Positions 1 to 64,000 of a DNA stretch of 64,000 nucleotides are shown here, one piece after another; position 1 is the stretch's first letter; the number at the start of each line of letters is the position of its first letter. The translations under genes and the position numbers were made by a program. This DNA is from Hyphomonas chukchiensis (GTDB lineage Bacteria; Pseudomonadota; Alphaproteobacteria; Caulobacterales; Hyphomonadaceae), in the NCBI RefSeq assembly GCF_000682695.1, contig NZ_AWFG01000001.1:186001-250000 (forward strand). Direction: 5' to 3'. Under the pieces are notes generated by a model that saw nothing but the letters and a program-made list of their open reading frames with translations, had not been told where the DNA came from and did no database searches.

Positions 1-1
1 G

Positions 2-190
2 CCCATTGCCAAGATCAAATCCTTCAAGCTGAATTTCGACTGCGCCCGCGCGCCCGACGGCCGCACGCACATCTCCCGCGTCGATGTCGCCATCAATGGC
101 TCGGCCATGATGAAGGAGTTCAGCGAGGCCGAACACCAGACGATCAGCAATCTCAAGCCCCTGCCCGAATCAAGCATGGGCACGAAATAG
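2..190 (+). CDS. C-terminal fragment of an unidentified protein (5' end outside window)
   Basis: An open frame enters from the left edge and stops at 188-190, leaving 62 residues that end in SSMGTK. The visible part is soluble, mixed in charge and has no membrane segment. It contains a short stretch (SRVDVAINGSAMM) that could be a beta strand and turn. I do not recognise the family. It ends 12 bases before the stop codon of the convergent serine hydrolase gene. The frame uses GC-rich third positions like its neighbours, which supports real coding, but nothing about its role can be said without the upstream part. Confidence 0.55.
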   Translation, partial: PIAKIKSFKLNFDCARAPDGRTHISRVDVAINGSAMMKEFSEAEHQTISNLKPLPESSMGTK

Positions 191-202
191 GCCCCTTCGG
201 CC

Positions 203-1732
203 CTAGTTCGGCTGGGCCTGCATGGCTTGCTGGTCGGCGAGGAATTTCGCGCGCTCCTTCGCCGTCATGTTCTCCATCTGGGCCTCAATCTCGGCCTGCG
301 ACCGCTGGGCCGCACGCTCATTGTCGGCCGCCTGCAGCGCCAGCAGCACGTCGCGCGTGAAGTCATTGATCTCAAACTTGGCCCCGCCATTGGCGTCATA
401 GCCGCGCCGCACGATCACCGCATTCATGCTCGGCGCGATGACGACATACTGCCCCCGGTTGCCGGCCATGTAATACACGTCCGACGGCACGCCCGGCGCA
501 TCCGTCATCAGCCAGAACTGCGCGCCATAGCCGGGGCCGGTCGCAGGCTGGGCCGGGGCCGGCGTGCGCACGAATTTCACCCAGCCTTCCGGCAGCAGGC
601 GCTCATTGCCCCACATGCCGTCCTGCAGGTAGAGCTGGCCGACACGGGCCAGATCCCGCGCCGTCGACCAGACCTGGCTCGACGCAATGAAATCGCCGTT
701 CCAGTCGATCTCCATTGTCGTATGCGCCGCGCCGATCTTGTTCAGCACTTTCTCATACGGGAAACGGTGGAAGGCATCGTCATCCTTCATCGCCTCGCGC
801 AGGGCGCGCATCGCGATCAGCGTGTCGTCATTGGCATATTTGAACCGCGTGCCCGGCGCCGCTTCCAGCACCTTGGTCGCCGCCTGGTCCACCACACGCC
901 CGCCGCCGAAATAGATCCGGTCGGTGCGCGAGCCGCTCTCGCCGCTGTCGAGGCCGCTGCCCATGTTCATCAGGTTGCGGATCGTGATGTTGCGGCGCGG
1001 GTCGGCGCCATTGTTCCAGGCGTCGATCACGGCCGGGTAGTCGATATCGATGATGCCGTTGCGCCGCGCTGCGCCCAGCACGGTGGCCGCGATGGACTTG
1101 CCGACAGACCAGGTCCGTTGCGGCGTCTCATGGTCCACACCAAGCGCATAGCGCTCGGCCACGACCTGACCGTCCCGCACGACCAGCACCGCGCTCGTGC
1201 GCGTGCCATTGCCATAGGTGCGCTCGTCAAAGGCCGACGAGACCGGCAGTTCCAGCCGTTCGGCCTCTTCGGTGCGCAGCTGGATCTTCACGTTCGAGCC
1301 GATGGCACTGCCCCGGTCAGCCGCAGGCGTAGCGGGCCAGCTGGCGAAATGCGGCAGGAAGGCAATCTGGCCCGCATCGGCCCCGATCGGCAGCTGCGTA
1401 CAGCCAAAGCCCGGGCGCCAGGCCGCAATGCGCGGCGGCATGTTGGCGGAATAAGTCACCGAGACCGTCTTCTGCAGCGTGTTCACCTGCGCGCCGGGCA
1501 GCTTGTCATAGGCGCGCTGGTAATCGGGATAGATGCCCGAGAGATCGTTCTGCTCGATCTCCGCCATGGACTGGCCGGCATTGAACAGGTCAGAGCAGGT
1601 GAAACTGGCTTTCCAGCCGGCGGCGAGCGCGGCATCCATCTCGTCTGTATTGCCGCCCTCCTGCGTCAGGGCGGGAAGGGCAGATACTGCAAGGGCAGCA
1701 AGGGACACGATCACGGCTCTGGCGGGACGCAT
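203..1732 (-). CDS. secreted serine hydrolase, beta-lactamase/class C fold
   Basis: This 509-residue protein starts with a signal peptide (hydrophobic residues about 5-24). It carries the hallmarks of the beta-lactamase/penicillin-binding-protein-like hydrolases: the nucleophile motif SVGK at residues 209-212 and YAN at 299-301. Family members cleave esters, amides or D-amino-acid peptides, and substrate cannot be read from sequence. The start is taken at the ATG at 1732 because AGGAGAG lies about 8 bases upstream; a TTG two codons earlier is possible. The first 150 residues or so before the catalytic domain are an extension of unknown function with a few cysteines (C46, C111). The C-terminal tail is charged and probably helical. 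A distant cousin lies at 25634-26953. Family assignment is secure, function open. Confidence 0.85.
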   Translation of the reverse strand: MRPARAVIVSLAALAVSALPALTQEGGNTDEMDAALAAGWKASFTCSDLFNAGQSMAEIEQNDLSGIYPDYQRAYDKLPGAQVNTLQKTVSVTYSANMPPRIAAWRPGFGCTQLPIGADAGQIAFLPHFASWPATPAADRGSAIGSNVKIQLRTEEAERLELPVSSAFDERTYGNGTRTSAVLVVRDGQVVAERYALGVDHETPQRTWSVGKSIAATVLGAARRNGIIDIDYPAVIDAWNNGADPRRNITIRNLMNMGSGLDSGESGSRTDRIYFGGGRVVDQAATKVLEAAPGTRFKYANDDTLIAMRALREAMKDDDAFHRFPYEKVLNKIGAAHTTMEIDWNGDFIASSQVWSTARDLARVGQLYLQDGMWGNERLLPEGWVKFVRTPAPAQPATGPGYGAQFWLMTDAPGVPSDVYYMAGNRGQYVVIAPSMNAVIVRRGYDANGGAKFEINDFTRDVLLALQAADNERAAQRSQAEIEAQMENMTAKERAKFLADQQAMQAQPN

Positions 1733-1915
1733 GGGCAAATCTCTCCTGTTGGATACGCAACTCTATGCACATCCTTTCATGTCGCAAGTATGGCGGGGCA
1801 GTTAAGGCCTTCGTAACGCCTCAGCATTTTCTGGCGTCGGTCTCCAGCGAATTTGCTTCCGGGGTCAATCGAAAAGTGGCATATAGGGCGCATGCTCTAA
1901 TGGACCTTGTCGACG

Positions 1916-2722
1916 ATGACCGAAGCGGTTTGGAACGGCAGTACAAAAGCGGCCACGCGCCCGCAATTCTATGTCTGGATGGCGGGCGCTTGCCTTGCCA
2001 TCGCGGTACTCGGGTTTGCACCGACCTATGCCCTGCCCCTTGCGACCGGCAAGTTCTTCGGCCCGCCCCTGATTCACGTTCACGCGGCCATCCTCTACAC
2101 GTGGATGATCTATTTCTTCGTGCAGAGCTCCCTCGTGGCGCGCGGCCAGGTACTGGCCCACCGTACCTGGGGCATGCTCGGCATCTCCATCGTGACCGCC
2201 ATGGTGTTCATGACACTCACCGTCTCGGCCATCCAGATCGCGCAGGCCTCCCTTCCCGGCCAGCCCGAAGGCCTCGCCCACAACATGCGTGCCTTCAAAT
2301 GGATCTCCGTCGGCGGCATGCTGTTCATCGCCACCGTATTCACGCTCGCCATCGTAAGCTTGCGCAAGCCGGAGGTGCACAAGCGCCTGATCGTGCTGAT
2401 GACAATCAGCATGCTGGGCGCGCCCATCGCGCGCTGGTTCATCTTCTTCCTCGCCCCGGCGTCAGACGCTGCGGCGCATGTCAATGATCCCCTGCCCTAT
2501 ATGGAAGTGCCGCCGGTCTTCGTCGCGCTGCCGCCCTCCCTGATCGGTGACCTGCTGCTGGTCGTCGCCATGGTCTATGACTGGCGCACACGCGGCAGGC
2601 CGCACCAGGTCTACCTGATCGGCGGGGCTGCGCTCCTGCTCCTGCAGCTGACTTCGGTGCCCGTGTCACAATCGGCGCCATGGCAGGCCGCCGCCGCATG
2701 GCTCGGCAGTATTGCGGGCTAA
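1916..2722 (+). CDS. seven-helix integral membrane protein of unknown function
   Basis: The 268-residue product has about seven hydrophobic helices, near residues 17-40, 53-73, 83-108, 130-150, 158-178, 203-222 and 232-250. Histidines sit at or near helix ends (the HVH triplet before helix 2, H82 before helix 3, one in the loop before helix 4 and one before helix 5). That could suggest haem or metal binding, but I cannot assign a family. I placed the start at the ATG at 1916 rather than an in-frame TTG nine bases upstream. The gene stands alone, diverging from the serine hydrolase on its left and converging on the Hsp70-like gene. No signal peptide is apparent beyond the first helix. Confidence 0.75.
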   Translation: MTEAVWNGSTKAATRPQFYVWMAGACLAIAVLGFAPTYALPLATGKFFGPPLIHVHAAILYTWMIYFFVQSSLVARGQVLAHRTWGMLGISIVTAMVFMTLTVSAIQIAQASLPGQPEGLAHNMRAFKWISVGGMLFIATVFTLAIVSLRKPEVHKRLIVLMTISMLGAPIARWFIFFLAPASDAAAHVNDPLPYMEVPPVFVALPPSLIGDLLLVVAMVYDWRTRGRPHQVYLIGGAALLLLQLTSVPVSQSAPWQAAAAWLGSIAG

Positions 2723-2731
2723 GGCAGGGGC

Positions 2732-3967
2732 CTACACCCTCGCCATCGCCGCGCCATGCACCGCGAGGCCCTTGGCCACCGCGCCGAAGCGATCGTTCGC
2801 TGACAGGGTCGCATTGCCGAACCGCGCTGCCAGCCGCTCCTGCACCAGTGGAATGAAGGTCGAACCGCCGACCATGACGATATCGGTGATCTGCTCGGGC
2901 TTGGCCCCTGCCCGCGCGAGGCATTCGGCCGCCACCGCGTCCATCTTGGAAATCGCCTCGTCAATCAGGCCTTCGAACGCCGCCCGCGTGACAATCTTTT
3001 CGAGGTGCGCGTCCGGCGTGTCATAGGCGAAGACCTGCTGGTCGGCGCCGCTGAGGCCGATCTTGATCTGCTCGGTACGCTTGGCATAGGCGTGGGCCTC
3101 ATGGTGGCGCACCAGATAGTCGAAGGCGAGAATGCCTTCGCTCTGCGGGCTGTTCATCTTCATCCAGGTGATCTGCTTCTGCACATCGCGCGTGTAGAGC
3201 TTGTTGAGGCTCTTCCAGTCCGAGAGGATCGAATAAGGCGCCGACGGCACCGGCAACCCGTTGAGCGACAGCGTCTCCATATGGCCGAACAGTTTCGACA
3301 GGTCATGGAAGCTCAGCATGTGGTCGAAATCATTACCCCCCACATAAAGCCCGGCGCTGCCCAGCACATCAAAGCCCGCATTGTCCGCTGAAATCCGCAC
3401 GACCGAAAAGTCCGACGTACCGCCCCCGATATCGACCACGAAGACCAGCTTTTCCCGGCCCGCCTGAAAGCTGACCGAGCGCGCCGCTGCCACCGGCTCG
3501 TCAAGGAACTCCACCTGATCCACGCCCGCCACATTGAGGCAGGCCTCAAGGATCGTCTGCGCGCGTGCATCGAGTTCAGGGTGCCGGTCATTGAACGAGA
3601 CCGGCCGCCCCTGGATCACCGAGTCGACGCGCTCGCCCGTCTCCGCCTCGGCCCGGGCAATCACCCGCGTCAGGAAATGCGCGATCACATCGCGAAACGG
3701 CAGGCGGCGCCGGCCCACTTCCGTCGTCTCGTCAATCAGCGACGAGCCGAGCACCGACTTGATCGACCGCATCAGCCGGCCTTCCTCGCCGGACTCATAG
3801 GCACTCACGGCCTCCGCGCCGATGGCATATTCGCCGGACGTCGAGCCATAGAAGACCGCCGTCGGAATCGACGTCGCGTCCGGCTCCAGCGCGATCAGCT
3901 GTGTGCCTTGCGCGCTGCGAAAGGCGATGGACGTGTTGGACGTGCCGAAATCGATGCCGACTTGCAT
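2732..3967 (-). CDS. Hsp70-family chaperone, YegD-like
   Basis: The 411-residue protein is an actin/Hsp70-fold ATPase. Phosphate-1 loop DFGTSNTS lies at residues 6-13, phosphate-2 DIGGGTSDF at 179-187, and the adenosine motif GGSTF at 367-371. It stops soon after the nucleotide-binding domain, so the DnaK substrate-binding domain and lid are absent. This matches the short YegD-type proteins (about 450 residues), whose clients are unknown. A longer reading frame extends upstream, but residues before the ATG at 3967 look like non-coding translation, and the ATPase begins immediately at MQVGIDFG. It is divergent from the exonuclease gene at 4084, sharing a 116-base spacer that must hold both promoters. 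Confidence 0.88.
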   Translation of the reverse strand: MQVGIDFGTSNTSIAFRSAQGTQLIALEPDATSIPTAVFYGSTSGEYAIGAEAVSAYESGEEGRLMRSIKSVLGSSLIDETTEVGRRRLPFRDVIAHFLTRVIARAEAETGERVDSVIQGRPVSFNDRHPELDARAQTILEACLNVAGVDQVEFLDEPVAAARSVSFQAGREKLVFVVDIGGGTSDFSVVRISADNAGFDVLGSAGLYVGGNDFDHMLSFHDLSKLFGHMETLSLNGLPVPSAPYSILSDWKSLNKLYTRDVQKQITWMKMNSPQSEGILAFDYLVRHHEAHAYAKRTEQIKIGLSGADQQVFAYDTPDAHLEKIVTRAAFEGLIDEAISKMDAVAAECLARAGAKPEQITDIVMVGGSTFIPLVQERLAARFGNATLSANDRFGAVAKGLAVHGAAMARV

Positions 3968-4083
3968 GGGAGAAGCCCTCGGTGCGGGGAATGCGGCTAA
4001 GTCGCCTAGCCCACTTGGGCCAAAAGCGGAAGGCGCCGCAGCCAGCCCCTTCCCCGCTTTGTGCAATCGCCTACATTCAGGGC

Positions 4084-5112
4084 ATGCTTCGCCCCGACCT
4101 CCTGCTGCAGCCGACACCGAAGGGCCTCTATTGCCCGCCGGGGGATTTCTATCTCGATCCGGTGCGCGGCGCGGTCGACCGGGCCGTCATCAGCCATGGC
4201 CATTCCGACCATGCGCGCGGCGGCCATGGCAAGGTTCTCGCCCATCCGGACACGCTCGCCATCATGGCCTGCCGCTATGGCGCCAATTTCGCCAAGTCCA
4301 CGCAGGCGCTCGAATATGGCGAAACCGTCGAGATCAATGGCGTCACCGTCTGGCTCGCGCCCGCCGGCCATATCCTCGGCTCGGCTCAGGTCGTCGTCGA
4401 GCACAAGGGCCTGCGCATGACCTTCACCGGCGACTACAAGCGCCGCTTCGACCCGACCTGCGCGACGTTCGAGCCGGTCGAGAACACACATGTCTTTATC
4501 TCCGAGGCGACCTTCGCCCTGCCTGTCTTCCGCCACCCCGATACGGGCCACGAGATCGACCGCCTCCTGCAGAGCGTGACCGACTTTCCCGAACGCGCCC
4601 ATTGCATCGGTGCCTATTCCCTCGGCAAGGCCCAGCGCGTCATCCGCCACCTGCGCCTTGCGGGCTATGACGACCCCATCTTCATCCATGGCAGCCTTGA
4701 AAAGCTCTGCGCGCATTACCAGTCCGTCGGCATCGACCTTGGCACCCTCATCCTCGCCACCAGCGACGACACGTCCAAGGCCGCCCGCGAGGCCTTTCGC
4801 GGCAAGATCATCATTGCCCCGCCCGGCGCCTTTGAAGGCAAATGGGCCCAGCGCTTCCCCGACCCGATCCTCGGCTTTGCCTCCGGCTGGATGAGCATCA
4901 AACAGCGGGCGAAACAGCGCGGCGTCGAGCTGCCACTGGTGATCTCCGACCATGCCGACTGGGACGAACTGACTGACACCGTGCGCGAAGTGAACCCGGA
5001 AGAACTCTGGGTCACCTATGGCCGCGAGGACGCTCTTGTCCGCTGGGCCGAGCTTGAAGGCCGCCGCGCCCGCCCCCTGCGCATGGTCGCCTATGACGAC
5101 GAGGCAGGTTGA
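4084..5112 (+). CDS. DNA-ligase-associated exonuclease, metallo-beta-lactamase/beta-CASP fold
   Basis: The 342-residue product belongs to the metallo-beta-lactamase nucleases found beside bacterial ATP-dependent DNA ligases (TIGR04122-type 'ligase-associated exonuclease'). The HxHxDH zinc motif is at residues 38-43. It is followed by the HILGSAQ and FTGDY segments and a late SDHAD segment near the C terminus that would supply the remaining metal ligands. The expected role is end processing in a DNA repair module with a ligase, a Lhr-type helicase and a phosphoesterase. In this window only the ligase (7218-8849) is seen, and it is not adjacent. The start is the ATG at 4084; upstream in-frame codons read through non-coding sequence. 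Confidence 0.85.
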   Translation: MLRPDLLLQPTPKGLYCPPGDFYLDPVRGAVDRAVISHGHSDHARGGHGKVLAHPDTLAIMACRYGANFAKSTQALEYGETVEINGVTVWLAPAGHILGSAQVVVEHKGLRMTFTGDYKRRFDPTCATFEPVENTHVFISEATFALPVFRHPDTGHEIDRLLQSVTDFPERAHCIGAYSLGKAQRVIRHLRLAGYDDPIFIHGSLEKLCAHYQSVGIDLGTLILATSDDTSKAAREAFRGKIIIAPPGAFEGKWAQRFPDPILGFASGWMSIKQRAKQRGVELPLVISDHADWDELTDTVREVNPEELWVTYGREDALVRWAELEGRRARPLRMVAYDDEAG

Positions 5113-5169
5113 CCCCGCCGCGCCTTGGCCCCTTTAGTAAGGGTCATCGGTGCTTTCAAAGGGGACGAC

Positions 5170-6378
5170 ATGAAACACCCAGCCCTCATCGCGGCCACAG
5201 CCGCCCTGTTCGCGCTCGCCGCCTGCGACGCCATCCGCCTGCCCGGAGATCCGGCCGAGACGGCCGCCGAGAAGCCTGACGACGCGTCCGGCACGCTCGA
5301 CCAGCTGCCGAGCGACCTCTTCGACGACACGGTCACGAGTTCCGTCGAAGTGGTGCCCGAAACGCCTGCGAGTGCCACCACAACGGACCCGGAAGTCCCC
5401 GCGAACGGCCCCGGAACGGACACGGAAGTCCCCGAAAGCGGTCCGGCAACACCCGGGGAAGCCGCCCTGCAGCCCGAATCCGTGGGCGGCATCGCGCTCG
5501 CCGTACAGGTGCCCGAAATCACGCTCGCATCGCTCAATGCCGCCAGCTGCGGCCGCCCGGCGGGCAGCCCGCCAACCCCAACGGTTGCTGCAGTTTCCGG
5601 CGCGACCGAACAGGCAGAAGGCCTCGCCGCACCTGAAGCCGTCAACGGCCTCGCCGCCAGCCTCGCCAGCTTCCCCGGCATCGTGAAGCTCGAACCCCGC
5701 GCGCCCCAGCCCGACGGCACAATCACCAGTGGCCACTGCAGCGCCACGCGCATCGCCCCCAACTGGTTCGTCACCGCCGCCCACTGTGTTGACGACGAAT
5801 ACCAGGAACTCCGCCTCATCGGCGACGCCGCCAACCTGCGCAGCCCGCTGGCCAAGGTGACCAGCGCCACCGTCGCCGTCTGCCATGCCGGCTATCTCGG
5901 CACGTCCAATGGCTATGCCAATGACCTCGCCCTGATCCGTCTCGACGACGCCCAGGTCGCGCCCATCGCGGACGTACCCGTCGCCCGTTACGGCGCCACG
6001 CAGAAGCCCCTGGCGCCCGCCAATTACCCCATGGCCGATATGGCCGGCTGGGGCCTCACCCATTATGGCGGCAACCTGTCGAACAATCTGATGTCGACGC
6101 AGCTGAAGATCACCGCCGACGGCCCGTCGCTGATCAATGTCGCCAGTGCAGGCGGTGCAGGCCCCTGCATCGGCGACAGCGGCGGCCCGCTCTATGTCAC
6201 AGAGGCCGATGGCTCAAAGACCGTTGTCGGCGTGCTGTCGGTCGTCGAACAGAACCGCGCGACCGGCCAGTTCTGCGCCGGCGACTATAATGGCCGCTAC
6301 ACAAACCTGCAGGGCTACACGAGCTGGATCAGCTCGGTCATGGCGCTCTGCGATGCCAATCCGGACGTGTGCAAATAG
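5170..6378 (+). CDS. trypsin-like serine protease, lipoprotein
   Basis: The 402-residue protein has a lipoprotein signal with the lipobox LAAC (Cys19). A low-complexity Thr/Pro/Glu linker follows (about residues 40-100, with tandem TDxEVP-type repeats), then a chymotrypsin-fold S1 domain. The catalytic triad is visible: His205 in TAAHC, Asp252 in NDLAL and Ser337 in GDSGGPL. It should be anchored to a membrane and active in the periplasm or outside the cell. A good ribosome site (AAAGGGG) sits about 6 bases before the ATG at 5170. It follows the exonuclease gene by 57 bases on the same strand and precedes a repeat element. Its placement between two DNA-repair genes looks fortuitous. Confidence 0.88.
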   Translation: MKHPALIAATAALFALAACDAIRLPGDPAETAAEKPDDASGTLDQLPSDLFDDTVTSSVEVVPETPASATTTDPEVPANGPGTDTEVPESGPATPGEAALQPESVGGIALAVQVPEITLASLNAASCGRPAGSPPTPTVAAVSGATEQAEGLAAPEAVNGLAASLASFPGIVKLEPRAPQPDGTITSGHCSATRIAPNWFVTAAHCVDDEYQELRLIGDAANLRSPLAKVTSATVAVCHAGYLGTSNGYANDLALIRLDDAQVAPIADVPVARYGATQKPLAPANYPMADMAGWGLTHYGGNLSNNLMSTQLKITADGPSLINVASAGGAGPCIGDSGGPLYVTEADGSKTVVGVLSVVEQNRATGQFCAGDYNGRYTNLQGYTSWISSVMALCDANPDVCK

Positions 6379-6390
6379 GCCCGCCCCGCC

Positions 6391-6501
6391 GCGCCCCTGC
6401 CTCCGCAGGGGACACGGCCTCAGGGGGCATGGGGTATTCGAAACTCAGGTCCGTAACATGGTTTCCGTGTCCCCTGCGCAGGCAGGGGCGGCGAATCCCG
6501 G
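6391..6501. repeat. REP-like palindromic repeat pair, locus 1
   Basis: Two arms lie in inverted orientation between the protease and the glutathione transferase gene: 6391-6417 and 6465-6501. Each contains a self-complementary core (CCCCTGC...GCAGGGG around CTGC) followed by ACACGG. The left arm has one mismatch (CTCC for CTGC). The right arm (37 bases, 6465-6501) is identical to 25458-25494. Here the ACACGG ends face each other across a 47-base spacer. Stem-loops of this sort would also protect or end both convergent transcripts. Confidence 0.8.
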
Positions 6502-6508
6502 CCTCAGC

Positions 6509-7123
6509 CTAGATGCCTACTTCCAGCATCTTCTGATAGGCAGGACGCGCCTTCATCTTCTCGAACCATGCCTTTGTGGCGGGCCGGTTTTCGAGGCCGC
6601 CCTGCGCATCGGACATCAGGATCTGGAAGCCCATCAGGCAGTCAGCTGCCGTGAAGCGCTCACCTGCGAAATAGGGATATTTGGCGAGATGCGCCTCGAT
6701 CGTGCTGGCCGCCTTCTCGCGCTCTGCCGCCATCATTTCCTTGGCCGGATTGCCCGTCATGTCGACGCGGGCAAAATAGACCTGCAACAGGCCCGGCAGG
6801 AAAATGGCGCCCTCGGCAGCGTGCAGCCATTCCAGATAGCGCGGGAATTCCGGCGAGCTCGGGCGCGGGTGGAGGTGGAAGTCGGTGTCATACTTGCCCA
6901 TCAGGTATTCCGCGATGGCGCCCGTCTCGGCGATCACGACATCGCCGTCTTCCAGCAGCGGGGACTTGCCCATCGGGTGGATCTTGAGCAACTCCGGCGG
7001 CGCGAGGTTCGTCACGGGATTGCGCTTGTAATGGACAATCTCGTGCGGCACGCCGAGTTCGGCCAGCAGCCAGACAATGCGCTGCGAACGTGAGGCGTTG
7101 AGATGGTGGAGCGTGAGCGTCAT
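6509..7123 (-). CDS. glutathione S-transferase
   Basis: The 204-residue product has the two-domain GST layout. The N-terminal thioredoxin-like part (residues 1-80) contains SRSQRIVWLL, the cis-proline region GKSPLLEDGD and the glutathione-contacting ETGAIAEYL. An all-helical C-terminal domain follows, with FTAADCLMGF as the N-capping region. It would conjugate or reduce electrophiles in the cytoplasm; substrate class is not readable. The start is at the ATG at 7123, just after the spacer shared with the divergent DNA ligase gene (94 bases). The 3' end runs into the palindromic repeat at 6391-6501, which may serve as its terminator. Confidence 0.88.
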   Translation of the reverse strand: MTLTLHHLNASRSQRIVWLLAELGVPHEIVHYKRNPVTNLAPPELLKIHPMGKSPLLEDGDVVIAETGAIAEYLMGKYDTDFHLHPRPSSPEFPRYLEWLHAAEGAIFLPGLLQVYFARVDMTGNPAKEMMAAEREKAASTIEAHLAKYPYFAGERFTAADCLMGFQILMSDAQGGLENRPATKAWFEKMKARPAYQKMLEVGI

Positions 7124-7217
7124 GAACGAATTTCCCTTTGAGACGTATGGGCCAGTATCGGCTGCGCGCCTGTTTCCGACGCTGTCATGAACCCTGTTTG
7201 GCCCTATGTAGGACTGC

Positions 7218-8849
7218 ATGCAAGCCTTTGCCGATCTGCTCGACCGACTAGTCCTGACGCCTTCCCGCAACGGCAAGCTGCGCCTGATGGCGGCCTATTT
7301 CGCCGCAGCGCCAGACCCGGACCGCGGCTATGCCCTCGGCGCGATCACCGGCGATCTCGACATTCCGAATGCCAAGCCCGCCATGATCCGGGGGCTCATG
7401 GACGGGCGGATGGACGCCGAACTCTTCGCGCTCTCCTACGACTATGTCGGCGACCTTGCCGAGACGGTCAGCCTGGTCTGGCCCGACACGCGCGGCGCCA
7501 ACCGCACGCCGCCACTGTCGGACATTGTCGAGACACTGAACGAGGCAACGCGCGCCGAGACACCACGCCTTGTCGCCGGATGGCTCGACGGGCTTGATGC
7601 AACGGGCCGCTGGGCCTTCCTCAAATTGCTGACCGGCGGATTACGAATCGGCGTCTCCGCGCGGCTCGCGAAACTGGCACTGGGCGAGTTCGGCGGGAAG
7701 GACGTGACCGAGATCGAGGAGATCTGGCACGGCCTCGCCCCGCCCTACGAGTCGCTGTTCGCCTGGCTCGAAGACCGCGCCGAACGCCCAAGCCCCGATA
7801 TCGCCGCGCCCTTCCGGCCCGTCATGCTGGCCCACCCGCTGGTGCCCAAGGCCGACCGTGACAATCCTGATGCCGTCGACCCGGCGCTCATCACGGCCGA
7901 GGCCTTCGCCGCCGAATGGAAATATGACGGCATCCGCGTACAAGCCTCCGCCGAGCACGGCACACGGCGCATCTATACGCGCACCGGCGACGACATTTCC
8001 CACGCTTTCCCGGATGTGGTGGCTGCGATGGATTACGAAGGCACGCTCGATGGCGAACTGCTGGTGCGCAATCCCGATGGCACGGTCGCGCCCTTCAACG
8101 CGCTGCAGCAACGCCTCAACCGCAAGACCGTCTCGAAGAAACAGATGGAGACGCACCCCGCCTTCATCCGCGCCTATGACCTCCTGGTCGATGGCAAGCG
8201 CGACGTGCGGGGCCTGACCTTCCGTGAACGCCGGGAACGGCTCGAACATTTCATCCTGACAGTGGAGAGCGACCGGTTCGATCTTTCGCCGCTCGTGCCG
8301 ATCACGACACTGGCGAAACTGGACGATGCGCGGCTTGATCCCCCTGCTCCGGAGATTGAAGGCGTGATGCTGAAGCGCTGGGACAGCGCCTATCTTGCCG
8401 GGCGCCCCAAGGGCCTCTGGTACAAGTGGAAGCGCGATCCGTATCTCGTGGACGCGGTGCTGATGTATGCCCAGCGCGGGCATGGCAAACGCTCCAGCTT
8501 CTATTCCGATTTCACCTTCGGCGTCTGGCGCGAGAAGGATGGTGCCGACGAATTGACCCCGGTGGGCAAGGCCTATTTCGGTTTTACCGACGAGGAATTG
8601 AAACAGCTCGATGCCTTCGTGCGCGCCAACACGATTGACCGGTTCGGGCCCGTGCGGTCGGTAACGGCAAACAAGGAAACGGGTGTCGTTCTGGAAGTGG
8701 CCTTCGAGGGCCTGCAGCGTTCGCCGCGCCACAAGTCCGGCCTCGCCATGCGCTTCCCGCGCATCAATCGCATCCGGTGGGACAAGCCGACGGCCGAAGC
8801 TGACCGGATCGAAACGCTTGAGGCGCTGCTGGCTGAGCAGGGTCAATAA
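7218..8849 (+). CDS. ATP-dependent DNA ligase, cisplatin-damage-response type
   Basis: The 543-residue protein has an N-terminal helical domain (about 1-200), an adenylation domain with motif I KYDGIR (nucleophile Lys235), downstream nucleotidyltransferase motifs (DGELLV, EGVMLK, WYKWKRD) and a C-terminal OB fold. Length and layout match the bacterial 'TIGR04120' ligase family, which accompanies a metallo-beta-lactamase exonuclease, a Lhr-like helicase and a PdeM phosphoesterase and aids repair of crosslink damage. Here the exonuclease lies 2.1 kb away on the same strand, and the helicase and phosphoesterase are not in view. The ribosome site is weak (AGGA). It ends tail-to-tail with the HU gene. 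Confidence 0.92.
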   Translation: MQAFADLLDRLVLTPSRNGKLRLMAAYFAAAPDPDRGYALGAITGDLDIPNAKPAMIRGLMDGRMDAELFALSYDYVGDLAETVSLVWPDTRGANRTPPLSDIVETLNEATRAETPRLVAGWLDGLDATGRWAFLKLLTGGLRIGVSARLAKLALGEFGGKDVTEIEEIWHGLAPPYESLFAWLEDRAERPSPDIAAPFRPVMLAHPLVPKADRDNPDAVDPALITAEAFAAEWKYDGIRVQASAEHGTRRIYTRTGDDISHAFPDVVAAMDYEGTLDGELLVRNPDGTVAPFNALQQRLNRKTVSKKQMETHPAFIRAYDLLVDGKRDVRGLTFRERRERLEHFILTVESDRFDLSPLVPITTLAKLDDARLDPPAPEIEGVMLKRWDSAYLAGRPKGLWYKWKRDPYLVDAVLMYAQRGHGKRSSFYSDFTFGVWREKDGADELTPVGKAYFGFTDEELKQLDAFVRANTIDRFGPVRSVTANKETGVVLEVAFEGLQRSPRHKSGLAMRFPRINRIRWDKPTAEADRIETLEALLAEQGQ

Positions 8850-8910
8850 ATCAAGGCCAACACAAGCAAAGCGCAGAGGCCGCCGCGCCAGCGGCGAACA
8901 GCCTCGAGCA

Positions 8911-8947
8911 AATAAAAAAGGGCCAGCCCCATACAGGCTGGCCCTTC
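8911..8947 (-). terminator. Rho-independent terminator of the HU gene
   Basis: An 11-bp perfect stem (8919-8929 with 8937-8947, core GGGCCAGCC/GGCTGGCCC) closes a 7-base loop. Read on the minus strand it is followed at once by a U-rich tract (complement of AAATAAAAAA at 8911-8920). It sits 27 bases downstream of the HU stop codon and may also catch ligase transcripts from the other side. Confidence 0.92.
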
Positions 8948-8973
8948 AATTCAGTTCAAAAAGAAATCCGTTA

Positions 8974-9447
8974 TCAGACGGTCTCTTTCAGTTCCTTCGC
9001 AACGCGGAAGGCGACTTTTTTCGAAGCCTTGATCTTGATGGCTTCGCCCGTCGCCGGGTTGCGGCCCATGCGTGCCGGGCGCTTGCGCACTTCCAGCGTG
9101 CCGAGACCGTTGATGCGGATCCGCTCGCCTTTTTTCAGGCGTTTCGTGATCTGCGCCGCCATGTCGTCGAAGATTTCCTGCGACTGTTTCTTGGTGAGAC
9201 CGTGGGTCTCAGCCATGTCGACGGACATCTGACGCAGCGTGACGGTTGTTGCCGTTTTCGTTGCAGCCTTGGCCGGTGCAGCAGCTGGTTTGGCAGCCGC
9301 TTTTGCGGCCGGTTTTGCAGCAGCAGCTGGCTTGGCTTTCGCAGCTGGCTTTGCAGCCGCTTTCGTCGCCGCAGGTTTTTTCGCGGCAGCCGTCTTGGTG
9401 GCTGCAGGTTTCGCAGCGGCCTTCTTGGCCGCAGGTTTGATTGCCAT
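8974..9447 (-). CDS. HU-type nucleoid protein with Ala/Lys/Pro-rich N-terminal tail
   Basis: The 157-residue product has two parts. Residues 1-68 are almost only Ala, Lys and Pro with some Thr, in repeats of the AAAKPAAK kind, resembling histone H1 tails. Residues 69-157 are a standard HU/IHF fold including KKGERIRINGLGTLEV and the arm motif MGRNPATGEAIKI. It should bind and bend DNA as a dimer, with the basic tail adding non-specific contacts. The start is the ATG at 9447 with AGGAA about 7 bases upstream; an upstream in-frame ATG would add unrelated residues. A clear terminator follows. The repetitive tail codons (GCAGCC-type runs) make this stretch prone to slippage and length variation. 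Confidence 0.93.
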   Translation of the reverse strand: MAIKPAAKKAAAKPAATKTAAAKKPAATKAAAKPAAKAKPAAAAKPAAKAAAKPAAAPAKAATKTATTVTLRQMSVDMAETHGLTKKQSQEIFDDMAAQITKRLKKGERIRINGLGTLEVRKRPARMGRNPATGEAIKIKASKKVAFRVAKELKETV

Positions 9448-9572
9448 GAGCAAATTCCTTTGTTGAATCTCCGCAGAGGCGTCGGCGTATAACGCCAATT
9501 CGTCTTCCTGCATCAAACTTTTTTCAGTAGAGCCGGTTTGCCCTGACGTTTTTGGGATACATATCAGCCCTG

Positions 9573-10331
9573 ATGCAGAAACAACGGCCCTTCATTTTGA
9601 TTCTCCTTGCGCTGCTGCAGCCGCTTTCGGGCGCCCTCGCGCCGCTGGCGGGAATCGGTACGCCGATCGGAAATGCGACGCGTGACATTGGTGCGCCGGA
9701 GCAACCGCTGCCGGTCTTCTTTTCGATCTGGAGCGTGATCTTCGCGGCCTATCTGGCCTTCGCGCTGTTCCTGCTGCTGCGCCGCGAACCCTGGATGGAG
9801 CGCATCGCCATGCCGCTCGCCATTGCCGGCCTGATGAACGTGGTCTGGATGCTGAGTGCGCAACTGATCGTGTCCCAACCGCTGGACTTCGTGCTGCTGT
9901 TTCCGATTGGCGTCGCCGCCTGGTTTTCCGCCTGGCAGTTCGACCGCATGCGCGGCATGGGCGGCAGCATCGCCAAGCTGACGGCTGACGCGGCCACCGG
10001 CCTTCTCTCCGGCTGGATCACCGTGGCCGCCGCCATCTCCATCCCGCTCACCATCCGTCACTTCTCGGACCTCGGCCCGACCGACCAGCCATGGCTAATG
10101 CTGTGGGCCACGCTTGTGCCGGCGGCCCTTGCCACATGGGCCTTTACCCGTTTCGTCAGCCGCAGCCTCTGGTTCTTCGTCGGCCTCGGCTGGGGCCTCC
10201 TCGGCATCCTTCTCAACAACTGGACGATCACGGACATGAACTGGCTTGCCATCATGACGGGCGTGGTCGCTGTCATCGTCCTTTCCCTGCGGCTGACGCG
10301 CGGCGCCCATGGCGCTGTGCAGGCCGCCTGA
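9573..10331 (+). CDS. multi-pass membrane protein, possibly TspO/MBR-like
   Basis: The 252-residue protein has about seven hydrophobic helices and many Trp residues. The signature PVFFSIWSVIF early in the protein recalls the FxIWxxIF segment of tryptophan-rich sensory (TspO/MBR-related) proteins. It is longer than classical TspO (about 160 residues), so I treat this as resemblance only. The start is placed at the ATG at 9573, since residues upstream of it are not hydrophobic. The gene is divergent from HU and is followed 15 bases later by an MscS gene, so the two are probably co-transcribed. Confidence 0.65.
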   Translation: MQKQRPFILILLALLQPLSGALAPLAGIGTPIGNATRDIGAPEQPLPVFFSIWSVIFAAYLAFALFLLLRREPWMERIAMPLAIAGLMNVVWMLSAQLIVSQPLDFVLLFPIGVAAWFSAWQFDRMRGMGGSIAKLTADAATGLLSGWITVAAAISIPLTIRHFSDLGPTDQPWLMLWATLVPAALATWAFTRFVSRSLWFFVGLGWGLLGILLNNWTITDMNWLAIMTGVVAVIVLSLRLTRGAHGAVQAA

Positions 10332-10346
10332 CACTGGAGTTATTTC

Positions 10347-11177
10347 ATGGACTTTCTGAATAATATCGACTGGCAGGCCCAGTTCGAGGAACACTGGCCG
10401 GCCCTCGCAGGCTATGGCCTGAAAGCGCTCGGCGCCTTCCTCGTCCTGATCATCGGCTTGCGCATTTCCGGCGCCATGGCGAGCTTCGTGCGCAAGCAGG
10501 CCATCAAGCGTCCGAACATAGACGAGACGCTGGGCAGTTTCTTCGCCTCACTGGTGCGCTGGTTCATGACGGCTGCCACGCTGATCGCGGCGCTGCAGCT
10601 CTTCGGCGTGCAGGCCACCAGTTTCGTTGCCATCCTCGGCGCCATGACCCTGGCCATCGGCCTGTCCTTGCAGGGCGCGCTTGGCAATATCGCGTCTGGC
10701 ATCATGATCATGCTGTTCCGCCCCTATGGCGTCGGCCAGTATATCGAAGTGGCGAGCGTCGGTGGCACGGTGAAGGAGATCAATCTCTTCCAGACCATCC
10801 TTGCCACGCCCGACAATGTGCAGGTCATCGTGCCCAACAGCCAGGCCATAGATGGCATCATCAAGAACTATGCCGGCTATCCGACGCGCCGCATCGATCT
10901 CGTCTTCGGCATCGACTATGGCGACGGCATGGAGAACGCGATGAACGTGATCGAAAGCGTCATCAAGGCTGACACGCGCGTGCTGGCAGACCCTGCCCCG
11001 GTGGTGCGCGTGAGCGAGCTGAATTCCAGCTCGGTCGACATCATTGCGCGGCCATGGGTCAAGACGCCGGACTATTGGGAAGTCCGCTGGGCCCTGATCC
11101 AGAACGTCAAGAATGCCCTTGATGAGGCCGGCATCTCGATCCCGTATCCTCACCAGGTCAACGTCAACAAGGAATAG
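10347..11177 (+). CDS. small-conductance mechanosensitive channel, MscS family
   Basis: The 276-residue product has the minimal MscS build. Three N-terminal membrane helices (about residues 20-40, 65-85, 90-125) are followed by the beta domain (GTVKEINLFQTIL, VPNSQAIDG) and an alpha/beta C-terminal vestibule ending in the typical ISIPYPHQV. The pore-lining third helix contains the Gly/Ala-rich run AIGLSLQGALGN. It should open on membrane tension to release solutes. GGAG precedes the ATG at 10347. It follows the TspO-like gene in the same transcript and converges on arsM with a 3-base gap. Confidence 0.93.
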   Translation: MDFLNNIDWQAQFEEHWPALAGYGLKALGAFLVLIIGLRISGAMASFVRKQAIKRPNIDETLGSFFASLVRWFMTAATLIAALQLFGVQATSFVAILGAMTLAIGLSLQGALGNIASGIMIMLFRPYGVGQYIEVASVGGTVKEINLFQTILATPDNVQVIVPNSQAIDGIIKNYAGYPTRRIDLVFGIDYGDGMENAMNVIESVIKADTRVLADPAPVVRVSELNSSSVDIIARPWVKTPDYWEVRWALIQNVKNALDEAGISIPYPHQVNVNKE

Positions 11178-11180
11178 GGC

Positions 11181-12242
11181 TCAGCAGCACCCGCCCACGG
11201 GCGCGGCGGATGAGGACGCGGTATCGACGGCTGCGAACACGTCCGGCGCGGCGCAGCCGGGGAACAGGCCGAAATGCCTGTCGCCTGTGCCCACCACGTC
11301 GAAGTGTGCCGCGAAGCGCGTCTCCATCAGCATGGCCAGCGTGTTGCCGCAGACCGGGAACACACGGCCCTGCTCGATGGCGTGTTCGGCATCGAGGATG
11401 AACACGTCCTCCATGCCTTCGACGCCGCCGCGATAGATGACGGCCTGTCCGTAATCCTCACAGGCGGGCTCAAGGCCTTCCAGCTTGAACAGGCGCGCGG
11501 TGACAGAGGCAAAGCGGATCTGGCCGACCTTGGCCTTCAGTTCCGGATCGAGGATTGCCAGCGGGCGATGGTCCACCACGCGCGGGTCGCCAAAGCCTGC
11601 GGCCATGGCCACGGCCTGATAGTCGCCCCAGTAGAGCGCGCCTGACAGGCACTCGCCATAGAGGACCGGGTCTTTCACCAGCTCTGCCGGAATGCGCCGG
11701 TCGGCATAGACATCCGAGAAGTAAAGCTCGCCGCCCGGTTTCAACAGGCGGTGCGCAGCGCGGAACACGGCCGGCTTGTCGGAGCAGAGATTGATCACGC
11801 AATTGGAAATGATGAGATCGAAGCTGCCCGCTTCGAGGTCCAGTTCGTCCAGCTTTTCAAGCTCGCCCTCGATGAAGGTCGTATTTGGTTTGTTGTAGCC
11901 AAAGGCCTCGGCATGCCAGGCCTCATGCTCGCGGGCGACGGCAAGCTGTTCCGGTGTCATGTCCACGCCCGTGACATGGCCGCTCGGGCCCACAAGGCTC
12001 GCCAGCGCATAGACGTCCCGCCCTGCCCCGCAGCCAAGGTCCAGCACGCGCAGGCCTTCAAGCTGCGCCGGTATGGCCAGTCCGCAGCCATAATAGCGCG
12101 TCGAGACCGCGTCATGCACGCGGCCCAGCGCCTTGCGCACATGCAGGGGCGGCGCCGCATCGGTCGTGCAGGCATCGGTGCGCAGGTCCGATGAGGATTG
12201 CAGGATGTCTCCGTAATATTCCTGGACGACCTGTTTGTTCAT
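11181..12242 (-). CDS. arsM: arsenite S-adenosylmethionine methyltransferase
   Basis: The 353-residue protein has a class I methyltransferase fold (DLGCGAGRD at 68-76). It also has the cysteines that mark ArsM: C25, C53 (YYGCGL), C148 (SNCVIN) and C198 (GECLSGALYWGD). The 50-residue spacing of the last pair matches that of known arsenite methyltransferases. It would convert As(III) to methylated and finally volatile species. The C terminus ends in GGCC, a possible extra thiol site. AGGAGA lies about 7 bases before the ATG at 12242. No arsR, arsB or arsC is adjacent; both neighbours are MscS channels, so regulation by arsenic is not evident locally. Confidence 0.92.
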   Translation of the reverse strand: MNKQVVQEYYGDILQSSSDLRTDACTTDAAPPLHVRKALGRVHDAVSTRYYGCGLAIPAQLEGLRVLDLGCGAGRDVYALASLVGPSGHVTGVDMTPEQLAVAREHEAWHAEAFGYNKPNTTFIEGELEKLDELDLEAGSFDLIISNCVINLCSDKPAVFRAAHRLLKPGGELYFSDVYADRRIPAELVKDPVLYGECLSGALYWGDYQAVAMAAGFGDPRVVDHRPLAILDPELKAKVGQIRFASVTARLFKLEGLEPACEDYGQAVIYRGGVEGMEDVFILDAEHAIEQGRVFPVCGNTLAMLMETRFAAHFDVVGTGDRHFGLFPGCAAPDVFAAVDTASSSAAPVGGCC

Positions 12243-12346
12243 GCGATGTCTCCTGCGCTCTGTTGCCTCCCACCTGCCGCAAGCGGGGCGGTTTCACCAG
12301 TCACCAATGCGTGAAAGTTCAGTTGAAGACCGTCCCGGCGCGTGAC

Positions 12347-13456
12347 ATGAGTGCGACCATGATGCCCGAGATCGACATGACCGGCTGGCCCGCGTGGGCG
12401 CAGGCCGCCGAACCGCAGGTCCTGAAATGGGCGCTTGTGCTGGCCGCCGTGGTGGCCATCTGGATTGTTGCGATTGGCGTGAAATGGCTGGTCTCGCTGG
12501 TCGGCAAGATACTAACCCCGAAGGATCATGATTTCGAAGGGTCCAGTTGGGACCTTGGCGCCTCCGTTGCGCGCATGTTCGCCCTGATCCTGATGTCGCC
12601 GTTGCCGCTTGGCCTGGCGGGGTATGACTGGCGCAGCATGATCGAGGATCGTGGCGCCGGCGCCGTTGCGGCTGTGGCCATCCTTGTGGTCGCCATCCTC
12701 TTTGCCAACTGGATCGCGCGGTCGCTGCGCAATTTCGGCGGCAAGGCCCATCGCCGGACGGGCGCAGACGACACGCTGTTCGCCTTTGCCGGCTCAATGG
12801 TGAAATACCTGATTTTCGCCATCGCGATCGTCACGGCCCTGACGCAGCTCGGCTTCCCCACCACATCCCTCGCGGCCGTGCTCGGCGCCATGGGTCTCGC
12901 CATCGGTCTCGGCCTGCAGGACACGATGAAGTCCGTTGCCGCAGGCGTCATGCTGGCCATCCTGCGGCCCTTCCGGATCGGCGACTATGTCAGCCTTGCC
13001 AATCTCGAAGGCGAGGTGACCGATATTTCACCCTTTACGACGTCGCTGAAACAGATCGACAACAAGGTCGTCATCGTCACCAATGACAAGGTGTGGGGTG
13101 ATCCGCTGATCAACCACACCCGCCAGACGCGGCGCCGTTTCGACCTCTATTTCGACATCTCCTATGACGACAACATGGACCACGCGCTGAAAGTGCTGCT
13201 GGACCTCGCCAACGACCATCCGCGCATCCTGTCCAAGGCCGATACATGGGTGGGCGTGCATGCGCTGGCCGACTGGAGCGTCAAGCTGCGCCTGCGGGCC
13301 TGGGTGGCGACGCCCGAATTCGTGCAGGTGCGCGCGGACCTGACCAAGGCCGTGAAAGAGGCCTTCGACCGCGAAGGCATCACCATCCCCTACCCGCACC
13401 AGGTCAATGTCGCCTACAGGGGCAATACCGTGCTAAACACGGCAGAAGATGAATGA
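12347..13456 (+). CDS. mechanosensitive ion channel, MscS family
   Basis: About 369 residues long, it has five predicted helices: one near the N terminus, one after the KDHDFEG linker, and the last three forming the MscS core. The pore helix region is AVLGAMGLAIGLGLQ. The beta domain follows (RIGDYVSLANLEGEVTDI) and the C terminus again ends with the ITIPYPHQV signature. The start at 12347 is chosen from several ATGs (12359 and 12362 are alternatives). Upstream codons reach into the arsM leader and look non-coding. Its stop overlaps the start of the next gene by 8 bases, so the two are translationally coupled. Confidence 0.9.
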   Translation: MSATMMPEIDMTGWPAWAQAAEPQVLKWALVLAAVVAIWIVAIGVKWLVSLVGKILTPKDHDFEGSSWDLGASVARMFALILMSPLPLGLAGYDWRSMIEDRGAGAVAAVAILVVAILFANWIARSLRNFGGKAHRRTGADDTLFAFAGSMVKYLIFAIAIVTALTQLGFPTTSLAAVLGAMGLAIGLGLQDTMKSVAAGVMLAILRPFRIGDYVSLANLEGEVTDISPFTTSLKQIDNKVVIVTNDKVWGDPLINHTRQTRRRFDLYFDISYDDNMDHALKVLLDLANDHPRILSKADTWVGVHALADWSVKLRLRAWVATPEFVQVRADLTKAVKEAFDREGITIPYPHQVNVAYRGNTVLNTAEDE

Positions 13457-13814
13457 GAGCGAACCGCCTGTCGTAGAGCCGCTAGTGCCGCCACCCGAAC
13501 CGGCGGCACCGCCCAAACCCGTCAAGGAACCGCCGCGCCCCATCCTGAAACGTCTGTTCGGTATCGGCGTGTGGGGCTGGATCAAGCTGATCGCGCTCTG
13601 CATCCTTGTCGGCTTTGTCGTGCTCGCCTCGAATTTCGATCCGTCTTCGCCGGACGTCGACATTCCCGCCGCCATTGGCGCCATCGTGCGCCAGACGCTC
13701 GCCGCCGCGGGCTGGGCCCTGCAGAATTTCTGGAAGCCCGCCCTTGCCGGTGCCGGCATCGTGCTGCCTGTCTGGATCCTCTGGCGGCTGGTCAGCCTGC
13801 CCTTCCGGAAGTAG
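13449..13814 (+). CDS. small two-helix membrane protein, DUF6460-like
   Basis: The 121-residue product has a Pro-rich cytoplasmic N terminus (about residues 1-35), a membrane helix near 38-58, a short loop beginning SPDVDIP and an amphipathic stretch. A second membrane helix near 95-118 ends in a basic tail. The pattern resembles alphaproteobacterial DUF6460 proteins, whose function is unknown. The ATG at 13449 lies inside the end of the upstream mscS gene, so it is probably made with that channel and might be an accessory to it. It converges with the DUF2147 gene, 4 bases apart. Confidence 0.7.
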   Translation: MNESEPPVVEPLVPPPEPAAPPKPVKEPPRPILKRLFGIGVWGWIKLIALCILVGFVVLASNFDPSSPDVDIPAAIGAIVRQTLAAAGWALQNFWKPALAGAGIVLPVWILWRLVSLPFRK

Positions 13815-13818
13815 CGCC

Positions 13819-14235
13819 TCAGACCACCGGTTTCCAGTTCTGCGTCTTGCAGAGGAAGCCTATGCAGCCCTTCACTTCCAGAATGCCGCTATCCAGCAGC
13901 TTCATCTTGGAGCTGTAGGTCTTGCCTTCCTTCGGGTTGTAGATCGTCCCGTCGGTCCACCCTTTTGCCGTCTTCTTGAAGCCTTCCAGCATGGTCAGGC
14001 CGAGGATTTTCTTGCCGTCTGCATCTGTGGCCGTTTCAGGCGTCTTGCCGTCCGAGACGCTCGCCGGGTCGATCCAGACAATCGTGCCGCACGGCGTGCC
14101 GTCGCCGCAATCGGCAATCTGGATATGCGAGTTCTCTTCCTCGGTCGCGAAGGTGCCGTACACATCGAGAGGATCGGCGGCGGCATATCCTGCCGCGAGG
14201 GCAAGGGAGACAAATGCAAAAATGACGGGTTTCAT
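13819..14235 (-). CDS. secreted DUF2147 protein
   Basis: The 138-residue protein has a cleavable signal peptide (residues 1-20) and the DUF2147 pattern: a short beta-rich domain with DVYGTFATEE, the Cys pair DCGDGTPCG followed by TIVWIDP, and the C-terminal pair VKGCIGFLC. The cysteines probably form disulfides in the periplasm. Members of this family are widespread in proteobacteria and uncharacterised. GGAGG lies 7 bases before the ATG at 14235, which settles the start; an upstream in-frame ATG would place residues ahead of the signal peptide. It is divergent from the SDR gene at 14298. Confidence 0.85.
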   Translation of the reverse strand: MKPVIFAFVSLALAAGYAAADPLDVYGTFATEEENSHIQIADCGDGTPCGTIVWIDPASVSDGKTPETATDADGKKILGLTMLEGFKKTAKGWTDGTIYNPKEGKTYSSKMKLLDSGILEVKGCIGFLCKTQNWKPVV

Positions 14236-14297
14236 GGGCGTTCCTCCAGCTCCATTCGAGCTATTATGATAACAGAATTCAACCAGGGAGAACACTG

Positions 14298-15200
14298 ATG
14301 GATACGTCACAATTGATGTTCCGCGACGGGCTGATGAAGGGTGAACGCATCCTCGTCACGGGCGGCGGCACAGGCCTCGGCAAGGAGATGGCCGAAGGCT
14401 TTCTCAAGCTCGGTGCCGAGGTCCACATCTGCGGCCGGCGCGGCGGCGTCTGCGAAGACACCGCCAGCGAACTGATGGAAAAGCACGGCGGCAAGGTCGT
14501 GCCGCATGCGTGCGATATCCGCGTCGCTGAAGCCATTACCGACATGAACGATGCGATCTGGTCACAGCACGGGCCGCTGACCGGCCTCGTCAACAACGCC
14601 GCCGGTAACTTCATCAGTCGCACCGAAGACCTGTCGATCCGCGGCTTCGATGCCATCTCCAACATTGTCTTCCGCGGCACGTTCTACATGACGCAGGATA
14701 TCGGCAAGCGGTGGATCAAGGGCGGCAACCGGGGCAATGTCATCTCCATCCTGACGACATGGGTGTGGAATGGCGGACCGTTCGTTGTCCCTTCCGCAAT
14801 GTCCAAGGCCGCCGTCAACACGATGACGCAAAGCCTCGCCGTCGAGTGGGGCCGCTATGGCCTGCGCTTCAACGCGATCGCGCCAGGCCCCTTCCCCACC
14901 GAAGGCATGTCGAAACGCCTTTCGCCCGATGCCGAAGGCGCCAAGCGCATGGATTCAGGCGCAGCCAACCCGATGGGCCGCGTCGGCGAGATGCACGAAC
15001 TGGTCAACCTCGCCGTGCTGCTGATGGGCCCCGGCGCCGAATACATCAACGGCCAGACCATCGCCATTGACGGCGCCATGTACAATGCGTCCGGCGGCAA
15101 CTTCTCCCAGCTCACCGCCTGGGGCGACACGGAATGGCAGGCCGCCAAGGATGCCATCACCGCCACGAACGACGCCGACAAGGCGAAGCGCACCGTCTAG
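14298..15200 (+). CDS. SDR oxidoreductase, 2,4-dienoyl-CoA reductase-like
   Basis: This is a 300-residue Rossmann-fold dehydrogenase with TGGGTGLGK (NADPH binding), NNAAGNF, and the active-site stretch SAMSKAAVNTM. As in mitochondrial and peroxisomal 2,4-dienoyl-CoA reductases, the usual YxxxK tyrosine position is not Tyr but the Lys is kept. The sequence EWGRYGLRFNAIAPGP also fits that subfamily. It would reduce unsaturated acyl-CoA intermediates in fatty acid oxidation. GGGAGA lies 6 bases before the ATG. A strong hairpin without a U tract follows the stop codon (15214-15245). Confidence 0.85.
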   Translation: MDTSQLMFRDGLMKGERILVTGGGTGLGKEMAEGFLKLGAEVHICGRRGGVCEDTASELMEKHGGKVVPHACDIRVAEAITDMNDAIWSQHGPLTGLVNNAAGNFISRTEDLSIRGFDAISNIVFRGTFYMTQDIGKRWIKGGNRGNVISILTTWVWNGGPFVVPSAMSKAAVNTMTQSLAVEWGRYGLRFNAIAPGPFPTEGMSKRLSPDAEGAKRMDSGAANPMGRVGEMHELVNLAVLLMGPGAEYINGQTIAIDGAMYNASGGNFSQLTAWGDTEWQAAKDAITATNDADKAKRTV

Positions 15201-15213
15201 ACGCCGGAACCTT

Positions 15214-15245
15214 CCGTTCGCAGGGCCGTTGGCATCTGCGAACGG
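15214..15245. other. perfect 10-bp hairpin after the SDR gene
   Basis: CCGTTCGCAG at 15214-15223 pairs exactly with CTGCGAACGG at 15236-15245 across a 12-base loop. There is no T run afterwards, so it is not a standard intrinsic terminator. It could act with Rho or protect the 3' end. Confidence 0.6.
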
Positions 15246-15308
15246 GACTCGCGCGCTGGCATAGCAAGAACGCGGCCTCCCGACAGTCCATCAAAGGGAA
15301 ACGCCGCC

Positions 15309-16136
15309 ATGAAACTCACCACCCTCCTCGCCTCCGTTGCGCTCGGCACAATGGCCGTCGCCTGCGCCGCTACGCCAACCCAATACCCCGCACAGGCCCA
15401 GATTACCGAACATGTCGTCACCGGCCAGCTGACCTATCGCGAGCGTATCGCCCTGCCCGCGGGCAGCACGGCCACCGTCACGATCAGCGACACGTCGCGT
15501 ATGGATGTGCCTGCCACAATCGTCGCTGAGGCCATGATGAACCTTGGCACGTCGCAGGTGCCAGTTGCGTTCAACGTGACCGTTGACGACCGCGACCTAG
15601 ACCCGAACGGCATCTACACGCTGCGCGCCACGATCCGCAGCCCCGCCGGCGAACTGTTCTGGACAACCGACACGGTCTACCCGGTCGATCTCTATGGCCC
15701 CTACACCGACATGGGTACGCTCTACCTCGTGAGCGGCAACCCGGGAACGGCCTATCCGGCGCCCTATCCCGATGCCAGCCCCTACCCGGCCAATCCGGGC
15801 TATGGCGCCATGCTGAGCGGCCCTGAATGGATCGTCGAAGACATTTCGCGCCACGGCGTGATCGACTTCTCGCGCGCTTCCATCAACTTTGACAGCAATG
15901 GCCGTGTCACCGGCAACGCATCCTGCAACACGTTCAGTGCAGGCTATTCCGCCACCGGCCAGGATCTTCGCTTCACGGAGATGGTCATGACCCGCAAGGC
16001 CTGCCCACCGGCCCTGATGAACCAGGAACGCGCCTTTACCGACATCATCGGCAGTGCGCGCCAGTATACGATCACGCAGGATGGCGCCCTCGTCATCTAT
16101 GCCCCGAACGGCGACACGATCACGGCCCGCCGCTAG
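15309..16136 (+). CDS. lipoprotein with YbaY-like and META domains
   Basis: The 275-residue protein has a lipobox ending in Cys19 (AVAC). Residues about 30-145 match the YbaY/YscW-like chaperone-type beta domain (VTGQLTYRERIALPAGSTATV). A flexible Pro/Tyr/Ala linker (about 150-170) follows. Residues about 172-275 form a META/HslJ-like domain (WIVEDISRHGVIDF, then GNASCNTFSAGY and the late RKACPP). The same pairing of these two domains occurs in other proteobacterial envelope lipoproteins. Roles in outer-membrane stress or heat/novobiocin resistance are suggested for META proteins. A second small lipoprotein follows 79 bases later after a hairpin. Confidence 0.85.
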   Translation: MKLTTLLASVALGTMAVACAATPTQYPAQAQITEHVVTGQLTYRERIALPAGSTATVTISDTSRMDVPATIVAEAMMNLGTSQVPVAFNVTVDDRDLDPNGIYTLRATIRSPAGELFWTTDTVYPVDLYGPYTDMGTLYLVSGNPGTAYPAPYPDASPYPANPGYGAMLSGPEWIVEDISRHGVIDFSRASINFDSNGRVTGNASCNTFSAGYSATGQDLRFTEMVMTRKACPPALMNQERAFTDIIGSARQYTITQDGALVIYAPNGDTITARR

Positions 16137-16146
16137 GCGAGCCTGC

Positions 16147-16175
16147 GCAGGCGGCGGAACCATTCTGCCGCCTGC
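16147..16175. other. intercistronic hairpin between two lipoprotein genes
   Basis: GCAGGCGGC at 16147-16155 pairs with GCCGCCTGC at 16167-16175 with an 11-base loop and no U tract. Its place between two same-strand lipoprotein genes suggests differential mRNA stability rather than termination. Confidence 0.6.
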
Positions 16176-16215
16176 CCGCTGTTCCCCCGGACCAATAGAA
16201 AACCGGAGATATGCC

Positions 16216-16593
16216 ATGAAACGCGCCTGCACATTCGCCGCCCTCACGCTCGCCGCCACAGCTGCCGCCTGCGCCGTCACGCCGCCTTCCGCCTCACAAC
16301 AAGGCGACATGCGAATGGCAAATGACCCTGCCTATGCAGCGCCGTATAGCTCTGACGTCATCTCCCCCTATTACGAATGCGGCGCGCTGCAGCTTGAAGC
16401 GAGCGTCACCGGCACGACCGCCACCGTCATGTTCAATGGCGAAGTGCACCAGCTGCAACAGGTCGAGGCCGACAAGGGCATGCGCTACCAGTCGGGCATC
16501 GGCCCGTCGCGCGTCGTCTTCTGGGACCAAGGCCGCTATGCCGTGCTGCAACAGGGCACGACAACGTTCCCGCAATGCACGCGGGTTCGCTAA
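16216..16593 (+). CDS. MliC-like lipoprotein (possible lysozyme inhibitor)
   Basis: This is a 125-residue lipoprotein with lipobox Cys19 (AAAC). After a 30-residue linker, the C-terminal part from about residue 52 follows the MliC/PliC pattern: YECG at the start, a Val/Phe strand (TATVMFNGEVHQLQQV), RYQSG, FWDQGRYAVL and a final Cys that would pair with the first. Family members bind and inhibit c-type lysozyme from the cell surface. GGAG precedes the ATG at 16216. Assignment is by pattern of Cys and strands rather than a strong motif, so a neutral beta-sandwich role is possible. Confidence 0.75.
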   Translation: MKRACTFAALTLAATAAACAVTPPSASQQGDMRMANDPAYAAPYSSDVISPYYECGALQLEASVTGTTATVMFNGEVHQLQQVEADKGMRYQSGIGPSRVVFWDQGRYAVLQQGTTTFPQCTRVR

Positions 16594-16605
16594 GGCTGTA
16601 TCTGC

Positions 16606-17397
16606 CTAGCCTTCACTCTCTGCCAGCGCCTTGAAGAAAGCGATCATCTCATCGGTCGCCCAGATGCCGGCCTCATCGTCGATGCGCAGACCTTCAAAGA
16701 CGGCGTAAGGTTGCCCGCCGGGGGCGAAGATCATGTTGGCGGGATAGGACAGCTCCGTACGCGACGTGCCCATTGCGGCAAGCACAGCGTCGATATCTTC
16801 TGCTTTTGCCGTCAGCGGCTGCAAGCGTGTGACGCCGCGACGCTCAAACAACGCCGTGTTCCCCTCCAGCGTGTCTTTCTCGCCGGGGTCGGCATTCAGC
16901 GCCAAAAGCGTCACGCCTTGCGCAGCATAAAGCGGAACTGCCGCATCCATGTCCGGCAACTCCTTTACGCACGGGGCGCACCAGGTGGCCCAGAGATTGA
17001 GGACGGTCCAGCCTCCCTCCCGGGCGGCAGCCAGCGTGCCATCAGGGTCGCCCAGCGGGGTGATCTCGGGCCAATGCGCGCCATCTGGCGGCATGTACAG
17101 GACTCCCCCGGGAAATTCGGGCACGCCTTCCGGGAGCACCCGCTTTGGTCGCGCATCCGCAGCGGCCATTTTTTCCTTCACCATTTCAAAGGTCGCGATT
17201 TCGCTTTTCAGGTAAGTCGGCGAAGTGTGCCAGCCAATTAGTTCCTCCGGCAGCTCTGACAGGTCGACCCAGCCCGGTCCGGGCACAGCTGCTGGCTGCG
17301 GGAAAAGGTGAGGCGCCGCCATGATCCCGCCTGCAAAACCAACACATAGCGCCGCCGCACCCACGATGCCGTATACAACTTTCATAAGCCCACGCAT
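16606..17397 (-). CDS. TlpA-type thioredoxin-like protein, membrane-anchored
   Basis: The 263-residue protein starts with a signal-anchor (about residues 6-27), then a 90-residue stretch of unclear fold. A thioredoxin domain follows with active site WCAPC (Cys140 and Cys143) in the context WTVLNLWATW, and a cis-proline segment SYPANMIF. It should face the periplasm and reduce disulfides, for example in cytochrome c maturation or repair of oxidised proteins. The preceding codon is an in-frame GTG, and an ATG at 17385 is also possible. It diverges from the EamA gene. Confidence 0.85.
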   Translation of the reverse strand: MRGLMKVVYGIVGAAALCVGFAGGIMAAPHLFPQPAAVPGPGWVDLSELPEELIGWHTSPTYLKSEIATFEMVKEKMAAADARPKRVLPEGVPEFPGGVLYMPPDGAHWPEITPLGDPDGTLAAAREGGWTVLNLWATWCAPCVKELPDMDAAVPLYAAQGVTLLALNADPGEKDTLEGNTALFERRGVTRLQPLTAKAEDIDAVLAAMGTSRTELSYPANMIFAPGGQPYAVFEGLRIDDEAGIWATDEMIAFFKALAESEG

Positions 17398-17495
17398 CAC
17401 CCTTAAATAGAAATCCCACTATGCCATCCGCCGAAAGCGGGTCAACCTCGCTGCCTTGCTTTGACAAATCCATTTGGCTGCTGTCCAAGCGCCGA

Positions 17496-18392
17496 ATGGA
17501 AATCTGGATCCCCATAACCATTGCGGCGGCGTTCCTGCAGAACCTGCGGTCGGCGCTGCAGAAAAAGCTGCGGTCCTCGCTCTCCACATGGGGCGCGACG
17601 GCGGCGCGGTTTGTCTATGCTGCGCCCCTGGCGCTGGCGCTGCTTGGCGGCCTTCTGCTGACAACCGGCGCCAAGGCACCGCCGCTGAACCTCACCTTCC
17701 TCCTCAGCGGCATGGCTGGCGGCCTCGCGCAGATTCTTGCGACGGGCATGCTGATCCATCTCTTCTCCCACAAGAATTTCACGGTCGCGACGGCTTTCAC
17801 CAAGACCGAGCCGATCCAGACCGCGTTGTTCGGCATTGTCCTCTTGGGCGATCATGTCTCGCTGGCGGTGGCCCTCGCCATCCTCATCAGCCTTGTCGGC
17901 GTGATCCTGATCTCCATCCCGGCAGATGCGGAAGGCCGACGCAATTTCCTTGATCGCAATGCGCTGATCGGCATTGCGGCAGGCGGCCTGTTTGGCCTCT
18001 CGGCGGTGGCCTATCGCGGCGCATCGCTCTCACTGGCAGATGGCAGCGTTTTCCTGCGCGCCACAATAACACTCGCCTTCGTGACCAGTTTCCAGGCCGT
18101 CGCCATCCTCGCCTTCCTGCGCCTGCGTGAACCGGGCGAGACCCTTCGCCTGCTCGCCAGCTGGCGCAGCGCGGCGTGGGTCGGCCTTGTCGGCATGCTG
18201 GGGTCGCTCGCGTGGTTCACGGCCTTCACATTGCAGAACGCCGCGCTCGTGCGGGCGCTCGGCCAGGTCGAAGTCTTCTTCATGATCGGCGCGTCACTCT
18301 TCGTGTTCAGGGAACGCGTCAAAGCCCGCGAGATAGTCGGTGTGCTGCTGGTGGCCGCCGGCATTGTCGGCCTTGTGCTCTGGTCCGCCTAG
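17496..18392 (+). CDS. EamA/DMT-superfamily transporter
   Basis: The 298-residue protein has ten hydrophobic helices arranged as two EamA repeats, with the typical first-helix end NLRSALQKKL and the repeat-end motif FVFRERVKAREIVGVLLVAAGI. It is a drug/metabolite exporter-type permease of unknown substrate. The start is set at the ATG at 17496 because the 25 residues before it are not hydrophobic and cross the divergent promoter region. The stop overlaps the convergent MDR gene by 4 bases. Confidence 0.85.
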   Translation: MEIWIPITIAAAFLQNLRSALQKKLRSSLSTWGATAARFVYAAPLALALLGGLLLTTGAKAPPLNLTFLLSGMAGGLAQILATGMLIHLFSHKNFTVATAFTKTEPIQTALFGIVLLGDHVSLAVALAILISLVGVILISIPADAEGRRNFLDRNALIGIAAGGLFGLSAVAYRGASLSLADGSVFLRATITLAFVTSFQAVAILAFLRLREPGETLRLLASWRSAAWVGLVGMLGSLAWFTAFTLQNAALVRALGQVEVFFMIGASLFVFRERVKAREIVGVLLVAAGIVGLVLWSA

Positions 18393-19366
18393 GGCGTCAC
18401 CACGACCTTGCCGACCACCTTGCGGTTCCACAGCATGGCAAAGGCATCCATCGCCTCTTCCAGCGGCACTTCGGCATGCACGCGCGGGTTCACCTTGCCT
18501 TCGCGCGCCCATTGCCAGATCGTCTCGACATTCTCGCGGCCCTTTTCAGGGAACTGGCGGCCATATTCGCCTGCCCGGACGCCGACCACGGAGAAGCCCT
18601 TGATGAGGGGCATGTTCGTCGACACCGTCGCGATACGGCCTGACGTGAAGCCGATCACCAGGAGGCGGCCGTCGAACGCGATGCAGCGCACGCTTTCATC
18701 GAACACGTCGCCGCCGACCGGATCATAGATGACATCCGCGCCGCGGCCCTTGGTCAGTGTCTTCACCTTGTCGCGGAAGCCCTGATCGACATTGATCGCA
18801 TAGTCCGCGCCATGCGCGACGACCTTCTCAAGCTTTTCGTCAGACCCGCCCGTCGCGATCACCGTCGCGCCCAGCAGCTTGCCGACATCCACCGCCGCAA
18901 GGCCAACGCCGCCGCTCGCGCCATGCACCAGCAGCGTCTCGCCCGGCTGCAGGTTTGCCCGGCGCACCAGGGCGACATAGGCCGTCAGGTAAGCCGCCGA
19001 ATAGGAGGCGGCAGCCGCAAAGCTCATCGCGGGCGGCTTCTTCTGCAGCCCTTCCACCGGCACGCAGATGAATTCCGCAAAGGCCCCTGCCCGCACGCCG
19101 CCAGCCACATCCGTGCCTTCGCGCAAGGGGCCGGTCACACCGGGCCCGAGCTTGTCGATAATGCCGGAGAAATCCATGCCGGGCGTGAAGGGCGGCTCCA
19201 GTTTCAGCTGGTACTTGCCCTGCGTCAGCAACAGGTCCGGGAAGTTGACGCTGGCCGCCTTGACCCGCACGCGCACTTCGCCGGGGCCCGGCTCAGGCAT
19301 CGGCACATCGCGCACCTCGGTCCCGGAAAAATCATCCGTGATCCTATGACAGACAAGCGCTCTCAC
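18389..19366 (-). CDS. zinc-free MDR oxidoreductase, NADPH:quinone reductase-like
   Basis: The 325-residue protein has a GroES-like N-terminal domain (ASVNFPDLLLTQGKYQ), then a Rossmann domain with the NADPH loop HGASGGVGLAAV and ATGGSDEKLEKV. The zinc-binding Cys/His set of alcohol dehydrogenases is missing. Family members reduce quinones, enones or acryloyl-type substrates with NADPH. Its ATG overlaps the stop of the upstream esterase gene by 4 bases (ATGA), so they are translated together. The pairing with an esterase, a TetR regulator and a flavin monooxygenase upstream suggests a catabolic or detoxification cluster. Confidence 0.88.
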   Translation of the reverse strand: MRALVCHRITDDFSGTEVRDVPMPEPGPGEVRVRVKAASVNFPDLLLTQGKYQLKLEPPFTPGMDFSGIIDKLGPGVTGPLREGTDVAGGVRAGAFAEFICVPVEGLQKKPPAMSFAAAASYSAAYLTAYVALVRRANLQPGETLLVHGASGGVGLAAVDVGKLLGATVIATGGSDEKLEKVVAHGADYAINVDQGFRDKVKTLTKGRGADVIYDPVGGDVFDESVRCIAFDGRLLVIGFTSGRIATVSTNMPLIKGFSVVGVRAGEYGRQFPEKGRENVETIWQWAREGKVNPRVHAEVPLEEAMDAFAMLWNRKVVGKVVVTP

Positions 19367-20397
19367 AGGCGGCCATACATGTCGCGCACCATCTCGGCGA
19401 TCTCGACACAGGCCTTGCGCGACCCCGGCGAGAAATCCGTAAAGGCGGTAAAGGCATGGGCGAGATTGTCATAGCGCTTGTGCTTCACGTAGACGCCCGC
19501 GCGGCCGAGGCGGAGGGCATAATCGTCGCCCTCATCCACCAGCGGGTCGTGCCCGGCGGTGATGACGATGGCGGGCGGCAGGTCGCTCAGGTCGCCGGTC
19601 TGGCCGGGCGAGAGCAGACGGTCGCTCATGTCGAAGCCTTCCGGCAGGTATTGCTCCATGAACCAGTTCATCGTGTCGGTGGACAGTGAGAACGTGCCTG
19701 CGAAATCCTTGCGCGACGGGAATTCCTCGACCAGGTCAATGGCGGGATAGATCAGCAGCTGCAAAGCCGGGATCGGCTTGTCCTGCCGCTTCATTTCCTG
19801 CGCGACGATTGCGGAGAAATTGCCGCCCATACTGTCGCCGCCCACGGCGGCAACGCCTTCCGGCGCGCCATACTTGCCGGCATTGCGCAGCGCCCATTCA
19901 TAGGCTTCCAGCGCATCGTCGATGCCGGCCGGAAACTTGTGCGGCGGTGCAAGGCGATAGTCGACCGACAGGACCGGGCATTTCGCCACCGAGGCAATGA
20001 TCGAGCAGAAGGCGTTGCACGTATCGAGATCGCCGATCACGCCGCCGCCCATATGGTAATAGACCATCAGCGGATGCGCCGGTTCCTGGTCGTCCGGCCG
20101 GTAGAGCCGCACCGGGATCAGGTTCTTGTCGGGGCCCGGAATGGTGAAGTCCTCGATGGCGACGCCCGGCTCAGGCTTGGCGGCGAGCATATTGAGCTGC
20201 TCGCGCGTGGCCGCCTGTACGACTTCAGCCGGCAGCGACGAGAGCGGCGGCGCGTTGCGCCCGTTCCAGGCCACCATCTGCAGCTGCGGCTCAAGCGTTC
20301 GGCCATTGATCACGACGGGCTTGCCGCCGGCCATGCGCACCAGCATGCCGTTTGGCAGTTTGAAGATCAGTTTCGCAATTGTCTGCTGAAGGCTCAT
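19363..20397 (-). CDS. alpha/beta hydrolase, hormone-sensitive-lipase (GDXG) family
   Basis: This is a 344-residue esterase. The oxyanion segment reads YHMGGGVIGD, a variant of the usual HGGG motif with Met inserted. The nucleophile elbow is GGDSMGGN, the acid is in HDPLVDEG and the catalytic His in NLAHAF. It should hydrolyse short-chain esters in the cytoplasm. The ATG at 20397 is chosen because GGGAG lies about 9 bases upstream; a start five codons earlier is possible. It is coupled to the MDR gene by ATGA overlap and preceded by TetR on the same strand with a 69-base gap. Confidence 0.88.
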   Translation of the reverse strand: MSLQQTIAKLIFKLPNGMLVRMAGGKPVVINGRTLEPQLQMVAWNGRNAPPLSSLPAEVVQAATREQLNMLAAKPEPGVAIEDFTIPGPDKNLIPVRLYRPDDQEPAHPLMVYYHMGGGVIGDLDTCNAFCSIIASVAKCPVLSVDYRLAPPHKFPAGIDDALEAYEWALRNAGKYGAPEGVAAVGGDSMGGNFSAIVAQEMKRQDKPIPALQLLIYPAIDLVEEFPSRKDFAGTFSLSTDTMNWFMEQYLPEGFDMSDRLLSPGQTGDLSDLPPAIVITAGHDPLVDEGDDYALRLGRAGVYVKHKRYDNLAHAFTAFTDFSPGSRKACVEIAEMVRDMYGRL

Positions 20398-20466
20398 TGG
20401 CCGGGCTCCCACCTGCTGTTTTCACACCAGCTTACCGCCCTTACCCAAGGTCCGCCAAGCGGTTCC

Positions 20467-21096
20467 TCAAAGCGGCTTGCCGGAGACCTCACGCACGCCG
20501 CCGAGCAGCAGGGCTGTGGCGAACTTCGTTGCCGCCACGGCGTCCACCGGGCGGCGCTGCAACATGTGATCGCCCATTTCCCGCGCAATGCCGATGGCTG
20601 CGGCGGTCAAATAGTCGATATCGGTCACGGGCGCGCCCGACGCCGAGAGGACATGGTCGAGATCGGAGCGGATCTCATCGGCAATGGCCAACATTTCAGG
20701 TGTGTCCACGCGCACGCCGATCAGCGCCATATGCGGCGCGCCCATGCGGATCGCCTCTTCATTCTCGGCGGCGACGAAGCTGAAATAGGCGTGGTAGGCC
20801 TGCTGGATATAATCCTCGAACGTGGTCGCCCGCGCGCGCACATCGCTGAGGCGGGTGCGGAAGCGATAGGTCGAATCCTCGGCAATGGCCTCGAACACTT
20901 CTTCCTTGGACTTGAAGTAATTGTAGAATGTGCCCGCCGCGAGGTCCGTCTCGCGGATAATGTCGCGCACCGTGGTCGCGTCGAATCCGATGCGCGCAAA
21001 CACCCGGCGCCCGGCGCTCAGGATGGCCCGGCGATTGGCAGCCTTGGAACGGGCCCGCTTGCCGGATGCGGCGAGTGATTCAGCTGAATTGGACAT
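20467..21096 (-). CDS. TetR-family transcriptional regulator
   Basis: The 209-residue protein has the TetR DNA-binding domain near residues 24-70 (ILSAGRRVFARIGFDATTV, recognition helix AGTFYNYFKSKEEVFEAI) followed by an all-helical ligand domain. It is likely a ligand-responsive repressor. The ATG at 21096 is preferred because AAGGGAAG lies 4-5 bases upstream; an ATG 21 bases earlier is the alternative. It lies directly upstream of, and on the same strand as, the esterase and MDR genes, which are its probable targets along with itself. Confidence 0.92.
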   Translation of the reverse strand: MSNSAESLAASGKRARSKAANRRAILSAGRRVFARIGFDATTVRDIIRETDLAAGTFYNYFKSKEEVFEAIAEDSTYRFRTRLSDVRARATTFEDYIQQAYHAYFSFVAAENEEAIRMGAPHMALIGVRVDTPEMLAIADEIRSDLDHVLSASGAPVTDIDYLTAAAIGIAREMGDHMLQRRPVDAVAATKFATALLLGGVREVSGKPL

Positions 21097-21171
21097 GTAC
21101 TTCCCTTTTGCCGCCATGGGGACGGCTGAACCGGGCGATCATGCGCCTATCCGTCACCATGCGTCAACTTT

Positions 21172-21888
21172 CTACACGGGCTGCGCGAATTTTCCAGCCA
21201 GTTTACCCAGTCCGCCATCGATCTTCATGCGCCTGAGCAGCGACAGCACGATCCCGAACACGACGCGGATCACGATCAGGATCAGGACACCCAGCAGCGG
21301 CTGGTTGGTGGCGATTGCGATGAAGGCGCCGAGGATGATCGCCACATGCAGCGTCACGATCCGGCCATAGGGGGCGAACATCTCCGCTGGCGGGTCGGTG
21401 CGGCGGAACTCGCCCCGGCCGATATAGTCGACAAGGAAGAACACCGCATTGGTGATGATGATCAGGCCGACAAACCAGACCATGCCCTCGCCGCTGCCCA
21501 GCGCCCAGTTCACGAGATCCATCGGCGCCGCGCCGCCCCCGTTCCCCTCCCCGCCCGCAAAGCTGCGGATGAACAGGCCATGCCCGTAACAGAACATGCC
21601 ATAGTGGAACGTGAAAAACGGGATCATGAAGAGCGCCGTCGCCAGATTGATGAAACTGACCACCGCCGCCCCGCCCAGCCGCAGAATCGTATAGGCTCCG
21701 ATGATCAGGTTCTCCAGCCAGTAGAGTGCCACCAGCGGTGTCGGCCCCCAGCTGAACACAAGGATCGCCGCAATCGGCACCAGATCCGTCGCAAGGCTCA
21801 ACCAGGCCAGCGGGTCGCGATAGGTGCGTGCGAACAGGGACGGATCGAGGAATCGCCCCGCAAACCGGGCGCTGCCAGTCTCGCTCAT
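21172..21888 (-). CDS. DUF6498 integral membrane protein
   Basis: The 238-residue protein has about six membrane helices. The helix-2 segment LVALYWLENLIIGAYTIL is characteristic of the DUF6498 family, and an FHYGMFCYGHGLF stretch rich in His/Tyr follows in the third helix. Function is unknown. It lies between TetR and the M23 peptidase gene on the same strand, 19 bases after the peptidase stop, so it is probably co-transcribed with it. Confidence 0.8.
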   Translation of the reverse strand: MSETGSARFAGRFLDPSLFARTYRDPLAWLSLATDLVPIAAILVFSWGPTPLVALYWLENLIIGAYTILRLGGAAVVSFINLATALFMIPFFTFHYGMFCYGHGLFIRSFAGGEGNGGGAAPMDLVNWALGSGEGMVWFVGLIIITNAVFFLVDYIGRGEFRRTDPPAEMFAPYGRIVTLHVAIILGAFIAIATNQPLLGVLILIVIRVVFGIVLSLLRRMKIDGGLGKLAGKFAQPV

Positions 21889-21907
21889 ACTGTCCCCCTA
21901 TTTCCCT

Positions 21908-22594
21908 CTAAGACCCCGCGAAGAGATAGTCATAGGCAGGAAAACTGAACGGGTCACGCACTTGCAGGCCCTTTGACCCCTTGGGGTTGTGATAATTGCC
22001 CGTCAGGATTTCGTAATGGAGGTGGATCGCCTGCGCATTGCCGGTCTGGCCCATCATGCCGACCGGGCGCCCGTAATCGATCTGCCGTCCGGTAGCGACA
22101 CCGGGGTCGAGATAGGCGAGGTGCGCGTAGCGCGTGTAGACACCATTGCCATGGTCGATCAGCACCTGCAGCCCGTAGCCGTTTGACATGCGCGCCTCGA
22201 TGATCCGCCCCGGCGCCGCCGCATAGACGGGCCCTGCAGGCCGGTGCGACAGGTCAATGCCTTCATGGAACGTGCCGCCGCGAATGCCGAAACCTGACGA
22301 CAGGCAGGCATCATTGGTCGGCACGGTCACGAGCACGACACCATTCACCACAATAATCGGCTTGAAGTCAGACACCCAGCCGCCCGGATAGGCGACGGGC
22401 GAATTGCTGACCGTCATGCCCCCGCACACCTGCAAATAGGCATTCGGCTGCAGCGTGCCCGGCACAGGCATGGGCGGGGATGGCGGCGGTTCCTCGAAGC
22501 GCGGATTATAGGCGCCCATCCGCGTCGGGGCTGGCGACGAGGCGCAGGCAGCAGCCATCAACAGCATAAGGAGGGCGGGGATCAGGCGCATCAT
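21908..22594 (-). CDS. M23-family peptidase lipoprotein
   Basis: The 228-residue protein has a lipoprotein signal (lipobox near AAAC), a Pro-rich linker, and a C-terminal LytM/M23 metallopeptidase domain. The zinc ligands are visible in FHEGIDLS and in HLHYEIL near the end. The glycine-rich GYGLQVLIDHGNG segment is also typical. M23 enzymes cut peptidoglycan cross-bridges or activate amidases from the periplasm. The start is one of two adjacent ATGs (22594 or 22591) just after GGGGG. It follows the monooxygenase gene by 31 bases. Confidence 0.87.
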   Translation of the reverse strand: MMRLIPALLMLLMAAACASSPAPTRMGAYNPRFEEPPPSPPMPVPGTLQPNAYLQVCGGMTVSNSPVAYPGGWVSDFKPIIVVNGVVLVTVPTNDACLSSGFGIRGGTFHEGIDLSHRPAGPVYAAAPGRIIEARMSNGYGLQVLIDHGNGVYTRYAHLAYLDPGVATGRQIDYGRPVGMMGQTGNAQAIHLHYEILTGNYHNPKGSKGLQVRDPFSFPAYDYLFAGS

Positions 22595-22625
22595 TCCCCC
22601 GACTATGCCTGCCGCTAGGTTAATA

Positions 22626-23957
22626 TCAGGCAACCGCGTGCGCGCGCTTCTCCCCCCGTTTGATTTCCTTCAGCAAATCCGCGACGTACACCCCGAAATC
22701 CACCTGCATCCGGTGGCGCGGGCTGTCATAGAAGTGGCCGAGGTGCAGCTGCTCGTCGGCCTCGGTCACCCGGTCCATCTCGGCGGCATCCGGAAACGCA
22801 TACTCCCCCGTCAGCGCAGCAGCGACCAGTTTCGACTGCTGCTCGGCAAAGTTCACCAACGTCGGCAGTGGCTGGGCCAGCCCGAGGAAGAACAGGGTCT
22901 CAAAGCCCGGCTTCACCATGCGCTTGTACAGCGGGAACGTGTTTTCCTGCGGCATCAGCTCTTTCTGCTTCAGGAAGGGGAAGGTCACGTTGTAGCCCGT
23001 CGCCCAGACGATCGCGTCGACCTGCTCGCGCGTGCCATCGGTGAACACGACACTGTCGCCATCGAGGCGCTCGATGCCCGGCTTCGGCTTGATGTCGCCG
23101 CAGCCGACCCTCGTCAGGAACTCGCCGGACACGGACGGGTGCCCGTCCAGCGGCTCATGGTCGGGTTTCGGCAGGCCATAATCCTCCATCATGCCGATGG
23201 TCTTCTTGATCTTCGCGCGCGCCAGTTTCCGGCCGAGCTTTGACGGCAGCCATGGCGGCAGTGCCGCCTTGTCGGCGGGCGAGCCGTCCATGTATTTCGG
23301 CAGCACCCACACACCGCGCCGCATCGAGATGAACAGGTTCTTCGCGATCGGCCGCTGCGACAGTTCCGAGGAAATATCCATCGCCGAGTTCCCGGCACCG
23401 ACGATCATCACGTTCTTGCCGCGGAAGTCATAGGGCTCGAACGGATCGCGATAATGGTGGGAGTGGACCTGGTAGCCCTCGAAATGCCCGGGATAGGTCG
23501 GCATGCGGGCGTCCCAGTGATGCCCATTGGCCACGGCCACCGCATCATATTCGCGCGCTTCGCCTGTCGACAGCGTCACCTTCCAGCGCCCACCCGGCAG
23601 CGTCTCCACATTCGTCACCGCCGTGTTGAACGTGATCGTCTCACGCAGGCCGAAATGGTCCACATAATCGTGGAAATATTGCAGCAGCTGGGCATGGTGC
23701 GGGAAATCCGGCCAGTCCTCCGGCACGGGATAGTCCTCGAAGGCGAGGCGCCATTTCGACGTGTCGATATGCAGGCTCTGGTAACAGGACGAGGTGCCGT
23801 TCGGGTTCTTGTAGTACCAGTTGCCGCCAATATTGTCCGACATCTCGAAGCAATCGTAGGGCAGGCCCTTGTCCTTCAGGCGTTTGGCCATGGTGAAGCC
23901 TGAACACCCGGCGCCGATGATGCATGTTTTCGGTTTGCTGCTGCCGTCAAATGCCAT
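22626..23957 (-). CDS. flavin-containing monooxygenase (class B)
   Basis: The 443-residue protein has the FAD Rossmann motif GAGCSG at 15-20, the FMO fingerprint FEGYQVHSHHYR at 159-170 and a second, NADPH-binding Rossmann motif GAGNSA at 187-192. The fingerprint ends in Tyr-Arg rather than the Trp-Pro/Asp of Baeyer-Villiger enzymes, so N- or S-oxidation is more likely, though some relatives act on ketones. It heads the minus-strand run with M23, DUF6498, TetR, esterase and MDR. The upstream 274 bases hold no convincing gene. Confidence 0.9.
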   Translation of the reverse strand: MAFDGSSKPKTCIIGAGCSGFTMAKRLKDKGLPYDCFEMSDNIGGNWYYKNPNGTSSCYQSLHIDTSKWRLAFEDYPVPEDWPDFPHHAQLLQYFHDYVDHFGLRETITFNTAVTNVETLPGGRWKVTLSTGEAREYDAVAVANGHHWDARMPTYPGHFEGYQVHSHHYRDPFEPYDFRGKNVMIVGAGNSAMDISSELSQRPIAKNLFISMRRGVWVLPKYMDGSPADKAALPPWLPSKLGRKLARAKIKKTIGMMEDYGLPKPDHEPLDGHPSVSGEFLTRVGCGDIKPKPGIERLDGDSVVFTDGTREQVDAIVWATGYNVTFPFLKQKELMPQENTFPLYKRMVKPGFETLFFLGLAQPLPTLVNFAEQQSKLVAAALTGEYAFPDAAEMDRVTEADEQLHLGHFYDSPRHRMQVDFGVYVADLLKEIKRGEKRAHAVA

Positions 23958-24231
23958 AGGCCGTCTCCTCCCGGTGCGTGAACTGTTTCCACGTCATGCC
24001 CCAAATGTTATCCGGGGCGACTGGAACGTCAAATGAAGAGGCCTGCACATGAGCGATGACGCGACGTCAGTTCCCCAAAGGAGCCCATTGCCGCTCCGTC
24101 TGATGCCGGGAAACGGCGACATTATCTCCGGTCTCGTATGCGGGGCGTGGCTGACAGCCTGACTCGCCAATCTCTGCGGCCCGATCAGCTATCGACCGGC
24201 GCCGCGTCAAATCCGAAAGCATCATTCACCA

Positions 24232-24714
24232 ATGTCTGCCGACCCCTCAGATCTCGAACAACGCCTGACGCTGATGCGTGAAAACATGAAAATGATGACC
24301 AAGGCCGTGCCATGGGCGCGCGACCTCGGCTTCGAAGTCACGCGCATCGAGAAGGGCCGTGTGTGGGGCAGCCAGCCCTGGGATGAATCGCTGGTTGGCG
24401 ACCCGGACACGGGCGTCATCCATGGCGGTGTCATCACCACACTGCTCGACAATCTGTGCGGCATGTCCTGCAGCGCCATCCTGCCGGATTTCCGCTTCGT
24501 CGCGACGCTCGACCTGCGCATCGATTACATGCGCCCGGCCGACAAGGGCCGCGCCATTATCGGCGAGGCCGAATGCTACCATGTCACCCGCACGGTCTGC
24601 TTCACGCGCGCCTGGGCCTATCACGAGACCCGCGACAAGGTGATCGCCACCGCCGCCGGCGCCTTTGCCATCAACCAGCCGCGCCCGGCAGACAAGCTGG
24701 AGTCCTTCGCATGA
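24232..24714 (+). CDS. PaaI-type thioesterase, hotdog fold
   Basis: The 160-residue hotdog-fold protein has the conserved DTGVIHGGVITTLLDN segment (catalytic-loop HGG) and the strand LDLRIDYMRPA typical of the PaaI/YbgC-like acyl-CoA thioesterases. It should hydrolyse acyl- or aroyl-CoA thioesters in the cytoplasm. The next gene starts on the ATG that overlaps its TGA (ATGA), indicating coupled translation of two related hotdog proteins, perhaps as a heteromer. Confidence 0.88.
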   Translation: MSADPSDLEQRLTLMRENMKMMTKAVPWARDLGFEVTRIEKGRVWGSQPWDESLVGDPDTGVIHGGVITTLLDNLCGMSCSAILPDFRFVATLDLRIDYMRPADKGRAIIGEAECYHVTRTVCFTRAWAYHETRDKVIATAAGAFAINQPRPADKLESFA

Positions 24715-25139
24715 CGCCCTTTGAAGCCAATCCCCGCGCCGCCGAGGTCGAAGCCTTCCTCGCCCGCACGCCTTTCGCCCAGAAACTCGGCATGCGCTGC
24801 GACATACGCGGCGACGAGATGACGGCCGTCCTTCCCTTCTCCAAGAAGCTGATCGGCAATTTCACCATCAAGGCGCTGCATGGCGGGGCGATTTCGTCTT
24901 TCCTTGAACTGACAGCCATGGCGCAGGTCTTCCTCGTAACAGACCTCGCCCGTCCGCCGCGCCCGATCAACCTGACCATAGACTACCTGCGCCAGGGCCA
25001 CGCCAAGGATCTCTATGCCCGCGCTTACATAACCAAGATGGGCCGCCGCATGGCGTCGGTTCGCGCCGAAGCCTGGCAGGAAGAAAAGTCCAAACCCGTC
25101 ACGGCCCTGATGGCCCACTTCATGGTGGGCGGGGACTAG
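24711..25139 (+). CDS. second PaaI-type thioesterase
   Basis: The 142-residue hotdog protein has the same family signatures (LHGGAISSFLELTAM, then INLTIDYLRQG). It differs strongly from the upstream partner and has Glu in the active-site helix position where the partner has Asp. Tandem hotdog genes coupled by ATGA often encode subunits of one oligomer or enzymes with different chain-length preference. A short possible gene follows at 25182. Confidence 0.88.
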   Translation: MTPFEANPRAAEVEAFLARTPFAQKLGMRCDIRGDEMTAVLPFSKKLIGNFTIKALHGGAISSFLELTAMAQVFLVTDLARPPRPINLTIDYLRQGHAKDLYARAYITKMGRRMASVRAEAWQEEKSKPVTALMAHFMVGGD

Positions 25140-25167
25140 ACTTATCCAACCCCAATCCACCCCGGCG

Positions 25168-25173
25168 TATAAT
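25168..25173 (+). promoter_or_regulatory. possible -10 element (TATAAT)
   Basis: A consensus -10 hexamer ends 8 bases before the ATG at 25182. Transcription would begin at or next to that ATG, giving a leaderless mRNA. No good -35 box is seen, so confidence is low. Confidence 0.3.
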
Positions 25174-25181
25174 GCACGCCG

Positions 25182-25322
25182 ATGCCCGAGTTCAGCCTCT
25201 TCCGCCCCATGCAGGGCCTGCCTTGGTACCTCGTACCGATCTGGCCGCTGATCTTCCTGCGCATCCAGCGCCTGCGGGCCTGGTTCAAGGCCAATGGCGG
25301 CCCCGGCTCGCAAATGCTCTGA
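25182..25322 (+). CDS. possible 46-residue membrane protein
   Basis: A 46-codon frame encodes a small protein with a Pro/Trp-rich hydrophobic stretch (LPWYLVPIWPLIFL) followed by a basic segment (RIQRLRAWFKANGG). That is a plausible single membrane helix with a cytoplasmic tail. No ribosome site is present, but a TATAAT lies 8 bases before the ATG, which would suit leaderless expression. Similar small LPW-W-LW proteins seem familiar to me from alphaproteobacteria, but I cannot confirm a family. Confidence 0.35.
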   Translation: MPEFSLFRPMQGLPWYLVPIWPLIFLRIQRLRAWFKANGGPGSQML

Positions 25323-25353
25323 GGCCTCAGCAAGACAGGCCGGGTTATCCTCA

Positions 25354-25403
25354 TTCGTGCATCCGATGATCTATCCGTGCATCGTTCGTGCAGTTTTCGT
25401 GCA
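25354..25403. repeat. four phased TYCGTGCA repeats
   Basis: The octamer TTCGTGCA occurs at 25354, 25385 and 25396, and the variant TCCGTGCA at 25374. Start-to-start steps are 20, 11 and 11 bases, close to whole helical turns. The array lies in a 311-base gene-free spacer that otherwise contains the palindromic repeat pair at 25458-25535. Confidence 0.55.
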
Positions 25404-25457
25404 CCTGTATCGGAGAGGCTGGGCCGGGCGCTCGCCCTGGCCGACGAAACAATCAGC

Positions 25458-25535
25458 CCGTGTCCCCTGCGCAGGCAGGGGCGGCGAATCCCGGCGCGTC
25501 GCACGCCCGCGCCCCTGCCTGCGCAGGGGACACGG
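25458..25535. repeat. REP-like palindromic repeat pair, locus 2
   Basis: The 37-base arm 25458-25494 is identical to 6465-6501, and an inverted arm lies at 25509-25535. Each arm has the self-complementary core CCCCTGCCTGCGCAGGGG. Here the ACACGG/CCGTGT ends point outward with a 14-base spacer, the opposite nesting to locus 1. The rest of the 25323-25633 spacer holds the phased octamers and nothing else I can identify. Confidence 0.8.
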
Positions 25536-25633
25536 GGCTACCGGCTGCCTCTGCCGGACACCTGACCCGGAATCCCATCCCGAAAAACCAGAAACCACCC
25601 CCCAAGCGCCCTCACAGGTGCCGCACGCGCAGC

Positions 25634-26953
25634 CTACTCTGCCGCCACCGCCGGAAAGGCCCCCGCAATCGTCTGGTTCCAGCGGAACAGGTCCGGCCAG
25701 TTTTCACCCGCATTGTCCATCAGGCCGAGACGCACGATCACGAGATCGCGCGACGGCACGATGAAAATGGTCTGACCCTCATGACCCTCGGCCGCAAAAC
25801 TGTCCCAGGGCGGCGCATCCCGGCGCTGGTAGGATGGCACAGGCGCGGCGCCCCCCGTCGTCAGCCAGAAGCCAGCCCCATAGACATTTTCCTTTGGGCC
25901 CTGCGGATGCGACCGCGAGAAATCCACCCAGCCTTCCGGCAACAGGCGCTCACCGTCCCACACGCCATCCCTCAGATAGAGATAGCCGAACTTCGCAAAA
26001 TCCCGCGCCGACGCCCAGACGAGAGAGCCGCCGAGATACGTACCGGCGGCATCGAATTCGATGACGGCGTCCATGCCGATGGGCACAAACAAATCGACCT
26101 GCGCATCAAGAGCAGTGAAGCATTTCTTATATAGGTTAGAATCAGACGCATCGGCGCCCACGACTGCTAGCCGACTTTCAAGATCGACACCGCAACGCGT
26201 CGCAAGATTTTCGTTCACGGCCTCAAGCTTGGCGCTTTTAAGGAAAGTCATTGAGTAGCCTTTTGGTTCTCCGGGCCGCGGTAGCCGTTGAACCTCATCC
26301 TCCAAATTTCTAAGCGCATGACCGATCAGGTGAAACGCTGCCGTCGAATAATTCCACACCGTCCCCGGCTCGTGCAGCGGCGGCAGTTTAGCCTTGATAT
26401 ATTGCAGAACATCAAACCGCCCCGGCCCGTACATCATCTGGATGACATCATTGTCCGCCATCCCAATCGCGCCGATCTCGGTATAGTCGAGCCCGTCCGT
26501 CATGGTCAGCCACTGCCGCCAGGTGATCTCCGCCCGCTTATCGCCCGCATCGAATGGCGTCGGCATGGGCGCATCGATATCGTCAATCAGCCCAAGCTCG
26601 ACCGCCCGCCCGGCCAGCGCCGAGGTCACCGATTTCGCCATGCTCCACGAGACCTGTTTCGTCTCAGGCCCGAATCCGTCGCGATAGGCCTCGGCCACCA
26701 GCTTGCCGTGATGGATGATGACAACGGCCCGCGTCTCGCCCATCGGCCCGGGCTTCTCGCCGGCAATGGCCGTGTCGATCATCGGCTGGACAATCGCGGC
26801 AACGTCCGGCGCCATCTCGCCTGTCTCCCAGCCCTGCGTCGGCCAGGCCAGCCCTTCCGGCTGCGGCGGCAGCGGCAACAGCTCCTGCGCAGAAGCGGTA
26901 AAACCCGCCAGACACATCAGGCCCAGAAGACCCTTCACGAAACGGTTGCCCAT
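25634..26953 (-). CDS. secreted serine hydrolase, beta-lactamase fold, with inserted segment
   Basis: The 439-residue protein has a signal peptide (cleavage near residue 22) and the beta-lactamase-type motifs SMAK at 104-107 and YST at 202-204, plus the late EGHEGQTIFIVP segment. Residues about 218-285 (bases 26099-26302) form an extra segment, between the YST helix region and the GMDAVIEFD strand, where relatives have roughly 20-30 residues. This stretch is visibly richer in A and T than the flanks and adds two cysteines (C254, C279) that may form a disulfide. Substrate unknown. It is a distant relative of the gene at 203-1732. Confidence 0.85.
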   Translation of the reverse strand: MGNRFVKGLLGLMCLAGFTASAQELLPLPPQPEGLAWPTQGWETGEMAPDVAAIVQPMIDTAIAGEKPGPMGETRAVVIIHHGKLVAEAYRDGFGPETKQVSWSMAKSVTSALAGRAVELGLIDDIDAPMPTPFDAGDKRAEITWRQWLTMTDGLDYTEIGAIGMADNDVIQMMYGPGRFDVLQYIKAKLPPLHEPGTVWNYSTAAFHLIGHALRNLEDEVQRLPRPGEPKGYSMTFLKSAKLEAVNENLATRCGVDLESRLAVVGADASDSNLYKKCFTALDAQVDLFVPIGMDAVIEFDAAGTYLGGSLVWASARDFAKFGYLYLRDGVWDGERLLPEGWVDFSRSHPQGPKENVYGAGFWLTTGGAAPVPSYQRRDAPPWDSFAAEGHEGQTIFIVPSRDLVIVRLGLMDNAGENWPDLFRWNQTIAGAFPAVAAE

Positions 26954-26998
26954 GGCGGCATTTCTCCCCTAACCTTTGCACCAGCTTAGGGGCATCCC

Positions 26999-27313
26999 AT
27001 GAAACTCGTCAAAGTCCTTCTGATCACGCTCGCGGTCCTGCTGGTGATTGCCGGCCTCGGCTGGCAGTTCTGGCTGAAGGATCAGGTCGCCTATGCGAAG
27101 ATCGCGACCGCCTATGGCGCCAAGCAGGTCTGCTCCTGCCTGCATGTTGGCGAACGTCCGATGGAAAGCTGCATGGATGATTTTACGGTCGATATAAGTG
27201 CCGTGACCTTCACCAATGATGGCGCTGTCACAACAGCCAGCGTCCTCGGCGGCCTCGTGAAGTCAGAGGCCAGCTTCACGCCCGGTCTCGGCTGCACACT
27301 GGTGAAGCCATGA
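26999..27313 (+). CDS. small membrane-anchored protein with CSC motif
   Basis: The 104-residue protein has one N-terminal membrane helix (about residues 5-27) and a short extracytoplasmic domain with four cysteines: CSCLHVGERPMESC and a late GLGCTL. These probably form disulfides. I do not recognise the family. Its TGA overlaps the ATG of the next gene (ATGA), so the two are coupled. It diverges from the serine hydrolase with 45 bases between starts. Confidence 0.7.
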   Translation: MKLVKVLLITLAVLLVIAGLGWQFWLKDQVAYAKIATAYGAKQVCSCLHVGERPMESCMDDFTVDISAVTFTNDGAVTTASVLGGLVKSEASFTPGLGCTLVKP

Positions 27314-27753
27314 AGCGGCTTGCTGCCCTGCTGCTCATCGCCGGTTGCACATCGGCCCCGTCATCAGCGCGCGAGGCATCGCTCGACTGGCTCACCGGCT
27401 GCTGGGAGAATGCGGATGACAGCTATCGCGAAGTCTGGTCGCCCTCCGAGCAGGGCTATTATTTCGGCTATGCCGTGAGCCTGAAAGATGGCGCGGTCAG
27501 CTTCTTCGAGCAGACCCGTATCGATCCCGGCCCGCCGGCTGTTTTCAATGCCTATCCCGCCGGAAAGGGCCTGTCGCCCTTCCCCGAGATCAGCAGAACG
27601 GACACATCAATCAGCTTCGCCGAGCCGGCGCACGACTATCCACAGCTCATCGTCTACCGGAAGACAGAGGCCGGACTATCCGCGCGGATTTCGCTCGAAG
27701 ATGGCTCAAGCGCGCAGGATTTCGACTTTGCGCCCTGCCCTATTCCTCGATAA
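27310..27753 (+). CDS. DUF6265-like lipoprotein
   Basis: The 147-residue protein has a short lipoprotein signal (lipobox IAGC) and the DUF6265 pattern: LDWLTGCWENAD, a REVWSP segment, a strand GYYFGYAVSL and a central FFEQTRID, followed by a beta-rich end with a C-terminal Cys. The fold is probably a small lipocalin-like barrel; function unknown. It is coupled to the upstream CSC protein and overlaps the convergent lipoprotein gene by 14 bases. Confidence 0.75.
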   Translation: MKRLAALLLIAGCTSAPSSAREASLDWLTGCWENADDSYREVWSPSEQGYYFGYAVSLKDGAVSFFEQTRIDPGPPAVFNAYPAGKGLSPFPEISRTDTSISFAEPAHDYPQLIVYRKTEAGLSARISLEDGSSAQDFDFAPCPIPR

Positions 27754-28591
27754 CCGGTTCGCCGGCAAAGAGGCCTTCATATTGCGGCTTCAGGAATGTG
27801 TGGAACACGGTCTGCGGCACGACGACCTTGTAGGCGCCTTCCGCATAGGACGCGATCTCATAGGGCGCGAAATGGACAACAAAGCCGCCAAACGCGGCTG
27901 GCTCCGTCGAGGCCACGAGGCCGATCTCGCCTCCGATCAGACTGTCAGCGGAAACGGCATCCGCCGCCTCCCCCCGGAATGTTTCTTCCGAGCCGCTACC
28001 ACCAGACTTTTCAGAGCGCAGGCGCGCGATCTCGCTCAGCACGACGGGCAGTGCATCCTGCATGGCGGCATCAGGGTCTGACAGGAGGTCACGCAGGAAA
28101 ACCTCCTTGCCAGTCGCCAGATCATAGATCCGCGCATCGGTGCCGTAATTGCCATGTGCCCCGCCCGTATAGGCAGACGTAAAGCCCTCGATACTGATCA
28201 GGTCGCCCGCCTTGGCCGCCAGGGTCCATTCGATCGACAGGCTGTAGGCGTTAAAATATTCAGGGTCGGCTTCCTTGTAGGTCTCGGCATCGGACTGCAT
28301 CGCTTCCATCCGGCCCTTGCCATCCTTCATCAGCTCGGCCGCCAGAGCAGGCGCAACCTCGAAGAGGCTGTCGCCCACGGTGACCGACCCGACAAAGGCC
28401 TCGTTCGAGACCTCCGCCTTGTGCGGCACGTCCGCGAGAGAGCCAGGCTCGGCCACGGGCTCGCTGGCCGGCTGGGCCTCGCCTGAAATGCCTGTTGCAG
28501 GTGTCGGCTCCACATCCGGCGTTTCGGCCTTCTTACTGCATCCGGTCAGGATCAGCACGCCCATGGCGGCAGAGACAGCAAGTTTCAGCAT
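27740..28591 (-). CDS. DUF3298/DUF4163 (RsiV-like) lipoprotein
   Basis: The 283-residue lipoprotein has lipobox LTGC, a 40-residue Pro/Glu/Ala linker, then the paired DUF4163 and DUF3298 regions. The signature YTGGAHGNYGT is in the middle and FAPYEIASYAEGAY is near the C terminus. In RsiV of Bacillus this domain pair senses lysozyme, while most Gram-negative members are uncharacterised. An envelope-sensing or lysozyme-binding role is only a family-based suggestion. It lies 15 bases downstream of the putA stop on the same strand. Confidence 0.82.
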   Translation of the reverse strand: MLKLAVSAAMGVLILTGCSKKAETPDVEPTPATGISGEAQPASEPVAEPGSLADVPHKAEVSNEAFVGSVTVGDSLFEVAPALAAELMKDGKGRMEAMQSDAETYKEADPEYFNAYSLSIEWTLAAKAGDLISIEGFTSAYTGGAHGNYGTDARIYDLATGKEVFLRDLLSDPDAAMQDALPVVLSEIARLRSEKSGGSGSEETFRGEAADAVSADSLIGGEIGLVASTEPAAFGGFVVHFAPYEIASYAEGAYKVVVPQTVFHTFLKPQYEGLFAGEPVIEE

Positions 28592-28606
28592 CGGTCCGGT
28601 ATCCTC

Positions 28607-31600
28607 TTAAAGGCTCAGCAGCTCCGCATCGCCGCCCTGCGCCGTGATATTCACTGTTACCACGCGTTCATTGGCGAAACGATGGAGATAATGTGGCCCG
28701 CCCGCCTTGGGGCCCGTGCCGGAAAGGCCTTCGCCACCAAAGGGCTGCACACCCACGACGGCACCGGTCATCGAGCGGTTCACATAGGTATTGCCCACCG
28801 GGCAGGCCGCTTTCACTTCATTATGGAAGCTTTCAAGACGCGAATGGATGCCAAGCGTCAGGCCATAGCCCTTGGCTTTCAGCTTCGCGCCAACCTCGTC
28901 GATATCATCCGGGTCGTAGCGGATGACATGCAGGATGGGGCCGAACTTTTCTTCGGTAATCTGGTCAAGCGACTTGAGCTCGACCAGGGCCGGGCCGAAG
29001 CCAAAGCCGCGCTCGCCGATCTTGCCGGCATCGACCTGGTGGAGGACTTTCGCCTCCTTGCCCATGACCTCAAGGTGCTTTTCGAGGATCTCACGGGCTT
29101 CAGCATCGATTACGGGGCCGACATCGGTATCGGCTTCGGCCGGGTCGCCGAGCTTCAGTTCGTTCATGGCACCAATAATGCCGTCGATCAGGCTTTGCGC
29201 CGTTGACTTCGGCAGGAAGGCCACCCGTAGCGCCGAACAGCGCTGGCCAGCCGACCCGAAGGCCGAGACGACGATGTCATCGATCACCTGTTCGCGCAGG
29301 GCGGTCGTATCGACGAACAGGCCATTGAGTCCGCCTGTCTCTGCGATCAGCGGAATGATCGGGCCGTCGCGATCAGCAATGGCGCGGTTGATCATGCGGG
29401 CCGTCGACGTGCCACCGGTGAAACAGACACCCGACACGCGCAGGTCACTCGTCAGGGCCGCGCCGACAGTCTCGCCCTTGCCCGGCAGGAGGTGAAGCGC
29501 GTCGACCGGCAGGCCCGCCTTCTGGAAGAGGCGGACCGTTTCGAATGCGACGAGCGGCGTTTGCTCGGCTGGCTTGGCGACAACGGTGTTGCCAGCTGCC
29601 AGCGCGGCGACGATCTGGCCGGTGAAGATGGCGAGCGGGAAGTTCCACGGGCTGATGCAGCAGAACACGCCGCGCCCGTGCAGAGAGATATGGTTGGTCT
29701 CGCCCGTTGGCCCCGGCAGGCGCACGGCGCCTTCAAATTCATGCTCGGCTTGTGCAGCATAATAGCGGCAGAAGTCGACGGCCTCACGCACTTCGGCCAC
29801 ACCATCGGCGAGCGTTTTGCCGCCTTCGCGTGACATCAGGGCGATCAAGCGGGACGCATTCTCTTCCAGAATGTCCGACATGGCGCGCAGGTGCTCGGCC
29901 CGCTTGGCGCCGCCGAGCTTGTCCCATGAAGGCTGGAATTTCACTGCGGCCTTGAGGGCCTTGTCGATGGCTTCCGGGCTCGCTTCCTTGCAGGCGCCGA
30001 GAACGTGCTCGGTATCGAACGGCACACGGACCATGTCGCCGCCGCCCGTATCCGTCTTGCCGGAAACGATCGCCCCCGCCGAAATGGCCGGGCTGTCGCG
30101 GAAGGATTTGAGCGCGCTGTCCATCGAGTCGCGCACGGCCTTCTGGCTGAGGTCGAGACCGGTGGAGTTGCGGCGCTCCGGCCCGTAAAGGCGCGGCGGC
30201 GTCGGGATGCCGGGGTGGCGACGCGGGCCGATCTCGATGCGCGTGATCGGGTCATCGACCACATCTTCCACTGGCACATCCGGGTCGAGGAAAGAGTGCA
30301 CGAAGCTTGCATTCGCGCCGTTCTCGAGCAGGCGGCGAACGAGATAAGGCAACAGGTCCTTATGTGCCCCGACCGGCGCATAGACGCGTACACGCTTGCC
30401 GGCATCGGCGGCATCGTAAAGCGCCTCGCCCATGCCATGCAGGCGCTGGAACTCGTAATGCGTCACGCCAGCCGCTTCAGCCAGCAGGTCGATGGCGGCG
30501 AGCGAGTGGGCATTGTGGGTCGCAAACTGCGGATAAATATTGGGGGCCGCCTCAAGCATGGCCTTGGCGCAGGCGAGGTAATGCACATCCGTACCCGGCT
30601 TCGTCGTGAAGACCGGGAAGTTCGGATAGCCCTCGATCTGGGAATGCTTGATCTCGCTGTCCCAATAGGCGCCTTTCACGAGGCGCACCATGAAGCGCTG
30701 GCCGGTCTCTCCGGCGAGCCGCGTCAGCTTGTCGATCACGAGAAGTGCGCGCTTCTGATAGGCTTGGACGGCAAGGCCGAGTCCTGTCCATTCCTTCAGC
30801 GATGGCTCACGCGCCAGCCGCTCAAACAGTTTAAGGCTGAGCACCAGCCTATCAGCTTCCTCAGCATCGAGACAAAGGTGGATATTGGCGGCGGCTGCCT
30901 TTTCGCAGAGTGCGAGCAGCGATGGATACATTTCCTCCATCACGCGGGCTTCATTCACGGCCTCAAAGCGCGGGTGAAGGGCCGAAAGCTTGACGGACAC
31001 GCCGCTGGCCTTTTCCGGCAGAACCGACTTGTCCTTCTCGGCTGCAACGGCATCGACGGCCAGCTGATAGGCCTTGAGATAGCGCGCGGCATCCTCGGCC
31101 GTGCGAGCACCCTCGCCCAGCATGTCGAAGCTGAAATGCGCCGCTTCGCCAGCTTTCACCATGCGCTTGCCGCGCTTGAGGGCTTCCTTGACGCTCCGGC
31201 CAAGGACGAACTGTTCGCCCATGATGCGCATGGCCTGCATCATCGCGGCGCGGATGACGGGTTCGCCGCTCTCACGGATCAGGCCCTGCACGAACGCGCC
31301 GGGCCCTTTCTGCAAGGCCTTGGGAACGCCGATCACGGAGCCGGTCATCATCAGGCCCCAGGTCGACGCATTCACCAGCCAGCTTTCCGACTGTCCAAGG
31401 TGAGACGCCCAGTCGCCGGAACGGATCTTCTCGGCAATCAGGTCGTCGCGTGTTTCTGCATCCGGCACACGCAGAAGCGCCTCGGCAAGGCACATCAGCG
31501 CCAGACCTTCGGAGTTCGACAGGCCGAACTCCTCCAGGAAGCTTTCCATCATGCCCTTCTTGCGGCCACGGCTGCGGGCTATCTCGACCAGTTCCCGTCC

Positions 31601-31741
31601 GCGGCGCACCGCAGCAAGGCGCGCGCCATCATCCAGCGGAGCGGGTTTTACCAGTCCCTCAAGAAGTCCCTCCTCATCGTCAAACTTGTGTTCATCAAGG
31701 ATGTCCCAATCGAGGGAGGCGAGGGGTAGAGAATCAGGCAT
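28607..31741 (-). CDS. putA: bifunctional proline dehydrogenase / glutamate-semialdehyde dehydrogenase
   Basis: About 1044 residues. An N-terminal helical region precedes the FAD-dependent proline dehydrogenase barrel (about 150-450, with VRLVKGAYWDSEIK and the flavin-site region YEFQRLHGMGE). The aldehyde dehydrogenase domain (about 540-1000) has WNFPLAIFTGQ, GGTSTARMI, ETGGLNGLFVD and the catalytic Cys835 in SAGQRCSAL. Proline is oxidised to glutamate with channelled P5C/GSA. The ribbon-helix-helix repressor domain and the long C-terminal tail of E. coli PutA (1320 residues) are absent, so the protein should not be autoregulatory. An in-frame GTG at 31753 is an alternative start. Confidence 0.96.
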   Translation of the reverse strand: MPDSLPLASLDWDILDEHKFDDEEGLLEGLVKPAPLDDGARLAAVRRGRELVEIARSRGRKKGMMESFLEEFGLSNSEGLALMCLAEALLRVPDAETRDDLIAEKIRSGDWASHLGQSESWLVNASTWGLMMTGSVIGVPKALQKGPGAFVQGLIRESGEPVIRAAMMQAMRIMGEQFVLGRSVKEALKRGKRMVKAGEAAHFSFDMLGEGARTAEDAARYLKAYQLAVDAVAAEKDKSVLPEKASGVSVKLSALHPRFEAVNEARVMEEMYPSLLALCEKAAAANIHLCLDAEEADRLVLSLKLFERLAREPSLKEWTGLGLAVQAYQKRALLVIDKLTRLAGETGQRFMVRLVKGAYWDSEIKHSQIEGYPNFPVFTTKPGTDVHYLACAKAMLEAAPNIYPQFATHNAHSLAAIDLLAEAAGVTHYEFQRLHGMGEALYDAADAGKRVRVYAPVGAHKDLLPYLVRRLLENGANASFVHSFLDPDVPVEDVVDDPITRIEIGPRRHPGIPTPPRLYGPERRNSTGLDLSQKAVRDSMDSALKSFRDSPAISAGAIVSGKTDTGGGDMVRVPFDTEHVLGACKEASPEAIDKALKAAVKFQPSWDKLGGAKRAEHLRAMSDILEENASRLIALMSREGGKTLADGVAEVREAVDFCRYYAAQAEHEFEGAVRLPGPTGETNHISLHGRGVFCCISPWNFPLAIFTGQIVAALAAGNTVVAKPAEQTPLVAFETVRLFQKAGLPVDALHLLPGKGETVGAALTSDLRVSGVCFTGGTSTARMINRAIADRDGPIIPLIAETGGLNGLFVDTTALREQVIDDIVVSAFGSAGQRCSALRVAFLPKSTAQSLIDGIIGAMNELKLGDPAEADTDVGPVIDAEAREILEKHLEVMGKEAKVLHQVDAGKIGERGFGFGPALVELKSLDQITEEKFGPILHVIRYDPDDIDEVGAKLKAKGYGLTLGIHSRLESFHNEVKAACPVGNTYVNRSMTGAVVGVQPFGGEGLSGTGPKAGGPHYLHRFANERVVTVNITAQGGDAELLSL

Positions 31742-31940
31742 ATAGGTTTCCACATATCAGGGGGTTCAAGAGAGGGCTGTGCGGCGCGGCAAAAGCCTGC
31801 GCAGAATTCGGGTTTACGGGCACAGCTATATCGTCACATAGAAGGGAACGCGAGCCATAGCGCTGTAGTTCCACCTCTTTACGTATGAAACCAACCCCGC
31901 CACATTGCCGCCGACCGTCAAACGGCCTCAAGGAGCCCAG

Positions 31941-33047
31941 ATGCGCATCATGTTGATCACCGACGCCTGGGACCCCCAGGTCAATGGCGTCGTGCGCACA
32001 ATGAAGCGTGTCATCGCTGAATCCGAGGCGATGGGCCATATCTGGGAAATCGTGCACCCGGGCGACGGGTTTCACACGGTTCCCCTGCCCACCTACCCGG
32101 AGATCAAGCTGGCCTTGTTCGCGCGCCGCAAGATCGAGGAACGCTTCCACGAGTTCGAGCCGGACGCGATTCATATCGCTACCGAGGGCACACTCGGCAT
32201 GGCCGGGCGCACCATGTGCCTGACCGTGAAACACCCCTTCTCGACCGCCTACCACACGCGGTTCCCGGAATATGTCTCGGCGCGCCTGCCGATTCCGGTC
32301 TCCTGGGGCTATTCGTTCGTCCATTGGTTCCACAAGTATTCCGGCAAGGTCATGGTGCCGACGCCCTCTATGGTCGAGGAGCTGAAGGCCCGCAAATTCA
32401 TCAATCTGGTCGCCTGGACGCGCGGCGTCGATACCGAATTGTTCAATCCGGCCCGCCGTGTCCCGGAAGGCGCAGACAATGACCCGTTCAAGGGACTGCC
32501 GCGCCCGATCTTCCTGAATGTGGGGCGTGTGGCCGTTGAAAAGAACATCGAATCCTTTGCCGAGCTGGACCTGCCGGGCTCGAAAGTGATCGTTGGCGCC
32601 GGGCCGCAGCTCGAGGAACTCAAGCGCAATTATCCGAACGTCACGTTCCTCGGCGGCCGGTTCGGTGAAGACCTCGCGACCGTATATGCCAGTGCGGATG
32701 TGTTCGTTTTCCCGAGCCTGACCGATACGTTCGGCCTTGTCGTACTGGAAGCCATGGCGTCCGGCATACCTGTCGCGGCGTTCGATGCGACGGGTCCGCG
32801 CGATGTGATCCCGGGCTCTGGCGCCGGCACGATCACGCCGGTCGGCGGAGACTTGCGCCAGGGTGTACTCGACTGCCTGGAACTGGACCGGAAAGTGTGC
32901 CGCAGCTTTGCGGAGACCTATAGCTGGAAAGCCTGCGCCGAAGCCTTCATCGAGAACCTGCAGCCCCTGCCCGCCCCGGCCCGGCGACGCTTCTGGCAGA
33001 AGATCCGCCTGCGGCGCCGCAAGAAGCCGCCGATCGAAGGCCTGTAG
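31941..33047 (+). CDS. glycosyltransferase family 4 (GT-B)
   Basis: The 368-residue protein has the N-terminal GT-B start MRIMLITDAWDPQVNG and the C-terminal nucleotide-sugar site FPSLTDTFGLVVLEAMASG with the EX7E glutamates, ending in a basic tail (RRRFWQKIRLRRRKK) that may bind acidic lipids. Overall it resembles the bacterial alpha-mannosyl/glucosyl-diacylglycerol transferases that glycosylate membrane lipids, some of which are induced by phosphate limitation. AAGGAG lies about 6 bases before the ATG at 31941. The 199-base spacer to putA is richer in A and T and must hold both divergent promoters. Confidence 0.88.
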   Translation: MRIMLITDAWDPQVNGVVRTMKRVIAESEAMGHIWEIVHPGDGFHTVPLPTYPEIKLALFARRKIEERFHEFEPDAIHIATEGTLGMAGRTMCLTVKHPFSTAYHTRFPEYVSARLPIPVSWGYSFVHWFHKYSGKVMVPTPSMVEELKARKFINLVAWTRGVDTELFNPARRVPEGADNDPFKGLPRPIFLNVGRVAVEKNIESFAELDLPGSKVIVGAGPQLEELKRNYPNVTFLGGRFGEDLATVYASADVFVFPSLTDTFGLVVLEAMASGIPVAAFDATGPRDVIPGSGAGTITPVGGDLRQGVLDCLELDRKVCRSFAETYSWKACAEAFIENLQPLPAPARRRFWQKIRLRRRKKPPIEGL

Positions 33048-33111
33048 GCGCGGAAACCTTCCTCCTCACACGGCGTTGATCGCGTGACAGACCAAAGGAG
33101 GACGTGTCGCC

Positions 33112-33300
33112 ATGCATGCCAAGTCAAAAGCCCAGCAGAAAGCCGCAGGCGCGGCCCTCGCCGCCAAGCGCGGGGAGCAGAAGAAGTCCGATCTCGTCGG
33201 CGCCTCAAAGGACATGTACGAGTCGATGACGGAAGACGAGCTGGAGGAACTTGCGTCCACGAAACGCAAATCCCTCCCGGATAAAGCCAGCAAGTCCTAG
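33112..33300 (+). CDS. DUF3008 small basic protein
   Basis: The 62-residue hydrophilic protein matches DUF3008 nearly throughout: KSKAQQKAAGAALAAKRGE at the start, then GASKDMYESMTEDELEELA and STKRKSLP. It is probably disordered to helical and cytoplasmic. Function is unknown, and such small proteins are often stress-associated. AAAGGAGG lies about 9 bases before the ATG, a strong ribosome site. The stop overlaps the convergent pstS-like gene by 4 bases. Confidence 0.9.
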   Translation: MHAKSKAQQKAAGAALAAKRGEQKKSDLVGASKDMYESMTEDELEELASTKRKSLPDKASKS

Positions 33301-34391
33301 TTCAGTTTGGCTTTCAGGTCTTCGACGATCACGCGCTGTGCCGCGCGGTCTTCATCGCTGAGCGGGATCAGGCCTTTCTCGACCAGATAACCGTCAGGGC
33401 CAAACGCGCTGTCTGACGTGAAGGCTTCGATATAATCGATCAGGCCAGGGACCAGCGTCAGGTTCTGGTCCTTCACATAGAAGAACATCACGCGCGACAG
33501 GCCATATTCGCCGGAATTGATCATCTCGAATGTTGCAGGCACGCCGGAGAGCTGTGCGCCCTTCACCCTGTCCGCATTCTGCTCGAGATAGGAGAAGCCA
33601 AGCACACCCATGGCCGTCGGTGTCTTGACCAGCGACTGGATGATCGCCGTGTCATTCTCGCCGAAGTCGATCCAGGCGCCATCGGTACGGATCGTGTGGG
33701 CGCGGTCAGCAAAGGCTTTCGGGTCGCTGGCTTTCAGCGCAGCCATGGCCGGAACGGTTTCGGCGCCATGCTCCATCCCCAGTTCAACAAACGCGTCGCG
33801 CGTGCCGGATGTGGGCGGCGGGCCGAACACCATGATTGGCTCGTCCGGCAGGCTGGCATCGACATCATGCCAGGATTTGTACGGGTTCGGCACGAACTCC
33901 CCTGCTTCGTTCGGCACGTCCTGCGCGAGCGCCATATAGAGCTGCGTCTTGGTGACGTCGAAATCCGGGCCTTCCTTGGAATTGGCGATGACGATGCCGT
34001 CATAGCCGATCTCGACGGGCGTGATCTCCGTAACGCCATTGCTGGCGCAGAGTTCGGCTTCGCTGTCCTTGATCGGGCGCGAGGCATCCGAGATCGACGG
34101 CTGGTCCGGGCCCACGCCCTGACAGAAGGCCTTGAAGCCGCCGCCTGTACCCGTTGTCTCGACAATCGGGGTCGGGAAGCCGGATGTCGCGCCGAAGCGC
34201 TCGGCTACTGTGGTAGCGAAAGGCGAGACGGTGGAAGACCCCACGACCTTGATCTTCTCGCTGGAGCCCGACAGTTCCGGACGGTCCGGTGCCGCCTCGG
34301 ACGCATCCAGCGTCGAGAGGTCGGTCTTGCCACAAGCGACAAGCGCCAGCGCCATGAGGCTGATGGCGCCAAAAGTCATGCCAGATTTCAT
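33297..34391 (-). CDS. pstS: phosphate ABC transporter substrate-binding lipoprotein, PstS-like
   Basis: The 364-residue protein has a lipobox with Cys20 (LVAC). The PstS-like fold is seen from VVGSSTVSPFATTVAERFG, TGTGGGFKAFCQG, SDASRPIKDSE and the phosphate-loop-type PTSGTRDAF. It delivers phosphate to a PstCAB permease, which is not in the window, so it may be a stand-alone high-affinity copy. AGGAGA lies about 7 bases before the ATG at 34391. Half-sites resembling PhoB boxes in 11-base register lie 64-103 bases upstream, consistent with induction by phosphate starvation. Confidence 0.87.
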   Translation of the reverse strand: MKSGMTFGAISLMALALVACGKTDLSTLDASEAAPDRPELSGSSEKIKVVGSSTVSPFATTVAERFGATSGFPTPIVETTGTGGGFKAFCQGVGPDQPSISDASRPIKDSEAELCASNGVTEITPVEIGYDGIVIANSKEGPDFDVTKTQLYMALAQDVPNEAGEFVPNPYKSWHDVDASLPDEPIMVFGPPPTSGTRDAFVELGMEHGAETVPAMAALKASDPKAFADRAHTIRTDGAWIDFGENDTAIIQSLVKTPTAMGVLGFSYLEQNADRVKGAQLSGVPATFEMINSGEYGLSRVMFFYVKDQNLTLVPGLIDYIEAFTSDSAFGPDGYLVEKGLIPLSDEDRAAQRVIVEDLKAKLN

Positions 34392-34454
34392 TGCAGGTCT
34401 CCTGAAGAATCGTATCCCGGATCGGGCTTTCGGAGGCCGGAATACGCCGCAGAC

Positions 34455-34494
34455 ATGACAATCACGTCGAAGTTTCATGACGTTTTTGCGACAT
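34455..34494 (-). promoter_or_regulatory. candidate PhoB box array upstream of pstS
   Basis: Read on the minus strand, four heptamers spaced every 11 bases are ATGTCGC, ACGTCAT, CTTCGAC and TTGTCAT. Compared with the PHO-box half-site CTGTCAT they match at 4, 5, 3 and 6 of 7 positions, with AAAA, GAAA and GTGA spacers. The region also lies between pstS and the divergent decarboxylase gene, so either could be controlled. Confidence 0.5.
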
Positions 34495-34499
34495 CGCTG

Positions 34500-34654
34500 C
34501 AAACATGCAAAAGTTTTTACTTGCGCTCTCGGTTATCATCGCATATCTCACAGCCCGAATACGGATGTGGCGGACATCTGGGCCAACCCTTAAACTGGGG
34601 GCCCCCTGCACTAACGCCCGAAGCTGGTTAAAAGCCCTTTGGAGGTTAGGTGTC
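34500..34654 (+). promoter_or_regulatory. possible structured 5' leader of the decarboxylase gene
   Basis: The untranslated stretch holds a short stem (34564-34568 with 34574-34578), a GGGGGCCCCC block at 34597-34606 and a TAAC...GTTA pairing across GCCCGAAGCTG near the ribosome site. A conserved 'speF' RNA motif is known upstream of this gene class in alphaproteobacteria, and whether this is one needs a covariance-model search. Confidence 0.3.
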
Positions 34655-35848
34655 ATGCACTCCTATGCTACCCCCTATAATATTGTGCGCTCGCAAGAGC
34701 CCGATGTTCCTGTTTACTGCTTTCGCCCTGAGCGGGTGACAGCGGCTGCGAAATGGTTCCGGGAAAGCTTCCCGGCCCAGCCATTCTATGCCGTCAAGGC
34801 CAATCCCGGCCTGCACGTGCTCGACGCCCTTTGGGCGGCCGGTATCAACAGCTTTGATGTTGCGTCCGAGAACGAGATCGAAACGATCTACAACCGCTTC
34901 CCCGGCGCACGCATGGCCTTCCTTCACCCTGTGAAGAACCGCCGTGCCGTTTCGCGCGCCTACCACCAGTATGGCGTTCGCATCTTCGTGACCGACACGC
35001 AGGCAGAACTGCAGAAGATCCTCGAAGAAACGAACTATGCGAAGGATCTGACGATCATCGTGCGCATCGGTGTGTCGAATGACGGCGCAACGCTGCCGCT
35101 GACCGGCAAGTTCGGGGCAACCGAGGATGATGCCGCCGCGATCCTGCGCGAAGCCCGCCGCTATGCGGACGAGCTCGGCGTCTCCTTCCATGTCGGCAGC
35201 CAGGCGATGAAACCCTCTGCCTGGGCAACCGCGATGGCAGACGTTTCCCGCATCATCATCTCGGCTGGCGTCACCGTCGACATCGTTGATGTCGGTGGCG
35301 GCTTCCCGTCGATCTATGCCGATACGCCGCCGCCTTCGCTGGAAGCCTATGCCTCCATGGTCGAAGCCTCGTTCGAGAACATGTTCGTTCTGGAAAACGC
35401 CGAACTGTGGTGCGAACCCGGCCGCGCGCTCGTCGCCGAAGCCGAAAGCCTGCTCGTGCGTGTCGAACTGGCCAAGCCTGGCTCGCTCTACATCAATGAC
35501 GGCTCCTATGGCTCGCTCTACGATGCTGTGCACGAGCGCTGGCAGTTCCCTGTCCGCGCCATCACGGGCAATGGCCGCAAGCTGCGCGGCATGGCTGAGT
35601 ACACGATCTATGGCCCGACCTGCGATTCGACCGACAAGTTCCCTGAAAAGGTCTGGCTGCCAGCCGGCCTGACCGAGGGCGACTATCTGGAGTTCGGGAA
35701 CATCGGTGCCTATGGCCGCGCCATGGCCAGCCGCTTCAACGGTTTCGGCGAAACCGACGTGGCCATCGTTCACGATGCCCCCTGGCCGAGCCTTTATAAT
35801 GCGGTCGGCGCAGAAGTCATCGCCATCGGGTCCAAAGCCACGAAGTGA
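34655..35848 (+). CDS. ornithine decarboxylase-type PLP enzyme (fold type III)
   Basis: The 397-residue protein belongs to the alanine-racemase-fold decarboxylases. It has the PLP lysine Lys48 in YAVKANP, HVGSQ, the phosphate loop GGGFP, EPGRALV, and the active-site Cys323-Asp324 in CDSTD that identifies eukaryotic-type ornithine decarboxylases. It would make putrescine from ornithine, possibly also cadaverine from lysine. GGAGG lies 9-10 bases before the ATG at 34655. The long 5' region (about 34500-34654) with a small GATGT/ACATC stem may be a structured leader, as noted for alphaproteobacterial speF genes. Its 3' end overlaps murI by 55 bases. Confidence 0.9.
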   Translation: MHSYATPYNIVRSQEPDVPVYCFRPERVTAAAKWFRESFPAQPFYAVKANPGLHVLDALWAAGINSFDVASENEIETIYNRFPGARMAFLHPVKNRRAVSRAYHQYGVRIFVTDTQAELQKILEETNYAKDLTIIVRIGVSNDGATLPLTGKFGATEDDAAAILREARRYADELGVSFHVGSQAMKPSAWATAMADVSRIIISAGVTVDIVDVGGGFPSIYADTPPPSLEAYASMVEASFENMFVLENAELWCEPGRALVAEAESLLVRVELAKPGSLYINDGSYGSLYDAVHERWQFPVRAITGNGRKLRGMAEYTIYGPTCDSTDKFPEKVWLPAGLTEGDYLEFGNIGAYGRAMASRFNGFGETDVAIVHDAPWPSLYNAVGAEVIAIGSKATK

Positions 35849-36663
35849 GCGTCCGGGAAGCCGTAACGCCGGAGCACGAGCGCCAGGTCCGGCGACTCTT
35901 CCGGCGGGCTCGTCAGGTAAGCTGAACCGCCAATGCCGCGTGCTTCTGTTTCATGCGGGAGCACGCGGATGGTCTGGCGGGCAATCGCCGCCCCCGAATC
36001 CACATAGCTGATACCGCGCGGTGCGCTGGCAATGAGTTGCCCGCGCACCAGCGGGAAATGCGTGCAGGCCAGCACGATCGTATCGATCTGGTCACCGCCG
36101 GGCGCATCGAAGAGTGGGGCCTGGGCCGCGGCGATAGCTTCAATCGGCACGTCTTCACCCCGTGCATGGGCTTCGGCAAGGCGGACCAGCTCGATACTGC
36201 CATGCATTATGACTCGATGTCCGCCGGCAAATTCATTGATCAGCCGCGCCGTATAGGCCCGCCTGATCGTCCCCGGAGTTGCAAGCAGACCGATCGTGCC
36301 CGTCTGGCTGAATGCCGCCGCCGGCTTGATGGCCGGCACGGTGCCCACAACGGGAATATCGAGTGCGGCGCGCACCTCCTGCAGGGCCAGTGTGCTCGCC
36401 GTATTGCAGGCGATAACGAACACATCCGGCTTCACATGATCGCACAGCATCCTTGCAACACGCGGGATGCGCTCGATCAGGTCCTCGTCACTCTTGTCGC
36501 CATAGGGGAAAAAGCCGCTATCGGCCGCATAATGGACGCCCAGCGCTGGCGCCAGCGCGCGTATCTCCTCCGCCACGGTCAGCCCGCCGACCCCGGAATC
36601 GAAGACGAGGACCCGCCCGCGAGCGGGCGACGGCTTGAAATGGCTGGAGAGAAAGTCGGGCAT
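35794..36663 (-). CDS. murI: glutamate racemase
   Basis: The 289-residue enzyme makes D-glutamate for peptidoglycan. The conserved blocks are FDSGVGGLTV (21-30), DSGFFPYGDKS, the first catalytic Cys86 in IACNTAST and the second Cys200 in LACTHFPL. It is about the usual length with a 15-residue N-terminal extension. Its last 55 bases lie under the end of the convergent decarboxylase gene. It diverges from the small phasin-like gene, sharing a 125-base spacer. Confidence 0.95.
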   Translation of the reverse strand: MPDFLSSHFKPSPARGRVLVFDSGVGGLTVAEEIRALAPALGVHYAADSGFFPYGDKSDEDLIERIPRVARMLCDHVKPDVFVIACNTASTLALQEVRAALDIPVVGTVPAIKPAAAFSQTGTIGLLATPGTIRRAYTARLINEFAGGHRVIMHGSIELVRLAEAHARGEDVPIEAIAAAQAPLFDAPGGDQIDTIVLACTHFPLVRGQLIASAPRGISYVDSGAAIARQTIRVLPHETEARGIGGSAYLTSPPEESPDLALVLRRYGFPDAHFVALDPMAMTSAPTAL

Positions 36664-36732
36664 GATTCGACATTATGTGCATTCGCTCGCGGCGAAAACG
36701 GGGCAGCGAACGGAGTTTTGGCACGAGATTTG

Positions 36733-36762
36733 TTGTGCAGTGCACCATAACGTGTCTACTAT
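36733..36762 (+). promoter_or_regulatory. promoter overlapped by a palindromic operator
   Basis: A -35-like TTGTGC (36733-36738), an 18-base spacer and a -10-like TACTAT (36757-36762) precede the small gene at 36789. The perfect inverted repeat GTGCA-G-TGCAC at 36735-36745 covers the -35 box, where a repressor would block polymerase. GTGCA/TGCAC-type sites resemble those bound by PhaR-type regulators upstream of phasin genes. Confidence 0.5.
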
Positions 36763-36788
36763 CCTGTTTGGAAACAAGGAAATTCCCG

Positions 36789-37091
36789 ATGATGGACCTA
36801 TGGCTCGCGCCGTGGCGCGCTTCCCTCTCCCTCACAGCCTCAACACTCGAGATGATGCTGACGGCCCAGAAAAGCTTCGCAAGTGCCCAGGGCATGCCGG
36901 ATTTCCAGCCCATGGATGAGAAAAAGATGCGCGAGGCCTTCCACACGGCCGCCGACGCAAACCTGCGCCGCTGGGGCGATACGGCCGACGCGCTCAACAG
37001 CTTGCCGGAATGGTACAGGGACCTCTCCCGCGTGCCGGGCGGCGTGATGACAGACTGGTTCGATAAAGCCCGCCGGGTGATGCAGGACTAG
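36789..37091 (+). CDS. small helical protein, phasin-like
   Basis: The 100-residue protein has no signal peptide. An amphipathic N-terminal region (LWLAPWRASLSLTASTLEMM) is followed by helical, charged sequence containing AQKSFASAQG and a WYRDLSR segment. Size, the LWLAPW start and an AQ-rich helix recall small phasins that coat polyhydroxyalkanoate granules, but there is no decisive motif. AAGGAA lies 7 bases before the ATG at 36789 (a second ATG follows immediately). The operator-like palindrome over its promoter fits a tightly repressed gene. It converges with aguB, overlapping by 4 bases. Confidence 0.6.
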   Translation: MMDLWLAPWRASLSLTASTLEMMLTAQKSFASAQGMPDFQPMDEKKMREAFHTAADANLRRWGDTADALNSLPEWYRDLSRVPGGVMTDWFDKARRVMQD

Positions 37092-37930
37092 ACCAGCTTG
37101 CCGTAGAGGTCTGGCCGCCGGTCGCGGAAAAATCCCCAGGCGGCCCGTTCGCGGTCAACTTCATCCAGATCGAATGTTGCGAGGATCACACCCTCCTCGG
37201 TCCGGCCAAGGTCGGTGACGACCTCGCCGGTCTGGTCCGCGATGAAGCTGGTGCCGTAGAAGACCTGCCCGCCTTCGTCGCCCATGCGATTGGCTGCGCA
37301 GACCGGAATGACATTCGACACCGCATGCCCAAGCATCGCCCGGCGCCAGCGCCCGGCCGTGTCGAGCGTTGAATCCTGTGGCTCCGCGCCAATCGCCGTT
37401 GGGTAGAGCAGCACGTCTGCCCCCATCAGGGCCATGGCGCGCGCAGCTTCCGGGAACCACTGGTCCCAGCAGATACCGACGCCGATACGGCCTTTCTGCG
37501 TGTCCCAGACCCGGAAGCCCGTATCGCCGGGACGGAAGTAGAATTTCTCCTGATAGCCGGGGCCATCGGGAATGTGGCTCTTGCGGTAGACGCCCATGGC
37601 GCTGCCGTCTGCATCGAGCATGACGAGCGAATTGTAATAGGCCGGGCCATCCTTCTCATAGATAGAGACAGGCACGACGACGCCGCATTTCTTGGCAATT
37701 TCGGCAAGCTGCACGACAGCGGGATGCGTTTCCCATGGCAGGGCCCGGGCGAAATGTTCCTCTTCCTGTGTCTTGCAGAAATAGGACCCGCAGAAGAGTT
37801 CCGGCGGCAGCACGACATCGGCGCCGCGACCGGCCGCCTCTTCAATGAAACCAGCGACGCGGTCGATATTGTCTTGCACGTCATCGGACGGTGAGAACTG
37901 GATGGCGGCGAGCGTGATTGAGCGGGTCAT
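37088..37930 (-). CDS. aguB: N-carbamoylputrescine amidase
   Basis: This is a 280-residue nitrilase-superfamily hydrolase. The Glu-Lys-Cys triad is visible at Glu44 (LPPELFCGSYFC), Lys117 (YRKSHIPDGPGYQEKFYF) and Cys154 (GICWDQWFPE). The FCGSYFC and DGPGYQEK segments are specific for N-carbamoylputrescine amidases. It converts N-carbamoylputrescine to putrescine, CO2 and ammonia. It follows aguA by 62 bases on the same strand, giving a two-gene agmatine-to-putrescine operon. Confidence 0.95.
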   Translation of the reverse strand: MTRSITLAAIQFSPSDDVQDNIDRVAGFIEEAAGRGADVVLPPELFCGSYFCKTQEEEHFARALPWETHPAVVQLAEIAKKCGVVVPVSIYEKDGPAYYNSLVMLDADGSAMGVYRKSHIPDGPGYQEKFYFRPGDTGFRVWDTQKGRIGVGICWDQWFPEAARAMALMGADVLLYPTAIGAEPQDSTLDTAGRWRRAMLGHAVSNVIPVCAANRMGDEGGQVFYGTSFIADQTGEVVTDLGRTEEGVILATFDLDEVDRERAAWGFFRDRRPDLYGKLV

Positions 37931-37992
37931 GGGCGGTTACCGGTGAATTCGGAGGAGCACTTAAGGGGGTGGACCGGGTATTTCGAGTCCGT

Positions 37993-38976
37993 TCAGGCAG
38001 GTATTTCGCGGGTCATGCAGTGGAAACTGCCGCCACCGCGCAGAATGTTCAATGCCGGAAGGCCGATCACCTTGCGCCCCGGAAACAGGGGGCGCAACTC
38101 GGCGAGCGCAACCAGGCCGAAACGCTCGTCATAGGTCGGCACGAAAACGGCGCCATTGGTGATGGTGAAATTCATGTGGCTGGCAGGCACGGGCTGTCCG
38201 TCGCCGAAATCGACCGGGCCAGGTGAAGATATGGTCGAGACCATCAGGCCGGCAGTGCGCAGGCGGTCCTCGATGGCGAGCAGCACATCTGCGTTCGGAT
38301 CTTTTAACCCCGTCGGGTGCTGGCAGAGGACATGGCCCGGCGCGATGAAGCGGGCGATATTGTCGACATGGCCATCGGTATGGTCGTTGAGCAGGCCGTC
38401 GCCAAGCCAGATGACTTCATTGACCCCGAAGGCGCGCGCGAGAGCCGCTTCAGCATCAGCCTCGGTCCAAGCTCCGTTGCGGTTCGGATTGAGCAGGCAC
38501 TGGCGGGTGGTGAGCAGGCGCCCTTCCCCATCGACATCAATGGCGCCGCCTTCGAGCACGGTCTCATGGGCGCGCACATCAATGCCTTCAACGCCCGCGA
38601 TGGCTGGCGCCGTTTCCGTGTCGCCCGGCATGAGATATTTGCCGCCCCAGCCGTTGAAACGGAAGGTTTCGGCCTGAAATCCATTGGCACCGCGCGTGAT
38701 GATGGGGCCGGTATCGCGCAGCCAGATGTCACCGGTCGGCACCTGAACGACCTGCGCGACGTCGCCCACCGCCTCCGAGGCAGAGCGCGCAGCCTCCTCG
38801 GAACCGGCCGCGACCTTGACGGTCACGAAGCCAGCGGCGGCACGGATGAGCGCGGCGATTTCAGCGCGTGCGCCATCATAATTGCCGCCCCATTCTTCGG
38901 CGAGGCGGGGCCAGCCGCACCAGAGGGCGGATTGCGGGGCCCATTCGGGCGGGAGGGAGACAACTGCTTCGGTCAT
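37993..38976 (-). CDS. aguA: agmatine deiminase
   Basis: The 327-residue protein of the peptidyl-arginine/agmatine deiminase fold has GDIWLRDTGP (82-91), EGGAIDVDGEG, DGHVDNIARF and the catalytic Cys320 in GGGSFHCMTRE near the C terminus. It converts agmatine to N-carbamoylputrescine, the substrate of the downstream aguB product. The start is the ATG at 38976; upstream in-frame codons cross the terminator hairpin at 39013-39039 and are not coding. An arginine decarboxylase to make agmatine is not in the window. Confidence 0.95.
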   Translation of the reverse strand: MTEAVVSLPPEWAPQSALWCGWPRLAEEWGGNYDGARAEIAALIRAAAGFVTVKVAAGSEEAARSASEAVGDVAQVVQVPTGDIWLRDTGPIITRGANGFQAETFRFNGWGGKYLMPGDTETAPAIAGVEGIDVRAHETVLEGGAIDVDGEGRLLTTRQCLLNPNRNGAWTEADAEAALARAFGVNEVIWLGDGLLNDHTDGHVDNIARFIAPGHVLCQHPTGLKDPNADVLLAIEDRLRTAGLMVSTISSPGPVDFGDGQPVPASHMNFTITNGAVFVPTYDERFGLVALAELRPLFPGRKVIGLPALNILRGGGSFHCMTREIPA

Positions 38977-38999
38977 GGTCGCTGGCCTTGCCACACCTT

Positions 39000-39039
39000 T
39001 GAAACAAGGAAAAGGGCGGCCCGCACAGCAGGCCGCCCT
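39000..39039 (-). terminator. terminator of the Oar-like TonB receptor gene
   Basis: AGGGCGGCC (39013-39021) and GGCCGCCCT (39031-39039) form a perfect 9-bp stem with a 9-base loop. On the minus strand it is followed by a moderately U-rich TTTCCTTGTTTC. It lies 31 bases after the receptor stop codon and just upstream of aguA. Confidence 0.8.
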
Positions 39040-39070
39040 CCCCAATCTGCATTCCGGATCGCGAAGCGAC

Positions 39071-42000
39071 CTAGAACTCGTATTTCACACCAATCTGGAT
39101 CTGCCAGAAGGACTGGTTCAGCGTCTCGGAGTTGGTCGAGGTGCTGAATGTCGATTCGTCGCGGTCGCCTGTGCCCCAGATACCATCGCGGCCTGGATCG
39201 CCGTAGACATACTGACCGTTGACGATCGAAGCGGCAGCAACCTGGCGCTTGTACTCGTAACGGGTCCGCTCGACGCGACCAGCGTTGCTGTCGATCAGGT
39301 TGCCGAGGTTCTCGATGTCGAGGAACAGCTTGGTGCGGTGATTTTTCATCGCGCCTGGAAGTTCCTGCTGGAGACGAAGATCAACCAGCGTCGACCAGCG
39401 AGAATTGTCGCCGTTGCGAGGAGCGATCTTGCCCTTGTACTCATTGAGTTCTGACGTTGCGATATAGGTGAAGAAGTCCTGCTGGAGGCCCAGGTCACCA
39501 CCGAACGAGTCAGGCGAGAAGAGCGGATCGTCGAAACCGGTTGGCACGTAGAGTGTCGCACCAGCATCATCCGCGCTGCTTTCGTTGATACCGAACACAT
39601 CGCTACGACCGTTCGTGTTGAACGTGTAGGTGTAAGGCTGGCCCGAACGACGTGTTGCAAACAGCGAAGCCTGCGTGGCGTAACCGCGGAAGAATTCCTT
39701 CTCCCAGTTCAGGCGCAGCTTGAACTGGTGTTCGACTTCGAAGTTCGACGTACCGGTGCGCGGGTTCTGGTAGCTCCAGCGTGCCGTGTCCGAATAGTTG
39801 GACGTTGCCGTGGACGACGTGCCCATGCCGATGTCGTTGACGTCAGCGTGCGTGTAGCTGCCGAACACATCAAAGTCACCAATCGGTGTTTCCCAGTCAT
39901 TGCTGGCCGAAACAGCCCAGAGGAGCGAGTTGCCCTTGTCGACGCTGCCGACGATGATTGCTTGCGGCGCGCCGCTGCAATCATAGACCGGACGACCGTC
40001 TGGCGAAGCTGAAACCGCATCACCGCAGGTCGCGTCATACCAGTAAGGTGCGTTCTCGAGCTTATTGTAGAGAACGTCGGCAGTAACGAGCCAGTTGCCG
40101 GGCACGTTCACAGCCACGCCGAGGTTGGCTTTCCAGGTCGACGGGATCTCGAACGTGTTGTCGAGCGCATTCACGGAGCCATCAGGCTGTGTGTTGGCCA
40201 GCTGGTCCAGGAGGTTCTGCGGAATGTAGTTTCCGGACTCCGGGTCTGGCGTATTCGGAACGTTGATCGTGCCGGAGTCGAACACTTCGCCGTTGATCAC
40301 GCCGTCGTTGGAATAGCTGTTAGAGATCCAGACACCTGGCGAACCACCTGAGAAGCGGCCGAGACCACCGCGAACCGTGATGTCGTCGCTTGCATCCCAT
40401 TTGAAGGCAAATCGCGGCAGCACGACATCAAGGCCGTCAATGTCATTGGTATTGGAGTAGCCGTAGCGATCAAAGAAGTTCTGGTTCGGACGGATCTTGC
40501 CTTCCGACTGGTAGTAGTCGTAACGGATACCAAACATCAGGTTCAGGTCGTTGCGGATATCCCAGCTGTCCTGAACATAAACGGAGTTATAATTGTAACC
40601 CCAGATGGCGCGCAGGTCGTTTTCATCGTTCGTGATTGCGTTCGCATAGGACACGTCCGTGGCGATCTGGTTACGCAGGTCGTCGATCGACGCGAAGGCA
40701 TAGGTGCCTTCCGAGTTCTGGGCGAACAGGTTGTCGACGTCGACTTCCTCACGCTCGATACCGCCTTTGAACGTATGGTCCCCCATGCGGTACTCGGCCT
40801 TCAGCTTGTACTGAAGGAATTCCTGATCGAGTTCGTTACCATGACGGAAGCGATCAGGACCGAAAGCGATAACAGTACCGGTCGATGTTTCGACGGAACC
40901 GAGGAAGAACTCGGCGCCGTTCAGGCTGTCTGCACCCGTCGCCTGGGTCGTCTTGGCGATCTTGATTTCGGTCGAGAAGTTTGGCGTCCAGTCGGAATAA
41001 AGGTGGCCGATGAAGGATTCCACTTTCTCCGAGTTATTGTACCAGGACGACGGGAAGGCGAGATCGGCACCCTGCAGGAAGTTGTTGCCGTTCTGCTCGA
41101 TGATGCTCGCACCCTCGGTCTTGATATAGGTGAACTTGGCGCGTTGATTGTTGGAGATGTTCCAGTCGATGCTGCCGAGGATTTTCTCGTCTTCGACCGG
41201 GGGTACGCCAGAACCGAAGTCACCCACATCAAAGCCGTAGACGCTCTGCATGATGTCCTGGATTTCGGCGATATCCGACGGGGTCACGTCTTCGATATTG
41301 ACGGCGCCCGAACCGGTTGGGCCACGCTGAAGGGCAGCAGCTTCTTCATACTTGTCGTACGAGAGGAAGAAGAACAGCTTGTCCTTGATGATGGGGCCGC
41401 CGAATGTGCCGCCATAGGTCTTTTCGTCGAAAGTGCGATCGACCTTGGTGTCGCCGGTCTTGCTGCCGGCCATCGAGTCGTCAGTCTTGAAGTAGAATGC
41501 CGACCCGTGGAATTCGTTGGTGCCCGACTTGGTGACAGCGTTGATCGTGCCGCCGGTGAAGCCGTTATATTCTGTGTCGAAAGGTGCCGATTCAACTGAC
41601 AGCGACTGGATCGCGTCGAAAGAGATTGGCGAACGCTGCGTTGGGTAGCCGTTGGCGTTCAGGCCGAAACGGTCGTTGAGGGCGACACCGTCAATCGTCA
41701 GTGTGTTGAAGCGGTTGTTGGCGCCGGCAATCGTGAGTTCCTTTGCGCCGCCCGTCTGGACGTTGACGCTGGCGAAAGGATCAAGCTCGGCCGCATCGGT
41801 GATATCGCGGTCGATCGAGACGACTTCGTTGAGCGCCTCGAGACCAAGGGAAGTTGTCAGGCCTTCGCTGGAGAAACCGGTCTGCAGCTGGTTGGCGGTG
41901 ACGACAACGGTTTCAAGCTTGCGCTCGCCCGACACCTGGAGGTTCAGAGGGTAGGTCTGGTCAAGTTCGATATAGATATCGGTGACGGTGACCGGCGTGA

Positions 42001-42268
42001 AATCACCGCCCGTGACTTCGACTGTGTAGGGGCCGCCGACGCGAAGGCCGCGGGCCGAGAAATCACCGTTGGCGCTGGTAACAGCGGCGGACATCGTACC
42101 CGAAGGTGTGTGCGTGATGACGACAGTGGCGTTTGGCACTGCGGCGCCTTCCGCATTGGTCACCTGACCGCGCATGCTGGAGGTAGTAACCTGTGCCGAG
42201 GCGATGCCGGCGACGCTGAGCGCGATGGCGGAAACCGCCATGCCGCGACCGAAAGTGTTCCAATTCAT
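39071..42268 (-). CDS. TonB-dependent receptor, Oar-like with carboxypeptidase-regulatory domain
   Basis: The roughly 1065-residue outer-membrane protein has a signal peptide (residues 1-25). An Ig-like carboxypeptidase-regulatory domain (about 28-115, MRGQVTNAEGAAVPNATVVI) follows. The plug domain contains ETVVVTANQL, LTIDGVALNDRFG and GGTINAVTKSGTNEFHGS, and the large beta barrel ends in an aromatic residue (IQIGVKYEF). The Oar type is linked to protein or peptide transport and surface functions. Sequence over this gene is less G+C-rich than its neighbours and has more Asn and Ser codons. The ATG at 42268 has GGGG 9 bases upstream; 42274 is an alternative. Confidence 0.92.
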   Translation of the reverse strand: MNWNTFGRGMAVSAIALSVAGIASAQVTTSSMRGQVTNAEGAAVPNATVVITHTPSGTMSAAVTSANGDFSARGLRVGGPYTVEVTGGDFTPVTVTDIYIELDQTYPLNLQVSGERKLETVVVTANQLQTGFSSEGLTTSLGLEALNEVVSIDRDITDAAELDPFASVNVQTGGAKELTIAGANNRFNTLTIDGVALNDRFGLNANGYPTQRSPISFDAIQSLSVESAPFDTEYNGFTGGTINAVTKSGTNEFHGSAFYFKTDDSMAGSKTGDTKVDRTFDEKTYGGTFGGPIIKDKLFFFLSYDKYEEAAALQRGPTGSGAVNIEDVTPSDIAEIQDIMQSVYGFDVGDFGSGVPPVEDEKILGSIDWNISNNQRAKFTYIKTEGASIIEQNGNNFLQGADLAFPSSWYNNSEKVESFIGHLYSDWTPNFSTEIKIAKTTQATGADSLNGAEFFLGSVETSTGTVIAFGPDRFRHGNELDQEFLQYKLKAEYRMGDHTFKGGIEREEVDVDNLFAQNSEGTYAFASIDDLRNQIATDVSYANAITNDENDLRAIWGYNYNSVYVQDSWDIRNDLNLMFGIRYDYYQSEGKIRPNQNFFDRYGYSNTNDIDGLDVVLPRFAFKWDASDDITVRGGLGRFSGGSPGVWISNSYSNDGVINGEVFDSGTINVPNTPDPESGNYIPQNLLDQLANTQPDGSVNALDNTFEIPSTWKANLGVAVNVPGNWLVTADVLYNKLENAPYWYDATCGDAVSASPDGRPVYDCSGAPQAIIVGSVDKGNSLLWAVSASNDWETPIGDFDVFGSYTHADVNDIGMGTSSTATSNYSDTARWSYQNPRTGTSNFEVEHQFKLRLNWEKEFFRGYATQASLFATRRSGQPYTYTFNTNGRSDVFGINESSADDAGATLYVPTGFDDPLFSPDSFGGDLGLQQDFFTYIATSELNEYKGKIAPRNGDNSRWSTLVDLRLQQELPGAMKNHRTKLFLDIENLGNLIDSNAGRVERTRYEYKRQVAAASIVNGQYVYGDPGRDGIWGTGDRDESTFSTSTNSETLNQSFWQIQIGVKYEF

Positions 42269-42353
42269 GACCATTTTCCCCTGATCCGTATGAGTTCCCG
42301 CCTGATCTCTCACATTCAGGCCGGTTATCGGTCGCTTACGCGTCCTGCATGAC

Positions 42354-42382
42354 GGATTAGTGACAAGTTTTTGAAGGTTCAA
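42354..42382 (-). promoter_or_regulatory. possible promoter of the TonB receptor gene
   Basis: On the minus strand TTGAAC (42382-42377) is separated by 17 bases from TAATCC (42359-42354), about 90 bases before the start codon. Just upstream, 42411-42430 holds an imperfect A/T-rich inverted repeat (TTTTTGTGC-GAT-GCAAAAAA) that could be an operator. The rest of the 264-base spacer shows nothing else I can name. Confidence 0.35.
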
Positions 42383-42532
42383 CGTACCTCGCAGCGAATC
42401 CGGTCATTGGTTTTTGTGCGATGCAAAAAAGCCACGCTTTGGGCACGTGAAGGGCATCTCTTGCCTGATTTTTGGGGTGTATTAGACGAGCCTCCCACTG
42501 CATAAGCAGAGAATGTATCAAGGTGAGACCAC

Positions 42533-44113
42533 ATGGCAGGGCTGAGTCGCGAATCGGAATCCACCTATCAGCGCACTGTGGTCTTCGTCCTGGGATTGCT
42601 CCTTGTGCTGCGTGTCGGCTTCCTGCTCGTCTCGCCACTGAACCTTTACGCCGATGAAGCGCAATACTGGCGCTGGGGCGAGACGCTGGACTGGGGCTAT
42701 TATTCCAAGCCGCCGATGATTGCCTGGGTGATCCACGGCGTGACGGCGCTGATGGGCAATGCCGAATGGGCCGTACGGCTGGCGGCGCCCTTCCTGCACA
42801 CGGCAGGCGCAGCTTTCCTCTTCCTGCTGGGCCGCGCCGTTTATGATGCACGCACAGGCATGTATGCCGCCTTCCTCTATGCGCTGATGCCTGCGGTGAT
42901 CCTCTCCTCCGCCGTGATCTCGACGGATGGTGTGCTGATGCCATTCTGGTGCGCGGCGCTCTATGCGCTGTGGCGGCTGCGCAGCGGCGAGGGTCGCTGG
43001 GTGAGCGCCGTGGGCCTCGGCGTGGCCGTGGGCGCAGGCTTCCTGTCAAAATATGCGATGCTCTACTTTATCATCGGGATCATGCTGACGCTGGCGCTGG
43101 ACCGGGACACCCGCCGGGCGCTGCTGTCGTGGCGTGGCCTCGTGGCCCTCTTGGTTGCAGCTGCGATCTTCGCGCCGCATATGGCCTGGAACGCCGCGAA
43201 CGATTTCAAGACGGTCAGCCACACTGTCGACAATGCAAATCTAGGCGGTGAACTGTTCCACCCCGAGCACGCGCTCACCTTTCTCGCCGACCAGATGGGC
43301 GTGTTCGGCCCGATCAGCCTGATCGCCTTTGTCATCGGCCTGTGGGCCATGCGCAAGGCGGGCGACGGGGTGAAGCAGCGCGACCGCTGGCTACTTTGCT
43401 TCGTTCTGCCGGTGCTGGTCATTATTCTTGTGCAGGCCGTGCTGTCACGGGCGAACGCCAATTGGGCCGCAACGGCCTGGCCAGCGGCCAGCGTGCTGGT
43501 CGCGGCCTGGCTGATCCGGATGGCGCCTGCGGGCGTGCGCTGGCTGTGGGCGAGCCTTGCGCTGCATGTCGCCCTCAGCGTGATGTTCGTGACGGTTCCC
43601 CTGCTGCCGGCCTCGGCAGCATCACAGGCCGGTTTCGACAATGAGCTGAAGCGCACGCGGGGATGGGATACGGCCGCCCGGGCCGTGTTTGCAAAGGCGG
43701 CGGAGATCGGCGCGACATCCGTATTGGTGGATGAGCGCGAGGTCTGGCACGGGCTCGACTACTATGCCCGCAGCCGCACGCTGCCACTGATCTCTTGGCG
43801 CCGCTACGGCGTGCCGAAAAGCTTTTCCGAAGCTGTCGCCATGGCGCCGCCCCTCGATGAGAAAGTGCTGGTTGTGTCGCTGCATGCCAATATGCGGCCA
43901 ATGATACGCAGCGATTTCAAGACGTTCGAGGATGCTGGCGAGATCATAATTCCGCTCGGCAACCGCAGGAATGGTTGTCCGCTGGAGCGGCGGTTCCACC
44001 TCTATATTGCGTCAGGCTTTGCGCCGGAACGTCACGATGATGCGTGGGAAGCCCGGCATGAGGGGCTGACGGAGTTCAAGACCCCGCCCTGCCCGGCACC
44101 AAAGGATCAGTGA
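42533..44113 (+). CDS. family 39 glycosyltransferase (ArnT/PMT-like), integral membrane
   Basis: The 526-residue protein has about eleven hydrophobic helices. The first periplasmic loop has the acidic pair Asp41-Glu42 in YADEAQYWRWGE, the catalytic signature of polyprenyl-phosphate-dependent GT-C enzymes such as ArnT, followed by SKPPMIAW. A soluble C-terminal domain (about 390-526) follows. It would transfer a sugar from a lipid carrier to lipid A or another envelope acceptor. AAGGTGAG precedes the ATG. It overlaps msrA by 7 bases at the 3' end. Confidence 0.88.
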   Translation: MAGLSRESESTYQRTVVFVLGLLLVLRVGFLLVSPLNLYADEAQYWRWGETLDWGYYSKPPMIAWVIHGVTALMGNAEWAVRLAAPFLHTAGAAFLFLLGRAVYDARTGMYAAFLYALMPAVILSSAVISTDGVLMPFWCAALYALWRLRSGEGRWVSAVGLGVAVGAGFLSKYAMLYFIIGIMLTLALDRDTRRALLSWRGLVALLVAAAIFAPHMAWNAANDFKTVSHTVDNANLGGELFHPEHALTFLADQMGVFGPISLIAFVIGLWAMRKAGDGVKQRDRWLLCFVLPVLVIILVQAVLSRANANWAATAWPAASVLVAAWLIRMAPAGVRWLWASLALHVALSVMFVTVPLLPASAASQAGFDNELKRTRGWDTAARAVFAKAAEIGATSVLVDEREVWHGLDYYARSRTLPLISWRRYGVPKSFSEAVAMAPPLDEKVLVVSLHANMRPMIRSDFKTFEDAGEIIIPLGNRRNGCPLERRFHLYIASGFAPERHDDAWEARHEGLTEFKTPPCPAPKDQ

Positions 44114-44751
44114 CCGGTGGCCTCGTCGCCCCAGAGTTCCTTCACCCGCGCATCCCGGCCACAGGCGGCACGGTAATAGCGGTACTTGAGCGGGTTCTTC
44201 TGGTAATAATCCTGATGATAATCTTCAGCTGGCCAGAACGTATCGGCATTGATCACCTTGGTCACGACCGGGGACGGCAGCGCGCCTGACACTTCGGCAA
44301 TATCGGCTTCGGCTGTTGCGCGCTCATCTGGCGTCGAGACGAAGATGGCGCTGCGATAGCTCTCGCCCTTGTCGCAGAATTGCCCCGTCGCGTCAGTCGG
44401 ATCAATATGGTGCAGGAAATAGGTCACGAGCTGGTTATAGCTGACCACGTCTGGGTCATAGGTGACCTTCACCGACTCATAATGGCCCGTGTCTTCGTGG
44501 CTGACCTGCTTGTAGGTCGGGTTGGCAACATGGCCGCCGGTATAGCCCGAAACGGTCTCGATCACGCCGTCGACCTTGTCGAAATCGGATTCGACGCACC
44601 AGAAGCATCCACCTGCAAAAACGGCCGAGGACATATGCTTGGGCGCCTCACTGGCGGGCTTGTCTTCGGCACCTGCGCTCGAGAAGAACGCCAGGCTGGT
44701 CGCGGCAAGGCCGGCAACGATGGCAACAACAGGGGCTGAACGGGTACGCAT
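44107..44751 (-). CDS. msrA: exported peptide-methionine (S)-S-oxide reductase
   Basis: The 214-residue protein has the MsrA catalytic motif GCFWCVE with Cys49, then SGYTGG, TGHYESV and the DYYQKNP tail. Residues 1-28 form a hydrophobic signal peptide ending SSAGA, so this copy should act outside the cytoplasm, repairing oxidised methionines in envelope proteins. A Cys near the C terminus (YYRAACGRD) is the likely resolving residue. The start is the ATG at 44751, with a TTG two codons earlier as an alternative. No msrB is adjacent. Confidence 0.94.
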   Translation of the reverse strand: MRTRSAPVVAIVAGLAATSLAFFSSAGAEDKPASEAPKHMSSAVFAGGCFWCVESDFDKVDGVIETVSGYTGGHVANPTYKQVSHEDTGHYESVKVTYDPDVVSYNQLVTYFLHHIDPTDATGQFCDKGESYRSAIFVSTPDERATAEADIAEVSGALPSPVVTKVINADTFWPAEDYHQDYYQKNPLKYRYYRAACGRDARVKELWGDEATGH

Positions 44752-44910
44752 GGGCAAACTCTTGGATTCTACGGACGGCGGACAAATGCTCCGTCTGCAG
44801 CGACATATGGGATGCCCCCTGCCGTCGGAAAGACAGTAATCGCAGACTTAACGGATTTGTGTTGCCGCCGTGTTGTCGTGGCGTGTCAAAAATGGGGCAA
44901 TGCCGTGTTT

Positions 44911-46968
44911 TTAGGCAGGCCCGGTTAACACCCTCACGCGCACACGGCTAGCGCGTCCTGCAGCGTCCACTGCAGTAACCGTGTAAAAGCCCTCCCGCGT
45001 GGGTGACCAGACCGGCGCACCGGCGTCGTCAATGTCGCAGGGGGCGCCATCGACATACCAGGAGAGCTGTCCCTCACCCCGACCGGCCAGCACAAACCCG
45101 CGTGCCTGCTTGCCATCCACTGTGCCGGCCCACAGTTCCGCTTCGCTCGGCGGGAACAGGATCTGCGGCGGAGCAGCGGCGGCAAAATCGCGGATAGCGC
45201 CCTTGGATTTCAGCTGCTTCTCGCTGGTCAGGCGCCCGCGTGCCTGCCCTGTGTCGCGCAGGTGATGCGCCGCGCGGTCAGCGATTTCGAACAGGATCGG
45301 CAGTGCCGCATCGCCGCCTGTCACGCCGGGCCGGGGGGCACCATCCGCGCGGCCCATCCAGACGACAATCGCCAGATCGCCTGCCACGCCGGCCGCCCAT
45401 GCATCGCGGTAGCCATAGGATGTGCCCGTCTTGAAAGCGATCTGCGGCGCATTTTCGGTCAGACGGCCCGGCACGCGGCCCGCAGGTGTCGGTCCGTTTT
45501 GCAGGATGCGGATGATCTCGTCTGCGCTCGCCTCGCCGATCAGGCGCTGGCCCGGCTGGTCGTGAACGGCGGTTTCCTCATCGGCCCGCCAGACCAGCGG
45601 CTTGGCAATACCCTTGTCGCCGAGCGCAGAATAGAGAACAGCCAGCTCGCGCGCCGTCAGCCCCGCCCCGCCAAGCGCAATCGCAAGTCCGGCCTGATGG
45701 CTGGCGGACCCGGCAATGCGCGGGCTCGCACCGGCCAGCGAAAGCTGGGAGACAAAGCGGTCGGGTCCGACCTTGTCGAGCATCATGACGGCGGGCACGT
45801 TCAGCGAGTGCTGCAGGGCATCCGAGACGCGCACGTCGCCGCGAAACATGCGGTCGAAGTTTTCCGGCTGGTAGGCCGCAAAGCGGCGCGGCAGGTCCGA
45901 GATAAGGGTGTCGGGCGCAGCGGACCCGTCGTCAAAGGCCATGCCATAGATGAACGGCTTCAGCGTGGAGCCCGGCGAGCGCGCCTGCGCGGTGAGGTCG
46001 AGCCAGCCTCCCGGGCGCTCGCGTGACGCCGAGCCGGCAATCGCGCGCACGGCGCGTGTGGGAATGTGTATGACGAGCGCCGCAACCTGAACATCGGCGC
46101 CTGCGGCCTCAGCCTGCGTCAGCGCGATGCGCTCGACTTCCGCCTGCAGGCCCGCATCGAGTGTTGAGCGCACATCGCCGCGCGGCCCACTGGCGAGCGC
46201 CTTGGCCGTGCCATGCCAGGCACGGTCCGGGAAGTCACGCCGACGCCCCGGCACACCGGAGGCGGCCACATCCGCCACATCATCAGCCGAGAAGACACCA
46301 TACATGGCGAGCTTCTTCGCCACCCAGTCGCGCGCTTTCGCAGCCTGTTCGGGGCGGCGATCGGGCCGGCGCGCTTCCGGCGACTGCGGCAAGGCAATCA
46401 GAAGTGCAATCTCGTCATCTGTCAGCCGGTCGGCCTCATGCCCGAAATAGCTCCAGCTGGCCGCGCGTACACCCTCTAGGTTGCCGCCATATGGGGTCAG
46501 CGTCAGGTAAAGCGCGAGGATTTCGTCCTTCGACAGGCGCCGTTCGATCTGGTGCGCGCGGACAATCTCGATCAGCTTCGAACCGATATTCCGCCTGCGC
46601 GGTTCAAGCATCCGCGCCGTCTGCATCGTAATCGTCGAGCCGCCGGACACGACCCTGCCCGACAGGGCAGAGTCCACCGCCGCCCGGACCATGCCGGTCC
46701 AGTCCGTGCCATGGTGCTGGCGGAAGCGCTTGTCCTCGACGCGGATCAGCGCCTCGATGAATTCCGGGTCGATCTTGTCGAGATCGCCATGGAAGCGCCA
46801 GCGACCGTCATTCGTCGGGAAGGCACGCAGGGGTTTCCCGGCCCGGTCTGTAACCAGGGCCGAGATCTCCCCTGCCCGCTCCAGAGGTGGCGGCAGCAGG
46901 GCATCCAGCGCGAAGGCCGCGCCGACCAGCAGGGCAAAACCGGCAAGAAGGCGCCTGCCTGGCCCCAT
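44911..46968 (-). CDS. pbpC: penicillin-binding protein 1C
   Basis: The 685-residue protein has an N-terminal membrane anchor (about 7-27), a GT51 transglycosylase domain (Glu79 in RVEDKRFRQHHGTDW, then GGSTITMQTARM), a transpeptidase domain (Ser334 in GSTLKPF, later FKTGTSYGYRDAW) and a C-terminal BiPBP_C domain from about residue 600. It polymerises glycan strands at the inner membrane. It begins 4 bases after the alpha-2-macroglobulin stop, reproducing the conserved yfhM-pbpC pairing in which the two act together in periplasmic defence and repair. Confidence 0.95.
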   Translation of the reverse strand: MGPGRRLLAGFALLVGAAFALDALLPPPLERAGEISALVTDRAGKPLRAFPTNDGRWRFHGDLDKIDPEFIEALIRVEDKRFRQHHGTDWTGMVRAAVDSALSGRVVSGGSTITMQTARMLEPRRRNIGSKLIEIVRAHQIERRLSKDEILALYLTLTPYGGNLEGVRAASWSYFGHEADRLTDDEIALLIALPQSPEARRPDRRPEQAAKARDWVAKKLAMYGVFSADDVADVAASGVPGRRRDFPDRAWHGTAKALASGPRGDVRSTLDAGLQAEVERIALTQAEAAGADVQVAALVIHIPTRAVRAIAGSASRERPGGWLDLTAQARSPGSTLKPFIYGMAFDDGSAAPDTLISDLPRRFAAYQPENFDRMFRGDVRVSDALQHSLNVPAVMMLDKVGPDRFVSQLSLAGASPRIAGSASHQAGLAIALGGAGLTARELAVLYSALGDKGIAKPLVWRADEETAVHDQPGQRLIGEASADEIIRILQNGPTPAGRVPGRLTENAPQIAFKTGTSYGYRDAWAAGVAGDLAIVVWMGRADGAPRPGVTGGDAALPILFEIADRAAHHLRDTGQARGRLTSEKQLKSKGAIRDFAAAAPPQILFPPSEAELWAGTVDGKQARGFVLAGRGEGQLSWYVDGAPCDIDDAGAPVWSPTREGFYTVTAVDAAGRASRVRVRVLTGPA

Positions 46969-46972
46969 CAGC

Positions 46973-49900
46973 CTACTTGCCTCCCGCCGTCGTTCCGGTG
47001 CCGCCGGTGATGGTCACGCGGCCGGGGGCCGAGCGGGCATAGACCGTGGGCCGGTACATGTCCTCGACGACAACACCCGGCATCGCAAAATCGCCCGGCG
47101 TCACCGCCCGCACGACATAGGCGACCGTCAGCGGCTCGCCATAGACGTCCAGCGCCGCGACATAACGGTCATCCTGCGCCTGTTGCGTCTGGGCATAGGC
47201 AATATCGCCGAGGAAGGCGAACGCCCCGGATGTTTCGCCTTCACGGCGGCCATCGGCCGGACGCAGCACGGTCTCGATCTCGAAGCCGGCTGGCAGCAAG
47301 TCTGCCACGATTACCGGGTTGAGCCTGTTTTCCTGAGGCGTGACCGAGACGCGCACGACCAGCTGGTCGCCCTGCTGGATGCGGGAGAGGTCAACCTTGC
47401 CACCGGTCATGGTGTAGAAGGTCTTGTCCGTCTTCAGCTTGGACGAGGCTGCAGGCGGGGCCTTTTCAGGGGCACCGGTGACCAGCACGGTGCGGAACAT
47501 GGGCGCCTTGCCTTCCAGCTTGAACTTGACACCGGACGCGACCTGCTGCTCCGAGACAAGATATTGCCGTCCGTCATCCTTGCCGCGGCCGAGGCCCTCG
47601 ACCATCAGGCGGAACGCATTCTCGCCCTTGTTGAAGTCGTTGACGGCCAGCAGCGTGAACGCCTTTTCCTGTGTGGTCATGGCATCGGCTTCCGGCACAT
47701 CCTTGCCGAGACGTTCGGCGAGGCGGGCCACCAGCTCTGTCATGTCGGCTTCGCTGGCGAGCGCCATCACGCCGGCCAGGTCGCGCAGCGGCGTCTGGTA
47801 ATAGTCGCCGGTGTTCTGGTAGCCGAGCGCTTTCTCGGCCGATTCAAAAGCCGAGGTTGCGCGGGACCGGTCGCCCATGAAGGCGAGACCGGCACCGATT
47901 TGAGCGCGGGCAAGCGGGCTGTCGATGTTCGACAATTCGCGGTCATGCAGGTAGCGCAGGCGGGAAATATCCGCCTCGCCAGCCTTGGCCAGGACATAGA
48001 GCGAATAGGCCGCCGAGCGGAACATCATCTGCTCGTTCGTGTCGTTGGAATAACGGCTCTCATAGACGTCCGTGTCATAGCCATAGACGCGCCATTGGTC
48101 GCCCGTCGAGATGGCGCGCAGGGCGCCATAGGCCCGGTCGAGCGACTCGTCCGGCACATTATATCCGGCGGCTTTTGCCCGATAGATAAAGTCCGTCGCA
48201 TAGGCCCCAAGCCATGGTGACGCATAGCCATCGCCTTCGTGCCACAGGCCGAACGCACCTTCAGCACCCTGACGGTTCAGGATCGTGTTGACGGCGGTCT
48301 GCACGCGGTCACGCGCATTATCTCGCGCCCCCTTGGCCCCCATCGCGACCAGCTGTTCGGAATAGAGCAGCGGCATCGCACGGCTGACCGTCTGTTCGGT
48401 GCAGCCATAGGGATAGCGGTCGAGCGAGGCATAGAGCGTCGCCGGATCAACCGGAATGCTGGAGAAGCCAACCGTGACATCCGCCGAGCCCGGCACATAG
48501 CCAGCCAGCAGTTTCGGATCGAGCGAGTATTGTTGGCCCGGCTGCATGAGGGCGCTCGTCGAGCGCGTCTCCGGCAGGTAGGGCGAGCGGGTCTGGATGT
48601 CATAGGTGTGCTGGACGGAATACTTGTCCGGGCCGGTTACGGCGATGCGTACCTGCGAAATGCCTTCACTCTTGGCTTCCACACGGACAGGGGCGTCGGA
48701 ACGCTTGCCCGTCTGCAAGGTGCGGGTGAGGCGGCTTTCGGCCACTTCAATCGGACCCGCACTGGAGATGTCAGCGGTAAACTCGCCCGCCGGCAGTTCG
48801 ACATTGTCGATGCTGGCGGTGAGATAGGCTTCGTCACCGGGCGCCATGAAGCGCGGCAGGATAAGATCCGATGGCGCCGCGTCGCGGACAGTCATCTTCG
48901 TATCGCCCTGCCCCAAGCCGGTCTTCGACCAGGCCACGGCCATGATGCGCAGCTCGCCATTGAAGTCCGGTATGTCGAAGCGAACCTTGGCTTTGCCTGA
49001 GCGGCCAACCTCGACGAGTCCCGAGAAGAGCGCGACCGACTTGGTCGGCACAACGGTCAGGCCTTCGCCGCCAAGCTGGTCACCACCGGTGCGCACTTCG
49101 GCAGGCAAGCCCATGTTCGGATCGAGCAGGCGACCGTAATCGTCATACTGTTCCACGCCGAGCGCCTTCTGGCCGTAATAATAGGCAACCGGATCGGGGC
49201 TCTTGAACTTGGTGAGCTGGAGGATGCCTTCGTCAACGGCCGCAAGCGTCAGGTAGACAGGCTCACGCGGGCCACCGCCGAAATCGACCTCGATGACCTG
49301 CTCGCCGCGCGGACGGGCCACTTTCGGGGCATTCACGGTCAGCTTGAAGGTGCGCGCATCCATGTTCACGGGTACATGCGCCACGCCGACCGCGCGGCGG
49401 GGCTTGGCCTGCAGCACAGGGTCACGCTCGGTATAGACGTTGACCATGACATAGGCGCCTTCGCCCCATTCCTCGGTCACGGGCAGGGACACGCGTGTGC
49501 CGCCAGCCGTCACGTTGAGGTTCTGGACCGAGAGGACGCGGTCTGTCGCAACCACGATCTGCGCCTGTCCGTCATAGGGCGGGATGATGGTGATCTCGGC
49601 TGTCTGACCAGGCGTCGGCGAGCGTTCCGGTCCCATGACACGGACGCGGTCCGGCGCTTCGACGCCATCGTCGGAGACCCGGCCACCCCAGCCGACATAG
49701 AAGTCATCGCTGGCAGCTGCGCCGACATTGACGCCTTCGGCTTCGACCACGAGTTCATGGCTTCCCCATTCGAGGCCGCTGACCTTGATCTCAGCAGTGC
49801 CGCCAGTGGGTGTCGAGACAACACCTTCATTCACCTTGGTGACGGTGCGCGACCGGCGCCAGCGCCACTCGTCGCCATCGCGATACCAGTCATAATGATA

Positions 49901-51946
49901 GTCGATCGCCAGCATTTTCCAGGCAAGGCGCTGGGCCACCGCCGCGCCATCGGAATTGACAGCGACGACCTGATAGACCGTGTCACCGCCCTCTTCGACG
50001 GAGTCATCGAAACCGGGTTTGAGACCAATATAAAGGCTTTCCGGGCGGTACGGGATGCGGACGCTGTCGGTCACGGCGCGGCCACCGGGCTCCAGAACGC
50101 TGACAACCGTGTTGATCCGCAGCGGACGGCCCGCATTGCTGCCGGCATTGCCGGGCGCAACCCGCACGATAGCGGCACCTGCCCCGTCCGTAGTCTGGTC
50201 GGGCAGTTCGAGGATACGCTCTTCAAAGGTCGCATCGTAACGACCGAAGGCAAAGCCATCAAAGGCGGGGAATGGATTAGGCTGTGGCTCAAGCCGTGCT
50301 TCGGCCTTCACCGTCAGGCCTGCACCGGGTGCGCCATAGAGGAAGCGGGAAGCGACGCTGATTTCGCGTGTGCCGCCGAGCTTCATTGCCGTCCTGTCAT
50401 CGGCCTTCAGGTCAACCGCGATCCGCTGGGGAACGAAGTCTTCCACCGCGAAGGTTGCCGCGCCGGAGGTTTCGGCCAGGCCATCAATCTCGATGGCTGC
50501 GCGCCACTGGCCGCGCGAGGCGCCCTTGGGCAGTTCGAAACTGTCGAGAACAGCGCCGGAATCAGGCGCATCGAAGCGAACCTTTTCGGCGACCAGCCCG
50601 TTCGGGCGATAGATCACGAGATGACCGGCCCGCTTCTCGACCTGCCGTCCGGCGCGGTCGCGCAGCAGGGCCGAAATCTGAACCGTCTCTCCGGGGCGGT
50701 AGATGCCACGCTCGGTATAGACATAGGCGTCAACGATACCAGGCGTGCGGCGTCCCCCGGCCACATGCTCGGACAGGTCGACCGGCGCACGCGTCAGGTC
50801 CAGCGCTGCCAGTTCGCCCTTGGCGCTGTAGGCAAGGATCATCTTCGGAGCGAGATTGCCGGCGCCATTGATCAGCGGCCCGTCAAAGGCGACACGGCCC
50901 TGCTCGTTGGAGCGCGTCTCGGCGAGGATCTCATTGTTCATCGCCACAAGCTGGACGGTCGTGTCCGGCACGGGCTTGCCGTCCTGCAGCGAGCGCAGCG
51001 TGACATCGAGGCCGTTCTCGCCCTGATAGGCGGTGATCGCCAGGTCGGTCAGCATGATCCAGCGACTGGACGAGGCTGGCGGGCCTTCCTGCGGGTCGAG
51101 CTTGGCGGCATCCTCAATGCGCACATAGTAAGCGCCGGGCTCCATCGTGCCGATCACGTCCTGCAACGGGAAGACCGAGATCACCGGCGCATTCTGTTCG
51201 GCCGTAATCTCCATTGTCCCGGACCAAAGCTCGGTTTCGACTTCGCTCGGGCTGTCTTCGCCCCAGGAATAGGAATAACGGCCCTGCGCCGTGGTTTCGC
51301 CTTGCGTGATGCTCTTGAAGGCGAGCGCACGGTCATTGATGCGTGAAACCTTGATGGTCACCTTGTTCACATTGACGGTCTCGATCGGCAGGCCGTCAGC
51401 ATCCTCGCGCGGCAGGATCACGCCCGCGCCCTTGAAACCGACATAAGGCGGCCGGTCGGCAAAATCGATCGGCACGGTCTCTTCCCGCTTTAGCGTGCGC
51501 CCGTCAGCGGCAGGCAGGCCGGACAGGATGGTTGCCGTGCGGCTTGTGCCGAAGGTCAGGCCGCCAATGCAAAGCTCGCGTCCTTCGACGCTGAGCGCAG
51601 GCCGGAAGGCCGGGCGGAATTCGACATAGGGCGAATAGTCGGCCTTGGGGTCGAGCGCGGCCGAGAAGACCAGACAGGCGAGCGGCTGCTCACCCGAGGT
51701 GTCGATACGGTAGCGGAAATAGGAAAATTCCTGCTCCTGCGCAGCGAGGGCCTTCTGGCGGCGCTGTTCCCGCTGGCGCGCGGCAACCTGGTCCTTGGGC
51801 GAGCGCTGGACGACTTCTCCGGCCATGCTGGCATCATCTGCCGGCTTGTCCTTGCCGCCGCCTCCGCACGCCGCAACCAGACCGAAGAGCAAAGCCGCGA
51901 TGACGGCCCTGTACTTGCCTTGAGTGCCCGTTCCGAACTGCGCCAT
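46973..51946 (-). CDS. bacterial alpha-2-macroglobulin lipoprotein
   Basis: The 1657-residue protein has lipobox LVAAC, then a long series of macroglobulin-like beta domains. MG2-type sequence (YVYTERGIYRPGETV) is central, followed by the bait region and an alpha-helical TED domain containing the thioester motif YGCTEQ with Cys1182. Bacterial members trap attacking proteases covalently in the periplasm. The length matches E. coli YfhM (1653). GGAGAGG lies 4 bases before the ATG at 51946, which decides the start among several upstream ATGs. It is followed directly by pbpC. Confidence 0.95.
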   Translation of the reverse strand: MAQFGTGTQGKYRAVIAALLFGLVAACGGGGKDKPADDASMAGEVVQRSPKDQVAARQREQRRQKALAAQEQEFSYFRYRIDTSGEQPLACLVFSAALDPKADYSPYVEFRPAFRPALSVEGRELCIGGLTFGTSRTATILSGLPAADGRTLKREETVPIDFADRPPYVGFKGAGVILPREDADGLPIETVNVNKVTIKVSRINDRALAFKSITQGETTAQGRYSYSWGEDSPSEVETELWSGTMEITAEQNAPVISVFPLQDVIGTMEPGAYYVRIEDAAKLDPQEGPPASSSRWIMLTDLAITAYQGENGLDVTLRSLQDGKPVPDTTVQLVAMNNEILAETRSNEQGRVAFDGPLINGAGNLAPKMILAYSAKGELAALDLTRAPVDLSEHVAGGRRTPGIVDAYVYTERGIYRPGETVQISALLRDRAGRQVEKRAGHLVIYRPNGLVAEKVRFDAPDSGAVLDSFELPKGASRGQWRAAIEIDGLAETSGAATFAVEDFVPQRIAVDLKADDRTAMKLGGTREISVASRFLYGAPGAGLTVKAEARLEPQPNPFPAFDGFAFGRYDATFEERILELPDQTTDGAGAAIVRVAPGNAGSNAGRPLRINTVVSVLEPGGRAVTDSVRIPYRPESLYIGLKPGFDDSVEEGGDTVYQVVAVNSDGAAVAQRLAWKMLAIDYHYDWYRDGDEWRWRRSRTVTKVNEGVVSTPTGGTAEIKVSGLEWGSHELVVEAEGVNVGAAASDDFYVGWGGRVSDDGVEAPDRVRVMGPERSPTPGQTAEITIIPPYDGQAQIVVATDRVLSVQNLNVTAGGTRVSLPVTEEWGEGAYVMVNVYTERDPVLQAKPRRAVGVAHVPVNMDARTFKLTVNAPKVARPRGEQVIEVDFGGGPREPVYLTLAAVDEGILQLTKFKSPDPVAYYYGQKALGVEQYDDYGRLLDPNMGLPAEVRTGGDQLGGEGLTVVPTKSVALFSGLVEVGRSGKAKVRFDIPDFNGELRIMAVAWSKTGLGQGDTKMTVRDAAPSDLILPRFMAPGDEAYLTASIDNVELPAGEFTADISSAGPIEVAESRLTRTLQTGKRSDAPVRVEAKSEGISQVRIAVTGPDKYSVQHTYDIQTRSPYLPETRSTSALMQPGQQYSLDPKLLAGYVPGSADVTVGFSSIPVDPATLYASLDRYPYGCTEQTVSRAMPLLYSEQLVAMGAKGARDNARDRVQTAVNTILNRQGAEGAFGLWHEGDGYASPWLGAYATDFIYRAKAAGYNVPDESLDRAYGALRAISTGDQWRVYGYDTDVYESRYSNDTNEQMMFRSAAYSLYVLAKAGEADISRLRYLHDRELSNIDSPLARAQIGAGLAFMGDRSRATSAFESAEKALGYQNTGDYYQTPLRDLAGVMALASEADMTELVARLAERLGKDVPEADAMTTQEKAFTLLAVNDFNKGENAFRLMVEGLGRGKDDGRQYLVSEQQVASGVKFKLEGKAPMFRTVLVTGAPEKAPPAASSKLKTDKTFYTMTGGKVDLSRIQQGDQLVVRVSVTPQENRLNPVIVADLLPAGFEIETVLRPADGRREGETSGAFAFLGDIAYAQTQQAQDDRYVAALDVYGEPLTVAYVVRAVTPGDFAMPGVVVEDMYRPTVYARSAPGRVTITGGTGTTAGGK

Positions 51947-52104
51947 GAACCTCTCCTGCATTTTCTGTTGGTATCCATACACCGCTTGGGCACGGCGCCA
52001 ACAGGGCGCGATTGGGTCAATTCAAAGGAATATTGCGATATTGTCAGACAGCTGCCCCGACAGCGCAATCTTTATCCGCCTTGCCAGCCGCCCCATTGCG
52101 CCCG

Positions 52105-52524
52105 ATGTATGCCAGCATGTGGGCCTGGCGCATCCTTGGAATATTCGCTTTCGCGCTGGGGGCGATCGGCGTGGTGCTGCCCGTCATGCCCACGACCATT
52201 TTCTGGATCGTCGCGGCCTTCGCCTTTGTCAGGTCCGACCCGCGCTGGGCCGCGTGGATCTATGCCCGTCCCGGCATCGGTCCTCATATCCAGACCTTCG
52301 TTGAGACCGGCCGGATCGGCATGCGTAGCAAGGCTGCGGCACTGGCCGGCATGGCGCTTGCCGCCGCCGGCACGGTCTTTCTCTTCTGGAACCATCCGTG
52401 GCCCATGGCGGGCAGCCTCGGCTTTCTCGCCATCGGCGCCGCCTTCGTTATCAGCCGCAAGGCCCCGCTGGCCGCCGCGCCACAACCGCTTCAAGAAACA
52501 GAAATAGAAAAACAGGGAGAATAA
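52105..52524 (+). CDS. DUF454 (YbaN-like) inner-membrane protein
   Basis: The 139-residue protein has three to four short hydrophobic helices and the YbaN pattern: LGIFAFALGAIGVVLPVMPTT at the start, then FAFVRSDPRWAAWI and a GIGPHIQ segment. Function unknown. The start is ambiguous between ATGs at 52105 and 52117. It ends 3 bases before the ATG of the SDR gene, so the two form an operon. Confidence 0.85.
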   Translation: MYASMWAWRILGIFAFALGAIGVVLPVMPTTIFWIVAAFAFVRSDPRWAAWIYARPGIGPHIQTFVETGRIGMRSKAAALAGMALAAAGTVFLFWNHPWPMAGSLGFLAIGAAFVISRKAPLAAAPQPLQETEIEKQGE

Positions 52525-52527
52525 GTC

Positions 52528-53301
52528 ATGGATCTCGGTCTGAAGGACAAGGTCATCTTCGTCGCCGGCGCCAGCCGGGGCATCGGTCTCGGCATTGTCG
52601 AGGCCTGCCTGGCTGAAGGCGCGAAAGTCGCCATTGCCGCGCGCGGCGCCGAAGCGCTGGAAGAACAGCGTGCCCGGCTCGCGGCGCAATATGGCGAAGA
52701 CAAGCTCTGGGCCCGCGCCGGTGACCTGCGCGATTCAAAGACCATCGATTCCATGATCGACGCCATCGAGACTGAGTTCGGCCCGCTCTGGGGCGCCGTC
52801 GCCAATGTCGGGCTTCACCCCTGCCCTCCCGGATTTGAAGTCGATGACGAGACCTGGGATGGCGGCATCAGCCAGAACCTCGACTCCGCCTTCAAGCTCG
52901 CGCGCTCGGCCCTGCGCCGCATGACCCCGCGCGAGGAAGGCTCGGTCCTCATGATCACGTCCATCGCCGGCCTCGGCGCGCTGGGCACACCCGTAACCTA
53001 CGGCACGTCGAAAGCCGCCATGAACCATCTCGCCAAGGAACTCGCCCGTGTGGCCGGGCCATCGGGCGTGCGCGTCAACGCGATTGCGCCGGGCAATATC
53101 ATCTTTCCGGGCGGTGACTGGGAGACCCGCTCAGAAGGCGAACGCGGGGATTCCTGGAAGAAATGGATTCGCCGCGAAGTGCCGCTGCGCCGTTTCGGCA
53201 AGCCGGACGAAATCGGATCGGCCGCAGCCTACCTGCTCAGCCCGCTGGCGAGTTTCGTCACGGGGGCTGTCCTGCCGGTCGATGGCGGGCAAACGAAATA
53301 A
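52528..53301 (+). CDS. SDR-family oxidoreductase
   Basis: This is a 257-residue classical short-chain dehydrogenase with AGASRGIGLG (cofactor loop), a modified NNAG region reading ANVGLHP, catalytic Ser in TSIAGLGA, and YGTSK as the Tyr-Lys pair. The C-terminal FVTGAVLPVDGG is typical of FabG-like enzymes. Substrate not readable. AGGGAG lies 8 bases before the ATG. It is coupled to the DUF454 gene. Confidence 0.9.
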   Translation: MDLGLKDKVIFVAGASRGIGLGIVEACLAEGAKVAIAARGAEALEEQRARLAAQYGEDKLWARAGDLRDSKTIDSMIDAIETEFGPLWGAVANVGLHPCPPGFEVDDETWDGGISQNLDSAFKLARSALRRMTPREEGSVLMITSIAGLGALGTPVTYGTSKAAMNHLAKELARVAGPSGVRVNAIAPGNIIFPGGDWETRSEGERGDSWKKWIRREVPLRRFGKPDEIGSAAAYLLSPLASFVTGAVLPVDGGQTK

Positions 53302-53406
53302 AGTCCGCCTGCGTTCATTCTGGACATTACCCAGGCGTAACAGTTTCACCTGCAACCATTACAGGTTCCAGGCATTGATTAGGCACAGGGATATTCCTGA
53401 AGCGGC

Positions 53407-53428
53407 GCAGGCCTCTCGCGTGGCCTGC
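53407..53428. other. hairpin upstream of the PfpI gene
   Basis: GCAGGCC (53407-53413) and GGCCTGC (53422-53428) form a 7-bp stem with an 8-base loop, 38 bases before the ATG at 53466, so it would lie in the 5' leader of that mRNA. No T run follows. Confidence 0.4.
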
Positions 53429-53465
53429 TGACGCACCAGAACACTAGAAGCAAGGAGACATACTT

Positions 53466-54041
53466 ATGACTCAACGCGCTCAAGGACGAAAACTCGCTAT
53501 CCTCGCTGCAGACGGATTTGAACAGATCGAGCTGACCTCACCCAAGGAAGCCATCGAAAATGCCGGCGGCGAGACAACAATCGTTTCGCTCAAGCACGGC
53601 ACGATCCAGGCGAACAAGCACCGTGAACACGGCGATACATTCAAGGTCGACATGACGCTGGACGATGCAAAGGCCGAAGACTTCGACGCCCTGCTCATTC
53701 CAGGCGGACTGTTCAGCCCGGATACGCTGCGCACCAACCAGAAAGCCAAGGATTTCACCTCGGCCTTCTTCAGGCAGATGAAGCCCGTCTTCGCGATCTG
53801 CCATGGTCCGCAACTGCTTATCTCGGCCAACCTCGTGAACGGTCGTGAGATGACTGGCTTCCCGGCCATCCAGCAGGACCTGAAAAATGCAGGCGCCCGC
53901 GTGCTCGACCAGTCTGTGGTCGTCGACTCCGGCCTCGTGACCTCACGTTCGCCAGAGGACCTCGGAGATTTCAACGCCAAGATCGTTGAAGAAATCTGCG
54001 AAGGCAAACATGCCGAACAGCGCCAGTCCGTCACCGCATAA
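53466..54041 (+). CDS. DJ-1/PfpI-family protein (YhbO-like)
   Basis: The 191-residue protein has the PfpI signature: DGFEQIELTSP near the start, LLIPGGLFSPD, and the reactive Cys112 in AICHGPQLL. Members are described as proteases, deglycases or stress chaperones acting on oxidised or glycated molecules, and the actual activity is debated. AAGGAG lies about 8 bases before the ATG. A strong terminator follows the gene. Confidence 0.93.
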   Translation: MTQRAQGRKLAILAADGFEQIELTSPKEAIENAGGETTIVSLKHGTIQANKHREHGDTFKVDMTLDDAKAEDFDALLIPGGLFSPDTLRTNQKAKDFTSAFFRQMKPVFAICHGPQLLISANLVNGREMTGFPAIQQDLKNAGARVLDQSVVVDSGLVTSRSPEDLGDFNAKIVEEICEGKHAEQRQSVTA

Positions 54042-54086
54042 GACAGACGGCGTCGCTCCAGAGGGAGTGAAATGTGCAGAACCGCC

Positions 54087-54119
54087 AAGCGCGCTCCTTC
54101 GGGAGCGCGCTTTTCTTTT
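54087..54119 (+). terminator. Rho-independent terminator after the PfpI gene
   Basis: AAGCGCGCTCC (54087-54097) pairs perfectly with GGAGCGCGCTT (54102-54112) around a TTCG tetraloop, followed by TTCTTTT. It lies 46 bases after the stop codon. Confidence 0.95.
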
Positions 54120-54145
54120 GCGACCCGCTGCTGCATAGGCCAGCA

Positions 54146-55354
54146 ATGCCGGTCGTACCCCCCTCCCCTTATGATGCCATCATACTCGGCGCAGGCGCGG
54201 CCGGCCTCTTCTGCGCCGGACGCATGGGACAGGCAGGTCTGAAAGTCATCGTGCTCGACCATGCCGCGAAGCCTGCCGAAAAGGTTCGTATCTCCGGCGG
54301 GGGTCGCTGCAATTTCACCAATATCCATACGGCAGCAGACCGGTTCATTTCGCAGAACCCGCATTTCGCCAAGTCGGCCCTCGCGCGCTACACGCCCACC
54401 GACTTTATCTACCTTCTCGCACGCCACGGCATCACCTGGCATGAGAAGACGCTCGGGCAACTCTTTTGCGACCAGAAATCCGGCGCCATCATCAAGATGC
54501 TGCTGGACGAGATGGAAGCGGCCAGCGGCGAGTTGCGCCTCAGCACGGAGATAAGGTGCGTTACCCATGCCGATGGCCTGTTCACGGTGGACACATCGGG
54601 CGGCGTGCTGACAGCGCCGAAGCTCGTTGTCGCCACAGGCGGCCTCTCCATCCCGAAAATGGGCGCGACGGGCCTCGCCTATGATATCGCACGCCAGTTC
54701 GGACATGACATCATTCCGACGCGTCCCGCGCTTGTGCCCTTCATCTTTACCGGCGCGGACCAGGAAGACTTCGCCTCAATTTCGGGTGTTGCCTGCGATG
54801 TCCGCGCGCAAGCAGGCGGTGCCAGCTTTGACGAGGCCATGCTGTTCACCCATCGCGGTCTGTCGGGGCCGGCGATCCTTCAAGTCTCTTCCTATTGGGC
54901 GCCCGGCGAGCCGGTGACGCTGTCCCTCCTCCCCGGCACCGACATCGCGGAAGTGCTTAAGGCTGCCAAGCGCGACCGGCCGATGCAGACGCTAGCCTCC
55001 GCGCTGGAGACGCTTTTTTCCAAGCGGCTGGCAGGAATGGTCCAAGAACGGTCCGGGAATACCCACGCTTTGCGCCTGGCTGACACATCCCACGCCACTT
55101 TGGAGGCCCTTGCGGGGGCGCTGAAGGACTGGAAAGTGCGCCCCGCGGGCACAGAAGGCTGGCGCACGGCCGAGGTAACGGCCGGTGGGATAGATACGTC
55201 CGGCCTCTCCTCCCGAAGCATGGAAAGCCGGCATCTTGTCGGACTCTATTTCATCGGCGAATGCGTCGACGTGACAGGCTGGCTCGGCGGCTACAATTTC
55301 CAATGGGCCTGGGCGAGCGCTGCAGCGGCTGCAGAGGACGCAGCTGCCGGTTGA
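54146..55354 (+). CDS. HI0933-family flavoprotein (BaiN/YhiN-like)
   Basis: The 402-residue FAD-binding protein has the dinucleotide motif GAGAAGLFCAG at the start, the family-specific RISGGGRCNFTN, VVATGGLSIPKMGATG and the C-terminal FAD segment GGYNFQWAWASA. Members are uncharacterised oxidoreductases; one gut homologue (BaiN) acts in bile acid metabolism. The ATG at 54146 is chosen because upstream codons run through the terminator hairpin of the previous gene. Confidence 0.92.
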   Translation: MPVVPPSPYDAIILGAGAAGLFCAGRMGQAGLKVIVLDHAAKPAEKVRISGGGRCNFTNIHTAADRFISQNPHFAKSALARYTPTDFIYLLARHGITWHEKTLGQLFCDQKSGAIIKMLLDEMEAASGELRLSTEIRCVTHADGLFTVDTSGGVLTAPKLVVATGGLSIPKMGATGLAYDIARQFGHDIIPTRPALVPFIFTGADQEDFASISGVACDVRAQAGGASFDEAMLFTHRGLSGPAILQVSSYWAPGEPVTLSLLPGTDIAEVLKAAKRDRPMQTLASALETLFSKRLAGMVQERSGNTHALRLADTSHATLEALAGALKDWKVRPAGTEGWRTAEVTAGGIDTSGLSSRSMESRHLVGLYFIGECVDVTGWLGGYNFQWAWASAAAAAEDAAAG

Positions 55355-55410
55355 GCGCAGTGCAACGCGCCGCTTGACGCACGCCGGGACTGGTTCCATT
55401 CGATGCCCCC

Positions 55411-56154
55411 ATGAGTGAGATGGACAAGACCGCCAGCCAGCCAGCCCGCAGGACATTGCTCCTCGGTGGCGCCCTGCTGGTCGGTGTGATCATCCTCTTC
55501 GCCCTCGGCAAGCTTGGCATCATGCCAAGCGAGAAGGCCCTCAACACCTGGATGGAAACCGTCGCCGGCAGCCCGTGGGGCCTGCCTACAATCATTCTGG
55601 TTTTCTGTGTGGCGGCCTTTCTGGGCGTACCCCAATTCGCATTGATTGCTGCAGCTGTTGCCGTATTCGGCCCTTGGCTCGGCTTTGCCTATGCGTGGAT
55701 TGCCAACATGTTTTCCGGCTCTCTGGCCTTCTGGCTTGGCCGTCTGGCGGGCGAGCAGATGTTCCGTCGCTATGCGGGCGCGACGGCCAATCGGCTGTCG
55801 ACTTTTGTCGGCCGGAATGCCTTTGCCACCAGCGCGCTGATCCGCAATGTCCCGACGGGGCCAGCTGTCATGGTGAACATGGCGTTCGGCGTCAGCTCGG
55901 CGAAATACAGTAACTTTGCGCTGGGCATGGCGCTGGGTATCCTACCTAAAATCGCGCTGATCGCCTTTGCCGGACAGAGCCTCTTCGCCGCCATGAAGGG
56001 CAATCCGGGCCTTGCCATCCTCGCGGCCTTCATCGCCGCCGCGATCTATGCCGCCATCGCCCTCTATGCCCGCACGCGCATGGGTCCGAAGGGGCAATCT
56101 GTCCCTTTGATCCGAGACAACCCGGTTGACACGGGGCCGAAACAAGATGATTAA
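55411..56154 (+). CDS. VTT-domain membrane protein (TVP38/DedA-like)
   Basis: The 247-residue protein has five to six hydrophobic helices and the VTT/SNARE-associated core: FLGVPQFALIAAAVAVFG, a re-entrant-type stretch, SLAFWLGRLAG and RNVPTGPAVMVNMAFG. Family members are implicated in lipid scrambling or carrier recycling. The 3' end overlaps the predicted leuA promoter (56126-56154), whose -35 and -10 lie inside its last codons. Confidence 0.88.
   Translation: MSEMDKTASQPARRTLLLGGALLVGVIILFALGKLGIMPSEKALNTWMETVAGSPWGLPTIILVFCVAAFLGVPQFALIAAAVAVFGPWLGFAYAWIANMFSGSLAFWLGRLAGEQMFRRYAGATANRLSTFVGRNAFATSALIRNVPTGPAVMVNMAFGVSSAKYSNFALGMALGILPKIALIAFAGQSLFAAMKGNPGLAILAAFIAAAIYAAIALYARTRMGPKGQSVPLIRDNPVDTGPKQDD
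56126..56154 (+). promoter_or_regulatory. predicted leu promoter inside the end of the VTT gene
   Basis: A perfect -35 hexamer TTGACA (56126-56131) is followed after 17 bases by a weak -10, GATTAA (56149-56154). The predicted transcript starts at 56161-56162, on the A of the leader-peptide ATG, which would make the leader peptide leaderless. Confidence 0.6.
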
Positions 56155-56161
56155 ACCAGTC

Positions 56162-56224
56162 ATGTGCAAGATTTTGCCCCTTTGCCTCCTGCTTACCGGC
56201 CCCTGGCCGGAGCCGACCGCCTAA
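56162..56224 (+). CDS. leuL: leucine leader peptide of the leuA attenuator
   Basis: A 20-codon frame contains the run LPLCLLL at residues 5-11, that is five Leu codons (TTG, CTT, CTC, CTG, CTT) in seven. It lies in the 143-base gap between the VTT gene and leuA and has no Shine-Dalgarno sequence. The predicted transcript starts at its ATG, as is known for the trpL leader of Sinorhizobium. Scarcity of charged tRNA-Leu would stall ribosomes over 56174-56194, leaving the following sequence free to form the antiterminator described at 56200-56250. Confidence 0.85.
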   Translation: MCKILPLCLLLTGPWPEPTA

Positions 56225-56250
56225 GTAACAGGCAGTTGCGCGGCCAGGGG
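56200..56250 (+). promoter_or_regulatory. antiterminator pairing of the leuA attenuator
   Basis: CCCCTGGCCG (56200-56209) is perfectly complementary over 10 bases to CGGCCAGGGG (56241-56250). The first segment lies within the leader peptide between the Leu codons and its stop codon. A ribosome stalled at the Leu codons leaves it free, while one reaching the stop covers it. Pairing would tie up the GGGG needed by the terminator. The first segment can alternatively fold on itself (CCGGCC/GGCCGG). Confidence 0.8.
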
Positions 56251-56272
56251 AATGCTTCCAGCCCCCCTTTTT
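56247..56272 (+). terminator. attenuator terminator before leuA
   Basis: GGGGAA (56247-56252) can pair with TTCC (56256-56259) and with the C run at 56262-56267, with a 2-base bulge, followed directly by TTTTT (56268-56272). The stem is modest, as expected of an attenuator. It shares its GGGG with the antiterminator. Confidence 0.7.
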
Positions 56273-56297
56273 CTCATTAAGCAGAGCCGCAAACATC

Positions 56298-57830
56298 ATG
56301 ACTGCCAATCCACATATCCGTATTTTCGACACCACTTTGCGTGACGGCGAGCAATCGCCCGGCGCCTCAATGACCCATACAGAAAAGCTCGAACTGGCGA
56401 GCCTGATGGAAGACATGGGCGTCGATGTCATCGAAGCCGGTTTCCCCGCCGCGTCCGACGGTGATTTCGCCGCTGTCAGCGCCATCGCTGCCCAGTCCAA
56501 GAGCGCGATCATCTGCGGCCTCGCCCGCTCCACGCCCAGCGACATCGAACGCTGCGCCGAAGCGGTAAAGAAGGCCGCGCGCCCACGCATCCACACATTC
56601 ATCTCCACCAGCCCCGTGCACATGAAGCACAAGCTGAAAATGGGACCGAATGCCGTGCTCGAAGCCGTCGGCCGTTCCGTCGCCCAGGCGCGCAACCATA
56701 CCGATGATGTCGAATGGAGCGCTGAAGACGCGACCCGCACCGATTTCGACTTCCTGTGCAAATGTATCGACGTTGCCATCGCATCAGGCGCCACGACGAT
56801 CAACGTGCCCGATACGGTCGGCTATTCGCACCCCGATGAGTACGGCGCCCTCTTCCGCCGCCTGATCGAGAACGTGCCGAATTCCGACAAGGCCATCTGG
56901 TCGGCCCACTGCCACAATGACCTCGGCCTCGCCGTCGCGAACTCCATCTCGGCTGTCGCCAATGGTGCCCGCCAGATCGAATGCGCCATAAACGGCCTCG
57001 GCGAACGCGCCGGCAATGCCGCGCTGGAAGAAGTCGTCATGGCGATGAAGGTCCGTGAGGATACGCTGCCCTTCTCGACCGGCATCAATCCTATCTACCT
57101 GTCGCGCGCCTCCGCGATGGTCAGCCGCATCACCGGCTTCCCTGTGCAGTACAACAAGGCCATCGTCGGCAAGAACGCCTTCGCGCATGAAAGCGGCATC
57201 CACCAGGACGGCATGCTGAAAAATGCCGAGACCTACGAGATCATGAAGCCGGAAGATGTCGGCGTCGCGAAAACGTCGCTGGTCATGGGCAAGCACTCCG
57301 GCCGCCACGCCTTCCGCGACAAGCTGGAAAGCATGGGCTATTTCCTCGAAGGCGACGCCCTGAACGACGCGTTCAAGCGCTTCAAGACGCTGGCCGACAA
57401 GAAGAAGCATGTGTTCGATGATGACATCGCCGTACTCGTTGACGACCAGCTGGCCGCCGAGGGCGAGCGCATCGTGTTCAAGCGCCTGCGCGTCGTCTGT
57501 GGCACCGATGGCCCGCAAACGGCCGAGATCGACCTGACAGTTGAAGGCGAAGAAAAATATGCCATCGCGCGAGGCAACGGCCCCGTGGATGCCGTGTTCA
57601 ATGCCATCCGGCAGATCGTGCCGCATGACAGCGTGCTGGATCTCTACCAGGTCCACGCCGTTACCGGCGGCACCGATGCGCAGGCGACCGTTTCGGTGCG
57701 CCTGAACGGCGAAGGCATCATGGCAACCGGGCGCTCATCCGACCCGGACACGCTCGTCGCGAGCGCCAAGGCCTATCTCCACGCGGTGAACAAGCTCGAA
57801 GCCCGCAAGGCCAAGCGCAAGGCCGCCTAG
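56298..57830 (+). CDS. leuA: 2-isopropylmalate synthase
   Basis: The 510-residue protein catalyses the first committed step of leucine synthesis, acetyl-CoA plus 2-oxoisovalerate. The TIM barrel begins with DTTLRDGEQSPG (Arg15 at the active site), has HCHNDLGLA as the metal-binding HxH and GLGERAGNA. The C-terminal regulatory domain (about 390-500) carries VTGGTDAQATVSV for leucine feedback. It is thus regulated twice: by leucine binding and by the upstream attenuator. No leuB/C/D follows; the next gene is exoD-like after an inverted repeat. Confidence 0.97.
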   Translation: MTANPHIRIFDTTLRDGEQSPGASMTHTEKLELASLMEDMGVDVIEAGFPAASDGDFAAVSAIAAQSKSAIICGLARSTPSDIERCAEAVKKAARPRIHTFISTSPVHMKHKLKMGPNAVLEAVGRSVAQARNHTDDVEWSAEDATRTDFDFLCKCIDVAIASGATTINVPDTVGYSHPDEYGALFRRLIENVPNSDKAIWSAHCHNDLGLAVANSISAVANGARQIECAINGLGERAGNAALEEVVMAMKVREDTLPFSTGINPIYLSRASAMVSRITGFPVQYNKAIVGKNAFAHESGIHQDGMLKNAETYEIMKPEDVGVAKTSLVMGKHSGRHAFRDKLESMGYFLEGDALNDAFKRFKTLADKKKHVFDDDIAVLVDDQLAAEGERIVFKRLRVVCGTDGPQTAEIDLTVEGEEKYAIARGNGPVDAVFNAIRQIVPHDSVLDLYQVHAVTGGTDAQATVSVRLNGEGIMATGRSSDPDTLVASAKAYLHAVNKLEARKAKRKAA

Positions 57831-57848
57831 GGAACCATCCCACCCCTG

Positions 57849-57883
57849 ACGCGATTCCTATGTGCAGACACATCGGATCGCGT
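57849..57883. other. bipartite inverted repeat between leuA and the ExoD gene
   Basis: ACGCGAT (57849-57855) pairs with ATCGCGT (57877-57883), and inside it ATGTG (57860-57864) pairs with CACAT (57869-57873) around CAGA. There is no U tract and the ExoD start is 13 bases later, so it may be an operator or an RNA processing stem. Confidence 0.55.
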
Positions 57884-57895
57884 TAGGAAGCGGGC

Positions 57896-58489
57896 ATGGC
57901 CAAGGTCAACAACCTGGAATCGCTCCTTGCGAGCCTCACCGAGCAAACGGCTGGCGACGACGTCAGCGTGCGCGACATGCTGAACGCAGTCGGCAGGCGG
58001 TCCTATGGGCCGATCCTGCTGCTGCTGGGCTTCATTGCGATCTCACCTTTGACGATCATTCCAGGTACAAGCTGGTTGGTCGCGCTGGTCATCCTGCTGA
58101 TTGCCGGCCAGATAGTGCTGGGACGCGCGTTCCCGTGGGTGCCGAAGCGCATTCTCGACTTCTCGTTTCCCCGCTCTGCGCTTGTGACGGGCGTGGATAA
58201 TGCGCGCCAATATGCCCGGCCCGTGGACAAGGTGCTGAAACCACGTCTCGCCTTCCTGTCGCGACCGCCCTTCATCAGCCTTTCGGCGCTCGTCTGCATT
58301 GCGGCCGCGCTGGTGATGTTCCCGCTCGGCCTGGTGCCATTCGGGCCCGTTTTGCCGAGCCTCACAGTGCTCCTCTTCGGATTGGGCCTGACCGCTCGGG
58401 ACGGCTTTTTGCTGATCGCGGCCGCAGCAGGCCAGGCCGGGGCGATCTATCTCCTGATGCGCGTGTGGTCCGCCCTGCCGTTCGGCTGA
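57896..58489 (+). CDS. ExoD-family membrane protein
   Basis: The 197-residue protein has a hydrophilic N terminus followed by about four to five membrane helices. The ExoD pattern is seen in GRRSYGPILLLLGFIAISPLTIIPG and LVMFPLGLVPFGPVLPSL. In rhizobia ExoD is needed for normal exopolysaccharide and alkaline tolerance; the biochemical role is unknown. A possible leuA read-through gene with a hairpin just upstream. Confidence 0.88.
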   Translation: MAKVNNLESLLASLTEQTAGDDVSVRDMLNAVGRRSYGPILLLLGFIAISPLTIIPGTSWLVALVILLIAGQIVLGRAFPWVPKRILDFSFPRSALVTGVDNARQYARPVDKVLKPRLAFLSRPPFISLSALVCIAAALVMFPLGLVPFGPVLPSLTVLLFGLGLTARDGFLLIAAAAGQAGAIYLLMRVWSALPFG

Positions 58490-58582
58490 GCAGCACGAAT
58501 TCCCGTATCAGGACACTCGGCTTGCACCGCTTTGCCGCACACTGTTACATGGCACAGCGCAGAATGCGCCGGGATCGGGATA

Positions 58583-59722
58583 ATGGCCACTTTCAGCCTT
58601 TTGGAAAAGCGAACCGCGTCGCGACGCGTCCGCTACCGGTCTGCCCGGCGCCTGCCTTTCATGCCTTATGGTTTCGTCCCCGCCTTCGGTCTGCTTGTGC
58701 TCCTGTGGATCGGCATGGGTCCCTTCGCGAAATACGTCATTGAACAATCGGTCGTCCGCTCGACCGAGCAGGTGCTCGCCGCGAATGACGCAGGATGGGC
58801 AACGGCTGTGGTGTCGGGACAGCAGGTCTGGCTGGAAGGCCAACCTGCAACGCCTATGGAAGGCGAACAACTCGTTTCACTGGTGCGTGCGGCACGCATG
58901 CCCGCCCTGTTTGGCGACGAGCGGCCCGTGACCCGCGTGCGCGCACGCTATGGCGCGCCCATTCCCTCGACAAACCCGACCCGCAAGCCCGAATGGACCT
59001 TCAGGGTGTCGGAAGGCATCCTGAAACTCGAAGGCACCGTGCCAGATGAAGTAACCCGCAGCTCACTCGCTGCCGCCGCCGAAGGCCTTGTCGATGGACA
59101 GCACATCACACGCGTTGATGATTTGCTGACGGTCACGCACGTTGCCGATAATCCGGCCTATACCGAAGTCGCCCTCAAAGTCATTGCTGCGGTTGGCCAG
59201 TGCGACCGGGGCGTGGCGACCTTCCTCAATGAAGAATTTTCCCTCCGCTGCGAGTTGCCGAATGACGGCGTGGCCCGCATTCAACAGCTCGTCGCCCAGC
59301 CCCTGCCCGTCGGGCGTCTGGGCAATGTCGACATCCTGCCGAATGAAGCCGTCGCAACGTGCGACAGCTCGCTGGCGGACCTGCTGGCCACAACTCATAT
59401 CGAATTTGCGCTTGCCAGCGCCACGATTGACCCGTCGAGCAATGACCTGCTGCAGTCTGTGGCCAATGCGGCAGCCAACTGCCCCGGAACCCTGCGCATC
59501 GAAGGCCACACCGACAGCATGGGGAGCGCGAATGCAAATGAGCTGCTCGGCGACGCCCGCGCCGAGGCTGTTCGCGAAGCCCTGATCGAGCGGGGCATCC
59601 CTGCTGACCGCCTTATCGCAGAGGGCTTTGGTGCGCGCCGCCCCATTGACGACAACAGCACGGCCGAAGGCCGCGCCCATAACCGCCGGATCGAAATTCG
59701 CGTCGTCCGTGCATCTGATTGA
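58583..59722 (+). CDS. BON-domain and OmpA-family peptidoglycan-binding protein
   Basis: The 379-residue protein has a single membrane helix near residues 33-50, then BON-like regions (about 130-190: WTFRVSEGILKLEGTVPDEV; a second weaker one to about 250). An OmpA C-terminal domain (about 270-379) has FALASATIDPSSNDLL, EGHTDSMGS and the peptidoglycan-binding GFGARRP/AHNRRIEI end. The layout resembles mycobacterial ArfA and alphaproteobacterial relatives: inner-membrane anchored, binding the cell wall. The next gene, 45 bases on, encodes a cytoplasm-facing HhH protein and is probably co-transcribed. Confidence 0.88.
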   Translation: MATFSLLEKRTASRRVRYRSARRLPFMPYGFVPAFGLLVLLWIGMGPFAKYVIEQSVVRSTEQVLAANDAGWATAVVSGQQVWLEGQPATPMEGEQLVSLVRAARMPALFGDERPVTRVRARYGAPIPSTNPTRKPEWTFRVSEGILKLEGTVPDEVTRSSLAAAAEGLVDGQHITRVDDLLTVTHVADNPAYTEVALKVIAAVGQCDRGVATFLNEEFSLRCELPNDGVARIQQLVAQPLPVGRLGNVDILPNEAVATCDSSLADLLATTHIEFALASATIDPSSNDLLQSVANAAANCPGTLRIEGHTDSMGSANANELLGDARAEAVREALIERGIPADRLIAEGFGARRPIDDNSTAEGRAHNRRIEIRVVRASD

Positions 59723-59767
59723 CCCAAGCGGCCCGATCGGGCCTTCTGGAATCCCGAGTTCAAAATC

Positions 59768-61390
59768 ATGTTCTTTCTTCTTGCCCAGATATTCCCTCTC
59801 CTGCTCCTGGCCGCCGTGCTGGGGGCTGTGCTTGCCTATTGGTGGCTGAAGAACCGGCAGATGGACATCACGGAGTCCTATGAGCTGATTACCGAGCGCC
59901 TGGCCGCGATCGAGGCACGCCCCGAGCCTGCCGCCCGCGAGGACTATGAAGCCGGTATGGCGCTGATCTCCTCTGCCGTGCGCTCACTCCGGATGCCGGA
60001 CATGGAGCCGGTCAATCAGCGGCTCGCCGCGCTCGAAGCTTCCGTCTCGGGCTTCACCGTACCGGAAACCGATCTCGCGCCACTTCATGGCAAGTTTGAT
60101 GGGGTGGATGCGACCCTCTCGGGCATTGCCTCGCGCCTTGCGGACATCGAAGGCCGCATGACCGCACAAGACCAGCGCCTTGCCGCTCTGGACGAGCGAC
60201 TGTCCGGATTGGGAACACGCATTGCAGACGTTGATCCGCGTTTCGCGAAACTGGATGAACGCCTGACCGCGCTAGACACGGCTGTTGCCTCCATTGCAAA
60301 TGCCGTCGGCGAGCTGCGCAATACCGACCTTCAGCCGGTCGAAGCCCGCTTCGGCAAGATCGAGGAAACGCTGTCAGCATTCAAGATTCCCGAAGTCGAT
60401 CTCGGCCCGCTTCACAGCGGACTGGCGCGCCTCGACCTGACAATTGCCGGCCTTGATCGCCCTGCGACCGACCTTGGGCCGGTCCAGACTCGCCTCTCGG
60501 AGTTTGAAAGCCGCCTGACGCAGCTCGGCGAACGGCTCGAAGCGGCCCAGAAGCGCGACATGGACAAATTGTCTGCAGACATCACGGCCGTGGCGTCCGG
60601 CGTATCAGGCATCGAGATGCCGGACATGGGCGCCGTCTACCAGCGCCTCGTCAGCGTCGAACATGCCATTGCGACATTTACCATCCCCGAGCCAAATCTT
60701 GCGCCGATGTATGAGCGCCTCGCCGCACTTGAGGAAACAGTATCGGCCATCCGTACCGCAATGCCGCGTACACCTGACTTCGCCCCGGTTGAGCGCCGGA
60801 TCGCCAGCCTGCAGGAAGCCTTCCTCACCCAGACACCAACCGACTTCACGCCTGTGCTGGATGCTGTTCAGGCCATCGAGGGCAATCTCGACCTTGAAGC
60901 CATGGAGAACCGGCTTAACGCCATTGAGTATGGGCTTGCAGCCATCCACCACACACTCCGGTCGCGACCTGAACCGGCCGCCCCCAAAACAGAGCGCGCT
61001 TCAAGAACGCGGACAGCGCCCGCTGCCATCGCGCCTTCACCCGCCGTTTCCGCAACACCGGTTGCGCCCCCTCCCCCACCGCCCCGCGACCTCGACCCGA
61101 TCAACGACGCACGCCGCGAGGATGATGAGGCCAACCTGCTCGTCGAGGCCGCCTTCGGGGATGCCGACGATCTCGAGCGCATCAATGGCGTCGGCCCCAT
61201 GCTGTGCGAACTGCTGCATGAAGTCGGCGTGTTCTATTTCTGGCAGGTGGCCGAATGGAGCCCGCAGGACGTCGAGTGGGTCGACGGAAAGCTGCAGCAC
61301 TTCAAGGGACGCATTACACGCGACAGATGGGTCGATCAGGCCCGCGACCTGGCCATGCTGCCGGATTCAGCCCGCCGCCCTGGCTCATAG
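59768..61390 (+). CDS. membrane-anchored repeat protein with C-terminal helix-hairpin-helix domain
   Basis: The 540-residue protein has one membrane helix (about 4-26) followed by KNRQ, predicting a cytoplasmic body. Residues about 76-375 contain roughly nine imperfect repeats of 22-40 residues with the theme P(D/E)xxxxPVxxRLAALE, probably a coiled coil. A Pro/Ala-rich linker (about 400-440) leads to a helix-hairpin-helix domain at 465-530 (DDLERINGVGPMLCELLHEVGV, WSPQDVEWVD). Such HhH domains often bind DNA non-specifically. Sharing an operon with the OmpA protein suggests a role in linking envelope and chromosome, but this is inference. Confidence 0.85.
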   Translation: MFFLLAQIFPLLLLAAVLGAVLAYWWLKNRQMDITESYELITERLAAIEARPEPAAREDYEAGMALISSAVRSLRMPDMEPVNQRLAALEASVSGFTVPETDLAPLHGKFDGVDATLSGIASRLADIEGRMTAQDQRLAALDERLSGLGTRIADVDPRFAKLDERLTALDTAVASIANAVGELRNTDLQPVEARFGKIEETLSAFKIPEVDLGPLHSGLARLDLTIAGLDRPATDLGPVQTRLSEFESRLTQLGERLEAAQKRDMDKLSADITAVASGVSGIEMPDMGAVYQRLVSVEHAIATFTIPEPNLAPMYERLAALEETVSAIRTAMPRTPDFAPVERRIASLQEAFLTQTPTDFTPVLDAVQAIEGNLDLEAMENRLNAIEYGLAAIHHTLRSRPEPAAPKTERASRTRTAPAAIAPSPAVSATPVAPPPPPPRDLDPINDARREDDEANLLVEAAFGDADDLERINGVGPMLCELLHEVGVFYFWQVAEWSPQDVEWVDGKLQHFKGRITRDRWVDQARDLAMLPDSARRPGS

Positions 61391-62521
61391 GTCGTTGCGC
61401 GGATCCTTGCCGGTCATCAGTCCTGCGTCCGAAAACTGTGCCTCGGCCCGCACGCGCGGCAGCGCCTCTGGATATTCCTTCTGCAGCCAGTCGATCATTT
61501 CCTCACGGATATAGCAGCGCAGGTCCCAGGCTTGCGGTGAATTGCGCGCACTGGCGAGCGCACGGATGGTGAGCGTGGCATTGTCCTTGGTCTCGGACAC
61601 TTGCAGGTTCACGACATCGCCATCCCAGAGCGTCGTGGACTTGCAGATCTCGGTCAGCTTCTCGCGCATTTCCTTCACGGGCGCGCGATAGTCGACATAC
61701 CAGAACACGCTGCCGATGATGGAGGCCGACTGGCGCGTCCAGTTCTGGAAGGGCTTCTCGATGAAATAGGATACGGGCACGACGAGCCGGCGCCAGTCCC
61801 ATATCTTGATGACGACATAGAACAGGCCGATCTCCTCAATCCAGCCCCACTCGCCTTCGACCACGACCGCATCCTTGATGCGGATCGGCTGCGTAAACGC
61901 GATTTGCAAACCGGCAATGAGGTTGCTGAGCACGGGCCGTGCTGCCAGACCGATCGCCAGGCCGGCAATGCCCGCTGATGCAAACAGGCTGACACCGAAT
62001 TGCCTGACGCCTGGGATAACGGTCAGCGCTGCCGCCACTGAAACGATTGCGCCAATGACCACCCAGACGCGCCGCGTGACGTCCAGCCGGGTCGCCAGCT
62101 TGCGCGCCGTCAGGTCATCCGGCTGGTCCATTTTCAGCATGGACAGGCGGCGTTTTATCAGTGCATCGACCGTGGTCGTAACCGCCCAGCCAATGGCGCC
62201 GACGATGAAAACGCTGGAGAGCACGGACAGCGCACTGACGACGACAGGCGGCAGGGCAATGTCTGACGGCAGGAAATGTGGGCCTGCGCCGCACGCGATC
62301 GCCAACAGCGCAAACACCACCGGCGGCCGGAAGCGTTTAATCCATCGGGTCCTATGCTTGAATGTCTCTCGTGGTGCGATCTGGCTAGCCTTCTCTGTCT
62401 TCGACCTACGGTTACGGTCCCAATCCGGTTCCAATAGGTCAAGAGGCTCAGGCCAATTGCGCTGCCATGACAGGGTTTCGGCGCAATCGCGCCCAAGCCT
62501 TGGGCAAAACACCGCCACCAT
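61385..62521 (-). CDS. mechanosensitive ion channel, MscS family
   Basis: This is an MscS-type channel with helices in the first half, the pore-region [24 protein letters not shown], and beta domain [19 protein letters not shown]. The start is uncertain: the ATG at 62521 gives 378 residues but the first 60 or so look unlike membrane protein sequence, and the region 62340-62470 is relatively A/T-rich, more like a promoter. A shorter start near the first helix (about residue 65) is possible. It overlaps the HhH gene by 6 bases at the 3' end and is divergent from murB. Confidence 0.85.
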
Positions 62522-62561
62522 CCGCTTGACAGGCGGCCGAGTTCCGGCGACGCCAGCGGCC

Positions 62562-63506
62562 GTGAAGAGCGCCGTTTCCCTCCCCCCCGTTCGTGGCAAG
62601 CTGATCGCGCAGGCGAGCCTTGCCCCTTACACTTGGTTCCGCGTCGGTGGCCCCGCAGACTGGCTGTTCCTGCCGGCGGACGCCGATGACCTCGCTGATT
62701 TCCTGACGCAGTTGGACCCCGTCATACCCGTCACCGTTCTGGGGGTTGGCTCGAATGTGATCGTGCGCGATGGCGGCATTGAAGGCGTGGTCGTGCGCCT
62801 GATGGGCAAGGCCTGGGGCAAGGTCGAGGCCGAGGACGGTATCTCGCTTTCAGCAGGCGCTGGCGCCCTTGACCTGTCCGTCGCGAAGACAGCCGCCGAA
62901 AACGGCATCAAGGGCCTGGAATTCCTGTCCGGCATTCCGGGGTCGCTGGGCGGCGCCACGCGCACCAATGCGGGCTGCTATGGCAAGGAGCTGCGCGATG
63001 TGCTGGTCAGCCTGCAAGGCATCAGGCGCGATGGCACTCGTGTGATCTATCGCGGCCCGGCCCGACCGGGCGCGCTGCCCGAGGCCCATTTCTCCTATCG
63101 CCATACCGACCTGCCGGACGACCTGATTGTCACCCGTCTGCTTCTTGAGGGCAATGATACCGGCGCCCCGGCGGATATTCTGGCCGACATTGAAGCCCTG
63201 CAGAAACGCCGGTCGGAAACCCAGCCGATCCGGGAAAAGACCTCCGGCTCGACCTTCGCCAATCCTGATCCGCCAGGCACGCCGAACCAGCGTTCGGCCT
63301 GGAAACTGATCGACGCTGCAGGCTGCCGCGGCCTTCGCGTCGGCGGCGCGCAGGTCTCCGAGCTGCACTGCAACTTCCTGATCAATACAGGAGACGCGAC
63401 GGCTGCCGATCTCGAAACGCTCGGCGAGACCGTTCGCGCCCGCGTGCTGGATCACAGTGGTGTCCAGCTGCGCTGGGAAGTGCGCCGCATCGGGCGGCCT
63501 GCCTAG
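62562..63506 (+). CDS. murB: UDP-N-acetylenolpyruvoylglucosamine reductase
   Basis: The 314-residue FAD enzyme completes UDP-MurNAc synthesis. Its motifs are [48 protein letters not shown], the active-site Ser in SGSTFANP, and [15 protein letters not shown] near the end. The start is the GTG at 62562; an in-frame TTG at 62526 is possible and neither has a clear ribosome site. No murC or ddl is adjacent, unlike the usual dcw order. Its stop overlaps that of the TonB receptor by 4 bases. Confidence 0.93.
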
Positions 63507-64000
63507 AAGGTGCCTTTAAGCTTGAAGGACACGATTGGCCCGAAGTCCCGCGAGCGCGCTTCGCGGGTTACGAGTGTGCCAAGCCGGTTGGGCGCATAGG
63601 TTTCGCGCCAACGCCAGTCATGCTGGTTCAGGATATTGCCGAGCGTCAGCGTGCCCGTCATGCCAAGCAGGTCCTTGTTTTCGACATAGACATAGGAAAA
63701 GGCGGGCTGGTTGCCCTGGTGGGTCACTTCATCAAGACGATAGACCTCATTCTCATTATAGGATTCGAGAAACAGTCCCACAGCCCAGTCCGTCTGCGGA
63801 ATATCACGCCGCAGTTCAGTATTGAGATAGTAGACATTGTCGCCGTTGATCGGCCGGTCCATGCCGGTCAGTGGGTCAGCAACACGGGAGTCGCGCCATT
63901 CGCCGTGAAAGGTCAGCTGCGTCCCCGTCAGGCCCAGCTTCGCAAATTTCACGGTCGCATCCAGATCGGCACCCACCCGCCAGGCTGAATCGAGGTTGCC
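63503..64000 (-). CDS. TonB-dependent receptor, C-terminal part (5' end outside window)
   Basis: The open frame runs out of the right edge and encodes the last ~165 residues of an outer-membrane beta barrel. Alternating polar/hydrophobic strands ([39 protein letters not shown]) and a terminal Phe ([13 protein letters not shown]) as BAM signal fit a TonB-dependent receptor. It has more acidic turns than the Oar-like protein at 39071. Substrate unknown. Its transcript converges on murB. Confidence 0.8.

Follow-up and report, generated by a model that had tools for sequence, protein, structure and literature searches.

The closest described counterpart of the region examined here is the LEU element, reported from Actinobacteria in 2005, a leuA leader with a Leu-codon open reading frame (ORF) and a pseudoknot, whose mechanism is left open in the available text of that report (PMC1262725). 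According to the same text, a stem joins the Leu codons to the leuA Shine-Dalgarno (SD) sequence, and mutations of the Streptomyces coelicolor leuA leader are cited as having been reported inconsistent with classical attenuation (PMC1262725). Like the leader described below, the LEU element as set out there lies upstream of leuA and combines a Leu-codon leader ORF with internal helices and a structure involving the leuA SD (PMC1262725). However, it belongs to another phylum, and the LeuA encoded in the window is of another type (leuA_bact). The LeuL1 peptide of Streptomyces lividans is also comparable. In the available part of its description it is transcribed leaderless as a ...LLLLSC... peptide before leuA, in a leader without a typical Rho-independent terminator, and the peptide is given as MRFGLLLLSCRGEGL (PMC8079986). 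LeuL1 resembles the present leader in these respects, but it is actinobacterial.

Related arrangements are found in Alphaproteobacteria. In Sinorhizobium meliloti, trpL/rnTrpL is a leaderless attenuator ORF whose translation was seen by Ribo-seq; unlike the leuA leader, it carries Trp codons and, in the sections available, is a transcription attenuator that gives rise to an sRNA (PMC10117765). The ilvBN leader of Caulobacter crescentus likewise encodes a branched-chain amino-acid leader peptide in an alphaproteobacterium, but it has Ile/Val codons and works by a rho-independent terminator mechanism, as summarized in the available text (PMC4117421, citing Tarleton 1994). Leaderless mRNAs are described there as common in C. 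crescentus, with 375 counted (PMC4117421). For an alphaproteobacterial leuA leader, no paper appeared among the matches listed in the open-access literature, a scope that leaves out the attenuator survey of Vitreschak et al. (2004).

The locus compared with these systems is the gap before leuA in the window, meaning the whole 64,000-nucleotide stretch of Hyphomonas chukchiensis DNA that was analysed. Its features are the following, with their basis in brackets.

55411 to 56154, plus strand: upstream gene for a VTT-domain protein (ORF; Pfam PF09335, E=7.4e-20)
56126 to 56131, plus strand: -35 element TTGACA (sequence; TTGA[CT] spacing kept across the family)
56147 to 56161, plus strand: in-frame upstream ATG extension (MIKPV), which only read-through transcripts could use
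56149 to 56154, plus strand: -10 element GATTAA, overlapping the upstream stop codon (A/T preference at -12 to -9 before the ATG in 41 non-redundant loci)
56162 to 56224, plus strand: leader peptide ORF MCKILPLCLLLTGPWPEPTA with its stop codon, predicted transcription start on the ATG (translation, conservation, promoter geometry)
56174 to 56194, plus strand: Leu codons TTG, CTT, CTC, CTG and CTT (sequence, translation)
56192 to 56199, plus strand: octamer CTTANNNG, in the window CTTACCGG, comprising the last Leu codon and a spacer (conservation)
56196 to 56210, plus strand: hairpin 1:2, CCGGCC-CCT-GGCCGG, -11.4 kcal/mol (inverted-repeat search, folding)
56200 to 56209, plus strand: region 2, 5' strand of a 10-bp helix (inverted repeat, conservation)
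56240 to 56244, plus strand: GCGGC in region 3, able to pair with GCCGC before leuA (covariation scan, folding)
56241 to 56250, plus strand: region 3, 3' strand of the 10-bp helix (inverted repeat, conservation)
56246 to 56272, plus strand: weak terminator-like hairpin AGGGG/CCCCT with T5 (a hairpin of this strength is confined to the window's clade)
56278 to 56284, plus strand: TAAGCAG upstream of leuA, complementary to Leu codons, a LEU-element-like base stem (inverted-repeat search)
56286 to 56290, plus strand: GCCGC in the leuA translation initiation region, -12 to -8 (covariation scan, clade conservation)
56298 to 57830, plus strand: leuA, 2-isopropylmalate synthase, leuA_bact type (ORF and family match)

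The closest named relative of the encoded LeuA is that of Hyphomonas oceanitis (99%), and the upstream gene gave no match in NCBIfam. Rfam models run against the window yielded nothing at the gathering threshold, the best hit within 56050-56400 being an unrelated lncRNA at E=0.16. The leuA upstream region was compared in a first set of 80 Alphaproteobacteria genomes and in a family set, for which 105 genomes were searched, 100 had a LeuA, pieces of 98 were read and 94 loci were usable. Four loci (L159, L166, L171 and L177) were left out as short pieces without a LeuA match, and L082, the window's own genome, was left out of the loci as well. From the other alphaproteobacterial loci (L027-L081), 49 of 55 were kept, with L035, L040, L067, L075, L077 and L080 lacking the helix. 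Since L029 duplicates L154, it is absent from the non-redundant sets, which comprise 42 family, 15 Caulobacteraceae-like and 25 other (mostly Rhizobiales-like) loci; loci were sorted into 'Caulobacteraceae-like' and 'other' by eye, using record titles and leader sequence.

An earlier note on this DNA had described a perfect TTGACA with a 17-base spacer, lying inside the end of the preceding gene. Both parts agree with the sequence: the spacer from TTGACA to GATTAA is 17 nt, and the last codons of the upstream gene together with its stop (56152-56154), which the -10 element overlaps, hold the promoter. GATTAA agrees with TATAAT at three of six positions, and a sigma-70 promoter scan reported no promoter at the leader on this strand. 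The leader ATG at 56162 stands 36 nt past the first T. Across the family this spacing is kept in 92/92 readable loci, with TTGA[CT] preceding an in-frame leader ATG by 35 nt in 23 loci and by 36 nt in 69; 94 loci were examined, two of which (L098 and L169) are cut by contig ends before the promoter, and leaders with more than one in-frame ATG were measured from whichever fits the promoter. By comparison, TTGA[CT] occurs 35 or 36 nt before 14 of 2244 ATGs of any kind in the window. In the Caulobacteraceae-like loci TTGC lies 35-37 nt before the leader ATG in 19/19, a motif that was chosen after looking.

The usual spacing of -35 and -10 elements puts the start point on or beside the A of the leader ATG. 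From this spacing and the fixed promoter-to-ATG distance we infer a start at or next to the leader ATG, so that the transcript probably begins on its own start codon and the ORF is leaderless. The suggestion of a leaderless leader in the earlier note finds its support in this promoter geometry. The base preceding the leader ATG is C in 71% of 41 loci. SD-like motifs are seen before the leader ATG in 7/39 loci and before leuA, which is without a strong SD, in 8/39, giving no discrimination; the comparison is uninformative for the leader because leuA mostly does without an SD too. The extension from the in-frame ATG at 56147 overlaps the upstream stop codon and permits a 25-residue version of the leader. 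A matching in-frame ATG is also visible by eye in L002-L005.

Translation of 56162-56224 gives the 20-residue leader, with five Leu codons in seven, that had been read earlier: codons 5-11 specify L P L C L L L. In 91 leaders, read from the nearest ATG, 28% of residues are Leu; the nearest ATG served for leader lists and Leu counts, whereas promoter spacing uses the promoter-fitting in-frame ATG. The rare codon CTA accounts for 27 of 195 Leu codons in the non-redundant leaders (terminal CTT excluded) versus 37 of 2191 in window ORFs, a mechanical background of ORFs of at least 250 aa on both strands that may include shadow ORFs. In the Hyphomonadaceae, codons 1-6 of the leader (often ATG CGC AAG AAT TTG CC) appear well conserved by eye although they are not part of any paired region; leaderless initiation or a function of the peptide may be the reason.

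In 82 non-redundant loci with a located helix, the eight bases before region 2 begin with C (82/82), T (82/82), T (79/82) and A (81/82), followed by three variable bases and then G (81/82). The A is kept while starting Thr, Ser and Ile codons alike, so that the constraint at this point looks to act on the RNA as well as on Leu codons. In Rhizobiales-like loci (e.g. L034, L042, L057 and L066) the leader stop TGA falls within region 2.

The 10-bp antiterminator complement claimed previously corresponds to the one perfect 10-nt inverted repeat in 56120-56300, formed by 56200-56209 and 56241-56250, 31 nt apart. Besides it, the interval holds two 7-nt complements and the 6-bp hairpin 1:2, whose arms are 56196-56201 and 56205-56210. 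Folded as a single sequence, the leader is no more stable than shuffles (z -0.49). The helix pattern is present in all 94 usable family loci and in 49/55 of the others (143/149 in total), as against 5/143 shuffled regions, and in the first alphaproteobacterial set it was found in 72/81 (window included). The helix locator needs six of seven core pairs and prefers a CTTA or CTCA close by; dropping this preference left 142 of 143 placements unchanged. Each of the ten 2:3 base pairs forms in 39 to 42 of the 42 non-redundant family loci. Seven of the ten helped to locate the helix; the three independent pairs form in 42, 42 and 41 of 42 loci, as C-G, G-U, U-G, A-U and G-C. The locus therefore has the helix 2:3 of antiterminator type that a classical attenuator contains. 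Hairpin 1:2 strength correlates with stop-codon position (rho -0.59), a value that ignores kinship and was set aside as evidence.

Covariation connects region 3 to the ribosome-binding region (RBS) of leuA. In a scan of 10-nt leader segments against 10-nt segments before leuA, each locus's own partner was compared with partners from other loci. The best of 465 cells joins region 3 (8 before to 1 after the start of YCAGGGG) with leuA -16 to -7 (p=5.6e-7 uncorrected; 2.6e-4 after multiplication by 465), with the 14 top-ranking cells clustered in a single patch around this pairing. For instance, region 3 and RBS read CGGCCAG/CTGGCCG, CGCGTCC/GGACGCG, GGTCAGG/CCTGACC and GCGCCTGG/CCAGGCGC in family loci, and CGTCGCGG/CCGCGACG in one Caulobacteraceae-like locus. 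A locus's own stem exceeds the swapped mean in 33/42 family, 12/15 Caulobacteraceae-like and 16/25 other loci. As related loci are not independent, the comparison was repeated on disjoint sister pairs. The own partner was better in 16, worse in 6 and tied in 24 of 46 pairs (Wilcoxon p=0.0023), in windows picked after the scan on overlapping data; by duplex energy the result is weaker (p=0.02; sign test p=0.13). Control windows, four in the leader and one in the tail, gave p of at least 0.17 by both scores. The nine Caulobacteraceae-like sister pairs reached p=0.012 by duplex energy and 2 versus 1 by stem score, the latter not significant, and the 14 other-group pairs were significant by both scores (p=0.016 and 0.034).

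Folding predictions agree in the family and in the Caulobacteraceae-like loci. When each tail was exchanged for that of another genome, predicted pairing of region 3 with the RBS fell in the family (0.42 to 0.29, p=7.6e-7) and in Caulobacteraceae-like loci (0.34 to 0.22, p=0.005), while the other loci showed no effect (p=0.54). Predicted RBS accessibility in the family is 0.54 with 2:3 allowed versus 0.40 with region 2 masked (p=5e-9), being higher with 2:3 allowed in 34 and lower in 2 of 42 loci. The corresponding values are 0.50 and 0.45 in 15 Caulobacteraceae-like loci (p=0.036) and 0.60 and 0.58 in 24 others, mostly Rhizobiales-like, where there is little masking (p=0.11). The swapped-tail control matters here because the accessibility shift is partly built into the folding model.

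The window's own region 3:RBS pairing is 5 bp only (GCGGC/GCCGC), and its clade shows no covariation at this pair because region 3 and the RBS core are invariant there. With region 2 masked, the minimum-energy fold of the window nests the weak terminator hairpin inside the RBS-masking stem. In Caulobacteraceae-like loci a loop-to-RBS pairing, a potential pseudoknot, is seen. The Caulobacter-type loop pairing had been considered as the sole RBS contact, a view widened after the covariation scan. The Rhizobiales-like loci named above also have an extra hairpin, GCGCC..GGCGC, just before the leuA SD, whose 3' arm is complementary to the stretch preceding region 3 as well.

The stem characteristic of the LEU element has a possible parallel. 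CTGCTTA (56189-56195), within the Leu codons, complements TAAGCAG (56278-56284) over 7 nt, and in the family the complementarity between Leu run and RBS exceeds simple shuffles (p=5e-4), with own versus swapped partners at p=0.053. Neither the scan nor the sister pairs revealed covariation of the Leu-codon run with the RBS. In the LEU element the base stem runs from the Leu run to the SD, as described in the text available, whereas the covarying pair here runs from region 3 to the RBS; the two are compared by description (PMC1262725). The position upstream of leuA and the leader with a run of Leu codons are the same.

It is moderately probable that the leader is a leucine-sensing, ribosome-mediated attenuator acting chiefly on leuA translation, to which a terminator-like hairpin has been added in the window's clade. 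The ribosome-mediated attenuation proposed in the earlier note is supported as to the Leu-codon leader and helix 2:3, while region 3 covaries with the leuA ribosome-binding region. From the ORF, the potential helices, their conservation and the covariation, we infer stalling and its regulatory outcome as follows. Transcription would begin at the leader ATG, and a ribosome would load directly on the 5' AUG, as the promoter geometry suggests. When Leu-tRNA is scarce, the ribosome would stall at the Leu codons and cover segment 1, allowing region 2 to pair with region 3 over 10 bp and leaving the leuA ribosome-binding region free. With plentiful leucine the ribosome would proceed, and either hairpin 1:2 would form behind it or the ribosome itself would mask region 2. 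Region 3 would then pair with the leuA ribosome-binding region and block leuA translation. In the window's clade, the weak terminator-like hairpin nested in the closed structure may add transcription termination. Leucine shortage would thus likely turn leuA on, mainly via a freed translation start.

A classical transcription attenuator, in which 3:4 is an intrinsic terminator made of GGGG/CCCC and T5, appears unlikely. The hairpin at 56246-56268 with its T5 at 56268-56272 does fold to -8.8 kcal/mol, or -9.4 on a slightly wider piece, and a rho-independent attenuator is described for the Caulobacter ilvBN leader in the text available (PMC4117421). Against this, a generic terminator scan did not report the hairpin (56246-56272), and a hairpin with a U-tract between region 3 and leuA reaches -8 kcal/mol or below in only 3/94 family loci (the window together with its two nearest relatives) and -4 or below in 10/94; at neither threshold is one present in the 49 other alphaproteobacterial loci. 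The T5 is kept in three of six species of the window's clade and missing or displaced in the other three (CCCTCACAC, CCCCTAATTTTCC and CCCCTCACAC), while all six share an identical AAGCAGAGCCGCAA immediately ahead of leuA. Of the terminator in the earlier note there remains a weak form in the window, and no support for it as the general mechanism. Likewise, the comparison of related genomes that it proposed finds the Leu-rich frame and the 2:3 segments kept and the terminator segments mostly not. The conserved intrinsic terminator 3:4 of a classical attenuator is absent from most of the family. Given this rarity and the absence or displacement of T5 in close species, the hairpin is best seen as a local addition to the window's clade at most.

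Termination could instead depend on Rho, with the C-rich, G-poor stretch from region 3 to leuA serving as an entry site gated by leader translation. Family tails average 0.35 C and 0.17 G, and 10% of 60 upstream regions of mechanical long ORFs in the window reach their mean C-G of 0.18. The skew is not extreme; the 49 other loci show less of it (C 0.31, G 0.25), and it leaves the RBS covariation unexplained, making such gating improbable. Slightly less probable still is a leader that acts without the ribosome, by binding a protein in the way suggested for the LEU element of Actinobacteria, with the Leu codons secondary. The octamer CTTANNNG is more sequence-specific than Leu codons alone require, and the available text on the LEU element favours a protein (PMC1262725), but the enrichment of CTA in leaders and the promoter-to-ATG spacing, kept in every readable locus, speak against it.

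A model of the alphaproteobacterial leader (R1) matched 56 of 387 Alphaproteobacteria and, over the phylum, 48 of 299 genomes, all 48 within the class, in a draw whose share outside the class is not shown. At E<=0.01 a wider model (R2) matched 111 of 374 class genomes, 109 with a single match, and 263 gave nothing, under strict filters and with matches counted whether or not leuA follows. The window's own genome has one clear match, and the sister family within the order contains both genomes that match R1 and genomes that do not. In 25 of 27 class loci examined, leuA is preceded by the motif in the same orientation, at a distance of 54-185 nt from where the LeuA match begins; in L190 and L196 leuA is present and the motif pattern failed. 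In two of the 25, L205 and L209 (from G380 and G311), the leader precedes a distant LeuA, 27 and 26% identical to the window's over the best segment, that of L209 being of the TIGR00970 leuA_yeast type. The leader is therefore associated with two LeuA lineages. Plasmid-borne leuA genes (L225, S. meliloti pSymB; L227, Sphingomonas; L228, Shinella; L230, R. leguminosarum) have leaders of related appearance, which contain CTTA and a helix that differs and is self-complementary; in L230 this was seen by eye only.

Four actinobacterial leuA upstream regions found by tblastn (L222, L223, L224 and L231) were also compared. Two of them, L222 and L223, contain CTTAGCTG; both have CTTCTTAGCTGCC, as in several alphaproteobacterial leaders, followed by a 12-bp complement, and CTTCTTAGCTGCC is common to the Microbacterium and Nonomuraea leaders. 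L224 has the variant CTCGG with an 11-bp complement, and in L231, on a Streptomyces plasmid, no such motif was found. R1 detected L223 (E=0.0017), and R2 gave E=0.0025 for L222, in a match that skips the helix and is carried by the Leu run and octamer, and 0.092 for L223; L224 was found by neither model. On these sequence likenesses, a common origin of the alphaproteobacterial and actinobacterial leaders is plausible. A fuller proposal is offered only tentatively: that one ancient leuA leader, beginning with a leaderless Leu-rich ORF and marked by CTTANNNG ahead of a strong helix, is common to Alphaproteobacteria and Actinobacteria and to two LeuA lineages, with the 3' strand of the helix masking the leuA ribosome-binding region unless a ribosome stalls on the Leu codons.

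These results suggest that in amino-acid attenuators a leaderless leader peptide can be the rule across a whole family, beyond the case of trpL, and that region 3 can be wired to the ribosome-binding site instead of to a terminator. The covarying alphaproteobacterial counterpart, which includes Caulobacteraceae-like genomes, lies near a genetically tractable species rich in leaderless mRNAs and makes the mechanism of the LEU element directly testable. A shared ancient leuA leader, if true, would explain how the LEU element works.
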